Assembly (NCBI GenBank): GCA_016182655.1
Contig: JACPGB010000009.1
Span: 1-50,114 of the forward strand
Length of the DNA: 50,114 nucleotides
Direction: 5' to 3'
Source of the DNA: Deltaproteobacteria bacterium
Lineage (GTDB): Bacteria; Desulfobacterota; GWC2-55-46
Positions 1 through 50,114 of the stretch are shown piece after piece; the stretch's first letter is position 1; each line of letters starts with the position of its first letter. The notes beneath the pieces were generated by a model. That model saw only the letters and a program-made list of their open reading frames with translations, did no database searches and had not been told where the DNA came from. A program made the position numbers and the translations under genes.

Positions 1-96
1 GTAAATAACAGATAGCTCGGTTATGCTGTAACCTGCGAGCCTGTCGGCTATCAATTTTAAACGCTCTTCCATGGGTTCCGTCTTTCTCCAGGGCAT
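1..96 (-). CDS. IS481-family transposase, N-terminal fragment (runs off left edge)
   Basis: Reading leftwards from an ATG at 96, the first 32 codons are visible and the frame is open to the window edge. The protein begins MPWRKTEPMEERLKLIADRL, a start I recognise as typical of IS481-type DDE transposases, where a helix-turn-helix region precedes the integrase core. A good ribosome site (AGGAGG, 110-105) lies 8 nt before the ATG. The catalytic DDE domain lies outside the window, so whether the element is intact cannot be judged. The IS-end-like repeats at 127-163 fit an element whose 5' end is here. Confidence 0.75.
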   Translation of the reverse strand, partial: MPWRKTEPMEERLKLIADRLAGYSITELSVIY

Positions 97-126
97 GGCA
101 TTTTCCTCCTGCCCTGTAGTTTAACG

Positions 127-163
127 TGTTACCCATGTCCATAGGTTGTTTTGTTACCCATGT
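127..163. mobile_element. Probable terminal region of the IS481-like element
   Basis: Two direct copies of TGTTACCCATGT (127-138 and 152-163) and a related TGTTGTACCC at 170-178 sit just upstream of the transposase start. Short GTTACC-type repeats at the ends are familiar from IS481 relatives and could be transposase-binding sites. The exact tip and any target duplication cannot be fixed from one end. Confidence 0.45.
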
Positions 164-184
164 TAGCATGTTGTACCCGTTAAT

Positions 185-352
185 CCCCTCCCCCTTGATG
201 GGGGAGGGTTAGGGTGGGGGTGACAATGATTTCACCCTCCCCTCACTCCCCTCCCATCGAGGGAGGGGAAGTATAAGAAGGATACCCCGTAGCTTGCTGC
301 GGGGTTCTTCATTTTCAGAGACTGGATTCCCTTGAATGCGCGCGGGAATGAC
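185..352. repeat. Cluster of dispersed hairpin repeats
   Basis: Four hairpins lie side by side: CCCTCCCCC/GGGGGAGGG (186-194/200-208), CCCCTCCC/GGGAGGGG (248-255/261-268), ACCCCG/CGGGGT (284-289/300-305) and ATTCCC/GGGAAT (326-331/344-349). The first two and the last belong to families that recur elsewhere in this window. No coding potential is seen. Confidence 0.7.
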
Positions 353-377
353 GATATCTTCGGGTAGAAAAACAAAA

Positions 378-410
378 AAGGGGTGCCCCTCCGAAGGAGG
401 GGCACCCCTT
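378..410 (-). terminator. Rho-independent terminator of the cytochrome c'-like gene
   Basis: A perfect 15-bp stem (378-392 with 396-410) closes a 3-nt loop. On the minus strand it is followed by a run of U interrupted once (complement of 371-379). It lies 25 bp past the stop of the minus-strand gene ending at 435. Confidence 0.92.
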
Positions 411-434
411 GCTTTTAAAAAACTATAATGCGAT

Positions 435-911
435 TTAGTGCCTGAACTTCGCGTGGCAGGAGTTGCAGTTCTTTATGAGCGAGGCGAGGTGCTCAAGGGC
501 CTTGTCGCGATTGCCCGCCTTTGCCGCCTCGGAGAGCTCGTCGGCCTTTGTGTGCATGGCCTTGCCCAGGTCCAGAAACTCCTTCCCGGCGGACTCGCCG
601 AAAACGGAGCACATTTTTTCCTGTGATTCGTTCCAGCCAAGGTTGTCCTTCGCGATGTTAGCGGCCTTTCCAGTCTCATTTGACGCCAGGGCTGCGGTAA
701 TCTCGCTTACGGCGTCCAGGTGGCTCCGCATTACCCCTTTATGCATGACCTTCATCGGCTCGGGTATCTTTAACTCGGTCCTGGTATCCTGCTTAGGCCC
801 GCCCTGCTTCATCATCATCTCGTGCATCTTCGAGTGGTCGTCCTCGGCGAATGACGCGCCTACCGAGGCGAGCATGCCGACAGCAAGAGCCGCAATCAAT
901 ATCCTCTTCAC
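435..911 (-). CDS. Periplasmic cytochrome c'/c556-like monoheme protein
   Basis: This 158-residue protein has an N-terminal signal peptide (about residues 1-22, cleavage near SFA-ED), a Met/His-rich stretch (HSKMHEMMMK), then a mostly helical body. A single haem-binding CNSCH sits at the extreme C-terminus (C149-H153). A C-terminal CXXCH on a four-helix bundle is the hallmark of the cytochrome c'/c556 family, which acts in the periplasm in electron transfer or gas-ligand binding. I cannot assign a partner. The start is GTG at 911, chosen because a near-perfect AGAAGGAGGT lies just before it. It has its own strong terminator, and the next gene upstream (1036-1581) also encodes a periplasmic haem protein, so the two may be co-expressed. 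Confidence 0.75.
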   Translation of the reverse strand: MKRILIAALAVGMLASVGASFAEDDHSKMHEMMMKQGGPKQDTRTELKIPEPMKVMHKGVMRSHLDAVSEITAALASNETGKAANIAKDNLGWNESQEKMCSVFGESAGKEFLDLGKAMHTKADELSEAAKAGNRDKALEHLASLIKNCNSCHAKFRH

Positions 912-1002
912 AAAAGACCTCCTTCTGTTTTTTACTTATAATTCCAAAAACCGAGTCTCGGTTGTATGACATTTGCCTGAAATAAAGAAATCTCGCTTTT
1001 AA

Positions 1003-1023
1003 CCCCTCCCGTCAAGGGAGGGG
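1003..1023. repeat. CCCCTCCC/GGGAGGGG dispersed hairpin
   Basis: An 8-bp perfect stem (1003-1010 with 1016-1023) encloses a 5-nt gtcaa loop in the 124-bp gap between two minus-strand haem-protein genes. There is no U-run on either side, so it is not a standard terminator. It is the same element as those at 7501-7521 and 33824-33844. Confidence 0.75.
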
Positions 1024-1035
1024 AGGTTATTGGGT

Positions 1036-1581
1036 TCATTCCGTCGGCGTTACGACCGAGATTATCCCACGGAGGTCCCCGGTCTTGAAGCCGTACGCCC
1101 TGTCATCCGGGTACTTGGCCTTTATGAACGCGGGCCTTGCGTCCTTCTCTCCGTGGCAGGCAAGACACGCCGACTCGACATAAATCGGGCGCGTATACCT
1201 GCTGAACTTTTTGCCGTCCTTCTCGAATGTGCCCGAGACCTCCTTAAGGTCCGGCTCTTTCGCGAACCTCTCTATCACGGCCGCCTCCTCGGGTGTCGCG
1301 GCGTTTACGGGGTTCCGGTACTTCGTAGCCGCGTGCCTTATCTTTACGTCCCCTTTCTCGTTTATCTCCTTTACCTTTTTGCCCACCGCGCCGCAGACCT
1401 TCTTGAAGGTATCCTCGTTGACCTCGGCCCCGGGCAGGACGAACGTCTTTGCGAGCGAGCTCCTCATCGAGATTATCTCCTCTGCGTAGGCGGTGGCGTC
1501 CGCCTTTTCGGCGGCTATGGCCGCGCCACCGAAAGACAGGACCAGAACGGATGCGATTGCGACTGACAATCTCTTCTGCAT
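1036..1581 (-). CDS. DUF3365 / Tll0287-like periplasmic haem protein
   Basis: This 181-residue protein starts with a signal peptide (about residues 1-23, AIA-AEK). Its body matches the Tll0287-like/DUF3365 pattern: an N-terminal helical region, the segment RHAATKYRNPVNAATPEE, then PIYVESACLACHG with one CXXCH at 139-143, and a C-terminal GDLRGIISVVTP. The domain is PAS-like, binds one c-type haem in the periplasm and occurs alone or as a sensor domain. Here it stands alone, so it may be a soluble redox or sensing protein. GGAGG lies 4 nt before the ATG. Family assignment is confident from the motifs; the function is not established. Confidence 0.8.
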   Translation of the reverse strand: MQKRLSVAIASVLVLSFGGAAIAAEKADATAYAEEIISMRSSLAKTFVLPGAEVNEDTFKKVCGAVGKKVKEINEKGDVKIRHAATKYRNPVNAATPEEAAVIERFAKEPDLKEVSGTFEKDGKKFSRYTRPIYVESACLACHGEKDARPAFIKAKYPDDRAYGFKTGDLRGIISVVTPTE

Positions 1582-1645
1582 GAGGCCTCCTTTGGTTGTT
1601 AATCTTGCATAGTTACGAAACTATGAAACTATATATATCATAAAA

Positions 1646-1678
1646 AGGCCGCCCCGGCAACCCTTCCAGGGACGGCCT
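1646..1678 (-). terminator. Rho-independent terminator of glyS
   Basis: AGGCCGCCCC (1646-1655) pairs with GGGACGGCCT (1669-1678). The one mismatch becomes a G-U pair on the minus strand, and UUUUU follows there (complement of 1642-1646). This supports use by glyS, whose stop is at 1716. Confidence 0.85.
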
Positions 1679-1715
1679 GAAATCGCCTTGTGATACGAGG
1701 GAGGGGATAACCCCC

Positions 1716-3887
1716 CTAAACGGCAAGCCTGGAGAGGTCCGCTATCCTCCAGTACAGGTCTCGTAGCTTGCTTAAAAGCGAGAGCCTGTTCTTCCTCACC
1801 CGCTCGTCCTCGGCCATGACCATGACCTTGTCGAAGAAGGCGTCGATGTCCCCTTTTATCGAGGCGAGCGTGGAGAAGACCGCCTCGTAATCGCCCTTCT
1901 TCCAGTATTCCTCTATCCTCGGCGCTATCTCGTTTTCGGTCTTGTAGAGCCCCGCCTCCTCGGGGAATGAGAAGAGGGACTCATCGACCTTATCCGTAAT
2001 CGACACGCCTTTCAAGATGTTCAAGACCCTCTTGGACGCGACTACAAGCGAGGCGCAGGCCGGGTTCTTCTTGAAGCCTTCAAGCGAGCGCACCCGTTTG
2101 ACCGCGTCGACCATGTCGAACCAAGGGGCGGAGAGGACCGCGTCGATGGAATCAAACGGGAGGTCCTGCGAGAGGAGCTGGTTCTTGAGCCTCTCCTTGA
2201 AGAACTCGAGTACCGCCTCCCGCGTCTCCTCGCGGCCTTTAAGGAGCTTCTTGCCGAGGTTATCGAGCGAGGCATCTACAAGAGAGTCGAGCTGAACCCT
2301 GAAGCTCTTATCGAGTATTATTGCTATTATCCCGAGCGCCTGTCTTCTAAGCGCGTATGGGTCCTGCGCGCCCGTGGGTATGAGACCTACGCCGAAACAT
2401 CCTGTAATGGTATCGAGCTTGTCCGCAATCGATACTATCGCGCCAGGGACGGACGCCGGGAGCGCCCCGCCGGAGGCCGAGGGCAGGTAGTGTTCGTATA
2501 TGGCGGTTGCGACCTCGTCTACCTCTCCACCCCTCTTCGCGTAGATCGAGCCCATGACGCCCTGGAGCTTCGGGAACTCCCCTACCATGCCGGATGTCAG
2601 GTCGGCCTTGGCGAGCAGGGCGGCCCTTCCGAGCACGCACTTGGCGTATAGGCCCGGGTCGGCGTTCTGCCTGTCGAGAGATGCGGGGTTCAAAGCGTCA
2701 GTTGCGAAGTCGGCCGGTTTCTCTCCGGGTTCAACGGCCCTTGAGAAACCGAGCCGCGCGCCGATAACGAGGGCAAGGGAAGTGAACCTCTCGACCTTTT
2801 CATACGAGGTCCCGAGCTTCGCCTGGAATACGACGCCCTTAAGCGCCGCTACCCTCTCCACGAGCCTCTTCTTTATGTCCTGCTCGTAATAGAACTTGGC
2901 GTCGTTCAGGCGCGCGCGGAGCACTCGCTCGTTACCCTTCCGCACCACATCCATGTCAACGGCCTTGGTGTTCGCGACCGTGAGGAAGTACGGCAGAAGC
3001 GCTCCGTTCCTGTTTACGATGGAGAAATACCTCTGGTGCTCACGCATCGCGTTTACGATGACGTCGCGGGGCAGAGTCAGGAACTCCTCGCTGAAAGACC
3101 CCCTGAGTACCACCGGGTACTCGACGAGATAGGTCACCTCTTCTACAAGACCCTCGTCCGGAAGTATCGCGCCGTCGGCCTTGCCCGCCTCGTGATGTAG
3201 CCCTTTTTCGATGATGGACCGCCTCTCGGCAGGGTCTACTATTACATAGGCGTCCCTGAGTCTTTTAATGTAGGAGTCGACGGAGTCGACCTCGATCGGT
3301 ATCGTCCTGTTCGAAAGGAACCTGTGGCCGTAGGTGGAGCTGCCAGCCTTTATGTGGCCGAATGAAAAGTCGACTGTGCGCCCGCCGAATACGGCGAGTA
3401 TCCAGTGTATGGGTCTGGCGAACGAGATATCGTAAGCCCCCCATCTCATGGCCTTTGCGAAGAAGTCCCTGCTGACGACGTCGAGGAGCATGCCGGGGAG
3501 TATCTTTTCCGTGTCCTCGCCATTTATCTCCTTTGTCGCGTAGAGGTACTCGCCCTTGTCGGTCTTGACCCTTTTAAGGTCCTCAATAGCGACACCCTGT
3601 GCCTTTGCGAACCCGATGAGCGCGCCCGAGGGGTTCCCCTTTTCGTCGAATGCGGCTTTGACCTGCGGCCCCCGCACCTCTACCTTTGCGTCGGGCTGTC
3701 TTTCGGCCACACCCGTGGCCATGAGGGCGAGCCTCCGGGGGGTCCCGACCGGGACCACCGCCTCGTAGGAGATCTTCCTTGAGTCGAGGGCTTTTTTAAG
3801 GAAGCCTTCAAGCGAGCCCAATGCCTTTGGGACGAAACCCGCCGGGATCTCCTCGGTGCCTATCTCGAATATGAGGTCCTTGGACAT
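1716..3887 (-). CDS. glyS: Glycyl-tRNA synthetase beta subunit
   Basis: GlyS is the tRNA-binding subunit of the bacterial alpha2beta2 glycyl-tRNA synthetase that charges tRNA-Gly. The 723-residue protein begins MSKDLIFEIGTEEIPAGFVP and contains TPRRLAL, MRWG and MREHQRYF, all typical of the family, plus an anticodon-binding region at the C-terminus. The length is slightly above the usual 680-700. Normally glyQ (alpha) lies directly upstream, but here the upstream neighbour is a divergent regulator, so glyQ must be elsewhere. No Shine-Dalgarno sequence precedes the ATG and a promoter sits only 10 bp upstream, which suggests a nearly leaderless mRNA. A terminator follows at 1646-1678. Confidence 0.95.
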   Translation of the reverse strand: MSKDLIFEIGTEEIPAGFVPKALGSLEGFLKKALDSRKISYEAVVPVGTPRRLALMATGVAERQPDAKVEVRGPQVKAAFDEKGNPSGALIGFAKAQGVAIEDLKRVKTDKGEYLYATKEINGEDTEKILPGMLLDVVSRDFFAKAMRWGAYDISFARPIHWILAVFGGRTVDFSFGHIKAGSSTYGHRFLSNRTIPIEVDSVDSYIKRLRDAYVIVDPAERRSIIEKGLHHEAGKADGAILPDEGLVEEVTYLVEYPVVLRGSFSEEFLTLPRDVIVNAMREHQRYFSIVNRNGALLPYFLTVANTKAVDMDVVRKGNERVLRARLNDAKFYYEQDIKKRLVERVAALKGVVFQAKLGTSYEKVERFTSLALVIGARLGFSRAVEPGEKPADFATDALNPASLDRQNADPGLYAKCVLGRAALLAKADLTSGMVGEFPKLQGVMGSIYAKRGGEVDEVATAIYEHYLPSASGGALPASVPGAIVSIADKLDTITGCFGVGLIPTGAQDPYALRRQALGIIAIILDKSFRVQLDSLVDASLDNLGKKLLKGREETREAVLEFFKERLKNQLLSQDLPFDSIDAVLSAPWFDMVDAVKRVRSLEGFKKNPACASLVVASKRVLNILKGVSITDKVDESLFSFPEEAGLYKTENEIAPRIEEYWKKGDYEAVFSTLASIKGDIDAFFDKVMVMAEDERVRKNRLSLLSKLRDLYWRIADLSRLAV

Positions 3888-3897
3888 AAGTTTTATA

Positions 3898-3925
3898 AAA
3901 ATACCAGAACTGCGATTAATTTCAA
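3898..3925 (-). promoter_or_regulatory. Putative sigma70 promoter of glyS
   Basis: Read on the minus strand: TTGAAA (3925-3920), 16-nt spacer, TATTTT (3903-3898). Only 10 nt separate the -10 box from the glyS ATG, so transcription would begin about 3-4 nt before the start codon. Confidence 0.5.
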
Positions 3926-4018
3926 CTTTATTCTCTCTTAATGTCTATGAAGCTCATTAGGGTCGGGTACGGAATAGGTGAAGACTGTACGCAAACCATG
4001 AGGGGGCCCTTTATGTAG

Positions 4019-4024
4019 TATAAT
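4019..4024 (+). promoter_or_regulatory. TATAAT -10 box for the sigma54 activator gene
   Basis: A perfect TATAAT lies 24 bp before the ATG at 4049, but I see no good -35 hexamer at the right distance. AGAGGTG at 4037-4043 is the ribosome site. A second start point or an activator may be needed. Confidence 0.4.
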
Positions 4025-4048
4025 TATAAAGGGAAAAGAGGTGCGCCC

Positions 4049-5371
4049 ATGAGAAAAATACTCGTCATAGGCCCGGAAACCTGGGCCTCTGAAGCCCTTG
4101 AGGCGATAGAGGGCCTCCATGTCGAGGTCCTCCGCGCGCGAGAGGAAGAAGAGGCTCTTCCGCTCGTGAATAGCGCGGATATCGTCGTGCTTGACGCCTC
4201 CTCGGGAGGTTTCTCCGCGCTCGATGAGATAAGGGCGCGCTCGCCGCGCTCCTATGTCATCGCGGCCCCCTGTAACGAAGGCATGGACGCCATAGTCTCA
4301 GCGACCAAAAAAGGGGTCTTCGACTGCATCTCGAAACCGAGTATCGAGGACCTCGCTTCCTCGATACGGGAGGCCCTTCAAGACCTCGACCTCCACTCGA
4401 GGCTTAAATCCATGGAGCGCGCAGACTACAGGGCGAACGACATAGTAGGGAAGAGCCGGGCGATGGAGGCGGTCTTCAGGACCATAGCCATAGCCTCCGA
4501 AAGCAAGGTCACGATACTCATACAGGGAGAGAGCGGCACCGGAAAGGAATTGATAGCCCGCGCCATTCACGCGAACGGCGCGGGCAGGGATAAGCCCTTT
4601 GTCGCCATAAACTGCTCGGCGCTCGTCGAGACGCTCCTTGAAAGCGAGCTCTTCGGCCATGAAAAGGGCGCTTTTACCGGCGCTCTTTTTAAAAAGGAAG
4701 GCAAGTTCGAGGCGGCAAGCGGAGGGACCGTCTTTTTGGACGAGATAGGCGAGATGAGTCAGGCCCTCCAGGTAAAACTCCTCAGGGTACTGCAGGAGAG
4801 GTCGTTTGAGCGCGTAGGCGGGTCCGACACCATAAAGACCGACGTCCGCGTGATCGCGGCGACCAACCGGGACTTAAGCGAGCTCACCTCCCGGGGCCTG
4901 TTCAGGGAAGACCTCTACTACAGGCTCAAGGTCATAACCATCGAGGCCCCGCCCCTCCGGGAAAGAAAAGAGGACATCCCCTTGCTCGTCGCCCACACGC
5001 TTGAGAAGGCGAACAGGGAGCTTAAGAAGGACGTGAGGAAAGTCCCGGAGAGCCTCCTTGAACTCATGACGGAGTACCCCTGGCCCGGGAATGTACGGGA
5101 GCTCGAAAATGTCATTACAAGAGGGGTGCTCCTTGCCAGGGGGGACGTCCTCCTCGACGTGCGCCTCGACGGGAGGCCCGCGCCACAGGCAGAGGGGGCT
5201 TGGCGCCCCGCCCGCATGTCCGATATAGAGCGGGCCCACATAGAAAGGACGCTCCTCCATGAGCGCTGGAACAAGTCGAGGGCCGCGCTCCTCCTCGGCA
5301 TGACCATACCGAGACTTAATAGGAAGATAAGGAAATACTCCATAGCTAACCCCGGAAAAGAGCCTGTCTGA
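4049..5371 (+). CDS. Sigma54-dependent transcriptional activator (NtrC family) with degenerate receiver
   Basis: This 440-residue bacterial enhancer-binding protein has three parts. Residues 1-115 form a receiver domain, about 130-360 a AAA+ sigma54-activation domain, and the last 45 a Fis-type helix-turn-helix ([20 protein letters not shown]). Walker A is GESGTGKE (160-167), the sigma54-contacting loop GAFTGA is at 207-212, and Walker B VFLDEIG is at 228-234. In the receiver the phospho-acceptor D49 and K96 are present, but the Mg-binding acidic pair is replaced (LVIGPE instead of the usual VDDE). Phosphorylation may therefore be weak or replaced by another signal. No histidine kinase gene is adjacent. 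Target genes are unknown; it is divergent from glyS. Confidence 0.9.
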
Positions 5372-5413
5372 CGAATTTTCTTTAATATAATCGCTCTTCC
5401 CATTTAAAACGGC

Positions 5414-5443
5414 TTGACAAATAAGGGACTATTTTCATAAAAT
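5414..5443 (+). promoter_or_regulatory. Sigma70 promoter of the tRNA gene
   Basis: A perfect TTGACA (5414-5419), an 18-nt spacer and TAAAAT (5438-5443) lie about 80 bp before the mature tRNA. This is the expected strong vegetative promoter for a tRNA and probably also serves the genes behind it. Confidence 0.75.
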
Positions 5444-5524
5444 GAAGCGATTCACGGAAGACACGCACTTTTGAATAAAAAACGCGTAACGGGCCGGGGC
5501 AGGAAACCGGCTTTGTCTGCCAAA

Positions 5525-5600
5525 GGGCCCATAGCTCAGTTGGAAGAGCCACCGGCTCATAACCGGTCGGTCCCTGGTTCGAGTCCAGGTGGGCCCACCA
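5525..5600 (+). tRNA. tRNA with CAU anticodon (elongator Met, possibly Ile2)
   Basis: The cloverleaf is complete: acceptor GGGCCCA/TGGGCCC, D-stem GCTC/GAGC, anticodon stem ACCGG/CCGGT with loop CTCATAA (anticodon CAT at 5558-5560), T-arm CCTGG/CCAGG with TTCGAGT, discriminator A and encoded CCA. It lacks the initiator hallmarks: position 1 is paired and there are no three GC pairs flanking the loop. The C4-G69 and C5-G68 pairs are also features of tRNA-Ile2, whose CAU is modified to lysidine, so Met versus Ile2 cannot be settled by anticodon alone. Confidence 0.93.
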
Positions 5601-5666
5601 TTTTTTTCTTAAAGAACCTGCTTGATGGCGCGCGGAGACTCCGCGACGCCGGGACTTGGAGGCCAT

Positions 5667-6395
5667 TTGCGCAACAGCATCAAATACCTTGAGAGGATAC
5701 AGAGGATCGACCTTGAGACTAAGGGTATAGAGGAAGAGGAAAAGTCTTACATACAGAAACTTGAAAAACTCGCCGCTGAAATAGAGGCGGCAAAAAATTC
5801 GGCTGAGGCGCTCGGCCAGGAGGCCGAAGCCATAAAGGCGCTCATCAAGGGCTCGGACGAAAAGATAAGGGAAAGCGCCGAGCGGGCGGGCAAAGACGAA
5901 AAAAAGATGAGCGACGTCAAGAACGACAGGGAACTGAGCGCGCTCACCAAGGAAATAAACGCCGCAAACAAGACCAAAAAACAGAACGAGCAGGAAAAGG
6001 CGGCGCACGCCCAGAAGCTCGATGACAAGAACGCGGTCCTGAAAGCCGCCGAGGATACCGTCGCCGGGAAGACCGCCGAGGTCGAGTCGCTTACCTCCGA
6101 GCTCGAGGCCAAAAAGGCCGAATGGAAAGAGGCGCTCGGAAAGAAAGAGGAAGAAAAGACGGCGCTTAAGGCGCATGTAAGGCCCGAGATATTCAGGAAG
6201 TACGAGACCATCAGATCGAGAAGAGGCGGCCTGGGCCTGGCTCTCATAAAGAACGAAACTTGTCAGGGCTGTTATATCCACATCCCCCCGCAGGTCTACA
6301 TCCAGCTAAAGAGAGGGACGGAAGAACTCATGACATGCCCTCACTGCCACCGCATACTCTACGTAGAGAGCCAGGGCGAGCTCGAGGCGATATAA
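5667..6395 (+). CDS. Coiled-coil C4 zinc-ribbon protein (DUF164 / CdsZ-like)
   Basis: About 175 residues of highly charged Lys/Glu/Ala-rich coiled coil are followed by a C-terminal zinc ribbon with paired cysteines CQGC (199-202) and CPHC (224-227). This is the layout of the DUF164/zf-RING_7 family, nucleic-acid-binding-like proteins of poorly defined function that often sit next to RNase H or rnpB genes, as here. I chose the TTG at 5667 because GGAGG precedes it by 4 nt and the protein then begins with the usual coiled-coil start; an upstream TTG/ATG at 5622/5625 lacks a ribosome site. The stop is 4 nt before the RNase H start, so the two genes are probably one operon. Family sure, role not. 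Confidence 0.8.
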   Translation: MRNSIKYLERIQRIDLETKGIEEEEKSYIQKLEKLAAEIEAAKNSAEALGQEAEAIKALIKGSDEKIRESAERAGKDEKKMSDVKNDRELSALTKEINAANKTKKQNEQEKAAHAQKLDDKNAVLKAAEDTVAGKTAEVESLTSELEAKKAEWKEALGKKEEEKTALKAHVRPEIFRKYETIRSRRGGLGLALIKNETCQGCYIHIPPQVYIQLKRGTEELMTCPHCHRILYVESQGELEAI

Positions 6396-6399
6396 GGCA

Positions 6400-7014
6400 A
6401 TGCCCGGCAAGCCCGTGGACCCCGCAACCGTCGACAAGTTCCTCGAGGAGCTCTCTCAAACCCTCGACATCCGAAAAACGATAATAAAGCTCGGCCTGAC
6501 CGAAGAAGACGCGCGCTCTTTCCTCAATGGCCTGAGGAAGAAAAAGAAGCCGGGCGCCGTACGGGACCTGTTCGCGGGACCTGAAACGCCCGTTGCCCGC
6601 CGCGCCCCGCAAAAGTGCATCGTCAACATCGACGGCGCCTCGCGCGGAAACCCCGGACAGGCCGGGGCCGGGGCGGTTATCCGCGATACTGACGGCCGCG
6701 TCCTCAAGGCCCTGAAAAAATACCTCGGCAGAGCGACCAACAACGTCGCCGAGTACAGCGCGCTTCTCGTAGCCCTCAAGGGGGCCGCTGACCTGGGATG
6801 CAGGGAGATAGAAATACTGGCGGACTCCGAGCTCCTCGTAAAGCAGATAAACGGTGTTTACAAAGTCAGGAGCGAGGACATCCGCCCCCTTTACGAAGAG
6901 GCGGTCGCGCTCCTCAAAGGGTTCAAGTCTTACAAGGTAAGACACGTATACAGGGAACAAAACTCGGCCGCGGACGCGCTCGCCAATGAGGCGATCGACT
7001 CGGCCGGGCGATAG
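6400..7014 (+). CDS. RNase HI-like ribonuclease with N-terminal extension
   Basis: The C-terminal 135 residues form a ribonuclease H fold with all four catalytic acids: D78 (NIDGASRGNPG), E118 (NNVAEYSALLVAL), D142 (LADSELLV) and D192 (NSAADALANEA). Such enzymes cut RNA in RNA-DNA hybrids. The sequence style is that of the short bacterial/archaeal RNase HI lacking the basic handle loop (RnhA/YpdQ type). Residues 1-70 are an extra N-terminal region, helical and basic (GLRKKKKPG), with no recognised domain; it is not the classic hybrid-binding domain. It sits between the zinc-ribbon gene and rnpB. Confidence 0.88.
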   Translation: MPGKPVDPATVDKFLEELSQTLDIRKTIIKLGLTEEDARSFLNGLRKKKKPGAVRDLFAGPETPVARRAPQKCIVNIDGASRGNPGQAGAGAVIRDTDGRVLKALKKYLGRATNNVAEYSALLVALKGAADLGCREIEILADSELLVKQINGVYKVRSEDIRPLYEEAVALLKGFKSYKVRHVYREQNSAADALANEAIDSAGR

Positions 7015-7028
7015 ACGCAGAAAAATAC

Positions 7029-7064
7029 CTGGAGGGAACTTTCTGTAGAAAGGTTCCATCCCAG
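7029..7064 (+). other. Imperfect long hairpin between RNase H gene and rnpB
   Basis: CTGG-GGAAC-TTTCT on the left pairs with AGAAAG-GTTCC-CCAG on the right with one bulge and a small internal loop. No U-run follows. It may be a processing site or weak terminator before rnpB. Confidence 0.4.
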
Positions 7065-7077
7065 ATATTTCATCAGC

Positions 7078-7472
7078 TTACCGGAGGGTGCAGGGCGGCC
7101 GCTGTCGCGGAAGCGATGGAGGAAAGTCCGGACACCACAGGGCAGGGAGGTCGTTAACGGCGACCGGGGGCGACCCCAGGGAAAGGGCCACAGAGAAGGA
7201 GACCGCCTCGGGGGAGTAATTCTCCGGGGTAAGGGTGAAAAGGCGGGGTAAGAGCCCGTCAGGATGCCGGGTGACCGGCGTCAATTGGCAACCCCCTCCC
7301 GGTGCAAGGCCAAATAGGTTCCGCATCAAGTGCGGCCCGTACTTATTCCCGCGAGGGAAGGGCGGAACGGGTTGGCTGCTCGAGCCGCGCGGCAACGCGC
7401 GGCCTAGATGAATGGCCGCCGGGTCCGGGAAACCGGGCCTTACAAGATCCGGCTTACGGCACCCTCCGGTAA
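7078..7472 (+). ncRNA. rnpB: RNase P RNA, bacterial type A
   Basis: This is the catalytic RNA that trims the 5' leader from precursor tRNAs. The universally conserved blocks are present: GAGGAAAGTCCGGAC near the 5' end followed by CACAGGGCAG, GGTAAGAGCCC in the middle, and TAGATGAATGGCCGCC plus AAGATCCGGCTTA near the 3' end. The first and last nucleotides form the P1 helix (TTACCGGAGGGTGC at 7078-7091 with GCACCCTCCGGTAA at 7459-7472), which sets the boundaries given. The overall length of about 395 nt fits type A. An A/T-rich tract with seven T residues follows at once. Confidence 0.95.
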
Positions 7473-7500
7473 ATAATTTATTTTTTTATTCCCAACATCT

Positions 7501-7521
7501 CCCCTCCCTTGACGGGAGGGG
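7501..7521. repeat. CCCCTCCC/GGGAGGGG dispersed hairpin
   Basis: An 8-bp perfect stem (7501-7508 with 7514-7521) around ttgac, followed by attaaggggagggtg. Flanks and loop closely match the copy at 33824. Confidence 0.75.
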
Positions 7522-7769
7522 ATTAAGGGGAGGGTGGAAAAGACCACCCGTTCGCCTCTCACGAGCGGATGGGGGATTTCAAGGAGAAAGAGAGCACCAG
7601 AAAAAGAGAGTTAAAGGGCCGTAATTCGAGTTGAAAAGCCGTGTTCCCGCAGGAAAATCCCTCTGTCGTTTCGTTCGTTAACGCTTTTTAATCCTTGACT
7701 CTCCGAGGCTTAACCTCCCTGTCTTATAAGGTTTCTTTATTTCATTCTCTCATTTCAGGTTTGGGTTTT

Positions 7770-7796
7770 CGGTGACGGGTGTCACCGGATTTTTTT
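7770..7796 (+). terminator. Terminator-like hairpin upstream of the cyclase
   Basis: CGGTGAC (7770-7776), loop gggt, GTCACCG (7781-7787), then GA and seven T (7790-7796). It could end rnpB transcription or attenuate the cyclase gene that starts 88 bp later. Confidence 0.7.
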
Positions 7797-7883
7797 GCGG
7801 GTAAGCTTAACATCGCGTAAAATTCGTATATACTTTCAGATTGTGTACGGGCGGAGGCCCGCAGTTTTAGAAGAGGGTCGGAC

Positions 7884-9317
7884 TTGCGGATCGGTATAAA
7901 AATAAAGCTGGCGCTCGTGCTCTCGGGCCTTCTTTTCCTTACGGCCTTTTCCATCGGCGCGATACTCATCGCGCACCAGAGGTCTTCGCTTGAGGCGCAG
8001 ATGCGCTCCATGGCCGGGACGATCACGCACGAGTTCGCGAGCGACGCCAAGATCCCGCTCATGCAGAAGGACTCCCTTGCCATGTCCCTCCTTGTTCAGA
8101 CCATCATGAAGTACCCCGGCATACAGGACGCCTATATCCTCAACCATAATTTCCAGATAGAGGCGCACAGGGAGGTCCCTGAGATAGGGTTGCTCTTCTA
8201 CGAGGGCAAGGACTTGATCGCAAAGACCGAGGGGGACGCACCCTGGCTCATAAAGGAGGGCGACGGGCTTATAACCTTCGTCTCTCCCATCATCTTCAAG
8301 CAGACGACCGTCGGGTATACGGCGGTGTCCTTCTCGGACAGCTTTATAAAAGAGCGCGTCCTCCTCGCGATAAAGAGGGTAGCCATAATCGGCGCAATCG
8401 CGGTCGTGCTCGTCTCGCTCCTCTCCATCCCGCTTTCATCGACTCTTTTAAGGCCCATATTCCGGCTGTTGCGCGGGACCAGGGAGATAGCTATAGGCAA
8501 CTTCGATTACCGCATCCCCGAGGGCGGCAAGGACGAGATAGGCGACCTTGTAAGCTCGTTTAACAGGATGGGCTCGGAGTTGAAGAAGAAGGAGATATTG
8601 AAGGGCGTATTCAACAGGTATGTGAGCGCGCACGTCGCCGACGAGATATTGAAGGAGCCCGAGCGCATCAGGCTCGGCGGCGACAGGCGCGAGGTGACGG
8701 TCCTCTTCGCCGACATCAGGGGATTCACCTCCATAACCCAGAAGTTGAGCCCGGAAGAGACGGTCGAGGTGCTGAACAGCTACTTCACCTTCATAACCGA
8801 GATAATATTCCGTTTCGAGGGGACGATAGACAAATTCATTGGGGACGCGGTCATGTGCGTCTTCGGCGCGCCTATAAGCATGCCCGGGCACCTTGAGCAG
8901 GGGGTCGCCGCGGCGATGGCGATACAGCTCGCCATAGACGAGGTGAACAAGGTGAGGGGCGCGCGCTCTCTCGTGACGTTCAAGATGGGCATAGGACTCG
9001 CCTCCGGGACGGTCATCGTCGGCAACATGGGCTCTCATACGAGGATGGACTATACCGCCGTAGGCGACGCCGTGAACATGGCCTCGCGCCTGACCGACCT
9101 CGCCAGGGGCGGGGACATACTCGTCGGCGAAGAGGTCTACAAGGTCGTTTCGGATAAGGTAACGGCTACGAGGATGGAGAGCGTTTCCATAAAAGGCGTG
9201 GACGCGCCGGTCACGCTCTACAATATTTCGGGGCTCAGGGGCCGGTTCGCCGAAGAGGTCATCGAGATAATAAACGACGCGATCCCCGAGCTTGAGAGGC
9301 AGGGCCTTGTCATATAA
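7884..9317 (+). CDS. Membrane-bound class III adenylate/guanylate cyclase
   Basis: The 477-residue protein has a transmembrane helix (about 8-30), a periplasmic sensor region (about 31-165), a second helix (about 166-186), a HAMP linker (about 187-240) and a class III nucleotide cyclase domain. Both metal-binding aspartates are visible (D277 in LFADIRGFT, D321 in KFIGDAVM), as is the AVGDAVNMASRL motif with the transition-state Asn/Arg. K317 in DKFIGD fits the ATP-specifying lysine, so cAMP is the likely product. It starts with TTG at 7884 behind AAGAGGG. Its end overlaps the next gene, a lipoprotein, suggesting linked synthesis of a sensor cyclase and an envelope partner. Confidence 0.9.
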   Translation: MRIGIKIKLALVLSGLLFLTAFSIGAILIAHQRSSLEAQMRSMAGTITHEFASDAKIPLMQKDSLAMSLLVQTIMKYPGIQDAYILNHNFQIEAHREVPEIGLLFYEGKDLIAKTEGDAPWLIKEGDGLITFVSPIIFKQTTVGYTAVSFSDSFIKERVLLAIKRVAIIGAIAVVLVSLLSIPLSSTLLRPIFRLLRGTREIAIGNFDYRIPEGGKDEIGDLVSSFNRMGSELKKKEILKGVFNRYVSAHVADEILKEPERIRLGGDRREVTVLFADIRGFTSITQKLSPEETVEVLNSYFTFITEIIFRFEGTIDKFIGDAVMCVFGAPISMPGHLEQGVAAAMAIQLAIDEVNKVRGARSLVTFKMGIGLASGTVIVGNMGSHTRMDYTAVGDAVNMASRLTDLARGGDILVGEEVYKVVSDKVTATRMESVSIKGVDAPVTLYNISGLRGRFAEEVIEIINDAIPELERQGLVI

Positions 9318-10107
9318 GTCGGTCTTACTCATAGGGCTTGTTTTAGCGCTCTCCGGCTGCGTGCAGATGTCGCCCAGGTACGTGAAGGGGACCGAGTACG
9401 AACGGGCGCTGTTCCTTTATGAGAACGGCAGGCTCGACGAGGCGCTCAAAAAAGCCGACTCCATCCCCAGGGAAAGCATCGACTATAAGTACGCCAGAAG
9501 GCTTATCACGGACATAAACACCGCGTACATGATGATCTCGAGAAGGCACGCGGAGCTTGCCGACGACCTTGAAAAAGCGGGCATCTACGGCCAGGCGATA
9601 GAGGAGTACAGGGCGGCGCTACGCTATAACCCGTCGAACGCGCTCGCGAAGAGCAAGATAGAGTCTTTAACCGAGGCCTTGAGCGAGAACAGGAGCGCGG
9701 ACAACAAGAGCGTTGCCCGGGACAGGAAGAGGAAGGACGAGCGCGACGAGCCCGAGTTCCAGGCGAACCTGCACTATATGAAGGGTAAGATGTACTATGA
9801 ATCGAAGGAGTGGGGGCGCTCGGTCGAGGAGCTCTCTGCGGTCTTGAAGCTCATCCCCTCGTACATGAACACGAAGGACCTCCTTGTAAAGGCCAGGAAG
9901 GAGCGGGACGCGGCGGTGGACAGGCTCATAAAGAGCGGCATCTCGTTCTTCCAGGCGGAGGAGATGGAGTTTGCGATAAGGGAGTGGGACTCGGCGCTCG
10001 ACCTCGACCCCGGAAATAAGACCGCGGCGGATTACCGCTCCCGCGCGGAGGTGATAATGGAGAGGCTAAAGAACATCAGGGAGAAGCAGGAGAAGAGGCC
10101 GCTTTGA
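9307..10107 (+). CDS. TPR-repeat lipoprotein
   Basis: A short signal peptide ends in a lipobox LSGC, making C18 the lipidated residue, so the mature protein is anchored in the membrane. The rest is helical, with tetratricopeptide-like units: RALFLYENGRLDEALKKA, AGIYGQAIEEYRAALRYNPSN, MKGKMYYESKEWGRSVEELS and AEEMEFAIREWDSALDLDPGN. TPRs make protein-protein scaffolds. I chose the TTG at 9307, preceded by AGGCAGGG and giving a natural lipoprotein start; a TTG at 9292 would add five residues. It overlaps the cyclase stop by 11 nt, so translational coupling is likely and it may act with the cyclase. Confidence 0.82.
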   Translation: MSYKSVLLIGLVLALSGCVQMSPRYVKGTEYERALFLYENGRLDEALKKADSIPRESIDYKYARRLITDINTAYMMISRRHAELADDLEKAGIYGQAIEEYRAALRYNPSNALAKSKIESLTEALSENRSADNKSVARDRKRKDERDEPEFQANLHYMKGKMYYESKEWGRSVEELSAVLKLIPSYMNTKDLLVKARKERDAAVDRLIKSGISFFQAEEMEFAIREWDSALDLDPGNKTAADYRSRAEVIMERLKNIREKQEKRPL

Positions 10108-10118
10108 CGCAGGCCGCC

Positions 10119-10230
10119 CAAAAAGTCCATCTGCTTTGTTGTCTTCATCGCTCGTCACTGCGGCGTACAAAAGAGTACGCCTCCCTCCTCGCTCCTCGAC
10201 GCCTCGCATCTGGAGCTTTTTGAGCAACCT
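10119..10230. repeat. REP-like repeat with inverted ends
   Basis: An element of about 110 bp begins AAAAAGTCCATCTGC and ends GCATCTGGAGCTTTTTGAGC, so its ends are imperfect inverted repeats. A central hairpin GGCGTAC/GTACGCC (10162-10168/10175-10181) is flanked by tcgctcgtcac and cctcgctcctcg. I recall very similar elements scattered through deltaproteobacterial genomes; that is memory, not a search. Confidence 0.65.
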
Positions 10231-10257
10231 AACCTGATAATTCGTGCTCCCTAAGCG

Positions 10258-10282
10258 GGTTCAGTTTTGTAAACTGAACCCA
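10258..10282. repeat. GGGTTCAG/CTGAACCC hairpin
   Basis: An 11-bp perfect stem GGGTTCAGTTT (10258-10268) and AAACTGAACCC (10272-10282). Related copies with compensating changes lie at 10993-11016 and 12835-12857. Confidence 0.7.
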
Positions 10283-10667
10283 TTAATTCGTAACTTGATA
10301 TACGCCCGGCAGGCTTATTCGAACCCTGCCAAAAGCCTTTTTGCGCTCAGCATGCACATGCGATTTTTATCCGGCGTACGGTGCCTTTTCTTTTTCGCCC
10401 TGCCGGGCTTTTTTTCGGCATGGGGCTTCTCGCTACGCCCTCCCCCCGCTCGGCGCGGGGCCAGAGTTCTTCGGAAGCTACTGAGGTAAAGGTACCCCGA
10501 TAGTCTTCGATATGGGCTTTGCCCGTCTGGCGAGGACCACGCGCTCGCCACGCCTGAGAGCTTCGCGCGTCTATCCTTCCTCCGGCTCGCGCGACACTCC
10601 CTCCCTTAAGGTCGCTCACCCCATGCCTGGGGGGGGTGAAAAACAAAAAAGCATGGTAGCATGGTAG

Positions 10668-10693
10668 GTTGGGTTAGCGTAGCGTAACCCAAC
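10668..10693. repeat. GTTGGGTTA/TAACCCAAC palindromic repeat
   Basis: A 9-bp stem (10668-10676 with 10685-10693) around gcgtagcg. It is a sibling of the element at 10878-10903, which has GTCGGGTTA/TAACCCGAC: the arms differ but pairing is kept. Confidence 0.7.
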
Positions 10694-10877
10694 GCAAGCA
10701 TAGGATATCATTATCTCAGGTCGAAGGTTAAAGGCGCGCGCATATTTCTTGCCGTGGGTTGTGCCGAGGGGAATATACTGCTCATAAAATAGGTTTTGGT
10801 GTCATTTGTCGTGCATACGGTTGGGATGGGGCTCGGGCGCGTTTGATGAGTGCGTGGGACGGGAATAATGCGGATTT

Positions 10878-10903
10878 GTCGGGTTACGCTCCGCTAACCC
10901 GAC
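10878..10903. repeat. GTCGGGTTA/TAACCCGAC palindromic repeat
   Basis: A 9-bp stem (10878-10886 with 10895-10903) around cgctccgc. Same family as 10668-10693, with a covarying base pair. Confidence 0.7.
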
Positions 10904-10964
10904 CTACGGTGCTGTTCCCAAGTGTCTCATTTATAAAGATTCATTGCAGCATTGGTGGTCGTAG

Positions 10965-11016
10965 GGTGGGCTCCGCCCACCAAATCTTTAGCGGGTTCAG
11001 TCTGCAACCTGAACCC
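10965..11016. repeat. Two adjacent hairpin repeats
   Basis: GGTGGGC/GCCCACC (10965-10971/10975-10981), of the common GTAGGGTGGGC type, is followed by GGGTTCAG/CTGAACCC (10993-11000/11009-11016). Confidence 0.65.
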
Positions 11017-11086
11017 TTCAATTCTTAACCCCGCCTGAGATTAAAAACCCAACTGTAATTTTTTACTATCCTTTTCCGGATTCCTG

Positions 11087-11095
11087 TGCTATAGT
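11087..11095 (+). promoter_or_regulatory. Extended -10 promoter of the RNA helicase gene
   Basis: TGCTATAGT matches the extended -10 form TGnTATAAT with one change. No clear -35 is present, which extended -10 promoters tolerate. It implies a leader of about 195 nt before the ATG at 11297. Confidence 0.55.
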
Positions 11096-11113
11096 CTACC
11101 GTTTTCGTTTACT

Positions 11114-11135
11114 CGACGCCATTCGGTCGGCGTCG
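11114..11135 (+). promoter_or_regulatory. Hairpin in the helicase mRNA leader
   Basis: CGACGCC (11114-11120) pairs with GGCGTCG (11129-11135) over an 8-nt loop near the predicted 5' end of the transcript. Long folded leaders are known for cold-inducible DEAD-box helicase mRNAs; a role here is inference. Confidence 0.4.
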
Positions 11136-11296
11136 GGCTGTGCATTGGTTGGCCCCCCTTTTTCAGGCTACCTCTAAAAAGAGTCCTTTTTCCTGACCCG
11201 GTTTTTAGAAATAGCCTTCAACCTCTCCCAGATTAACCTTTAACGATCCAGCCTAGACCGACTCATACTTGAGTAGGCAGTTTCCGGAGTAATTTC

Positions 11297-12601
11297 ATGT
11301 CATTTGATTCACTCGGCCTTCGCGCCGAACTGCTCACCGCTGTCTCTGCAGAGGGTTATACCGTCCCCACGCCCATCCAGTCCAAGACCATCCCTTTGAT
11401 ACTCGAGGGGCGCGACGTCCTTGCCGGCGCTCAGACCGGCACGGGCAAGACGGCCGCATTCACTTTGCCGATGTTACAGCTCTTAAGCCTCAAGGGACAG
11501 GGCGAAAAGGGGCGTTTCCCGAGGGCCCTTGTGCTCGCGCCCACGCGCGAGCTCGCGGCCCAGGTCCACGAAAGCATCCGTACCTACGGCAGGAACCTGC
11601 GGCTGACTTCGACCGTCGTCTTCGGCGGCGTAGGCATACACCCGCAGATTGACGCATTAAGGCGCGGCGTGGACATACTCGTAGCGACACCCGGGCGTCT
11701 CCTCGACCACGCCGGACAGGGTACGGTTAACCTGTCGCGAGTCGAGATACTGGTTTTGGATGAAGCCGACCGCATGCTGGACATGGGCTTCATACACGAC
11801 ATCAAGAGGATATTGAAGCTCCTCCCGGGCAAGAGGCAGAACCTGCTCTTTTCCGCGACCTATAACGACGAAGTCAAGCGCCTCGCCGACGGCCTTCTCC
11901 ATAACCCCGAGCTCGTCGAGGTCGCGCGGAGAAGCTCTGCGGCGGAGAACGTCTCTCAGGTCGTCCACCCTGTAGGGCACACGCGCAAGCGCGAACTCCT
12001 CTCGCATCTCATCAAGGAGAGGGAGTGGCGTCAGGCGCTGGTATTTACCCGCACCAAGCACGGCGCGAACAGGCTTGCCACACAGCTTGTGACCGACGGC
12101 ATAAACGCTACCGCCATACACGGCAACAAGAGCCAGTCGGCTCGCACAAAGGCCCTGGCGGACTTCAAGAGCGGCGCGGTAAAGATACTGGTAGCCACCG
12201 ACATCGCGGCGCGCGGGCTCGATATCGACAGCCTCCCGCACGTCGTCAACTACGACCTTCCGAATGTCCCGGAGGACTATGTCCACCGCATAGGCAGGAC
12301 AGGCCGCGCCGGGGCGAACGGCATGGCGCTTTCGCTCGTATCAAGCGAAGAGAAGGACCTGCTCGTCAATATCCAGCGGCTACTCGGCCGCAATATCCCG
12401 GTCGAGGAGATACCCGGCTTCAAGCACGAGGCGTCGTCATCGTCTGCCCCTTCGACGAGACAGCCCGAGAGGCGGCACGAGCATAGCCGCCCCCGCAGGC
12501 CCGACGGCTTCGGCGGAAACTCCTCGCGCCGCCCGTTCAGGCAGGGCAAAGGCAACGAGGCTGGGCGCAGGGGCGAGGCAACGGGGCGCAAAGGACGGTA
12601 A
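11297..12601 (+). CDS. DEAD-box ATP-dependent RNA helicase (RhlE/DeaD type)
   Basis: The 434-residue enzyme unwinds structured RNA using ATP, typically in ribosome assembly or mRNA turnover. All helicase motifs are visible: Q motif (PTPIQ, 24-28), Walker A AQTGTGKT (45-52), PTREL (82-86), TPGR (131-134), DEAD (155-158), SAT (186-188), then ARGLD and HRIGRTGR in the second RecA domain. The last 60 residues are a disordered Arg/Gly/Ser-rich tail typical of RhlE relatives and likely to bind RNA. GGAG lies 7 nt before the ATG. The gene stands alone, with a long 5' leader and a strong terminator at 12662-12700. Confidence 0.93.
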
Positions 12602-12661
12602 TAGGAGTTGCCTCGATCTCCTCCCCTTTTTTCAAGGGGAGGCAGGGAGGGGTGAATTTTT

Positions 12662-12700
12662 CGACAGGCGGGACTCGTTAGTCCCGCCTGTCGTTTTTTT
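12662..12700 (+). terminator. Rho-independent terminator of the RNA helicase gene
   Basis: A perfect 13-bp stem (12662-12674 with 12681-12693), a 6-nt loop and seven T. It lies 60 bp after the helicase stop. Confidence 0.93.
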
Positions 12701-12740
12701 GTTCGGTTACGAACTGAACACGCGAAAGAATTGCAACGAT

Positions 12741-12773
12741 AGGCGCGGTTTTCCAACCGCGCCTGTTTTTTTT
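12741..12773 (+). terminator. Second terminator-like hairpin (dispersed repeat family)
   Basis: AGGCGCGGTT (12741-12750), loop ttcc, AACCGCGCCT (12755-12764), then G and eight T. The same ttcc-loop hairpin with altered but paired arms recurs at 33791-33812. Confidence 0.75.
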
Positions 12774-12898
12774 GTGTCTTTAAAAAATCGACATCCCATA
12801 GGTTACGTGATTCTTTTGAAGTTACGAACTTTTGGGTTCAGGTTGCAAACCTGAACCAGCAAAAGCGCCAACCATAAACTGTCATTCCCGCGGACTTC

Positions 12899-12919
12899 AA
12901 GCTGGAATCCAGCTTTTTT
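12899..12919 (+). terminator. Terminator-like hairpin formed by an ATTCC repeat
   Basis: AAGCTGG (12899-12905), loop aat, CCAGCTT (12909-12915) and a T-run. It lies at the edge of a repeat starting gtcattcccgcgg at 12881. Confidence 0.55.
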
Positions 12920-12980
12920 GCCTGGACACCGCGCTTGCGGGGCTCGTTACCGCCTATCGTTTTTTTGTTATTTTCATTCA

Positions 12981-13011
12981 CCCCCGCCTCCTTCGGAGGC
13001 GGGGGTTTTTT
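12981..13011 (+). terminator. Terminator-like hairpin before the DnaA-box group
   Basis: CCCCCGCCTCC (12981-12991), loop ttc, GGAGGCGGGGG (12995-13005) followed by six T. The last T residues overlap the first DnaA-box sequence. It insulates the dcw promoter from upstream transcription. Confidence 0.85.
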
Positions 13012-13072
13012 ATCCACACATTTTCACACAAAAACCGCCCCGCCCCACACATTATCCACAGGTTAATCCACA
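13010..13072 (+). promoter_or_regulatory. Group of DnaA-box sequences
   Basis: Two exact TTATCCACA boxes, the highest-affinity DnaA site in well-studied bacteria, lie at 13010-13018 and 13052-13060. A one-mismatch TAATCCACA is at 13064-13072. All face the same way and sit about 95-155 bp upstream of the mraZ -35 box. Confidence 0.65.
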
Positions 13073-13164
13073 CCTGTTGATTAATCACCCCTGTCCGCAC
13101 GAATCCGCCTGTAAATACGCCCTTTTTTTCATCTTTTTTGATGTGAAAAAACCTTAGATTTTCC

Positions 13165-13193
13165 TTGACAAAAAAAGGCTTGAGGAATATAGT
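13165..13193 (+). promoter_or_regulatory. Sigma70 promoter of mraZ / dcw cluster
   Basis: A perfect TTGACA (13165-13170), a 17-nt spacer and TATAGT (13188-13193). Transcription would start near 13200, leaving a leader of about 150 nt. Confidence 0.88.
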
Positions 13194-13203
13194 TACCGGG
13201 AGT

Positions 13204-13258
13204 GTGGTATAAAGTGGTATAAAGTGGTATAGAACCCTTTGAAAGTGGTATGAAGTGG
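13204..13258 (+). promoter_or_regulatory. Probable MraZ operator: five GTGG repeats
   Basis: GTGG occurs at 13204, 13214, 13224, 13245 and 13255; the first four are within GTGGTAT(A/G)(A/G)A units. Spacing is 10, 10, 21 and 10 bp, all on one face of the helix. MraZ is known to bind short G-rich repeats at about 10-bp spacing near its own promoter. The sites start at the predicted +1, so a bound protein would block initiation or early elongation. Confidence 0.8.
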
Positions 13259-13348
13259 CGGCGCGAGGAAGGGAATTTCCAACGGGATTTCCTGCCCTTG
13301 CGCGAATCCGTTTCACGCGACGAAAAAAGCGGCACTTAAGGAAGAGCG

Positions 13349-13783
13349 ATGTTCAGGGGCAGGTACGAACACACGATAGACGCGAAGGGCAGGCTCTCGA
13401 TACCCTCGAGGTTCAGGGAGACCCTTAACGAGCGGTACGACTCGCGCCTCGTCGTCACCACCTACGACAGCTGTCTCATCGCGTACCCGTTGCTCGAATG
13501 GCAGATATTGGAAGAGAAGGTCTCGGCCCTGCCCGAGTTCAAAAAAGACACCAAGGCGTTCCTGAGATTTTTCTATTCGAGCGCGACCGACTGCGCGATA
13601 GACAAGCTCGGGAGGATACTCGTGCCGCAGGCGCTCCGCGATTACGCGAAGCTTGAGAAGGACGTCATACTCGTCGGCACGTTCAGGCACGTCGAGATCT
13701 GGTCGAAGCCGCTCTGGGAGAAGGCAGAGGCCCAGGCCGCCGAGGAGGACATCGTAAACACGCTCGAACGGCTGGGGCTTTAG
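13349..13783 (+). CDS. mraZ: Transcriptional regulator MraZ
   Basis: MraZ is a ring-forming DNA-binding protein that controls the dcw cluster. At 144 residues it has the usual length and two AbrB-like half-domains with their signature: DAKGRLSIPSRFR (11-23) and DKLGRILVPQALR (85-97). AAGGA lies 6 nt before the ATG. Its own putative operator of GTGG repeats lies between the promoter and the gene, so autoregulation is likely. The stop is 1 nt before the rsmH start, indicating coupled translation. Confidence 0.96.
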   Translation: MFRGRYEHTIDAKGRLSIPSRFRETLNERYDSRLVVTTYDSCLIAYPLLEWQILEEKVSALPEFKKDTKAFLRFFYSSATDCAIDKLGRILVPQALRDYAKLEKDVILVGTFRHVEIWSKPLWEKAEAQAAEEDIVNTLERLGL

Positions 13784-13784
13784 T

Positions 13785-14720
13785 TTGGAATTTTTGCATC
13801 ATCCCGTGATGGAGCGGGAAGTAATAGAAGCGCTCCGGTGCAGGGGCGGCGCCGTTTATGTGGACGGGACTGTCGGCGGCGGCGGACATGCGAAGTCTGT
13901 TTTGGAGGCGAGCCAGCCTGACGGAAGGCTCGTCGGGGTAGACAGGGATGAGGATGCGCTTGCCGCCGCCCGCAGGGCTCTCGCAGGATTCGGCGAGAGG
14001 GTAACGCTCGTTAAGGCCAACTTCCGGGAGATACGGAAAGTCGTCGAAGGGCTGGGGATAAAGGGGGTCGACGGAGTCTTGCTCGACCTCGGGGTCTCGT
14101 CCTTTCAGTTCGACGCGGGCGAGCGCGGTTTCAGCTTTAGAACTGAAGCGCGGCTCGACATGAGGATGGATAGGTCCCAGAAGCTCTCGGCATATGACCT
14201 CGTGAACGGGGCGGATGCAGGAGAGCTCGAGCGGATATTCAGGGAATACGGAGAGGAAAGAGAGGCCCGGAGGATCGCGAGGGCCTTGCTTAAGGCCCGG
14301 GAGAGAAAGCCGATAGAGACGACGGTCGAGCTCGCCAACCTGATCGCCCTCTCAGTGCCGAGAAAGCTCCAGTCAAAGGGGATACACCCGGCGACGAGGG
14401 TCTTTCAGGCCTTGCGCATAGCGGTCAACGACGAGCTCGAGTCCCTCAAAGAGGGGCTTTCCGGCTCGTTCGAAATTTTAAAAGGCGGAGGGAGGCTCGC
14501 GGTCATCTCCTTCCACTCCCTCGAAGACAGGATAGTAAAGGTCTTTTTCAGGGAACTCGCCACGGGTTGCATCTGCCCGCCCCGCATACCGCAGTGCGTA
14601 TGCGGTCAAAAGCCGAGAGCGACGCTTATAACGAGAAAGTCCGTCACTGCGACGGAAGCTGAAATTGAGGCGAACCCCAGGGCCAGGAGCGCGAGGCTCC
14701 GGGTGATAGAAAGGATTTAA
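13785..14720 (+). CDS. rsmH: 16S rRNA (cytosine1402-N4)-methyltransferase
   Basis: RsmH transfers a methyl group from S-adenosylmethionine to N4 of C1402 in 16S rRNA, in the ribosomal P site. The 311-residue protein begins MEFLHHPVM and has the SAM-binding motif DGTVGGGGHA (27-36), LLDLGVSSFQFD, the insert domain with DMRMD, and ISFHSLEDRIVK near the C-terminus, all typical. The C-terminal cysteines (CICPPRIPQCVCG) are also a family feature. The start is TTG at 13785 immediately after the mraZ stop; the ribosome site is weak, so it probably depends on coupling. Confidence 0.96.
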   Translation: MEFLHHPVMEREVIEALRCRGGAVYVDGTVGGGGHAKSVLEASQPDGRLVGVDRDEDALAAARRALAGFGERVTLVKANFREIRKVVEGLGIKGVDGVLLDLGVSSFQFDAGERGFSFRTEARLDMRMDRSQKLSAYDLVNGADAGELERIFREYGEEREARRIARALLKARERKPIETTVELANLIALSVPRKLQSKGIHPATRVFQALRIAVNDELESLKEGLSGSFEILKGGGRLAVISFHSLEDRIVKVFFRELATGCICPPRIPQCVCGQKPRATLITRKSVTATEAEIEANPRARSARLRVIERI

Positions 14721-14730
14721 GGAGGCGGAT

Positions 14731-15081
14731 ATGTCCAATACGGCGGTGTCGAGAAAGATGTCGATGCAGGGCGTGCTCACCGGGCAGGATGTAAAGGTCA
14801 GGAGGGATCTCCGCGACATGAGCTTCCTCTACCTCTCCATCCTCGTCTCCTTCGCGTGCATAGCAGTGGCCTCGGCCTTTGTCTGGTCGAGGATGTCCGT
14901 AGTGAACCTCGGCTACGAGATATCGAAGGCCAACTCCGCGCGCGCAAGCCTCATAGAGCAGAACAAGCGTCTCCGGGTCGAGTACATGAAGCTCAAATCC
15001 CCGGAGAGGATCGAGAAGATAGCCTCCGCCGAGCTCGGGCTCATACACCCGAAGGGCGAGCAGATATTCGACGTCAGATGA
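14731..15081 (+). CDS. ftsL: Cell division protein FtsL
   Basis: This is a small bitopic protein: a cytoplasmic N-terminus (1-31), one transmembrane helix (about 32-52) and a periplasmic leucine-zipper-like coiled coil (about 55-90). It ends with LKSPERIEKIASAELGLIHP, a motif common in FtsL. FtsL bridges FtsQ and FtsB to FtsW-FtsI in the divisome. The sequence is fast-evolving, but length, topology and position between rsmH and ftsI settle the identity. AAGGAGG precedes the ATG. Its stop overlaps the ftsI ATG. Confidence 0.88.
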   Translation: MSNTAVSRKMSMQGVLTGQDVKVRRDLRDMSFLYLSILVSFACIAVASAFVWSRMSVVNLGYEISKANSARASLIEQNKRLRVEYMKLKSPERIEKIASAELGLIHPKGEQIFDVR

Positions 15082-17078
15082 GAAAGAAAAAGGTGGATAC
15101 GGGACGTTACCTGAAGTTCCGCATCTACATCGTACTCGGCTTTTTTTTCATTTTCTTCGCGGCCATATTCGGCAGGGCCTTCCAGCTCCAGGTGTTGGAC
15201 GGCGGAAGGCTCAAGCTCCTCGCCCAGAAACAGCACAGGAAGACCATCAACATCCAGTCCAAGAGGGGCGACATCTATGACAGGAACCTTAAGGAGCTCG
15301 CGGTCTCTATAGAGGTCGACTCCGTCTTCGCCCAGCCCGGGAAGATCGACTCGCCGAGGGCCGCGGCAAAGGCGCTCTCTCCCATCCTCGCGATGGGCCC
15401 CTCCGAGATAGAGAAAAAGATAAAGTCCCAGCCTAACTTCGTATGGCTCAAAAGGCAGGTCGACCTTAAGGACGAGGAGAGAAAGGTCTTGTCCGACATA
15501 GAGGGCGTGGGGGTCATAAAGGAGGCGCGGCGATTCTACCCCAACCGCCAGCTCGCCTCGAACATCATAGGCTTTACCGGGCTCGATTCGAACGGGCTCG
15601 AGGGCGTGGAGCGCTACTACGACGCAACACTCAAGGGCGCTTCCCGCAAGTTCGTCGGCGACAAGGACGCGATGGGCCGCCTTCTCCTCTTCGAGGACCT
15701 CGACAAGACCGTGCCGGTGCAGGGCATGGAGGTCGAGCTCACGATAGACAAGACGGTCCAGTACATCGCCGAGAAGGCGTTGAAGAAAGCGGTCGACGAG
15801 GCCGGGGCAAAGGGCGGCACGGCCCTTGTCATGGACCCAATGACCGGAGAGATGCTCGCGATGGCGTCGCTCCCCACCTTCGACCCGAACGACATAAAGA
15901 AGTTCGAGCCGAGGCACTGGAAAAACAAGAATATAACGGACGCCTTCGAGCCGGGCTCGACCTTCAAGCTCTTCCTCATCTCCGCCGCGCTCGAGGAGAA
16001 CGTCGTAAAGCCGAAGGAATCCATCTACTGCGAGAACGGGAGCTACAAGGTCGCCGACCGCGTCTTCCACGACCACGAGAAGTACGGCTGGCTTACCGTC
16101 CCTCAGATAATAAAGGTGTCGAGCAACATAGGCTCCGCCAAGATCGGCGAGAGGCTCGGAAGAGTCCAGCTTTACAGGTACCTTAAGGCTTTCGGCTTCG
16201 GCGGGAAGACCGGGATAGACCTCCCCGGCGAGGCTGTCGGGGCGCTCCGGCACCACTCGACCTGGTCAGGCGTTACGGTGGATACCGTCTCCTTCGGGCA
16301 GGGCGTGTCGGTCACGGGCATTCAGCTCGTCTCGGCCTTGTCGACGATCGCGAACGGCGGCTTCCTCATGAAGCCTTACGTAGTCAGGTCCGTAAAGGAC
16401 GCAAGCGGCGCGACAGTCTCGGAGACTAACCCCGTGATAATGAGAAAGGTCATCTCCGAGGACACGGCAAGGAGGCTCACCGACATGCTCGTGGGCGTGA
16501 CGGAGGAGGGAGGCACAGGCACCAACGCCTCGCTCGACGACTTCGAAGTCGCCGGAAAGACCGGCACCGCGCAGAAGCCGGACCTTAAGAACGGCGGCTA
16601 TATGAAGGGCGCGTACCTTGCGTCCTTCATGGGTTTTGCGCCGGCTCGCGCCCCGAGGCTCGCGATCCTCGTGACCATAGACGAGCCCAAGGGTGATATT
16701 TATTACGGAGGCCAGGTCGCGGCCCCGGCCTTCAAGGAGATAGCCGAGCAGTCCCTCTCCTACATGGGCGTCTTCCCCGAGAACAGCAAGAGACCGGCCG
16801 TGCAGTTCGTAAAGGCTGAGGCGGGTGAAAAAGAGGCCGCCTTGCAGGCCCCGGGCATTGAAAATGAGCCGGCCGGGACCGAGACAGAGGCCCCTTCTTC
16901 CGAGAGCCCGATGGCGGTCCCTGACTTTAGCGGCAAGACCGTGAGGACGGTCTTGAAGATGGCACGCGACAGGGCTTTCGATGTCGAGATAAACGGCTCC
17001 GGGACGGCTTACGCGCAGAGACCCGCGCCCGGGCAGTCGATACCGGCAAAGGGGCCGGTCGTCGTCTCGTTCCAGTAG
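15078..17078 (+). CDS. ftsI: Septal peptidoglycan transpeptidase FtsI (PBP3) with PASTA domain
   Basis: FtsI cross-links septal peptidoglycan outside the membrane. The start is the ATG of an ATGA overlap with the ftsL stop, giving 666 residues. It has a membrane anchor (about 15-38), a pedestal domain with RGDIYDRN (63-70), and a transpeptidase domain with the active site STFK (294-297), SSN (348-350) and KTGTAQ (494-499). After an Ala/Glu-rich linker (about 570-600) the protein ends in one PASTA domain (VPDFSGKTVRTVLKMARDR...). PASTA domains bind peptidoglycan fragments or beta-lactams and are found in FtsI/SpoVD of some lineages but not of E. coli. Confidence 0.95.
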   Translation: MRKKKVDTGRYLKFRIYIVLGFFFIFFAAIFGRAFQLQVLDGGRLKLLAQKQHRKTINIQSKRGDIYDRNLKELAVSIEVDSVFAQPGKIDSPRAAAKALSPILAMGPSEIEKKIKSQPNFVWLKRQVDLKDEERKVLSDIEGVGVIKEARRFYPNRQLASNIIGFTGLDSNGLEGVERYYDATLKGASRKFVGDKDAMGRLLLFEDLDKTVPVQGMEVELTIDKTVQYIAEKALKKAVDEAGAKGGTALVMDPMTGEMLAMASLPTFDPNDIKKFEPRHWKNKNITDAFEPGSTFKLFLISAALEENVVKPKESIYCENGSYKVADRVFHDHEKYGWLTVPQIIKVSSNIGSAKIGERLGRVQLYRYLKAFGFGGKTGIDLPGEAVGALRHHSTWSGVTVDTVSFGQGVSVTGIQLVSALSTIANGGFLMKPYVVRSVKDASGATVSETNPVIMRKVISEDTARRLTDMLVGVTEEGGTGTNASLDDFEVAGKTGTAQKPDLKNGGYMKGAYLASFMGFAPARAPRLAILVTIDEPKGDIYYGGQVAAPAFKEIAEQSLSYMGVFPENSKRPAVQFVKAEAGEKEAALQAPGIENEPAGTETEAPSSESPMAVPDFSGKTVRTVLKMARDRAFDVEINGSGTAYAQRPAPGQSIPAKGPVVVSFQ

Positions 17079-17240
17079 AAATGGGTTTGAAAAACAGTAG
17101 TCATCCGTGAGAAAATAAAAAGTTGGGGAACTTACAGGCTTCTTCTCCGAACCTCTTGGTTTATAAGGTTTTTTCAAGTTCCAGTGATGAGACTAAGGAT
17201 ACATATTTTAACCCTTTCCATTTGCTAATATCCGGGGTCT
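17079..17240. other. Gap between ftsI and murE
   Basis: This 162-bp A/T-richer stretch is one of two clear breaks inside the dcw cluster. It contains TTGGTTTATAAGG and other A/T-rich blocks that could hold a secondary promoter, but no box pair is convincing. No gene is seen. Confidence 0.5.
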
Positions 17241-18758
17241 ATGGTGCTTCAAACTCTTATAAAATCGCTTGACGCAAGGGTAGCAGGCGACTCCGATATC
17301 GAGGTCTCCGGCATTGCCTATGATTCGAGGTCGGTGCGTCCCGGATTCATCTTCGCGGCGATACCCGGAGAGCACGTGGACGGCCACTCGTTCATCGGAA
17401 GGGCAGTCGAGGCCGGGGCCTCGTGCGTCCTCGCCGAGAGGGAGACGGAGAATACCGCCGCGACCCAGGTGATAGTGAAAGACATCCGCGCGGCGCTCTC
17501 GAAGGTGTCGGCTCTCTTTTACGGCGAGCCGTCGAAGAGACTTACGCTCGTCGGGGTGACCGGCACGAACGGCAAGACCACGACGACCTATCTCCTTGAA
17601 TCGATATTCAAGGCCGCGAATCTCAACCCCGGCGTCATAGGGACGGTCAACTACAGGTACAACGGAGCGACCTTCGAGGCCCCGCACACGACGCCGCAGG
17701 CCCCGGACCTCCAGAGGCTCTTGAAAGACATGGCGGACGCGGGCGTGACCCACGCGATAATGGAGGCCTCGTCACACGCGCTCGAGCAGAAGAGGGCGGG
17801 GGATTGCGCCTTCAAAGTGGGGATATTCACGAACCTCACGCTCGACCACCTCGATTACCACAAGACGATGGATGAGTACTTCAACGCCAAGGCGATATTA
17901 TTCGGACTCGTAAAGGACAACTCGGGAAGGACCGTTGTAAACATCGACGACGCCTGGGGCGTGAAGCTTAAGGAGATGTACCCGGCCTCGATAACTGTGA
18001 GCCTTGAAAAAGGCGCGGATGTCTACCCATCGAAGTACGCGCTCAAGGACGGCATGACAGAGGCTGTCGTAAGGACGCCCTCCGGGGATGTCAATATCTC
18101 TTCCCACCTCGTAGGCGAGTACAACCTCCAGAACATCCTTACGGCCGTAGCCGCCTCATACGCGCTCGGGATAGAGGGCGCGAAGATATCCGGGGGCATA
18201 TCAAGCCTCGCGAGGGTCCCGGGGAGGCTTGAAAAGATAGAGGCTCTTGGCGCGCGCCCTTTCAGGGCCTATGTCGATTACGCGCACACGAGCGACGCGC
18301 TCGAGAGGGCGTTGAACGCGCTACGGCCCGTATCAACGGGGAGGATCATCACCGTCTTCGGTTGCGGCGGCAACAGGGACAGGACCAAGCGCCCGAAGAT
18401 GGGCGGTATAGCCGCGAGATTGTCTGATGTCACGATCATAACCTCCGACAACCCGAGGGACGAAGACCCGATCGAGATCATCAAAGAGATAGAGGCCGGT
18501 ATAGAGGGGACTGCCCGGAAAAAGGCCGACGAGCCGCTTGCAGGCCATTGCTACACCGTCATACCCGACAGGACCGAGGCTATCTGGAAGGCCGTATCCG
18601 AGGCTTCGGCGGGAGACACGATATTGGTCGCAGGCAAGGGGCACGAGGACTACCAGATAGTCAAGGGCAAGAAGAGCCGCTTCAGCGACTTCGAGGTATT
18701 GCGCTCTGCTATAGACGGTAGCGGAAAGGCCGGGCGCTTGAGGTCCAATGGACATTAG
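17241..18758 (+). CDS. murE: UDP-MurNAc-tripeptide ligase (meso-DAP adding)
   Basis: MurE adds the third amino acid to UDP-MurNAc-L-Ala-D-Glu in the cytoplasm using ATP. The 505-residue protein has the Mur-ligase P-loop GTNGKTTT (108-115), the lysine that is carbamylated in this family (K217 in YFNAKAILF), and CGGNRDRTKRP. The specificity motif is DNPR (403-406), which marks meso-diaminopimelate rather than lysine, so the wall is of the Gram-negative type. A weak GGGG precedes the ATG. The 3' end overlaps murF by 11 nt. Confidence 0.96.
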   Translation: MVLQTLIKSLDARVAGDSDIEVSGIAYDSRSVRPGFIFAAIPGEHVDGHSFIGRAVEAGASCVLAERETENTAATQVIVKDIRAALSKVSALFYGEPSKRLTLVGVTGTNGKTTTTYLLESIFKAANLNPGVIGTVNYRYNGATFEAPHTTPQAPDLQRLLKDMADAGVTHAIMEASSHALEQKRAGDCAFKVGIFTNLTLDHLDYHKTMDEYFNAKAILFGLVKDNSGRTVVNIDDAWGVKLKEMYPASITVSLEKGADVYPSKYALKDGMTEAVVRTPSGDVNISSHLVGEYNLQNILTAVAASYALGIEGAKISGGISSLARVPGRLEKIEALGARPFRAYVDYAHTSDALERALNALRPVSTGRIITVFGCGGNRDRTKRPKMGGIAARLSDVTIITSDNPRDEDPIEIIKEIEAGIEGTARKKADEPLAGHCYTVIPDRTEAIWKAVSEASAGDTILVAGKGHEDYQIVKGKKSRFSDFEVLRSAIDGSGKAGRLRSNGH

Positions 18759-20130
18759 CGTTCGCGAGATAATCGACGCCATCGGCGGCGAACTGATACA
18801 CGGAAAGGAAACTCTCCGCGCGAACGGAGTCTCGACGGATTCAAGGAAGGAATCCCGGGGCGCGGTCTTCTTTGCGCTTAAGGGCCCCAACTTCGACGGC
18901 CACAGGTTCGCCTCCGACGTGCTAAAGAGAGGGGCGTCGGTCGCTGTCGTCGACACCGCGGACCTGGGAGAGATACCCCCCGGCGCATCCGTTATCCGCG
19001 TAAAGGATACGCTTTTCGCACTCGGCGCGCTCGGGAGATACATAAGGGGCCTCTACGATATACCGCTCATCGCCATATCAGGCTCTGCCGGAAAGACGAC
19101 TACAAAGGAGATGACGGCTTCAATACTTTCGCAATCGAGGAAGGTCTTGAAGACCGAAGGCAACCTCAATAACCTCATAGGTCTCCCGCTCACGCTCTTC
19201 GGACTCGACAATACTCACAAGGCCGCCGTCATCGAGCTCGGCATAAGCGAGTTCTTTGAGATGGATAGGCTCGTCGATATATGCGCGCCTGATGTCGCGC
19301 TCCTTACGAACATCGGGAGGGCGCACCTCATGACGCTCGGGTCGATTGAGGGGGTCGCGAGAGCAAAGGGGCCGCTCTTTACGAAGCTCGGTCCCGACAA
19401 GTACAGGGCGGTCAACCTCGACGACCCGCTCATAAGGGCGCTCGCCGGAAATTCGGGCTCTCAGGTGACATTCTCTCTGAAAGAGAAGGCCGACGTCAGG
19501 GTAAGGGAATATTCGGTAGAGGACTCGTTCGGGGGCGCAACCGTCCTTTACGAGGTCGCTGGTAAGGACGTGACAGTTCGGTTCAACGCGCCCGGCGCTA
19601 CGAACATCGTAAACGGCGCGGCGGCGATAGCGGCTACCCTCCCGCTCGGCCCGTCGCTTAAGGAGATAGAAGACGGGCTCTCGTCGTTCTCGCCGGTCCA
19701 CGGCAGGATGGAGATACTCAAGGTCGACGGGTTCACGGTCCTCGACGATACCTATAACGCGAACCCGGATTCGATGGCCTCGGCGCTACGCACGCTTGCG
19801 AAGGCCTCCGGCCGGAAGGTCGCGGTTATCGGCGACATGCTTGAGCTCGGGGAGGCTTCTTCCATCGAGCATTACGAGATAGGCCTGCTCTCCGGCAGGC
19901 TCGGCGTAGATGTCGTCATAGCGATAGGCGCCTTTTCCGGCGAGGTCTCGGGAGGAGCGAAGGCCGGAGGGGTAAGGGGCGCCGAGGCCTTCGGAGACAA
20001 GAAGGACGCCCTCGATGCGTTGAAAAAGACGGTCAAGGCAGGGGATGCGGTCCTCGTAAAGGCGTCGAGGGGCGTAGGGCTTGAATACATAGTCGAAGGG
20101 CTCAAGACCTCGTTCGCGGAAGCCGTCTGA
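18748..20130 (+). CDS. murF: UDP-MurNAc-tripeptide:D-Ala-D-Ala ligase
   Basis: MurF joins D-Ala-D-Ala, made by Ddl, to UDP-MurNAc-tripeptide and so completes the pentapeptide. The 460-residue protein has the three Mur-ligase domains. The P-loop is GSAGKTTTK (112-120), followed by NLNNLIGLP, ELGISEFFEMDRL and TNIGRAHL in the central domain and DDTYNANPDSM in the C-terminal domain; all are family signatures. The ATG lies inside the end of murE. A gap of 42 nt separates it from mraY. Confidence 0.96.
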   Translation: MDISVREIIDAIGGELIHGKETLRANGVSTDSRKESRGAVFFALKGPNFDGHRFASDVLKRGASVAVVDTADLGEIPPGASVIRVKDTLFALGALGRYIRGLYDIPLIAISGSAGKTTTKEMTASILSQSRKVLKTEGNLNNLIGLPLTLFGLDNTHKAAVIELGISEFFEMDRLVDICAPDVALLTNIGRAHLMTLGSIEGVARAKGPLFTKLGPDKYRAVNLDDPLIRALAGNSGSQVTFSLKEKADVRVREYSVEDSFGGATVLYEVAGKDVTVRFNAPGATNIVNGAAAIAATLPLGPSLKEIEDGLSSFSPVHGRMEILKVDGFTVLDDTYNANPDSMASALRTLAKASGRKVAVIGDMLELGEASSIEHYEIGLLSGRLGVDVVIAIGAFSGEVSGGAKAGGVRGAEAFGDKKDALDALKKTVKAGDAVLVKASRGVGLEYIVEGLKTSFAEAV

Positions 20131-20172
20131 TTTTTTGAATAGCGCCCTTTAACGGGCTTTGAAAGGGATTGG

Positions 20173-21246
20173 ATGCTCTATTATTTTTTATATCCTCTGG
20201 CCAAGCACCACACGCTCTTTAACGTATTCCAGTACATAAGCTTCAGGACCATATACGCGGCGATAACGGCGCTCTTATTGAGCTTCGTTTTGGGTCCGTA
20301 CCTCATAAACAAGCTCAAGGTCTTGAAATTCGGAGAGGTCGTAAGGACCGACGGGCCGGCGACGCACTTCAGCAAGGCCGGCACGCCCACGATGGGCGGG
20401 GCTATAATACTGCTCGTCGTCACGGTCTCGGTGCTCCTTTGGGGGAACATCACGAACCTTTACGTCTGGGTGCTGATGTTCGTCACCGTAGGCATGGGGA
20501 TCATCGGCTTCATAGACGACTACATCAAGGTCGTCAAGAAAGACAAGAAGGGGCTCAGGGGCAGGATAAAGTTCACGGCGCAGGTCGGGGTCGCGCTCGC
20601 CGCCGCGCTCCTCCTCTACTTCAATAATATCGAAACACTCGTGACCATACCGTTCTTCAAGGAGGCGCAGATAGACTTCAAGTACTTCTATGTGCCGTTC
20701 ATGGTCCTCGTCATAGTCGGGGCCTCGAACGCCGTCAACCTGACCGACGGGCTCGACGGGCTCGCCATCGGCCCCATGATCATAGCCGCGGCAACGTACA
20801 TGCTGCTCGCCTATCTCGTCGGGCACGTAAAGATAGCCAACTACCTCCATATCATGTACGTGCCCAAGGCCGGAGAGCTTACGGTCTTCGCGGGCGCGAT
20901 GGTCGGCGCCTCTCTGGGATTTCTCTGGTTCAACACCTATCCGGCGCAGGTATTCATGGGGGACGTAGGCTCGCTCTCATTGGGCGGCGCGCTCGGCACC
21001 CTCGCCGTCATTACCAAGCACGAGGTGCTCCTCATGCTCATCGGGGGGATATTCGTAGTGGAGGCGCTCTCGGTCATATTCCAGGTAGGGTCTTATAAGC
21101 TCACGGGAAAAAGGGTCTTTGCCATGGCCCCCATACACCACCATTACGAGATAAAGGGCTGGCCCGAGCCGAAGATAATAGTCAGGTTCTGGATAATAGC
21201 GATAATACTGGCGCTCCTTGCCATAAGCACGTTGAAGATAAGGTGA
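20173..21246 (+). CDS. mraY: Phospho-MurNAc-pentapeptide transferase
   Basis: MraY is the integral membrane enzyme that moves phospho-MurNAc-pentapeptide onto undecaprenyl phosphate, giving lipid I. The 357-residue protein has about ten transmembrane segments. Catalytic motifs are intact: GTPTMGG (70-76), D115-D116 in [18 protein letters not shown] (189-198) and the HHH motif (322-324) before [11 protein letters not shown]. The stop codon overlaps the murD GTG in a GTGA junction. Confidence 0.97.
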
Positions 21247-22652
21247 CGACTCTCGCGAAGAATATCTCCCCGCGCGGAAACGGCGGCGGGCTCAAACGGG
21301 CGAAAGAGGCCCTATCGGGAAGGCGCGCCCTCGTCGTGGGCCTTGCCTCCACGGGCCTCGCCGCCGCGAGGTTCCTGAAAAAATGCGGGGCGGTCGTCAC
21401 GGCTACGGACTCGAAGCCCTTGAAAGAGATCCCGGCGGCAGAAGAGCTCCTCTCTCTCGGCATTGAGGTGAAGGCCGGCGGCCACGAAGGGCTTGAGAAA
21501 GGCGGGTTCGATCTCGTAATAGTCAGTCCCGGGGTGCCGTACGACCTTAAGCTCCTCTGCGGCTTAAGAGACCTCGGGGCCGAGGTCATAAGCGACATCG
21601 AGCTCGCCTACAGGTTCATAGACGCCCCCGTGATCGCCATCGCCGGGACTAACGGCAAGACGACGACCACGACGCTCTTGGGCGAGATACTGAAAGACGC
21701 CGGGAAAAAGGTCTTTGTCGGCGGCAACATCGGCACCCCGGCGGTTGAGTTCGTGGAGAGCGAAATGGCCGTTGACCACTGCGTGCTGGAGATAAGCAGT
21801 TTTCACCTTGAGACGACCGACAGGTTCAACCCGCACGTCGGGGTGCTCTTGAACATCACGGAAGACCACCTCGACAGGTACAGGGACTTCGAACATTACG
21901 CCGAGACGAAGTTCCGTTTATTCAAGAACCAGACAGCCGCCGACTACGCGATCGTGAACATGAACGACCCGATAATAGCGGAGCGCGTAAGGAATGGGCT
22001 CGGCAAAGGCAGGGCAGTCCCGTTTTCGGTAGAGGGCGAGACGAAAGACGGCCTTTCGTACAACGGAAGCGAGATCGTCTTCAGATGCTCGGGACAAGAG
22101 GAGAGGTACCCTGTCTCTGATATAAGGCTCAAGGGCCTCCATAATATCGAGAACGTCATGGCAGTCATAGCCGCCTCCCGCATCACGGGTATAGGGAGGG
22201 ACGAGATACTCTCGACACTCAAGAGGTTTGAGGGGCTCTCCCACAGGATGGAGTTCGTAAGGGAAAGAAACGGTGTTCAGTATATAGACGACTCCAAGGG
22301 CACGAACATCGGGTCATTGATGATGGCCCTTCGGGGGCTTAAGGGCCCGGTGATACTCATAGCCGGAGGGGTCGACAAGGGCGGGGACTACCGTGTTTTG
22401 GGTCCGCTCGTAAAAGAGAAGGTCAAGCTCATGGTCCTTATCGGAGAGGCGCGCTTCAAGATCAAGGATGCGCTCGGAGCTATCACCGAGACGGTAATGG
22501 CCGCGTCCTTGAAAGAAGCCGTCGAGGTATCCGGGAAAAACGCGAAAGCCGGGGATACGGTGCTTCTCTGCCCCGCCTGCTCAAGCTTTGACATGTTCAG
22601 GAGCTACAAGGAACGCGGGGACAAGTTCAAGGAATTCGTGAGGGCGCTTTGA
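21243..22652 (+). CDS. murD: UDP-MurNAc-L-alanine:D-glutamate ligase
   Basis: MurD adds D-glutamate to UDP-MurNAc-L-Ala. The 469-residue protein shows the N-terminal Rossmann-like start [17 protein letters not shown], the P-loop GTNGKTTT (135-142), [25 protein letters not shown] and [10 protein letters not shown], all diagnostic. The start is GTG, in a 4-nt overlap with the mraY stop. The first 25 residues precede the usual family start, so translation could also begin slightly downstream. The end overlaps the ftsW TTG. Confidence 0.95.
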
Positions 22653-23749
22653 TAAGGTTCCGCGACGTCGACAGGTTATTGATAGTATCTACGCTCCTTC
22701 TTCTCGCCATAGGGGTCGTGATGGTCTATTCGACCTCCTCTGTCGTGGCGTTGAAGAGGTTCGGGGACCAGTACTTCTTCGTCCGGAAGCACCTGACCTT
22801 CGCGGTGGCCGGGGTCGTCTTCTTCGTGCTCGCGGCCAGAGTGCCTTACGGTTTTTACAGGAAGATGGCGTACCCGATACTTGCGCTCGCGGCCATATTC
22901 CTCATATGTATCTACATACCCGGCATCGGGTTCACCGCAGGCGGGGCGCGCAGATGGATAAGGCTCGGCCCAATCGCATTCCAGCCCTCGGAGCCCGCGA
23001 AGCTCGCGGTCATATTCTTCCTCGCGTATTCTCTCGCCGGGAAGGCCGAGAAGATAAAGAATTTTTCGACCGGGCTCCTCCCGAACATACTTTTGCCCGG
23101 GATAGTCATACTTTTAATAGTGATGGAGCCGGACCTCGGCACCGCGGTGACGGTCGCCTCCATCGTGCTCCTTATGAACTTCGCGGCAGGCGCGAGGATA
23201 ACGCACCTCATGGGTCTCGGGCTCGCGGCCCTGCCGTTCCTGTATCTCCTCATGACGAACTTCAGGTACATGATAACGAGGTTGCAGATATTCCTCGACC
23301 CGTGGAAGGACCCCGAGGGCAGGGGTTTTCAGATGATACAGTCGTTCCTCGCCTTCGGCTCGGGCGGCATCGACGGTGCGGGGCTCGGCGAGGGGAGGCA
23401 GAAGCTCTTCTTCCTCCCCGAGGCGCATACCGACTTCATACTCTCGGTCATAGGAGAGGAGCTCGGGTTCCTCGGGGTAACGGTCGTCATCGCCTTCTAC
23501 GCGCTCTTTTTATACGCAGGCACGAGGATCGCGCTTAAGGCAAAGGACCTGCACGGGACATACCTCGCGCTCGGCCTTACATTCATGGTCGTATTGCAGG
23601 CGGCGATAAACATGGCGGTCGTCATGGGGCTACTGCCGCCCAAGGGTCTGCCGCTCCCGTTCATAAGCTACGGCGGCACTTCGCTCGTCGTCAACATGAT
23701 AGCCGTGGGCGTGATATTGAACATCTGCATAAGGGAGAACGAGGCCTGA
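22649..23749 (+). CDS. ftsW: Septal glycan polymerase FtsW (SEDS family)
   Basis: FtsW polymerises lipid II into glycan strands at the septum together with FtsI. The 366-residue protein is almost entirely membrane-spanning (about ten helices). It carries SEDS signatures: STSSVVA, GARRWI, FQPSEPAKLA, MEPDLGTA, LPEAHTDFILSVIGEELG with the catalytic aspartate, and LPFISYGGTSL near the end. It starts with TTG in a TTGA overlap with murD. Its own stop lies in a CTGA that appears to start murG. Confidence 0.95.
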   Translation: MIRFRDVDRLLIVSTLLLLAIGVVMVYSTSSVVALKRFGDQYFFVRKHLTFAVAGVVFFVLAARVPYGFYRKMAYPILALAAIFLICIYIPGIGFTAGGARRWIRLGPIAFQPSEPAKLAVIFFLAYSLAGKAEKIKNFSTGLLPNILLPGIVILLIVMEPDLGTAVTVASIVLLMNFAAGARITHLMGLGLAALPFLYLLMTNFRYMITRLQIFLDPWKDPEGRGFQMIQSFLAFGSGGIDGAGLGEGRQKLFFLPEAHTDFILSVIGEELGFLGVTVVIAFYALFLYAGTRIALKAKDLHGTYLALGLTFMVVLQAAINMAVVMGLLPPKGLPLPFISYGGTSLVVNMIAVGVILNICIRENEA

Positions 23750-24837
23750 GCCTTAAATTCGTAATGGCCGGCGGCGGCACCGGGGGTCACCTCTTCCCGG
23801 CGCTGGCACTTGCCGAGGAATTGAAAGGACGCGACAAGGACGCCGCCATCGCCTTCATGGGCGCGAAGGGCGGGCTCGAGGAGAGGATAGTACCGAAGTG
23901 CGGATACCCGCTTCGGGTCTTGAGTGTCGAGGGGATAAAGAGGAGAGGGCCGCTTAAGAAGATAAAGGCGGGCGTGTTGGCCTTCTCTTCGACGATGAAG
24001 GCGCTCGGCATCCTTAAAGAGATGAAACCCGACGGGGTAATAGGAAGCGGCGGCTACTCGTCGGCCCCTGTCGTGCTCGCGGCAAGGCTACTGGGGATCA
24101 AGACCGCGATACTCGAGCAGAACGCATTGCCGGGCCTTACGAACAGGGTATTGGGAAAGATAGCCGACAGGGTCTATGTATCCTTCGACGAAGCCCGGCG
24201 GCACTTCCCGGCTGGAAAGACGATACTCGCCGGGAACCCGGTAAGGAAAGAGATACTCAAGAGCTCCGCAGGCAGGAAGCGAGTAAAGGGAGAGAGGTTC
24301 TCGATACTCGTATTCGGCGGCTCGCAGGGGGCGATAGCGATAAACGCGGCCTTCCTGGACGCTACGGAATATCTGACCGACATCTGGCCGAACCTCAAGG
24401 TCGTGCATCAGACCGGAGAGGACGGTTACGAAAAGGCGAAAGAGGGTTACAAAAGAAAGAACCTCAAGGCGGAGGTCTTTAAATTCATAGACGACATGGC
24501 CGGGGCCTACGAAAGTGCGGATCTCGTCGTCTGCAGGGCCGGGGCGACCTCACTCGCGGAGATAACGGCACTCGGGATACCCTCGATACTCATACCGTAC
24601 CCGTTCGCGGCGGACGACCACCAGACGGCTAACGCGCGGTCTGTAGCGGACGCCGGGGGCGCGGTGATGATAAGGCAGGACGAGCTTACGGGCTCGACAC
24701 TTGCGTCGGCAATAAAGAGACTCTACGGCGATACTCAGGCGACGGAAACGATGCGGAAGAAGGCGAAGGGGCTCGGAAGGCCCGGGGCCGCAAAGACGAT
24801 AGCCGACGACTTCTTGAAGATACTCGGAAAAGGATAG
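23746..24837 (+). CDS. murG: Lipid II synthase MurG, apparently starting at CTG
   Basis: MurG transfers GlcNAc from UDP-GlcNAc to lipid I at the inner face of the membrane, giving lipid II. Diagnostic segments are [42 protein letters not shown] and [10 protein letters not shown]. The first ordinary start codon is ATG 23764, but it would remove the first beta strand (SLKFVM) that the family always has before GGGTGGH, and it has no ribosome site. A CTG at 23746 restores that strand, lies 8 nt after AAGGGAG (23731-23737) and overlaps the ftsW stop as CTGA, like the ATGA, GTGA and TTGA junctions of the neighbours. From CTG the protein has 363 residues. murC follows after 5 nt. Confidence 0.9.
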
Positions 24838-24842
24838 GAAAG

Positions 24843-26222
24843 ATGTACAGAGGAAAAATAAAAAAGATCCACTTCATTGGCATAGGCGGCTCGGGCATGA
24901 ACGGCATAGCCGAGGTGATCCTCAACATGGGGTACATGGTCACGGGCTCGGACTTATCCGAGACCGACGTGACGAGGAGGCTCAAAAGCCTGGGTGCCAC
25001 GATATTCACCGGCCACAGGGCCGAAAACGTCACCGACGCCCACTGCGTCGTGTACTCATCCGCCGTCAAAAAAGACAACCCCGAGGTGAAAGAGGCGCTC
25101 TCAAGGCAGATACCGATAATACCCCGCGCCGAGATGCTCTCAGAGCTCATGAGGATGAAGTACGGGATAGCCATAGCCGGCACCCACGGCAAGACCACGA
25201 CGACCTCGATGATCTCGATGATACTCGCCTCAGCCAAGATGGACCCGACTATAGTCACGGGAGGCAAATTGAACAGCCTCGGCGCGAACGCGCGGCTCGG
25301 CACAGGCGACTTCCTCGTGGCCGAGGCCGACGAGAGCGACAGGAGCTTCCTCAAGCTCTCGCCCACCATTGCGATCGTCACGAACATCGACAGGGAGCAC
25401 ATGGAAAACTACGAGGACATGGAAGACATGAAGTCCTCGTTCCTTAACTTCATGAACAAGGTCCCGTTTTACGGATGCGCCGTAATATGCCTCGACCACC
25501 CGGTGATACAGTCGCTCATACCGAAGATCTCCAGGCGGTTCATCTCCTATGGCTTGACAGCCCAGGCAGACATACACGCGCGGAATTTAAGGCCCGCCGG
25601 CATGCAGACCTCTTACGAGGTCTGGAGTGGAAAGAAACAGCTCGGAGAGATAACGCTGAACCTCCCGGGCGAGCACAATGTCTATAACTCGCTTGCGGCC
25701 GTGGCCGTTGCGCGCGAGCTCGACATAGACTTTGCGACGATCAAGGCCGGACTGGAGGGCTTCACCGGGGTCGAGCGGAGGTTCCACGTAAGGGGCGAAG
25801 CCGCCGGGGTCACGGTCGTCGACGACTACGGCCACCACCCCGAGGAGATAAAGGCCGTGCTTAAGGCCGCGAAGAAGGGGTTTGACTCGCGCCTCGTCGT
25901 CGTATTCCAGCCGCACAGGTATTCGAGGACAAAAGACCTCTTCAGCGAGTTCCTGTCCGCCTTCAACGACGCGGAGAAGCTCGTCATAACGGATGTCTAC
26001 GCCGCGGGCGAGGAAAGGATAGAAGGCGCTTCGGGAGAAGCGCTCTATCAGGGGATAAAGGCATTCGGGCATAAGGATGTCTCGTACATGCCGGGCCCGG
26101 CGATACTTTCTCACCTTGAAAAGTGCGTGGAAGCCGGCGACATGGTCATCACGCTCGGCGCGGGCGACATCTGGAAGACCGGTGTCGCGCTCGTCGAGAG
26201 CCTTAAGAAGAGGGCCTCCTGA
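24843..26222 (+). CDS. murC: UDP-MurNAc:L-alanine ligase
   Basis: MurC adds the first amino acid, L-alanine, to UDP-MurNAc. The 459-residue protein starts with the dinucleotide-fold motif [15 protein letters not shown] (10-24) and has the P-loop GTHGKTTT (113-120), [18 protein letters not shown], and [11 protein letters not shown] in the C-terminal domain. These distinguish MurC from the other Mur ligases. A GGAAAG ribosome site precedes the ATG. The stop TGA shares one base with the murB ATG (TGATG). Confidence 0.97.
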
Positions 26223-27157
26223 TGCGCAAGGGTAAGGGAGAGGATATGGCGGTACAGTATTCGTTGTTCTTCATACAGCGCTTCAAGGGCAAGGTGCTCT
26301 TCAACGTGCCGATGAGCGAGTACACTTCCATCAAGATCGGCGGCCCGGCCGACGTGATGGCCTTCCCGCAGGACGAGGGCGACTTAAAGGACATACTCGC
26401 CTTTGCCGAGGCGAAGGCCTTTCCGTTCTACATACTCGGCGGCGGCACGAACCTCCTTGTGAGGGACGGCGGCATAAGGTCGATCGTCATAAACATGTCC
26501 GAGGGGTTCAAGGACATCGTCTGGAAGGACGAGACTAACGCCTCGGTCGGCTCGGGCGTGCGCCTTGCCGAGCTCCTCTTCCAGTGCAGGGAGCGGGGCC
26601 TTACCGGCTTCGAATTCGCTTCAGGCATCCCCGGCACCATAGGCGGCGCGGTCATGATGAACGCGGGCGCGTACGGCGGCGAGATGAAGGACGTAGTCGA
26701 GGGCGTCGAGGTCATCGGCAAAAAGGGCGTCAAGAACTTCATCCCTAAAAAAGACCTCGCATTCGACTACAGGAAGGCCGAGATCCCGAAGGGCGCGGTC
26801 GTAACGAGAGCGCACATGAGGTTCACCAAATCCACGCCGGATGCCGTGAAGGAGAAGATAAGGGACTTGAAGGAGCGGAGAAAATCGACCGCCCACATAA
26901 CATTCCCGAACGCAGGCTCCATCTTCCGGAACCCGGAGAACAAGTCGGCAGGGAGGCTCATCGAAGAGGCGGGGCTCAAGGGCGAGAGGTCCGGCGACGC
27001 TCAGATATCCGAGGTCCACGCCAACTACATCGTGAACCTCGGGGCCGCCAAGGCAAAGGACGTCCTCTCGCTCATGGCCCTCGTACGCGACAGGATATAC
27101 AGCCAGAAAGGGGTCGTCCTCGAGCCCGAAATAAAGGTCATAGGCGAGGACCAGTAA
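26222..27157 (+). CDS. murB: UDP-N-acetylenolpyruvoylglucosamine reductase (type II)
   Basis: MurB is the FAD/NADPH enzyme that reduces UDP-GlcNAc-enolpyruvate to UDP-MurNAc. The 311-residue protein has TSIKIGGPADV (35-45), LGGGTNLLVRDGG (72-84) for FAD binding and GIPGTIGGAVMMNAGAYGGE (135-154). The catalytic serine is S233 in NAGSIFRNP and the conserved Glu is E303 near the end. The compact C-terminus fits type II MurB. The start is ATG 26222 in a TGATG junction; ATG 26246, behind a better AGGGAGAGG, would shorten it by eight residues. Confidence 0.95.
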   Translation: MRKGKGEDMAVQYSLFFIQRFKGKVLFNVPMSEYTSIKIGGPADVMAFPQDEGDLKDILAFAEAKAFPFYILGGGTNLLVRDGGIRSIVINMSEGFKDIVWKDETNASVGSGVRLAELLFQCRERGLTGFEFASGIPGTIGGAVMMNAGAYGGEMKDVVEGVEVIGKKGVKNFIPKKDLAFDYRKAEIPKGAVVTRAHMRFTKSTPDAVKEKIRDLKERRKSTAHITFPNAGSIFRNPENKSAGRLIEEAGLKGERSGDAQISEVHANYIVNLGAAKAKDVLSLMALVRDRIYSQKGVVLEPEIKVIGEDQ

Positions 27158-27158
27158 T

Positions 27159-28073
27159 TTGGCAAAGGCGGCTTTCAAGGATAAGAAGATAGGCGTACTC
27201 CTGGGCGGCATTTCCGAGGAGAGGGAGATATCCCTCAAGACCGGGGACGCGGTATTGAAGGCGCTCCTCGCAAAGGGCTACAAAGCCGTTCCGATAGACG
27301 CGGGGAGGGACATCGCAGAGAGGCTCGTCTCTGAAAAGATAGAGGTCGCCTTCATCGCGCTCCACGGCAGATATGGCGAGGACGGCTGTATCCAGGGGCT
27401 TCTTGAGGTAATGGGGATCCCGTACACCGGCTCGGGCGTCCAGGCGTCTGCCGTAGCCATGGACAAGGCCGCGGCAAAAAAGCTCTTCCTCCACCACGGC
27501 GTCTCGACACCCGGGTCGTTCGGATACGCCGGGGGCAAGGCGGTGAAGGCAAAGCTCCCGGTGGTCGTAAAGCCCTCGACTCAGGGCTCGGCCATAGGCG
27601 TGACCATTGTGAGAAAGAAGGCCGGGCTCGCTCCGGCCATAGCCGAGGCAAAGAGGCACGGCGGAGAGCCGGTCATTGAAGAATACATCGAAGGCAGGGA
27701 GCTTACCGTCTCGATACTCGACGGCCGCGTCCTCCCGGTAATAGAGATAAGGCCGAAGGAAGGCTTCTACGATTACAGGGCCAAATACACAAAAGGCGCG
27801 ACCGATTTTATCGTACCCGCGCCTTTGACGAAGACCCTTGAAAAAAAGGTCTCGAAAGAGGCTCTGAGGGCCTACGAGGCCCTAAGGTGCTCCGGCGCCG
27901 CCCGCGTCGACGTGATGCTTAAAAAAAGCGGCAAGCCCTATGTCCTCGAGGTAAATACCATCCCCGGGATGACGGAATTAAGCCTCTTCCCAAGGGCCGC
28001 TGGCGCTGTAGGCATGGACTACCCCGCGCTTGTCGAAGAGATGCTCAAGGGCGCGGGGATAAATAAGGTTTAG
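27159..28073 (+). CDS. ddl: D-alanine--D-alanine ligase
   Basis: Ddl makes the D-Ala-D-Ala dipeptide that MurF consumes. The 304-residue protein is an ATP-grasp enzyme with LLGGISEEREIS, HGRYGEDG, VVVKPSTQGSAIGV, the Tyr-containing GFYDYRAKYT, and EVNTIPGMTE at the Mg-binding site. A Tyr in the omega-loop position (FYDYRAKY) is the usual D-Ala type rather than the D-lactate type. The start is TTG, one nt after the murB stop, with GAGGA upstream. Confidence 0.96.
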   Translation: MAKAAFKDKKIGVLLGGISEEREISLKTGDAVLKALLAKGYKAVPIDAGRDIAERLVSEKIEVAFIALHGRYGEDGCIQGLLEVMGIPYTGSGVQASAVAMDKAAAKKLFLHHGVSTPGSFGYAGGKAVKAKLPVVVKPSTQGSAIGVTIVRKKAGLAPAIAEAKRHGGEPVIEEYIEGRELTVSILDGRVLPVIEIRPKEGFYDYRAKYTKGATDFIVPAPLTKTLEKKVSKEALRAYEALRCSGAARVDVMLKKSGKPYVLEVNTIPGMTELSLFPRAAGAVGMDYPALVEEMLKGAGINKV

Positions 28074-28208
28074 TGTCAGGGCCGCAAAGCCCTTTGCCGT
28101 TTTGATCTATCAAAAAAGAATAAGGCATTCTCCCGGTTTTTTTGAATAGAAAAGCCCTTTGGGATTTGTCTTACTTACACAAGGGCGAACGGAACTTTTG
28201 TCACACAG

Positions 28209-29048
28209 ATGAAACCCGTCAAATTGAAAAAGAGGAACAGGCGCTGGAGGGAGCCCTTTCGGGTGCGCGCGAAGAGGACGGGGCTCAAGGCCGTAAAGGC
28301 CGTCGTGCTCCTCGGCGCGCTTCCCGCGCTCTCATTCGCCGTATGGAAGGGGTACAACACGCTTATAACCACTCCGTACCTTTCGGTCATCGCGGTGAAC
28401 GTGAACGGCGCGGAGAGGATACCGAAGGAAGAGATAGCCGCGCTCTCAGGCATAAACGAGGGGCAGAACATCCTCTCGTTCAAGTTGGAACAGGCGGAGG
28501 CCTCGATAAAGACGAACCCGTGGATAGAGGACGCGAAGGTCGAAAGGTCGTACCCCGACATCATAGACATAGAGGTGAAGGAGAGGTCGCCGGTCGCGCT
28601 CGTCAAGCTCGACGGGCTCTATGTCATGGACTCCAACGGGGTCGTCTTCAAGAAGTACGCGGCAGAGGACAATCTCGACCTCCCGATCGTCACCGGCCTT
28701 ACGATGGAGGGGCTCATGGACGCGACCAAGGTCCCGGACGAGGGGCTGATGGACCTTATCGGCGTCCTTTCGTCGCGCGTGGGCTTCAACATCGCAAAGG
28801 TATCGGAGATAAGCGTCGACCCGGTATTCGGGTTCTCGATATACACGCTTGAGGAAGGGGTGAGGCTCGACGTCGGCAGAGACTCATTTGAAGAGAAGCT
28901 CGCCGCCTTCGAGCGCGTCCTGGGGACGCGTGACGGGGTCTTAAGGGGCATAGAGGCGTTCGACCTCTACAACCCCCGGGCAGTGACGGTAAGGTTTAAC
29001 ACCAATGTAGTACAGGAAGGCGGTGAGACGGATGGCCAAAAGGGATAA
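28209..29048 (+). CDS. ftsQ: Cell division protein FtsQ
   Basis: FtsQ is a bitopic divisome protein that recruits FtsB/FtsL and restrains septal synthesis. The 279-residue protein has a basic cytoplasmic start (KLKKRNRRWR), one transmembrane helix (about 31-50), a POTRA domain (about 57-128; VIAVNVNGAERIPKEEI ... WIEDAKVERSYPDIIDIEVKER) and the FtsQ domain after it (MDSNGVVF). Identity rests on architecture and position between ddl and ftsA. No good ribosome site precedes the ATG. A 135-bp gap upstream, containing T/A-rich blocks, may hold an extra promoter for ftsQ-ftsA-ftsZ. Confidence 0.9.
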   Translation: MKPVKLKKRNRRWREPFRVRAKRTGLKAVKAVVLLGALPALSFAVWKGYNTLITTPYLSVIAVNVNGAERIPKEEIAALSGINEGQNILSFKLEQAEASIKTNPWIEDAKVERSYPDIIDIEVKERSPVALVKLDGLYVMDSNGVVFKKYAAEDNLDLPIVTGLTMEGLMDATKVPDEGLMDLIGVLSSRVGFNIAKVSEISVDPVFGFSIYTLEEGVRLDVGRDSFEEKLAAFERVLGTRDGVLRGIEAFDLYNPRAVTVRFNTNVVQEGGETDGQKG

Positions 29049-30261
29049 CATAGTAGTAGGGCTCGATATCGGGACCACGAAGATATGCGCCATCGTCGGC
29101 GAAAAGACCAAGGACTCGGTCGAGATAATCGGCATAGGCGTCCACGCCTCGAAGGGGCTCAGGAAGGGTGTGGTCGTCAACATAGAGTCGACCGTGGAAT
29201 CCATTAGAAAGGCCGTCGAGGAGGCCGAGCTCATGGCCGGATGCGAAGTGAACCGCGTCTACTGCGGCATCGCGGGCGGCCACATACGCGCATTCAACAG
29301 CCACGGCGTCATAGCGATAAAGAACCGCGAGATAACGCAGGCGGACATCGACAGGGTCATAGAGGCCGCGCAGGCCGTCGTCATCCCGCCGGACAGGGAG
29401 GTCATCCACGTCATCCCGCAGGAGTACATAGTGGACGACCAGGAGGGGATACAGGAGCCGCTCGGCATGATAGGCATAAGGCTCGAGGTAAAGGTCCACA
29501 TAGTGACGGCCGCCGTCACCTCGGCCCAGAACATCGTAAAGTGCGCGAACAAGGCCGGGTTGGATGTGGCCGACATCGTCCTCCAGCAGATAGCCTCGAG
29601 CGAGGCGGTGCTGAACCCTGACGAGAGGGAGATAGGCGTCGTCCTGGTCGACATCGGCGGCGGCACGACCGACATCGCCCTCTACCACGCGGGCACCATA
29701 AAGTACACGACCGTGATATCCCTCGGCGGCAACCAGGTCACCGGAGATATCTCCGTGGGGCTACGCACTACCGCGAGCGAGGCGGAAAAGATAAAGAAAC
29801 AGTACGGCAACGCCATGACCGCGCTCGTCTCAAAGGACGACATGGTCGAGGTCCAGTCAGTCGGCGGCGGAAAGTCCCGGACGGTGTCCAGGTACATGCT
29901 CTGCGAGATAATAGAGCCCCGCGTCGAGGAGATATTCCAGCTCGTCAAGAGGGAGATTATAAAGTCCGGGTACGACAACCTCGTATCCTCGGGCATAGTT
30001 TTGACCGGCGGCACCGCCGCGATGGAAGGCATAACCGAGCTCGCCGAGCAGGTCTTCAACCTGCCGGTCAGAAGGGGCCTGCCCATGGGCATAACCGGGC
30101 TCGTGGACGTGGTGAAGTCTCCGATGTACTCGACAGGCGTAGGGCTCGTCCAGTACGGAGGCAAGCACCTCACGGGCACGCAGTTCCAGAGGGGGAGCGA
30201 GTCCAAGATCTTCAACAAGCTGACTTCGAGGATGAAGGAGTGGATGAAGGAGTTCTTCTAA
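29032..30261 (+). CDS. ftsA: Cell division protein FtsA
   Basis: FtsA is an actin-like ATPase that ties FtsZ filaments to the membrane. From ATG 29032 it has 409 residues and begins [20 protein letters not shown]. It shows the SHS2/1C-domain region and the phosphate-binding motifs [14 protein letters not shown] and [11 protein letters not shown]. The last 19 residues ([19 protein letters not shown]) form the amphipathic membrane-binding helix. GGTGAG precedes this ATG; a GTG at 29023 is an alternative. It overlaps ftsQ by 17 nt. Confidence 0.96.
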
Positions 30262-30311
30262 AGCCAGGACTCCATAAACTGATTACGGCGGCTGATAAAA
30301 CAGGAGGTGGG

Positions 30312-31433
30312 ATGATGGTAATCGAGATGGACGAGAATTTCAACCGGGGGGCGAGGCTCAAAGTCATCGGGGTAGGCGGGTGCGGCGGGAACGCCGTGAA
30401 TACGATGATAGAATGCGGCCTCGACGGGGTGGAGTTCCTGGCCGCGAACACGGACAGCCAGGCGCTTGAAAAATCGCTGGCGCACACGAAGGTCCAGCTG
30501 GGCAACAGCCTCACCAAGGGGCTCGGCGCCGGAGCCAACCCCGAGATCGGGCGGAACGCGGCGATGGAGTCCAAGGACCAGCTCATCGAGGCGCTCAAGG
30601 GCGCGGACATGGTCTTCATAACCGCGGGCATGGGCGGCGGAACAGGCACCGGGGCGGGCCCCGTGGTAGCCGAAGCCGCGAAGGCCGCCGGAGCGCTCGT
30701 CGTCGCGGTAGTCACGAAGCCGTTCGCCTTCGAAGGGTCGAAAAAGATGAAGCAGGCCGAGGACGGCCTCAAGAAGCTCAAGGACGTCGTCGATACCGTC
30801 ATCACCATCCCGAACCAGAGATTATTGTCCGTAGCCAACAAGAACACCTCGCTTAAGGACGCGTTCAAGAGTAACGTCGACTTCGCGGACGTGCGCACCA
30901 TCATGTCCGAGATGGGCCAGGCGCTCATGGGCAGCGGCGTGGCAACCGGCGAGAACAGGGCCGCAGAGGCCGCGAGGAAGGCTATATCGTCCCCGCTTCT
31001 TGAGGATATTTCGATTAACGGCGCGCGCGGCGTGCTCATAAACATCACCGGTTCTTCCGACCTTACCATCCACGACGTCCACGAGGCCTCATCCCTCATA
31101 CATGAAGAGGCCCACGAGGACGCGCATATCATCTTCGGCGCGGTCATTGACGAATCGATGGGCGAGGAAGTGAGGGTTACGGTCATCGCCACGGGCTTCG
31201 GAAAGGCGAACGAGATACGGACCCCGATGCAGATGCCGATGCAGATGTCCAAGGATACGATACCCCCGGCGGACGTCATCGACGACCTCGACGTGCCGAC
31301 CGTCATAAGAAGAGACAAGGGTTTTGAGCTCCGGAGTCACGAGCTCCGGAGGCTTACGAAGCTCGGGGGGCTTAATGCAGATGATGAGGACATGTATGAC
31401 ACGCCGACTTTCTTGAGAAAACAGGCCGATTAG
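30312..31433 (+). CDS. ftsZ: Cell division GTPase FtsZ
   Basis: FtsZ is the tubulin-like GTPase that forms the division ring. From ATG 30312 it has 373 residues; a second ATG three bases on (30315) sits at a better distance from AGGAGGTG (30302-30309). The GTP-binding loop is GGGTGTG (108-114) and the catalytic T7 loop is NVDFAD (187-192 region). The C-terminal linker is short. The canonical C-terminal peptide [11 protein letters not shown] (363-373), which binds FtsA and other partners, is preceded by a similar motif [10 protein letters not shown] (325-334), so two such peptides appear in tandem. It ends the dcw cluster. Confidence 0.97.
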
Positions 31434-31532
31434 ATTTCAGAATAAGGTAAACAGAAAATACGCCCCGGGGTCGCGCGCTTTGCGCGCGAGAGGACCGCTA
31501 CAAGGCATCCTTGTCCCTCGGGGCTTGAGGCT

Positions 31533-31880
31533 GGGTACTAGGCGTACGGTCAATTTCAAATCGGGTTACCCTGCTCTACCGGTCTCAAGCCGTCTGATAC
31601 GGATTTGCCGGTCCGGCCAGGGTACTCGGCGTACGGCCAATTTTCAAATCGGGTTACCCTGCTCTTACTGGTCTCAAGCCGTTTGATACGGATTTGCCGG
31701 TCCAGCCAGGGTACTCGGCGTACGGCCAATTTTCAAATCGGGGTACCCTGCTCTTACTGGTCTCAAGCCGTTTGATCCGGATTTGCCGATCCAGCCAGGG
31801 TACTCGGCGTACGGCCAATTCAAATTCGATTGCTTAAGGCTTCAGGACTCAAAAACCATCAGGATTTGCCGGTCCGGCCA
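31533..31880. repeat. Tandem repeat, 87-89 bp unit, about four copies
   Basis: Units start with GGGTACT at 31533, 31620, 31709 and 31798. The first three are nearly identical and the fourth keeps the two ends (gggtactcggcgtacggcc... and ...ggatttgccggtccggcca) but differs in the middle. Within units, GGGTAC can pair with GTTACCC or GTACCC about 30 nt later. There are no unique spacers, so it is not a CRISPR array. Confidence 0.9.
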
Positions 31881-31889
31881 GGACCTGCC

Positions 31890-31918
31890 TTGTAAACCCG
31901 CCTGATATATGTGATAAT
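31890..31918 (+). promoter_or_regulatory. Promoter-like pair upstream of the radical SAM gene
   Basis: TTGTAA (31890-31895), a 17-nt spacer and GATAAT (31913-31918), 80 bp before the putative start. Each box departs modestly from consensus. Confidence 0.45.
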
Positions 31919-31997
31919 TTCAGATATCGCGATGGCGGGCCTTTTGCGTCCGCGTTTTTCGCGCCATCTTTGAGGAAACGGGGTTAGAGTCCCGTTT

Positions 31998-33734
31998 TTG
32001 GGCCGGTCTATTTCCTGGAATCTTAAAAAAAAAGTAAGGGAGACGCTCTCCCGGGAGACGGGTGCCGTCCATAAGGAGCACGGCGGGAGGATCAGGGTCT
32101 GCCTTGTCTGGCCGAACGCCTATTCGCTCGGCATGGCGAACCTCGGCTTCCAGACCGTCTATCACCTTATTAACAGCCTTGATGACGCCGTCTGCGAGCG
32201 CTCGTTCCTCCCGGATAAGGAAGACATCGAGGAGTTCAGTCGGACTTCCACGGAGTTGTTCTCGTACGAGTCCCAGACGCCTCTACGCGAGTTCGACATC
32301 ATCGCCTTTTCGCTCCCCTTCGAGGACGACTATGTAAATATAGGCAGGATCCTCGGCCTCGCCAATGTGCCGGTCTTTTCCGCTGAACGGGATCTGACCC
32401 CGCTCGTCATCGCCGGTGGCGTCGGCGTATCGCTCAATCCCGAGCCGCTCGCCGAAATTATAGACGTGTTCACGATCGGCGAGGGCGAAGGCGCGCTCCC
32501 GGAGTTCATCGAAAGATTCAGGGCCTTGAAGGACGGGGCAAAGGATGAGTTGCTTTCCGGCCTCGACGAGCTCCCCTGGACATACATCCCGTCGTTTTAT
32601 GAATACGAGTACGACGGCCCTGCCATAAAAGAGGTAAAGAGGAAGGCAGGGGCAAAGGAGAAGGTCGTCGGCAAAAAGGCGTTTGACCTCGCCAGATTCC
32701 CCGTCCCGCAGTCATTCATTACTACACCTGACGCCGAGTTCAGGGACACCTATCTGATAGAGGTCGAGCGCGGGTGCGGCCGTGGTTGCAGGTTCTGCGC
32801 CGCTGGTTTTCTATATTTGCCGCCGCGCTGGAGAAAGACCGAAGATGTTAAAGAGGCGCTTTCTGAAGGGCTCAAGCGCGCGGGAAAGGCAGGGCTCATA
32901 GGCACAGCCGTCTCCGAGCACCCGGATATAAATGACATCATCGGGTTTGGTGTTGAGAAGGAAGGCGGGGTTACGCTCTCATCCTTGCGTTTCGACATGC
33001 TGGATGCCGGCCTCCTCGCGCTTCTTAAGAAGAGCGGATACAAGACGATAACGCTCGCCCCTGAGGCGGCCACCGAGCGGATGAGGGCCGTCATCAACAA
33101 GGGGATCACTGACAAGGAAATAATGGACGCCGTCTCTCTTGTCAGGGAGGCGGGGTTTTTGAAGCTCAAATTATATTATTTGATAGGCCTGCCCACCGAG
33201 ACCGACGAGGACGCGGAGGCGATAGTCGAGCTTACGAAGAGGATAAAGGCAGTGATGGCGAGGGGCGAGATCTCATTAAGCATAAACCCCTTCATGCCAA
33301 AGCCCTTGACCCCTTTTCAATGGATGGCGTTCGAGGAGACGGCGACGATTGACAAGAGGCTCAAATCGATCACAAAGGGCCTCCTTAAAGAGAAGGGCAT
33401 AAGCGTGAGCACGATGTCCTCGAAAGAGGCGCTAATGCAGGCGTATCTGTCGAGGGCGGACAGGCGCGCGGGCCGGTTCATCGTTGAAGCCTCTTCCAAG
33501 GGCTGGGCGCGGGTATTGAAGGCCAATGAGGATTTCATAATATCTTCCGTCCGCATGGACAGGGCAAAGGACGCGATACTCCCGTGGGATATTATCGACC
33601 ACGGCGTCAGAAAGTCCTATCTCTGGAAGGAGTACGGCAAGGCCCTGGAGGCCCGCGCGACTCCGCCGTGCGAAGTCGGCGAGTGTTTCAGGTGCGGGGT
33701 GTGTTTGCCGGAGTATTTCGAAAAAGAAGGGTGA
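31998..33734 (+). CDS. B12-type radical SAM protein (TIGR03960-like, no DUF2344)
   Basis: The 578-residue protein has an N-terminal cobalamin-binding-like domain (about 30-170; VWPNAYSLGMANLGFQ, AGGVGVSLNPEP) and then a radical SAM core. The cluster motif is CGRGCRFC (C260, C264, C267), followed by TLAPEAATERMR and YYLIGLPTETDEDAE. A second Cys cluster (CEVGECFRCGVC) is near the C-terminus. It is a clear paralogue of the next gene, sharing the layout, the LAPEA and IGLPTETDED blocks and the terminal Cys cluster, but it lacks the DUF2344 domain. The substrate is unknown. The TTG start at 31998 has no strong ribosome site and is uncertain. Confidence 0.85.
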   Translation: MGRSISWNLKKKVRETLSRETGAVHKEHGGRIRVCLVWPNAYSLGMANLGFQTVYHLINSLDDAVCERSFLPDKEDIEEFSRTSTELFSYESQTPLREFDIIAFSLPFEDDYVNIGRILGLANVPVFSAERDLTPLVIAGGVGVSLNPEPLAEIIDVFTIGEGEGALPEFIERFRALKDGAKDELLSGLDELPWTYIPSFYEYEYDGPAIKEVKRKAGAKEKVVGKKAFDLARFPVPQSFITTPDAEFRDTYLIEVERGCGRGCRFCAAGFLYLPPRWRKTEDVKEALSEGLKRAGKAGLIGTAVSEHPDINDIIGFGVEKEGGVTLSSLRFDMLDAGLLALLKKSGYKTITLAPEAATERMRAVINKGITDKEIMDAVSLVREAGFLKLKLYYLIGLPTETDEDAEAIVELTKRIKAVMARGEISLSINPFMPKPLTPFQWMAFEETATIDKRLKSITKGLLKEKGISVSTMSSKEALMQAYLSRADRRAGRFIVEASSKGWARVLKANEDFIISSVRMDRAKDAILPWDIIDHGVRKSYLWKEYGKALEARATPPCEVGECFRCGVCLPEYFEKEG

Positions 33735-33749
33735 AGCGTATATCATGTC

Positions 33750-33774
33750 ATTCCCGAGGACTCTTATCGGGAAT
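33750..33774. repeat. ATTCCCGA/TCGGGAAT dispersed hairpin
   Basis: An 8-bp stem (33750-33757 with 33767-33774), the same family as those at 326-349, 40726-40749 and 40788-40812. Confidence 0.7.
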
Positions 33775-33790
33775 CCTTTAAATAAACGAT

Positions 33791-33913
33791 AGGCGGGGTT
33801 TTCCAACCCCGCTAACATTACCTCCCCTCCCTCGACGGGAGGGGATTGAGGGGAGGGTGAGCTTCGGTCAGGGCTTCACCCCCACCCCCGCCCTCCCCAG
33901 TCTAGGGGGAGGG
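33791..33913. repeat. Cluster of three hairpin repeats before the second radical SAM gene
   Basis: AGGCGGGGTT with AACCCCGC (33791-33812, ttcc loop), CCCCTCCC/GGGAGGGG (33824-33831/33837-33844) and CCCTCCCC/GGGGGAGGG (33891-33898/33905-33913). The right arm of the last lies 7 nt before the ATG at 33921 and is the only ribosome-site-like sequence there. Confidence 0.75.
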
Positions 33914-33920
33914 ATTTAAT

Positions 33921-36530
33921 ATGGATAGAAAGCAAAAGCTCCGCGCTTTTGACAAAAAACGTTTAAGGAAACCGATGCAGGGCAATATAAAAGATTTTCT
34001 CCCGCTCGTAAGAAAGCCTTCGAGGTACATAGGCAACGAGGTCAACTCGATAAAAAAAGACCTCTCGAAGGTGAGGCTCACCTTCGCCCTCGCCTTCCCG
34101 GACGCCTATGAGGTCGGGATGAGCCACCTCGGGCTCCAGATACTTTATCAGATACTGAACTCGCGCGAGGATATCGCCTGCGAGCGCGTCTACGCCCCGT
34201 GGACCGACATGGAAGCGCTCTTGAGGGACAAGGGCATGAGGCTCTCTACCCTTGAATCCTCTATCCCGCTGTCAGACCTCGACATACTCGGCTTCTCTCT
34301 CCAGTACGAGCTCTCGTACACTAACATCCTTCAGATGCTGGAATTGGGCGGTGTGCCGTTCCTGTCAAAAGACAGGAAAGAGGGCGACCCGTTCGTCGCG
34401 GGCGGAGGCCCCTCGGCCTTCAACCCCGAGCCGGTCGCCGAGTTCTTCGACTTTATTTTATTAGGCGACGGTGAGGAGGCGGTCCTTGAAATTGCAGACG
34501 CCGTAATCGAGGGCAAGGAAAAGGGTTGGAAGAGGATCGAGGTGCTGGAGAGGTTGTCCTCCATCCCCGGCGTCTATGTGCCGTCCTTCTTCGAGCCCTT
34601 CTATAATGATGACGGGACGATACGGGAGATAACTCCGCTTAGGCCCGGCTACAATAAAATCACCAAGCGGACGGTCCCTGACATAAACTCGCTGCCACTG
34701 CCGATAAGGCCCGTCATCCCGTACATGGAGACGATACACGATAGAGTCAGCGTTGAGATAGCGCGCGGGTGCACGCGCGGGTGCAGGTTCTGCCAGGCCG
34801 GCTCGATTTACAGGCCGGTAAGAGAACGGACCCCTGCGAATATCTTGAAAATTGTCGAGACGGCGTTGAAGAACACCGGCTATGACGAGGTCTCGTTGCT
34901 CTCTTTAAGCACCGGCGACTATACGCTTATAGAAGAGCTTATCACCGGACTCATGTCCCGCGTGGAAAAGGACCGCGTGGCCGTATCCCTGCCGTCGCTC
35001 CGCGTCGGCACGCTTTCGGCGCGCCTCGCCAATGAGATAAAGAAGGTGAGAAAGACCGGCTTTACGCTCGCCCCGGAGGCAGGTAGCGAGCGCCTCCGCA
35101 GACTCATCAACAAGGGCATCAAGGAAGAGGACCTCCATGCCGCGGCCTTTGATGTATTTTCGCTCGGCTGGAAGCTCATGAAGCTCTACTTCATGATAGG
35201 GCTCCCGACCGAGACCGATGAAGATATCGTGGAAATCGCGCGGCTCGCCGAGTGCGTCCGCGCCATAGGGAAAAGGGCCTCCGGCAAGTCCCCGCAGATA
35301 AACGTTAGCGTCTCTTCCTTCATCCCCAAGCCCTACACGCCGTTCCAGTGGGAGCCGCAGATATCGCAGGACGAGTGCGCGCGGAGGCAGGGGTTGCTCC
35401 GGGGGAAGCTCGGCTCCCTTAACCTGGGTTTCAAGTGGCACGACCCGAAGATGTCGATACTCGAAGGGGTATTCGCGCGCGGCGACAGGCGTTTATCAAA
35501 AGTAATACTCAACGCCTTTAAAAAAGGCTGTCGTTTCGACGGCTGGTCAGAGAAGTTCTCTTTCGACGCCTGGAAGGCCGCCTTCGCGGACGAATCCGTC
35601 GATATGTCCTTTTATATCGCGAGAACGCGGCCTCATGACGAGGTCTTCCCCTGGGACCACCTGAACCCCGGGGTCACGAAAGAGTTCCTTTTAAAAGAGT
35701 TCAAGGCCGCAATCGACCTTGCTCGCACCCCCGACTGCAGGGTCGACAGGTGCTCGAACTGCGGGGTCTGCGACCACAAGACAATAAAGAACGTCACGAT
35801 AGACGACGACGGCACCCTTGAGAAGGTAAGCCACGGCAACGCGCCCGAGCCCGAGCCGCTCCGCTTGAGGCTCAGGTTCTCGAAGACAGGGGAGCTTAAG
35901 TATCTTAGCCACCTCGAGCTCGTAAACACGATGGTAAGGGCGATAAAGAGGGCGGGTCTGCCGCTCAAGTTCTCCCAGGGGTTCCATCCGCTCCCGAAGA
36001 TATCGTTCTCATCGACCCTGCCCGTAGGGATCGAGTCTTTGGACGAGTACATGGATATCGAGCTCCTGAAAGACGGAAAAGTATCCGCCGAGGAGGCGGC
36101 CTCGCGCCTGAACTCCGTCCTCCCCGACGGGCTCAAGATATTGGGCGCGGAGGCCTTTTCCTTGAAAGTTTCCCTACCCTCTGCTATATTGACAGAGTAT
36201 TTCATGGATTTGAAGGATTGCCCTCTGGGCTTGAACATAGATTTAGAACGGATTGAAGGGATTGTAAGGGACTTCCTCAACAAGGACTCTCTAAAGATAC
36301 GCGTCGACAAGGGGGAGGAGAAGGCGGCGAAGGAGATAGACATAAGGGCGGCGGTAGAATCTCTCTCGGTCCATGGAGAGTCCACATTGAAGCTCGTCCT
36401 TAAAAAGGCCGAGGGCTCTACAGCCCGGCCCCATGATATCCTCGCAACCCTTCTTGATATTCCCCGGCAGGACGCGTCCCTCATCCCCGTCGTCAAGACC
36501 AGTGCGTCGTTTGACCGCATCCGAGCATAA
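33921..36530 (+). CDS. B12-type radical SAM protein fused to DUF2344 (TIGR03960 + TIGR03936)
   Basis: The 869-residue protein starts with a basic segment (LPLVRKPSRYIGNEVNSIKK) and a cobalamin-binding-like domain (about 50-210; AFPDAYEVGMSHLGLQ, GGGPSAFNPEP). The radical SAM core has CTRGCRFC (C284, C288, C291), LSTGDY, LAPEAGSERLRR and FMIGLPTETDED. A Cys cluster (CRVDRCSNCGVC) follows at about 611-622. From about residue 646 comes a DUF2344 domain (LRLRFSKTGELKYLSHLELV ... KFSQGFHPLPKISFS). In many bacteria these two parts are separate adjacent genes located, as here, just before the RNase E/G gene. No substrate is established; an RNA or ribosome target is inference from the neighbourhood. 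Confidence 0.9.
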   Translation: MDRKQKLRAFDKKRLRKPMQGNIKDFLPLVRKPSRYIGNEVNSIKKDLSKVRLTFALAFPDAYEVGMSHLGLQILYQILNSREDIACERVYAPWTDMEALLRDKGMRLSTLESSIPLSDLDILGFSLQYELSYTNILQMLELGGVPFLSKDRKEGDPFVAGGGPSAFNPEPVAEFFDFILLGDGEEAVLEIADAVIEGKEKGWKRIEVLERLSSIPGVYVPSFFEPFYNDDGTIREITPLRPGYNKITKRTVPDINSLPLPIRPVIPYMETIHDRVSVEIARGCTRGCRFCQAGSIYRPVRERTPANILKIVETALKNTGYDEVSLLSLSTGDYTLIEELITGLMSRVEKDRVAVSLPSLRVGTLSARLANEIKKVRKTGFTLAPEAGSERLRRLINKGIKEEDLHAAAFDVFSLGWKLMKLYFMIGLPTETDEDIVEIARLAECVRAIGKRASGKSPQINVSVSSFIPKPYTPFQWEPQISQDECARRQGLLRGKLGSLNLGFKWHDPKMSILEGVFARGDRRLSKVILNAFKKGCRFDGWSEKFSFDAWKAAFADESVDMSFYIARTRPHDEVFPWDHLNPGVTKEFLLKEFKAAIDLARTPDCRVDRCSNCGVCDHKTIKNVTIDDDGTLEKVSHGNAPEPEPLRLRLRFSKTGELKYLSHLELVNTMVRAIKRAGLPLKFSQGFHPLPKISFSSTLPVGIESLDEYMDIELLKDGKVSAEEAASRLNSVLPDGLKILGAEAFSLKVSLPSAILTEYFMDLKDCPLGLNIDLERIEGIVRDFLNKDSLKIRVDKGEEKAAKEIDIRAAVESLSVHGESTLKLVLKKAEGSTARPHDILATLLDIPRQDASLIPVVKTSASFDRIRA

Positions 36531-36552
36531 AAAATCCGTCCAGGGACTACCT

Positions 36553-38037
36553 TTGAAGAGCAATAAAACCGAGATCATCATCGACGCCAACCCGTTCGAG
36601 AGGAGGATCGCCCTCGTCGAGCAGGGGCGCCTCGTCGAATTCTACGTGGAGAGGAACAAGGACCGGGGCATAACCGGGAACATCTACAAGGGCAAGGTCG
36701 TAAGGGTCCTTCCCGGGATGCAGTCGGCCTTCGTGGAAATAGGCCTGCAGAGGACCTCCTTCCTCCATGTCTCCGACATAAAGGGACCGTTTGACGAATT
36801 CGACGAAGAGGAAGAAGAGAAAGAGAAGGAGCGCGACAGAAAGCCTGCGAGGATACAGGACGTAATAAAGGAAGGGCAGGAGGTCATGGTACAGGCCGCC
36901 AAGGAGCCTATCGGCACCAAGGGCGCGCGGGTGACCTCGTACATATCGCTCCCCGGCCGTTACCTCGTATTCATGCCCACGTACGACAAGGTCGCTATTT
37001 CGAGAAGGATATCGAGCGACAAGGAAAGAAGGCGCCTGCGCGATATCGTCTCCTCGGTCCGGAAGGACGGCTTCGGCTACATCATAAGGACCGTCTGCGA
37101 CGGCATGGGCAAGGACGAGATACAGGCCGACATGTACTTCCTGGAAAAGCTCTGGGACTCGATAGTAAAGAAAAAGTCCGAGACAAAGACCCCGGCGCTC
37201 ATATACGAGGAGCTCGACCTGACTCTCCGCACCATCCGCGATTCCTTCACTTCCGATATAGAAAGGCTCGTCATCGCCTCAAAGGATGAGTTCGAGCGCG
37301 CCTCCAGGTTCATCGAAGAGTTCATGCCGCACTTGAGCGGCAGGGTAGAGCTCTACGAGGGCGAGGAGGACGTCTTCGACGCCCACGGGATAGAGATCGA
37401 GCTTGCCGACGCCCTCGAAAGAAAGGTCTGGCTACGCTCCGGCGGCCACATCGTCCTTGACCAGATGGAGGCCCTGACCGCGATAGACGTCAATACCGGC
37501 AAGTATGTCGGTAAGCGGAGTTCGGACGAGACGATACTGAAGACCAACCTCGAAGCGGTAAAGGAGGTCGTCTACCAGCTCCGGCTCCGTAACATCGGCG
37601 GCATCATAGTCATAGACTTTATCGACATGGCAAAGGCCGCTGACAGGGAAAAGGTCTACAACGCTTTGAAAGAGGCGCTCAAGGAAGACAAGGCGCGGAC
37701 CAACATCCTTAAGATCTCCGAGCTCGGCATAGTCGAGATGACGAGAAAGAGGACGCGCGAGTCGCTCGCCCAGTCTCTTTGCGAGCCCTGCCCCTATTGC
37801 GACGGAAACAGCATAGTAAAGGCCAGGGACACCATAATAATGGACATATACAGGGAGCTTTTGAAGGACCTCCCTTCGAGAAAGAAGAAGGTGATACTCT
37901 ACGTCTCCCCGTCGGTCGGGGAGGAGCTCATCTCCGCGCAGGCCTCGGTCATCGAAGAGCTTGAGAGAAGGACCGGGAAGAAGGTCATCGTAAAGCCGGT
38001 CGAGAGGTTCCACCAGGAGAGATACGAGATCGCCTGA
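36553..38037 (+). CDS. rng: Ribonuclease G (RNase E/G family)
   Basis: RNase G is an endonuclease that matures the 5' end of 16S rRNA and takes part in mRNA decay. I chose the TTG at 36553 behind AGGGA (6-nt spacing); it gives 494 residues and the family start KTEIIIDANPFERRIAL. An S1 RNA-binding domain (about 37-130) contains an unusual acidic loop (about 79-98, EEEEEKEKERDRK). Catalytic aspartates are D312 (AIDVNTG) and D355 (VIDFIDM), and the zinc-link cysteines are CPYC (413-416). There is no long RNase E-type tail. It follows the DUF2344-fused radical SAM gene by 22 nt, a widely conserved pairing. Confidence 0.94.
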   Translation: MKSNKTEIIIDANPFERRIALVEQGRLVEFYVERNKDRGITGNIYKGKVVRVLPGMQSAFVEIGLQRTSFLHVSDIKGPFDEFDEEEEEKEKERDRKPARIQDVIKEGQEVMVQAAKEPIGTKGARVTSYISLPGRYLVFMPTYDKVAISRRISSDKERRRLRDIVSSVRKDGFGYIIRTVCDGMGKDEIQADMYFLEKLWDSIVKKKSETKTPALIYEELDLTLRTIRDSFTSDIERLVIASKDEFERASRFIEEFMPHLSGRVELYEGEEDVFDAHGIEIELADALERKVWLRSGGHIVLDQMEALTAIDVNTGKYVGKRSSDETILKTNLEAVKEVVYQLRLRNIGGIIVIDFIDMAKAADREKVYNALKEALKEDKARTNILKISELGIVEMTRKRTRESLAQSLCEPCPYCDGNSIVKARDTIIMDIYRELLKDLPSRKKKVILYVSPSVGEELISAQASVIEELERRTGKKVIVKPVERFHQERYEIA

Positions 38038-38083
38038 GCGTATTTTTCCCCATGTTTTTCAATGGTTTCAGCGTTGAAATGGC

Positions 38084-38113
38084 TTGACAACAGGCTCCCG
38101 CCTAAACTATCAT
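38084..38113 (+). promoter_or_regulatory. Sigma70 promoter of the cytochrome genes
   Basis: A perfect TTGACA (38084-38089), an 18-nt spacer and TATCAT (38108-38113), 32 bp before the diheme cytochrome ATG. Confidence 0.7.
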
Positions 38114-38145
38114 ATCCGTGACGTACTTTCCTGAAGGCGTTGTCC

Positions 38146-38814
38146 ATGATGATATCTAAAATAATCGCGTCGCTCGCTCTATCCGTCTTTTTCTTGACGG
38201 CCTCCTCCATCCCGGCCCTTGCCGGAGCAACTGAGGGCAAAAAGGCCTTTGAGGCGAAAAAGTGCGGCCAGTGCCACCAATCCGAAGGGCCCGCGCGGGA
38301 AAAGACGATAAAAGACCAGCTCGCCAAAAAGGGGCCGGAGCTCTGGTACGCCGGGTCGAAGTTCGCCCCCGCATTTCTGGACAAGTGGCTCGCCGACCCG
38401 AGACCCATAAGGCCGCTCGAGTACAACTCCCTTACGAAGAAGAACGCGGGCAACCACCCGAAGCTCTCTTCAGCGGATGCAATTGACGTCGCCGCCTATC
38501 TCATGACCCTTAGATCGGCAGATGTGAAGGACGGGGCAATACAACCCAGGGACAACCCCAAGGGCCGGGCGATATTCATAAAGAAGCAGGCCTGCTACGG
38601 TTGCCACGAGGTGACTGTCCGAGGGAACAAGGCCGGAGGGCTTTCGGGCCCGGCGCTCACGGGCGCCTCAAAGAGGCTGAACCCCGACTGGGTATACGCG
38701 TACATGACAAAGCCGAGGATATTCAAGCCGGTAAAGGACATGCCTGACTATACGGGTTATATAAACGACGCGGAGATGAAGGACCTCTCCGCCTATGTAG
38801 GGAGCCTGGATTGA
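38146..38814 (+). CDS. Periplasmic diheme cytochrome c
   Basis: The 222-residue protein has a signal peptide (about 1-27, ALA-GA) and two cytochrome c domains, each with one haem site: CGQCH (40-44) and CYGCH (150-154). Candidate Met ligands lie in DMPDYT near the end. The two-domain layout is that of c4/c5-like or oxidase-linked electron carriers. The ATG at 38146 follows GAAGG by 8 nt; a TTG at 38140 is a less likely alternative. The next cytochrome gene overlaps its stop (TTGA), so both are made together. The redox partner is not shown by the sequence. Confidence 0.85.
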   Translation: MMISKIIASLALSVFFLTASSIPALAGATEGKKAFEAKKCGQCHQSEGPAREKTIKDQLAKKGPELWYAGSKFAPAFLDKWLADPRPIRPLEYNSLTKKNAGNHPKLSSADAIDVAAYLMTLRSADVKDGAIQPRDNPKGRAIFIKKQACYGCHEVTVRGNKAGGLSGPALTGASKRLNPDWVYAYMTKPRIFKPVKDMPDYTGYINDAEMKDLSAYVGSLD

Positions 38815-39188
38815 CGAAAAAGACGAATAAGAAAGCCCTGCTCGCGGCTTTCGCGGCGTTTTCGCTCTTTTTAAGCGCGACTACAGGCGCGTCCGCCGCA
38901 ACCGCCGAGGAGAACTACAAGTTCTACTGCGCGCAGTGCCACGGGCTCGAAGGCAGGGGTGACGGAGTGAACGCCACCGAAAACCAGCCGGTCTCCCCGC
39001 GCGACCATACGAGCGCGCGGGAGATGGAAAAATTGACCGACGAGGACATCATAAACTCGATCACCGACGGCGGGCCATCCACGAGCAAGTCGAGCCTCAT
39101 GCCGCCCTTTGGCAAAACGCTCTCAAAGTCAGAGATCTCCGAGCTCAAGACCTATCTCCGGAAGCTCTGCAAGTGCAAGGGCAAGTAG
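38811..39188 (+). CDS. Periplasmic monoheme cytochrome c (class I)
   Basis: The 125-residue protein has a signal peptide (about 1-29, ASA-ATA), the haem site CAQCH (40-44), and SLMPPFG, whose Met is the likely sixth haem ligand. It ends with the typical helix LSKSEISELKTYLRKL and an odd CKC near the C-terminus. It starts with TTG in a TTGA overlap with the diheme cytochrome. The two probably work in the same electron-transfer chain. Confidence 0.87.
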   Translation: MTKKTNKKALLAAFAAFSLFLSATTGASAATAEENYKFYCAQCHGLEGRGDGVNATENQPVSPRDHTSAREMEKLTDEDIINSITDGGPSTSKSSLMPPFGKTLSKSEISELKTYLRKLCKCKGK

Positions 39189-39306
39189 GACGGGTCCGGG
39201 CGCGGAAGTAAGGCCCTGGAAACGGCAAGCTTCGATCGACGCGATCCTGTTTGCCATATAAGCCCCGCGCGCGAGGGCGTTCTCTTAAAGAAGCACCTTA
39301 AAACAG

Positions 39307-39516
39307 ATGGACGGTATCTTCGGTAAAACGGGCTTGATCCTGAGCATCCTGGGCGCGCTCCTGGTGCTCGAAGGCATCCCTTACTTCGGTTTCCCCAGGG
39401 CGGTCAAGCATTGGGCGCTCGCACTCCAGGAAATGCCGGAGAGGACGCTCCGCATACTGGGCTTTGTCATAATGGCAGTGGGGATAGTCCTCCTATTCGC
39501 GGTACGTTCCCTATAA
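39307..39516 (+). CDS. Small DUF2065 (YjeT-like) inner-membrane protein
   Basis: This 69-residue protein has two predicted transmembrane helices (about 7-25 and 48-67) joined by a short loop. It contains LVLEGIPYFGFP and a polar turn LQEMPERTLRILGF, the pattern of the DUF2065/YjeT family. The molecular role is unknown. It lies 118 bp after the cytochromes and may or may not share their transcript. Confidence 0.8.
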   Translation: MDGIFGKTGLILSILGALLVLEGIPYFGFPRAVKHWALALQEMPERTLRILGFVIMAVGIVLLFAVRSL

Positions 39517-39620
39517 TAGTCTTATCGTGAGCCGCATAGTTACTCCTTTTCACCTCAGGGACGCGGGGTGGGGAGTTTTTATACGTTGTTTTTTCAATCT
39601 GTCGTTCACCCCGGACCTCC

Positions 39621-40712
39621 ATGAAAAAACGCCGCTGGCTACTCATATTGTTCATAGTCGTCTGCATCTCCGGATGCCTCCGGATAATCCCGGGCGAGGC
39701 GAGGGGGGGCGACAAGATCCGCATCCTCGTCCTGAACGGCCCGACGACGCTCAATATCAAGTCATCGGACAGGGGCTCTTTCACGATCAAGAGGGAGGGG
39801 CCTGACGAGATAAGGTTGAACGGCCGATTGAAGGAACTGCCGGTCCGGATCTATCCGAAAGGCGAGTTCGTTTATGTCGACGGCAGGCCCTACAGGGGGA
39901 CCATCGAGATAGCCGAAGGCAGAGCCGGGCTCATGGTAATAAACGAGCTCAACCTCGAATCCTATGTGGCCGGGATAATAAAGAACGAGGTCTCGACAAA
40001 GTGGCCGACGGATGCCATAAAGACGCAGGCTGTAGTGGCGAGGACCTACGCCGTATTCAACAGGGAGAAGCGCGCCAAGTCCAAATACCATCTGGAGGGG
40101 ACCGTCATGGGGCAGGTCTACGGAGGCGCGGCCTCCGAAGACCCTGCGGCAAAGAGTGCGGTCATGGAGACGGCAGGGGAGATACTCACCTTTGCGGGCG
40201 AGCCCGCGCTTACGGTATATCATTCCAACGCCGGGTCCATGACCGAGGCTTCACACGAGGTCTGGGCGAACGACTACCCGTACCTCCGCTCGGTAAAGAG
40301 CCCGTTTGACGAGGAGGCGCCGCAGTATAACTGGGAGCTTTCGGTGCAGGCCGAGGCCTTTGCCGTCTATTTAAGGAAGGCCGGTAACCGGATAGGCTCT
40401 CCGATCGAGGTGGAGATAATAGAGCGCACTCCGGCCGGGAGGGTGAAAGCGGCCGTAGTAAGGGACTCGGAAGGCGCTTTCATCACTGTCTCCGGCGAGG
40501 ACTTGAGAAAGGCCGTGGGCTACAGCGGCCTTAAGTCGACCATCTTCGAGGTCTCGAAGACAGGCGACCTGTTCGTATTCAAGGGCAGGGGCTCGGGCCA
40601 CGGGGTGGGGCTCTCCCAGTGGGGCGCGAAAGGCATGGCAGAGGAGGGGTACTCGTACAGGGAGATATTGAAGCACTATTATCCGGGGACGGACCTCGTT
40701 AAAGCGTATTAG
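39621..40712 (+). CDS. SpoIID/LytB-domain lipoprotein
   Basis: The 363-residue protein has a short signal with lipobox ISGC (lipidated C19). A SpoIID-type domain follows, with YVAGIIKNEVSTKWPTDAIKTQAVVARTYA; E123 aligns with the catalytic glutamate of SpoIID lytic transglycosylases. Other family blocks are TVYHSNAGSMTEASHEVW, GRGSGHGVGLSQWGAKGMAEEG and ILKHYYPGT. SpoIID cuts glycan strands lacking stem peptides. In non-spore-formers such proteins act in wall remodelling, plausibly at the septum. No sporulation genes are nearby. Confidence 0.88.
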   Translation: MKKRRWLLILFIVVCISGCLRIIPGEARGGDKIRILVLNGPTTLNIKSSDRGSFTIKREGPDEIRLNGRLKELPVRIYPKGEFVYVDGRPYRGTIEIAEGRAGLMVINELNLESYVAGIIKNEVSTKWPTDAIKTQAVVARTYAVFNREKRAKSKYHLEGTVMGQVYGGAASEDPAAKSAVMETAGEILTFAGEPALTVYHSNAGSMTEASHEVWANDYPYLRSVKSPFDEEAPQYNWELSVQAEAFAVYLRKAGNRIGSPIEVEIIERTPAGRVKAAVVRDSEGAFITVSGEDLRKAVGYSGLKSTIFEVSKTGDLFVFKGRGSGHGVGLSQWGAKGMAEEGYSYREILKHYYPGTDLVKAY

Positions 40713-40725
40713 CCGCAACAGTGCC

Positions 40726-40848
40726 ATTCCCGAGGTTTTAATCGGGAATCCAGGGGGTTGTCATTATCAGGTAAAAAAACAGACTGGATTCCCGCTTTAA
40801 GTCCGCGGGAATGACAATAATTTCACCCCTCTTTTCTAAAGAGGGGTG
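40726..40848. repeat. Cluster of dispersed hairpins between spoIID-like gene and queA
   Basis: Two opposite copies of the ATTCCCG family (40726-40733/40742-40749 and 40788-40795/40805-40812) are followed by CACCCCTCTT with AAGAGGGGTG (40824-40848). A further GGAAG-type inverted repeat runs to about 40896. No gene is seen. Confidence 0.7.
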
Positions 40849-40916
40849 AGGGGAGATTATCCGAGTTTTATCCTTCCCCCCCTTTGGAAAAGGAAGAATA
40901 GAAAAGATCATACATT

Positions 40917-41939
40917 GTGGACATAAAAGACTTCGAATTTGACCTGCCTGAAGGCCTCATAGCCCAGTACCCGCTCCCTGAAAGAGACTCCTCCCGCCTG
41001 ATGGTGCTCTCAAGGGCAACAGGAGAGTACAGCCACGCCTCGTTCAGGGACCTGCCGGGTCTGCTGCGCAAAGGCGACCTCCTCATCCTCAACGACACAA
41101 AGGTGCTTCCCGCAAGGCTCATTGGCAAAAAGTCCTCGGGCGGCAGGGTCGAGGTATTGCTCGTCGAGAGGCTTTGCAGAACCGACGACGGGAGAGAGGA
41201 CTGGTCCTGTCTTATAAGGAACTCCAAGGGGTTGAAAGAGGGGAGTCTCCTCTTTTTTGAAACCGAGGCCGAGGTGCGAGGGTTTGATGAGAAGGCCGGG
41301 CTCTGGAGGGTGTCCTTCAAGGACGGCCCGCGCCACAAAGAGGCGGGAAAGATCCCTCTGCCCCCTTATATAAGGAGGGAGCCCGAGGAGAGTGACAAGA
41401 CCCGATACCAGACGGTCTTCGCGGGCGAGGAGGGGGCCGTTGCCGCGCCTACGGCCGGGCTCCATTTTACGGACAAGCTCCTCGCGGAGATTCGGGACAG
41501 AGGTGTCGAGACCCGCTGTATAACCCTCCACACAGGCCCCGGCACATTCATGCCCGTAAGGGTCACGGATGTGAGGGAACACAAGATGCACGGCGAGAGG
41601 TATACGATAGACCATGCCACATTCGAGGCTATAAAAAAAGCAAAGGCAGAGGGCGCTCGCGTCATAGCCGTCGGCACCACATCGACGAGGGCGCTCGAGG
41701 CGGCCTTCAGGGACTTCGACGCCCCCGTCCTTTCAGGCACGACAGACATATTCATATATCCGGGGTTCCGGTTCAGGGTCATAGACGGGTTGCTCACGAA
41801 CTTCCACCTGCCCGGCTCAACGCTTATAATGTTAGTCGCCGCGTTCGCGGGAAGGGAACGGGTGCTCGGGGCCTACAAAGAGGCGGTAAAGGAAGGCTAC
41901 AGGTTTTTCAGCTACGGAGATGCCATGTTCGTCATTTGA
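40917..41939 (+). CDS. queA: S-adenosylmethionine:tRNA ribosyltransferase-isomerase
   Basis: QueA moves the ribosyl part of SAM onto preQ1 in tRNA, giving epoxyqueuosine. The 340-residue protein shows the family blocks FDLPEGLIAQYPLPERDSSRL, ILNDTKVLPARL, PLPPYI, YQTVFA and GAVAAPTAGLHFT, then HTGPGTFMPVR and LLTNFHLPGSTL. It starts with GTG at 40917; the nearest purine-rich site is far upstream, so initiation looks weak. It works just before or after Tgt, the next gene, in queuosine synthesis. Confidence 0.96.
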   Translation: MDIKDFEFDLPEGLIAQYPLPERDSSRLMVLSRATGEYSHASFRDLPGLLRKGDLLILNDTKVLPARLIGKKSSGGRVEVLLVERLCRTDDGREDWSCLIRNSKGLKEGSLLFFETEAEVRGFDEKAGLWRVSFKDGPRHKEAGKIPLPPYIRREPEESDKTRYQTVFAGEEGAVAAPTAGLHFTDKLLAEIRDRGVETRCITLHTGPGTFMPVRVTDVREHKMHGERYTIDHATFEAIKKAKAEGARVIAVGTTSTRALEAAFRDFDAPVLSGTTDIFIYPGFRFRVIDGLLTNFHLPGSTLIMLVAAFAGRERVLGAYKEAVKEGYRFFSYGDAMFVI

Positions 41940-43118
<1,179 letters not shown>

Positions 43119-43193
43119 TAAAGATCGCGCATCGTTGGATTTACCGATGGGCCGCTAACGCGGCCGTTGTTTTACATACCAAGGAGGTTTTAA

Positions 43194-43523
43194 GTGATAC
43201 TGTTCCCCGTTGCCCTTGCTTTTGCCGAAGACGCCCCGGCCCAGTCAGCCGGAGGCCCTTTCGGCAGTCTCATGTCCATAGCCCCGCTCGTCCTGCTCTT
43301 CGTCATATTCTACTTTCTCCTCATAAGGCCCCAGCAGAAGAAGGCCAAGGAGCACAAGCAGATGCTCTCGGAGGTGCAGAAGGGCGACAACGTAATTACG
43401 AACAGCGGCATATACGGCAGGGTCATCTCCGTGCAGGACGAGACCGTTACCGTCGAGATAGCCGAGAACGTAAAGGTAAAGATCGCCAAGGATGCGATAG
43501 CCGTAAGGAAGCCCCAGGGGTAG
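43194..43523 (+). CDS. yajC: Preprotein translocase subunit YajC
   Basis: YajC is a small membrane protein that associates with SecDF and the Sec translocon. The 109-residue protein has one transmembrane helix (about 29-46; PLVLLFVIFYFLLIRPQQKK) followed by the cytoplasmic signature KEHKQMLSEVQKGDNVITNSGIYG. It starts with GTG behind a strong AAGGAGG. It lies in the conserved order tgt-yajC-secD-secF. Confidence 0.95.
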   Translation: MILFPVALAFAEDAPAQSAGGPFGSLMSIAPLVLLFVIFYFLLIRPQQKKAKEHKQMLSEVQKGDNVITNSGIYGRVISVQDETVTVEIAENVKVKIAKDAIAVRKPQG

Positions 43524-43592
43524 TTTTGCCGGTTCGGACCGGGGCGAGGGGGGGGAACCCCCGCGTTTTTACGCAGGCTCGAGTTTTCCGGA

Positions 43593-43620
43593 GCGCCCGC
43601 ACGGGCGCGGTTTTTATTTT
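43593..43620 (+). terminator. Terminator-like hairpin between yajC and secD
   Basis: GCGCCCG (43593-43599) with CGGGCGC (43602-43608) is followed by GGTTTTTATTTT. Another GGGGG/CCCCC hairpin with a T-run lies just upstream (about 43549-43570). Both sit within the 120-bp gap before secD and may lower secDF expression relative to yajC. Confidence 0.55.
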
Positions 43621-43643
43621 AAAAGGAGTCGACAGACCAACTG

Positions 43644-45230
43644 ATGAGAAGTATTTTCTGGCGCATCTTCCTTCTGGCGGCATTCACGCTCATCGCGGTA
43701 GTGCTCTTCCTGCCGTCTACTCCGGCATCCAGGCACCTGCCCGGCTTCTGGGTCCATAACATCCCGAAGATAGTCCTCGGGCTCGACCTCCAGGGCGGCA
43801 TGCACCTCGTCCTTAACGTAGACCAGGAGAAGGCCGTCGAGAACCACGTCCATAGGCTCTCAGGCTCTCTCGAAGACGAGCTCAAGAGAAAGAACGTAGC
43901 CTTCGGCACCGTTTCGAGGGAGGGCGCGACCTCCATAGGCGTCACCTACCCCGACGAGAAGTCCAGAGAGGCGATAACGAAGGTCGTCGCCGACGAGTTC
44001 GGGGTCTTCACGACCCCTGCGCCCTCCGACGGCAAGCTCGTCTTCACGCTCATCGACCAGGAATCCGAGAGGATAAGGGACTGGGCGCGCTCCCAGGCGC
44101 TCGAGACCATAAGGAACAGGATAGACAAGTTCGGCGTCGCCGAGCCCGTCATACAGAAGCAGGGCGAGAGCGAGGTCGTCATACAGCTGCCAGGGCTTAA
44201 AGACCCGGAGAGGGCGATACAGCTCATAGGCAAGACCGCGGTCCTGGAGTTCAGGCTCGTGGATGAATCGATGGAGGCCCAGAAGGCCCTTTCCACCGGC
44301 GCGCCTCCCGGCTCCGAGATACTCTACCAGCAGACCCGCGACAAGCAGACAGGCGCGGTCCAGAGGACGCCGTATCTCATTAAGAAAGAGGTTTTGCTCT
44401 CGGGAGATTCCCTGTCGGACGCGAGAGTCGCCTTTGACAGCCAGTACAACGAGCCTTATGTCGCGCTTACATTCGACTCCAACGGCGCGCGCATCTTCGA
44501 GCGCGTCACGAGCGAGAGCGTCGGCAAAAGGCTCGCCATCGTCCTTGACGGCAACATCCACTCCGCCCCGCAGATAAGGGAGGCGATAGCCGGGGGCAAG
44601 GCGCAGATAACCGGCGGCTTCGCCTATGAGGAAGCGACCGACCTCGCCATTGTGCTTCGCGCAGGTGCGCTACCCGCGCCTGTGAACATCATCCAGAATG
44701 TCACCGTAGGCCCCACGCTCGGAGGGGATTCCATAAAGGCGGGCGTGCGTGCCGCGATATTGGGCGCGCTCTTCGTCCTCATCTTCATGGCCATCTATTA
44801 CAAGGTCTCGGGGCTTGCCGCGGACTTCGCCATCCTCCTCAATATAATCATGCTCCTCGGCGCGATGGCGTGGCTCAATTCCACACTCACGCTCCCCGGC
44901 ATAGCCGGCATCATACTTACGATAGGCATGGGGGTCGACTCCAACGTCCTCATTTTCGAGAGGGTCAAGGAGGAACTCCGCGCCGGAAGGACCCCGCGCT
45001 CCGCCATAAGCGCCGGGTACGACCATGCCTGGTACACTGTCATCGATTCGCATGTTACGACGCTTATTACGGCCGCCGTGCTCTTCCAGTTCGGCTCGGG
45101 TCCGATAAAGGGCTTCGCGGTATCCTTGAGCCTCGGCATACTCATAAACCTCTTCACCTCGCTCGTCGGCACAAAGGTCTTCTTCGACATACAGAGCGAG
45201 AAATTCAGACTGCAGAAGTTGAGCATATAG
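43644..45230 (+). CDS. secD: Protein translocase subunit SecD
   Basis: SecD, with SecF, uses the proton gradient to pull secreted proteins across the inner membrane. The 528-residue protein has one N-terminal helix and the motif LDLQGGMHLVLNV, then a large periplasmic region (P1 head and base). The C-terminal five-helix bundle is of RND type, with GPTLGGDSIKAG, GIILTIGMGVDSNVLIFERVKEE and SLVGTKVFFD. AAGGAG lies 15 nt before the ATG, unusually far, so the start is less certain than the gene. secF begins 12 nt after the stop. Confidence 0.95.
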   Translation: MRSIFWRIFLLAAFTLIAVVLFLPSTPASRHLPGFWVHNIPKIVLGLDLQGGMHLVLNVDQEKAVENHVHRLSGSLEDELKRKNVAFGTVSREGATSIGVTYPDEKSREAITKVVADEFGVFTTPAPSDGKLVFTLIDQESERIRDWARSQALETIRNRIDKFGVAEPVIQKQGESEVVIQLPGLKDPERAIQLIGKTAVLEFRLVDESMEAQKALSTGAPPGSEILYQQTRDKQTGAVQRTPYLIKKEVLLSGDSLSDARVAFDSQYNEPYVALTFDSNGARIFERVTSESVGKRLAIVLDGNIHSAPQIREAIAGGKAQITGGFAYEEATDLAIVLRAGALPAPVNIIQNVTVGPTLGGDSIKAGVRAAILGALFVLIFMAIYYKVSGLAADFAILLNIIMLLGAMAWLNSTLTLPGIAGIILTIGMGVDSNVLIFERVKEELRAGRTPRSAISAGYDHAWYTVIDSHVTTLITAAVLFQFGSGPIKGFAVSLSLGILINLFTSLVGTKVFFDIQSEKFRLQKLSI

Positions 45231-45242
45231 GGGCAAAAGGCG

Positions 45243-46163
45243 ATGGACATCTGGGGCGAGACAAACATAGACTTTCTGGGCAAGCGCTGGATACTCTTCG
45301 TAATATCCGGCATCTTCGCCATAATAGGGCTTATAGCCGTAGTCGCGATCCCGCTCGGCAAGGCCAACCTGTCCACCGACTTCGAGGGCGGCGTCGCCAT
45401 ACAGTTCAGGTTCGAAAAGCCGCTCGAAATTGACAAGGTGAGGGAACTCCTCGCCGGAAGCGGCTTCAAGGACGCGAACCTACAGGAGTTCTCGGAGCCT
45501 AACAAGCTCCTCGTAAAGCTCAAGAGGACCGAGGGGAATCTCGCCGAGACTTCGAAGTCGTTGGGAGACGTCTTCGCCAAGGGCCTGCCGGAAAACCCCT
45601 TCGCAATCGATTCCACCTCCGAGGTCGGCCCGGCCGTCGGCAAGAAGCTCCAGAAGGACGCCCTCTGGGCGATCCTCATTTCCCTCATAGGCATACTCAT
45701 ATATGTGGCGTGGAGGTTCGAGTTCAGGTTCGGGGTCGCGGCTGTCATAGCCACCTTCCACGACGTCCTCTTTGTCATGGGCGTCATGTGGATATTGAAC
45801 AAGGAGTTTTCGCTCCTTATCGTGACCGCCCTCCTGACGCTTGCCGGGTACTCCCTTACCGACACGGTCGTCGTATTCGACAGGATAAGGGAGAATTTGA
45901 GGAAGCGGACCAAGGAGGAGTTCATCCCCCTTATAAACAGGTCGATAAACGAGGTTTTAAGGAGAACGATAGTCACCTCTCTTACGACCTTTCTTGCCCT
46001 TGTGGCGCTATTTTTCTTCGGCGGCGAGGTCATACATGACTTCTCGCTCGCACTCCTCGTGGGGGTGCTCGTCGGCACTTATTCATCCATTTTTATCGCA
46101 AGCCCCATACTCCTCTTCTGGAAGGGGCACAAGGCAAAGCCCGTTGCGTCGAAAACGGCCTGA
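45243..46163 (+). CDS. secF: Protein translocase subunit SecF
   Basis: SecF is the partner of SecD in the SecDF proton-driven export motor. The 306-residue protein starts cytoplasmically, has a first helix (about 17-38), the signature STDFEGGVAIQFRF, a small periplasmic domain and a five-helix bundle. That bundle contains GYSLTDTVVVFDRIRENL, NRSINEVLRRTIVTSLTT and LVGTYSSIFIASPIL. AAAGGCG precedes the ATG. The last residues are basic (GHKAKPVASK). Confidence 0.96.
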   Translation: MDIWGETNIDFLGKRWILFVISGIFAIIGLIAVVAIPLGKANLSTDFEGGVAIQFRFEKPLEIDKVRELLAGSGFKDANLQEFSEPNKLLVKLKRTEGNLAETSKSLGDVFAKGLPENPFAIDSTSEVGPAVGKKLQKDALWAILISLIGILIYVAWRFEFRFGVAAVIATFHDVLFVMGVMWILNKEFSLLIVTALLTLAGYSLTDTVVVFDRIRENLRKRTKEEFIPLINRSINEVLRRTIVTSLTTFLALVALFFFGGEVIHDFSLALLVGVLVGTYSSIFIASPILLFWKGHKAKPVASKTA

Positions 46164-46276
46164 GTTGTACGATAAATCCTCGTTTTAGAAACGATTTCTC
46201 CTCGCGTACCCTCCTAGTTCATCTTTTCTTTAAATTAGGTATTGTATTTTTTGCCTGTTTGTGCTATTCAAATAGG

Positions 46277-46282
46277 TACAAT
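46277..46282 (+). promoter_or_regulatory. Possible -10 box upstream of the diguanylate cyclase gene
   Basis: TACAAT in the A/T-rich gap after secF; the best -35 (TTGCCT at 46251) is 20 nt away. It would give a transcript with about 120 nt before the terminator-like hairpin at 46402. Confidence 0.3.
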
Positions 46283-46401
46283 CGCGACTTTTTTCTTCAA
46301 AAAGCCTTAATTTCCCTAATCTTTTTAGAAAGGCCTGGCGAAGGGCCAAATCCTCTGGAAACTGTACGACTTGACTCATGGCGGGTCTCGATGGGCAAAG
46401 G

Positions 46402-46443
46402 TGCCCCTGTACCGAAAGTGCGGTATCGGCGGCATTTTTTTTT
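46402..46443 (+). terminator. Intrinsic-terminator-like hairpin just before the diguanylate cyclase gene
   Basis: TGCC, then CTG, then TACCG on the left (46402-46414) pair with CGGTA, CGG and GGCA on the right (46421-46434), with one bulge and one mismatch, followed by nine T (46435-46443). It ends 18 nt before ATG 46462, too close for a promoter in between, so it may be an attenuator. It could also terminate the sec operon. Confidence 0.6.
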
Positions 46444-46461
46444 GTAAACTCGCAGGTTTGG

Positions 46462-48051
46462 ATGATAGCACCAGCCATGATGGAAAAGAGCATCGAATTT
46501 ATCGGGAGCCCGGGCGCTTCCCTGGACCTTTCGCTTTGGCGCGACTTCCAGGAAGGGCTCTCGTCCCTGCTCGGGCTCTCTTTTTCGTTGTATGACGGCA
46601 AGGGCACCCCCCTTTCCACGCCTTCCCGCGAAAACCAGGTCTGCTCCGCGGTTAAATGCACGCAAAGGGGCTCATCGCTTTGCAGGGAGACCTATGTGAA
46701 CGCCTCAAGGCAGGTGCTTGAGAAAAAGAAACCCTACATATACAAGTGCCACATGAACCAGTACATTTTTGCGGTCCCGGCCCGACTCGACAGGGACAGC
46801 CCCGTCGTCGTCGTCGGGGGCAGGGCCTATATACAGGGCAAGGAGCTAAGGGACTTCTATGAGGCGATAGCCCCTTACGGGTTCAGCGACCAATCGCTTG
46901 AGTCGCTGAAGGCCGCCCTCGTTACCATACCGGCGAAGTCCGTCTTCACGGTCCCGACCATCATCGAGAACCTCGCGGGGTCGTTTTTAAAGTGCCTCGC
47001 CGCTTCCAACGGGTCTCACCAGGCGGAGAACGAAAGGCCGGTCCTCGCCGCCAACGGCTTTCAGGCCCTCGAAGAGGTATACAAGTCGTTGGCCCCGGTC
47101 CTCGACAGGGAAGAGCTCTATGAGACGATACTTTCCAAGTCATCGGAGCTTGTAAGGGCCGAGAGGGGCTCGCTCATGATACTCGACAACAAGAGCAGGG
47201 TCCTCTCCGTCAAGGCCTCGAAGGGCATAGACAGGAGGATAGTCGACAACCTGAGGGTCAGGCTCGGCGAGGGGATCTCGGGGGCGATAGCGGCAAAGGG
47301 CCTGCCGGTGGTGGTGAGGAACATAGAGTCCGAAGTCCCGTCATGGAAGAACAGGCCGGTCTACAAGACCAAGTCGTTCATCTCCATCCCTTTGAAGATC
47401 GACACCCGCGTCATCGGCGTCATAAACGTCTCGGACAAGATATCCGGGGAGGTATTCTCCGATGATGACCTCCAGCTCCTCTTGTCGTTCGCCAACTACG
47501 CTTCCATTGCCCTTGAGCGCGGCGCGTACTACACGATGAGCGAAGAGCTCAAGATGCTCTCCATGACCGACCCGCTCACCGCTCTCTTCAACAGAAGGTA
47601 CTTCAGGGAAAGGCTCTTCGAGGAGGTCGAGAGGGTAAAGAGGCACAGCGAGTGCTTCTCGACGTTCATGATAGACATAGACAATTTCAAATCCTATAAC
47701 GACACCTACGGGCACATCATGGGGGACGAGGTCCTTAAAGGGGTCGCCCGCGCCATAAGGGACGCCGTCCGCTCAATGGACGTTGTGGCGAGATACGGCG
47801 GCGAGGAGTTCGCCGTGATACTCCCGCACACGGACAAGAAGGACTCCTTCGTCATAGCCGAGAGGATAAGGAAGGGTGTCGAGGAGCTAAGGCTGCCCGG
47901 GACGTCCGGCAAGACCCCGACCATAAGCCTCGGAGTAGCCGAGTTCCCGACTGACGCGAGCCACATTGACGAGCTCATACACAGGGCGGACTCGGCCATG
48001 TACAGCGCAAAGAGGATGGGCAAGAACAGGGTGGTCGTCTATGAAAGATAG
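46462..48051 (+). CDS. PocR-GAF-GGDEF diguanylate cyclase
   Basis: The 529-residue cytoplasmic protein has three domains. Residues about 25-180 form a PocR-type sensory domain with its cysteines (C61, C66, C74, C96; CSAVKCTQRG, CRETY, YKCHMNQYIFAVP). Residues about 205-355 form a GAF domain (RAERGSLMILD, GEGISGAIA, SIPLKIDTRVIGVINV). Residues about 365-529 form a GGDEF domain that joins two GTP into cyclic di-GMP: DPLTALFNRRYF, the active site GGEEF (446-450) and an inhibitory I-site RSMD (437-440) five residues before it. It is therefore probably active and product-inhibited. A frame extends upstream to 46378, but that part reads through the terminator hairpin. It overlaps the next gene by 11 nt. 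Confidence 0.88.
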   Translation: MIAPAMMEKSIEFIGSPGASLDLSLWRDFQEGLSSLLGLSFSLYDGKGTPLSTPSRENQVCSAVKCTQRGSSLCRETYVNASRQVLEKKKPYIYKCHMNQYIFAVPARLDRDSPVVVVGGRAYIQGKELRDFYEAIAPYGFSDQSLESLKAALVTIPAKSVFTVPTIIENLAGSFLKCLAASNGSHQAENERPVLAANGFQALEEVYKSLAPVLDREELYETILSKSSELVRAERGSLMILDNKSRVLSVKASKGIDRRIVDNLRVRLGEGISGAIAAKGLPVVVRNIESEVPSWKNRPVYKTKSFISIPLKIDTRVIGVINVSDKISGEVFSDDDLQLLLSFANYASIALERGAYYTMSEELKMLSMTDPLTALFNRRYFRERLFEEVERVKRHSECFSTFMIDIDNFKSYNDTYGHIMGDEVLKGVARAIRDAVRSMDVVARYGGEEFAVILPHTDKKDSFVIAERIRKGVEELRLPGTSGKTPTISLGVAEFPTDASHIDELIHRADSAMYSAKRMGKNRVVVYER

Positions 48052-50114
48052 GACGCTCTTCTCCATATGCCCTGACGCCGAGTTCTTCGGAAGGACGCGG
48101 GAGATAGGGGACGTCCTCGCGAGGGCCCAGGGACTCCGGCGCATCCCCAACATATTCCTCGCAGGCAAGCGCTGGACGGGCAAGACCGAGGTCCTGAGGC
48201 GCATCCACAGGGAGCTCTTCTGGTCGCAGGCGCGCGTCGTGCCGGTCTATTACCAGTTCAAGGGCCCGCTTGAGGCCGAGGCCTTCGCGGAGGATTATCT
48301 TAAGGAATTCATCAAGCAATACCTCGCGTTCAGGAAAAGGGAGCCGGACCTCGTAAGGAACGAGACCTCGCTGGAGAGGCTCGAGAGGATCCTTTTCGAC
48401 GAGGACGCTTTTGGTCTCCTGGATTTCACGATCATACACAGGGAGGCAAAGAGGAGCGCCGACAAGACCGCGTGCTTGAGGAACGCGCTCGGCGCGATAG
48501 AGCTCATGACGAGGCGCACGGGGACCCCGGTCTACCTCATCCTCGACGACATCGGAGAATCCCTGCGCTCTTCCGGCGGAGCCGTACCGTCGATCGAGAG
48601 GGAGCTCGCCGAATCCCTCAACTCCGGGTCGTTCCCTTTTATCGCCGCGAGCTCCACGGGTGCCTTCCTCGAAGGCGGGCTCCTCGGCTCGGTTGAGCGG
48701 ATGGAACTCGACGGGCTCGACGCCGATACGTCTGTAGCGCTGATGGCCGAGCTCTGCCGGGCGCACAATATCGCTTTTGACACCGAAATACTCTCGCTTG
48801 CCGCGATGAAGCTCGGCGGCAACCCCATGTACATGAAGTCGATAGTCTGGGCCGCGCTCAAGGGGGGAAGGGACCTTAAGGACCTTAAGTCCTTTGTCGA
48901 GCTCTACTCCGACGAGGTCTTCGAGGGCAACATCGCCTTCGCCCTGAAATCCTCCCTGAAGCTCAAGACCCCGTCGGAACTCCGGATGCTCTACGCGCTT
49001 ATAAATGCTCGCGCCGACAACGGCGCGATCCCCGGGGAGGACCTCCGCGAGAGGTTCAGGCTCTCGGAAGACGAGTTCTCGAAGGCCGCCACGTCGCTCG
49101 CAGGAGAAGGTCTCGCCGAGTTCGCGTTGGGGTCGGTCAAATGGGCTGGCGACTCGACGACAGCCGACTTCGTCTCCTACATGTATGAGACGAGGATAAA
49201 GGGGAGGGGCGCGGACGAATTCAGGACCGCTTTCGCGAGGGAGGCGCTCAAAGAGGGCTTCATTGCCCGGGGTGCGAGGGTGCGGAGCCGCCTTAAAGAG
49301 GACGCCGCCACGGCGCTCAGGTCTTTCAACGGCCAGAAGCTCATGAAGGTACTATTCAGGAACCAGGCGTTCTCGGTGATGTCCAGGAACGGCGGCTGGA
49401 AGCCGGGCGAAAGAAAGGACCCCGAGGAGCTCGCCCTTCCGGAGACGATAGGCTCGTTCGAGAGCACCCGCTGGGAAAAGGGCGAGACGGGCCCGCCCAT
49501 AATAATCGCGAACGGGTTCGCCAACGGCAGATACGACGCGGGGAACGAAGTCGTCTGGATGACGGCCGTAAAGGACTCTCCGTCTCCGGTGAACATCGGA
49601 GACGTCGAGAGCTTCCTCCGGAGGTCCCAGCTCATCAAGGAGAACTTCAGGACGACGAGGATAGTCCGCTGGTTCGTCGGCAGGGACGGCTTCACCGCCG
49701 AGGCGCAAAAGAGGCTCGAAGGGGAAGGGGTCCATTCGAGCGACGCGGTCCAGCTTAACCTCATAAGGGAATCCCTCGAGGATGCCTCTTCCTCCGGAAG
49801 GCTCAAACGCGAAGACAAGATACTCCCGATGAAGGAGTTCGAGGTGATACTGCCCTCCTCGACAAAGGCCGAGCTCGGGGCGGCCAAGGCGGTCGAGGAG
49901 ATAGGCACCGAGATGGGGTTCGGCGACAACGCCATAGGCCAGATAAAGGCCGCGCTCGTCGAGGCCTGCATCAACGCCTTCGAGCACAGCAAGGTAAAGG
50001 CCGGCAAGGTATTCTTGAGGTTCGTCGCCGGGGGCGATAGATTGACCATCCACGTCCAGAACGGGGGCGTCGACTTCGACTCTTCCGCCACGGCGGCCTC
50101 CGGCGCGAGCGCCG
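48041..50114 (+). CDS. Multidomain ATPase with RsbW-like C-terminal kinase domain (partial)
   Basis: The frame is open from ATG 48041 to the window edge (691 codons seen). Residues about 14-260 form a P-loop ATPase of AAA_16/STAND style: FFGRTREI at the start, Walker A GKRWTGKT (42-49) and Walker B VYLILDD (164-170). About 305-375 looks like a winged helix (LRMLYALINARADNGAIPGEDLRERF). About 500-590 resembles a restriction-nuclease-like fold (EVVWMTAVKDSP ... IVRWFVGRDGFTAEAQKRL) without an obvious full catalytic set. From about 600 an RsbW/SpoIIAB-type ATPase begins (ALVEACINAFEHS, LTIHVQNGGVDFD). The RsbW part suggests anti-sigma or partner-switch signalling. The start overlaps the diguanylate cyclase. 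Domain names other than the P-loop and RsbW-like parts are inference; the end is not seen. Confidence 0.75.
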   Translation, partial: MKDRTLFSICPDAEFFGRTREIGDVLARAQGLRRIPNIFLAGKRWTGKTEVLRRIHRELFWSQARVVPVYYQFKGPLEAEAFAEDYLKEFIKQYLAFRKREPDLVRNETSLERLERILFDEDAFGLLDFTIIHREAKRSADKTACLRNALGAIELMTRRTGTPVYLILDDIGESLRSSGGAVPSIERELAESLNSGSFPFIAASSTGAFLEGGLLGSVERMELDGLDADTSVALMAELCRAHNIAFDTEILSLAAMKLGGNPMYMKSIVWAALKGGRDLKDLKSFVELYSDEVFEGNIAFALKSSLKLKTPSELRMLYALINARADNGAIPGEDLRERFRLSEDEFSKAATSLAGEGLAEFALGSVKWAGDSTTADFVSYMYETRIKGRGADEFRTAFAREALKEGFIARGARVRSRLKEDAATALRSFNGQKLMKVLFRNQAFSVMSRNGGWKPGERKDPEELALPETIGSFESTRWEKGETGPPIIIANGFANGRYDAGNEVVWMTAVKDSPSPVNIGDVESFLRRSQLIKENFRTTRIVRWFVGRDGFTAEAQKRLEGEGVHSSDAVQLNLIRESLEDASSSGRLKREDKILPMKEFEVILPSSTKAELGAAKAVEEIGTEMGFGDNAIGQIKAALVEACINAFEHSKVKAGKVFLRFVAGGDRLTIHVQNGGVDFDSSATAASGASA

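Follow-up and report, generated by a model that had tools for sequence, protein, structure and literature searches.

A STAND-like NTPase fused to an RsbW-type HATPase in a conserved gene cassette: a putative partner switch for cyclic di-GMP turnover

The window analysed here, a stretch of 50,114 nucleotides, is one complete contig, C24, from a metagenome-assembled genome (MAG) of 2.9 Mb. The closest relatives of this genome that bear a name are groundwater and GWB2_55_19 'Deltaproteobacteria' MAGs. At its right end, a gene for a diguanylate cyclase is followed by a gene for a multidomain fusion protein (Table 1), and the start of the latter overlaps the stop of the GGDEF gene by 11 bp. Homologues of the cyclase have about 520-532 amino acids, and its true start may lie somewhat inside the reading frame listed. 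The fusion frame opens with an ATG, stays open for 691 codons through the last base, and is interrupted by the contig end. Its full length is about 725-770 amino acids, as judged from a strain variant on a second contig (C1) and from unbroken relatives.

Table 1. Features at the right end of the window
Feature	Position	Strand	Basis or remark
PocR sensory domain - GAF - GGDEF diguanylate cyclase	46378..48051	+	intact GGEEF, RxxD I-site
Fusion protein	48041..50114	+	691 aa of about 740, truncated by contig end
STAND-like P-loop NTPase (predicted), residues ~12-288	48074..48904	+	Walker A, Walker B, conserved GNP motif
Walker A GKRWTGKT, residues 42-49	48164-48187	+	
Walker B LILDD, residues 166-170	48536-48550	+	
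Winged helix, residues ~315-375 (limits approximate)	48983..49165	+	weak repeated profile matches
Degenerate PD-(D/E)XK-like domain related to DUF234 (probable), residues ~463-587	49427..49801	+	hhalign
RsbW/SpoIIAB-type HATPase, from residue ~598	49832..50114	+	Pfam, profile; domain end on contig C1
N-box Glu	49961-49963	+	
Asn674 (AAC), replaces adenine-binding G1-box Asp	50060..50062	+	

The start of C1 (G000:C1:1-878) copies the last 878 bp of the window with 95% identity, so that the break at 50114 reflects strain heterogeneity of the MAG. Two contigs of one MAG that end in the same gene, with copies 95% identical, are a sign of strain mixture; being strain variants, C24 and C1 were kept separate and not joined. 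Beyond the overlap, C1 carries the normal end of the fusion and, after it, genes for a STAS protein and a GAF-HD-GYP protein, followed by recJ. Further downstream on C1 (L003:5301-9575), a deoxyhypusine-synthase-like gene, a pyruvoyl-type decarboxylase-like frame, and two adjacent ATP-grasp (D-Ala-D-Ala-ligase-like) frames were recognized by eye. The fusion itself is not a product of assembly, since unbroken copies occur in single-contig genomes. It is present in 33 of the 63 genomes of the class, in most of them at full length, and a divergent full-length version is found in family f39, a second clade of the same phylum; the concern that two genes had been joined is thereby settled.

The frame encodes one protein, in which a STAND-like P-loop NTPase is followed by a winged helix, then by a degenerate PD-(D/E)XK-like domain, and last by an RsbW/SpoIIAB-type HATPase; this confirms the overall architecture given in the preliminary description. 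The Walker A, LILDD, and GNP motifs of the NTPase are near-invariant among 24 homologues. K48, T49, D169, and D170 (numbered as in locus L034) are at least 90% conserved, giving the Walker A and hhhhDD Walker B signature of STAND proteins, and the STAND GxP motif is represented by GGNPMYM, in which G254 and P256 are nearly invariant and after which the winged helix follows. Pfam AAA_16 matches at residues 14-172 (E 2.9e-6; 28.3 bits, under the cut-off of 32.6) and ATPase_2 at 15-266 (E 2e-4), and the two families match 22 and 16 of the 24 homologues, respectively. By its motifs, the N-terminal part is thus classified as a STAND-like NTPase. Two similar tandem NTPase proteins of ~570 amino acids, related to the N-terminus of the fusion and lacking an HATPase, are encoded in genome G265 (L087:4792-8259). 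Matches to the winged helix, which had been called probable, are weak but recurrent: TFIIE_alpha in 7 of the 24 homologues, MarR/IclR/Rrf2 types in others, and an Lrs14-type structure at family profile positions 313-362 (E 0.046). AlphaFold gave unusable models for the full fusion protein (pLDDT 35) and for the middle domain alone (pLDDT 43), the input sequences being near-identical.

For the middle domain, neither Pfam at E up to 10 nor a PDB profile search gave anything credible; the best PDB match, a de novo TIM barrel, was discarded. Comparison by hhalign with ATPase_2-wH-DUF234 proteins from the same phylum produced one colinear alignment of 427 columns (96.8%, E 2.7e-10) that begins at the P-loop and extends through the whole of DUF234, and the NTPase part alone aligned with these proteins at 1e-7. 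The middle domain alone reached a probability of 29-37% against DUF234, with unrelated decoys at 1.3% or lower. Mrr_cat was rejected as a template, at 2.7% versus 37% for DUF234, the Mrr_cat set comprising only 6 sequences. Because of the colinear alignment and the score above the decoys, we regard the middle domain, with moderate confidence, as a probable relative of the PD-(D/E)XK fold. The nuclease-like appearance noted previously therefore probably reflects a DUF234-related fold, but the catalytic residues are absent: the D..(E)xK set is conserved neither in the class nor in f39, the position of the catalytic Asp is hydrophobic in the class, the acidic residue of ExK is replaced by A/G/S/F/V and others, and f39 lacks the ExK Lys.

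The assignment of the C-terminal domain as RsbW/SpoIIAB-like is well borne out. Pfam HATPase_c_2 matches at residues 614-684 with E 1.3e-6 in the window and 8e-17 in the C1 copy, where the domain runs to its end. In the PDB, the family profile finds RsbW (6m36) with E 6e-19 and structures of SpoIIAB with E 6e-10. The part on C1 scores 51 bits against the NCBIfam RsbW equivalog cut-off of 145. As in RsbW and SpoIIAB, the catalytic Glu and the metal-binding Asn of the N box are invariant in all 55 distinct sequences; the G2 box, too, is retained. In RsbW, the counterpart of the N-box Glu is Glu49, which makes contact with the Ser of RsbV that is phosphorylated (PMC7340262). The G1 box departs from this family, a point that the preliminary description did not raise: within the class, each of the 32 distinct sequences of the fusion has Asn in place of the Asp of RsbW and SpoIIAB. 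The Asp is kept in 23 outgroup and paralogous sequences, among them standalone RsbW proteins of three genomes of the class (G035, G038, and G042). The standalone canonical RsbW of G035 is encoded ~5 kb from a SpoIIE phosphatase (G035:C11:20642-26771; L092, L120), and this genome also has the fusion, so that it offers a useful internal control.

The tree is compatible with a single Asp-to-Asn change (support 70/53), which is the best reading of the sequences, not a proven one. Since the HATPase is the most conserved domain (mean identity of 66% versus 47% for the NTPase; dN/dS 0.12) and keeps its catalytic Glu and metal-binding Asn, the sequences argue that the change has been maintained and is not decay. 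The Asn may weaken or alter nucleotide binding. The literature on its effect, as summarized in one source, is divided: VanS kinases with Asn at this position bind ATP very weakly, whereas in the ThkA kinase structure the Asn continues to bond with adenine, and GTP is the reported substrate of one Bacillus sporulation kinase with the Asn (PMC10017428).

An unbroken locus in MGPQ01000010.1 (L034) has the order secD/secF, cyclase, a 733-aa fusion, STAS, HD-GYP, and recJ. The cassette accordingly consists of four genes, for a PocR-GAF-GGDEF cyclase, the fusion, a STAS protein, and a GAF-HD-GYP phosphodiesterase, and coding overlaps link the first three. Wherever the flanks were read, its chromosomal site is constant, with secDF on one side and recJ on the other. 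In the loci that extend over them, and as far as the search pattern applies, the GGEEF, RxxD, and HD-GYP motifs are intact. The STAS protein matches PF01740 over the cut-off and SpoIIAA-like NCBIfam models below it; the Ser of its NSIG motif is invariant save one Thr. A search to the right for STAS, sigma-factor, or PP2C genes had been suggested: the STAS gene directly follows the fusion, whereas the flanks read (L034, L089) have no sigma-factor gene next to it, nor does a PP2C gene adjoin the fusion in the stretches read. The genome, 97.6% complete, has no match to PF07228 (SpoIIE) or PF13672 (PP2C_2), and positive-control genomes did match. Because of this, the usual reset step of a partner switch is missing here, while the STAS partner is present.

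The STAS orthologue is found in 31 of the 32 genomes with the fusion and in none of the 27 without it, although these genomes are not independent of one another and MAG gaps may account for some absences. The sole exception, G053, has the fusion with no STAS gene seen, and its locus is cut off where the contig stops. Within each of the genera g2, g12, and g32, some members have both genes and others have neither. The HD-GYP orthologue is not strictly dependent on the other two, since it survives alone in G013 and G020. The cyclase lies directly upstream of the fusion in every locus of the class with enough flank, and also in G050 and G053, and this adjacency is limited to the class; other clades lack it. 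The order fusion, STAS, HD-GYP occurs in the class and recurs in f39, G108, and G300, where the fusion is much more divergent; in f39 the STAS gene is adjacent and the HD-GYP gene often so. In G108 (L083:1101-6148), a gene for a TPR protein precedes that of an NTPase-HATPase fusion lacking the middle domain, and STAS and HD-GYP genes come next, possibly a simpler form of the cassette. G120 (L085:1068-3707) has a standalone RsbW-like gene, a STAS gene, and a GAF histidine kinase: the same switch parts, unfused.

The genetic module is thus well supported, with domain content, gene order, fusion-STAS co-inheritance, and intact active-site motifs of the cyclase and phosphodiesterase as direct observations; its biochemistry we infer. 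The reading that we prefer, at a probability of roughly one half, is an NTPase-gated partner switch that would act through the STAS protein to set c-di-GMP turnover and not a sigma output. The STAND-like part would bind a ligand, and its nucleotide-dependent assembly would free or activate the C-terminal HATPase, which would capture the STAS protein and/or phosphorylate it at the conserved NSIG Ser. Free or modified STAS protein might then bind the phosphodiesterase next door, the cyclase, or both, thereby setting the c-di-GMP level. Gene order, co-inheritance, the STAS Ser, and the intact enzyme motifs suggest this route. The strong conservation of the HATPase and its invariant N-box residues also speak for it. 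Against it stand the missing phosphatase match, the G1-box Asn with its possible effect on nucleotide binding, the HD-GYP orthologues that survive alone in G013 and G020, and a cyclase neighbour restricted to the class. The phosphodiesterase is the first candidate target, because it is a more constant neighbour than the cyclase across clades. There is precedent in SiaABCD, HsbRAD, and BgrVR, where STAS or STAS-like proteins control cyclases (PMC8457831, PMC6482189). The partner-switch output proposed in the preliminary description was right in outline, given the STAS neighbour and its 31/32 co-occurrence, and c-di-GMP, for which translational coupling to the cyclase had been the hint, is more strongly implicated than was then supposed because a GAF-HD-GYP phosphodiesterase follows too.

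The other output then considered, a classical anti-sigma switch, has become less likely because no sigma or PP2C gene is adjacent in the flanks read and the genome lacks PF07228 and PF13672 matches. The HATPase would here hold a sigma factor encoded elsewhere until the STAS protein released it, with the c-di-GMP enzymes merely co-transcribed or acting in parallel. RsbW/SpoIIAB is indeed the closest solved relative of the HATPase, a STAS gene adjoins the fusion, and HsbR/HsbA in P. aeruginosa governs both sigma factors and a cyclase (PMC6482189); however, a phosphodiesterase is adjacent in every clade, and we judge an anti-sigma switch unlikely. STAND NTPases are often part of conflict and defence systems, and the fusion could be such a protein with nuclease-like and HATPase effectors. 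PADLOC and plasmid searches gave no match, the chromosomal site is fixed where flanks were read, and the catalytic nuclease residues are lost, all of which leaves a defence role very improbable.

Two further alternatives turn on the G1-box Asn and the missing phosphatase. The HATPase of the class may be a pseudokinase whose sole role is to hold the STAS protein; the STAND cycle would then be the switch, and therefore neither kinase nor phosphatase would be needed. The Asn in all 32 class sequences, set against the Asp of the outgroups and of the standalone RsbW in the same genomes, favours this idea, as do the lack of PP2C matches and the weak ATP binding of VanS. The invariant catalytic Glu and metal-binding Asn, the G2 box, the retained Ser/Thr of the STAS protein, and the adenine contact in ThkA speak against it, and overall we consider it doubtful. 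Coupled loss of the G1 Asp and of the phosphatase was rejected: f39 has no SpoIIE/PP2C although it keeps the Asp, so the two losses do not track and are not linked. GTP is the substrate of the diguanylate cyclase. A switch without phosphatase, in which the nucleotide state of the STAND NTPase replaced the PP2C reset and the RsbW-type domain had changed its nucleotide, possibly to GTP, would couple nucleotide supply to c-di-GMP; this we hold to be quite unlikely.

The known outputs of partner switches are sigma factors and, in a few cases, single cyclases. In this conserved cassette, the predicted partner switch is set between a cyclase and a phosphodiesterase and its kinase has a STAND sensor, which would tie the world of NLR-like NTPases to c-di-GMP signalling and suggests a new way to set the c-di-GMP level. 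What is unusual is that the nucleotide pocket is altered and that the switch lacks its phosphatase. The Asp-to-Asn change across the lineage and the absence of that enzyme raise the testable question of the reset route and the nucleotide used. No description of a STAND-RsbW fusion, or of DUF234 with this fold, was found in open-licence literature, which is weak evidence of novelty.

Among known proteins, the ATPase_2-wH-DUF234 group of archaeal-type ATPases has the same succession of an NTPase, a winged helix, and a PD-(D/E)XK-like domain and aligns end to end, but its members stop after the nuclease-like domain, keep the D..ExK residues, and have no HATPase. RsbW-RsbV and SpoIIAB-SpoIIAA of Bacillus provide the closest HATPase structures, with the catalytic Glu, the metal Asn, and a STAS partner having Ser at the switch position; in contrast, these kinases are free-standing, have the G1 Asp, work with PP2C phosphatases, and control sigma factors. 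VanS and the GTP-dependent Bacillus sporulation kinase share the Asn in the G1 box of a Bergerat ATPase, but are histidine kinases and not STAS kinases (PMC10017428). In SiaABCD of P. aeruginosa, a STAS-like protein binds and activates a cyclase, and phosphorylation by a dedicated kinase prevents binding; there, however, the kinase SiaB and the phosphatase SiaA are separate, the STAS-like protein is DUF1987 and not STAS, and no NTPase is fused (PMC8457831). HsbR-HsbA-HsbD of the same organism has an RsbW-type kinase domain within a multidomain protein and a STAS protein that binds a cyclase, although what is joined to the kinase is a receiver plus a PP2C phosphatase instead of an NTPase, and sigma factors are regulated too (PMC6482189). 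By analogy, the best reading is that the cassette works like SiaABCD and HsbRAD, though with a different input module.
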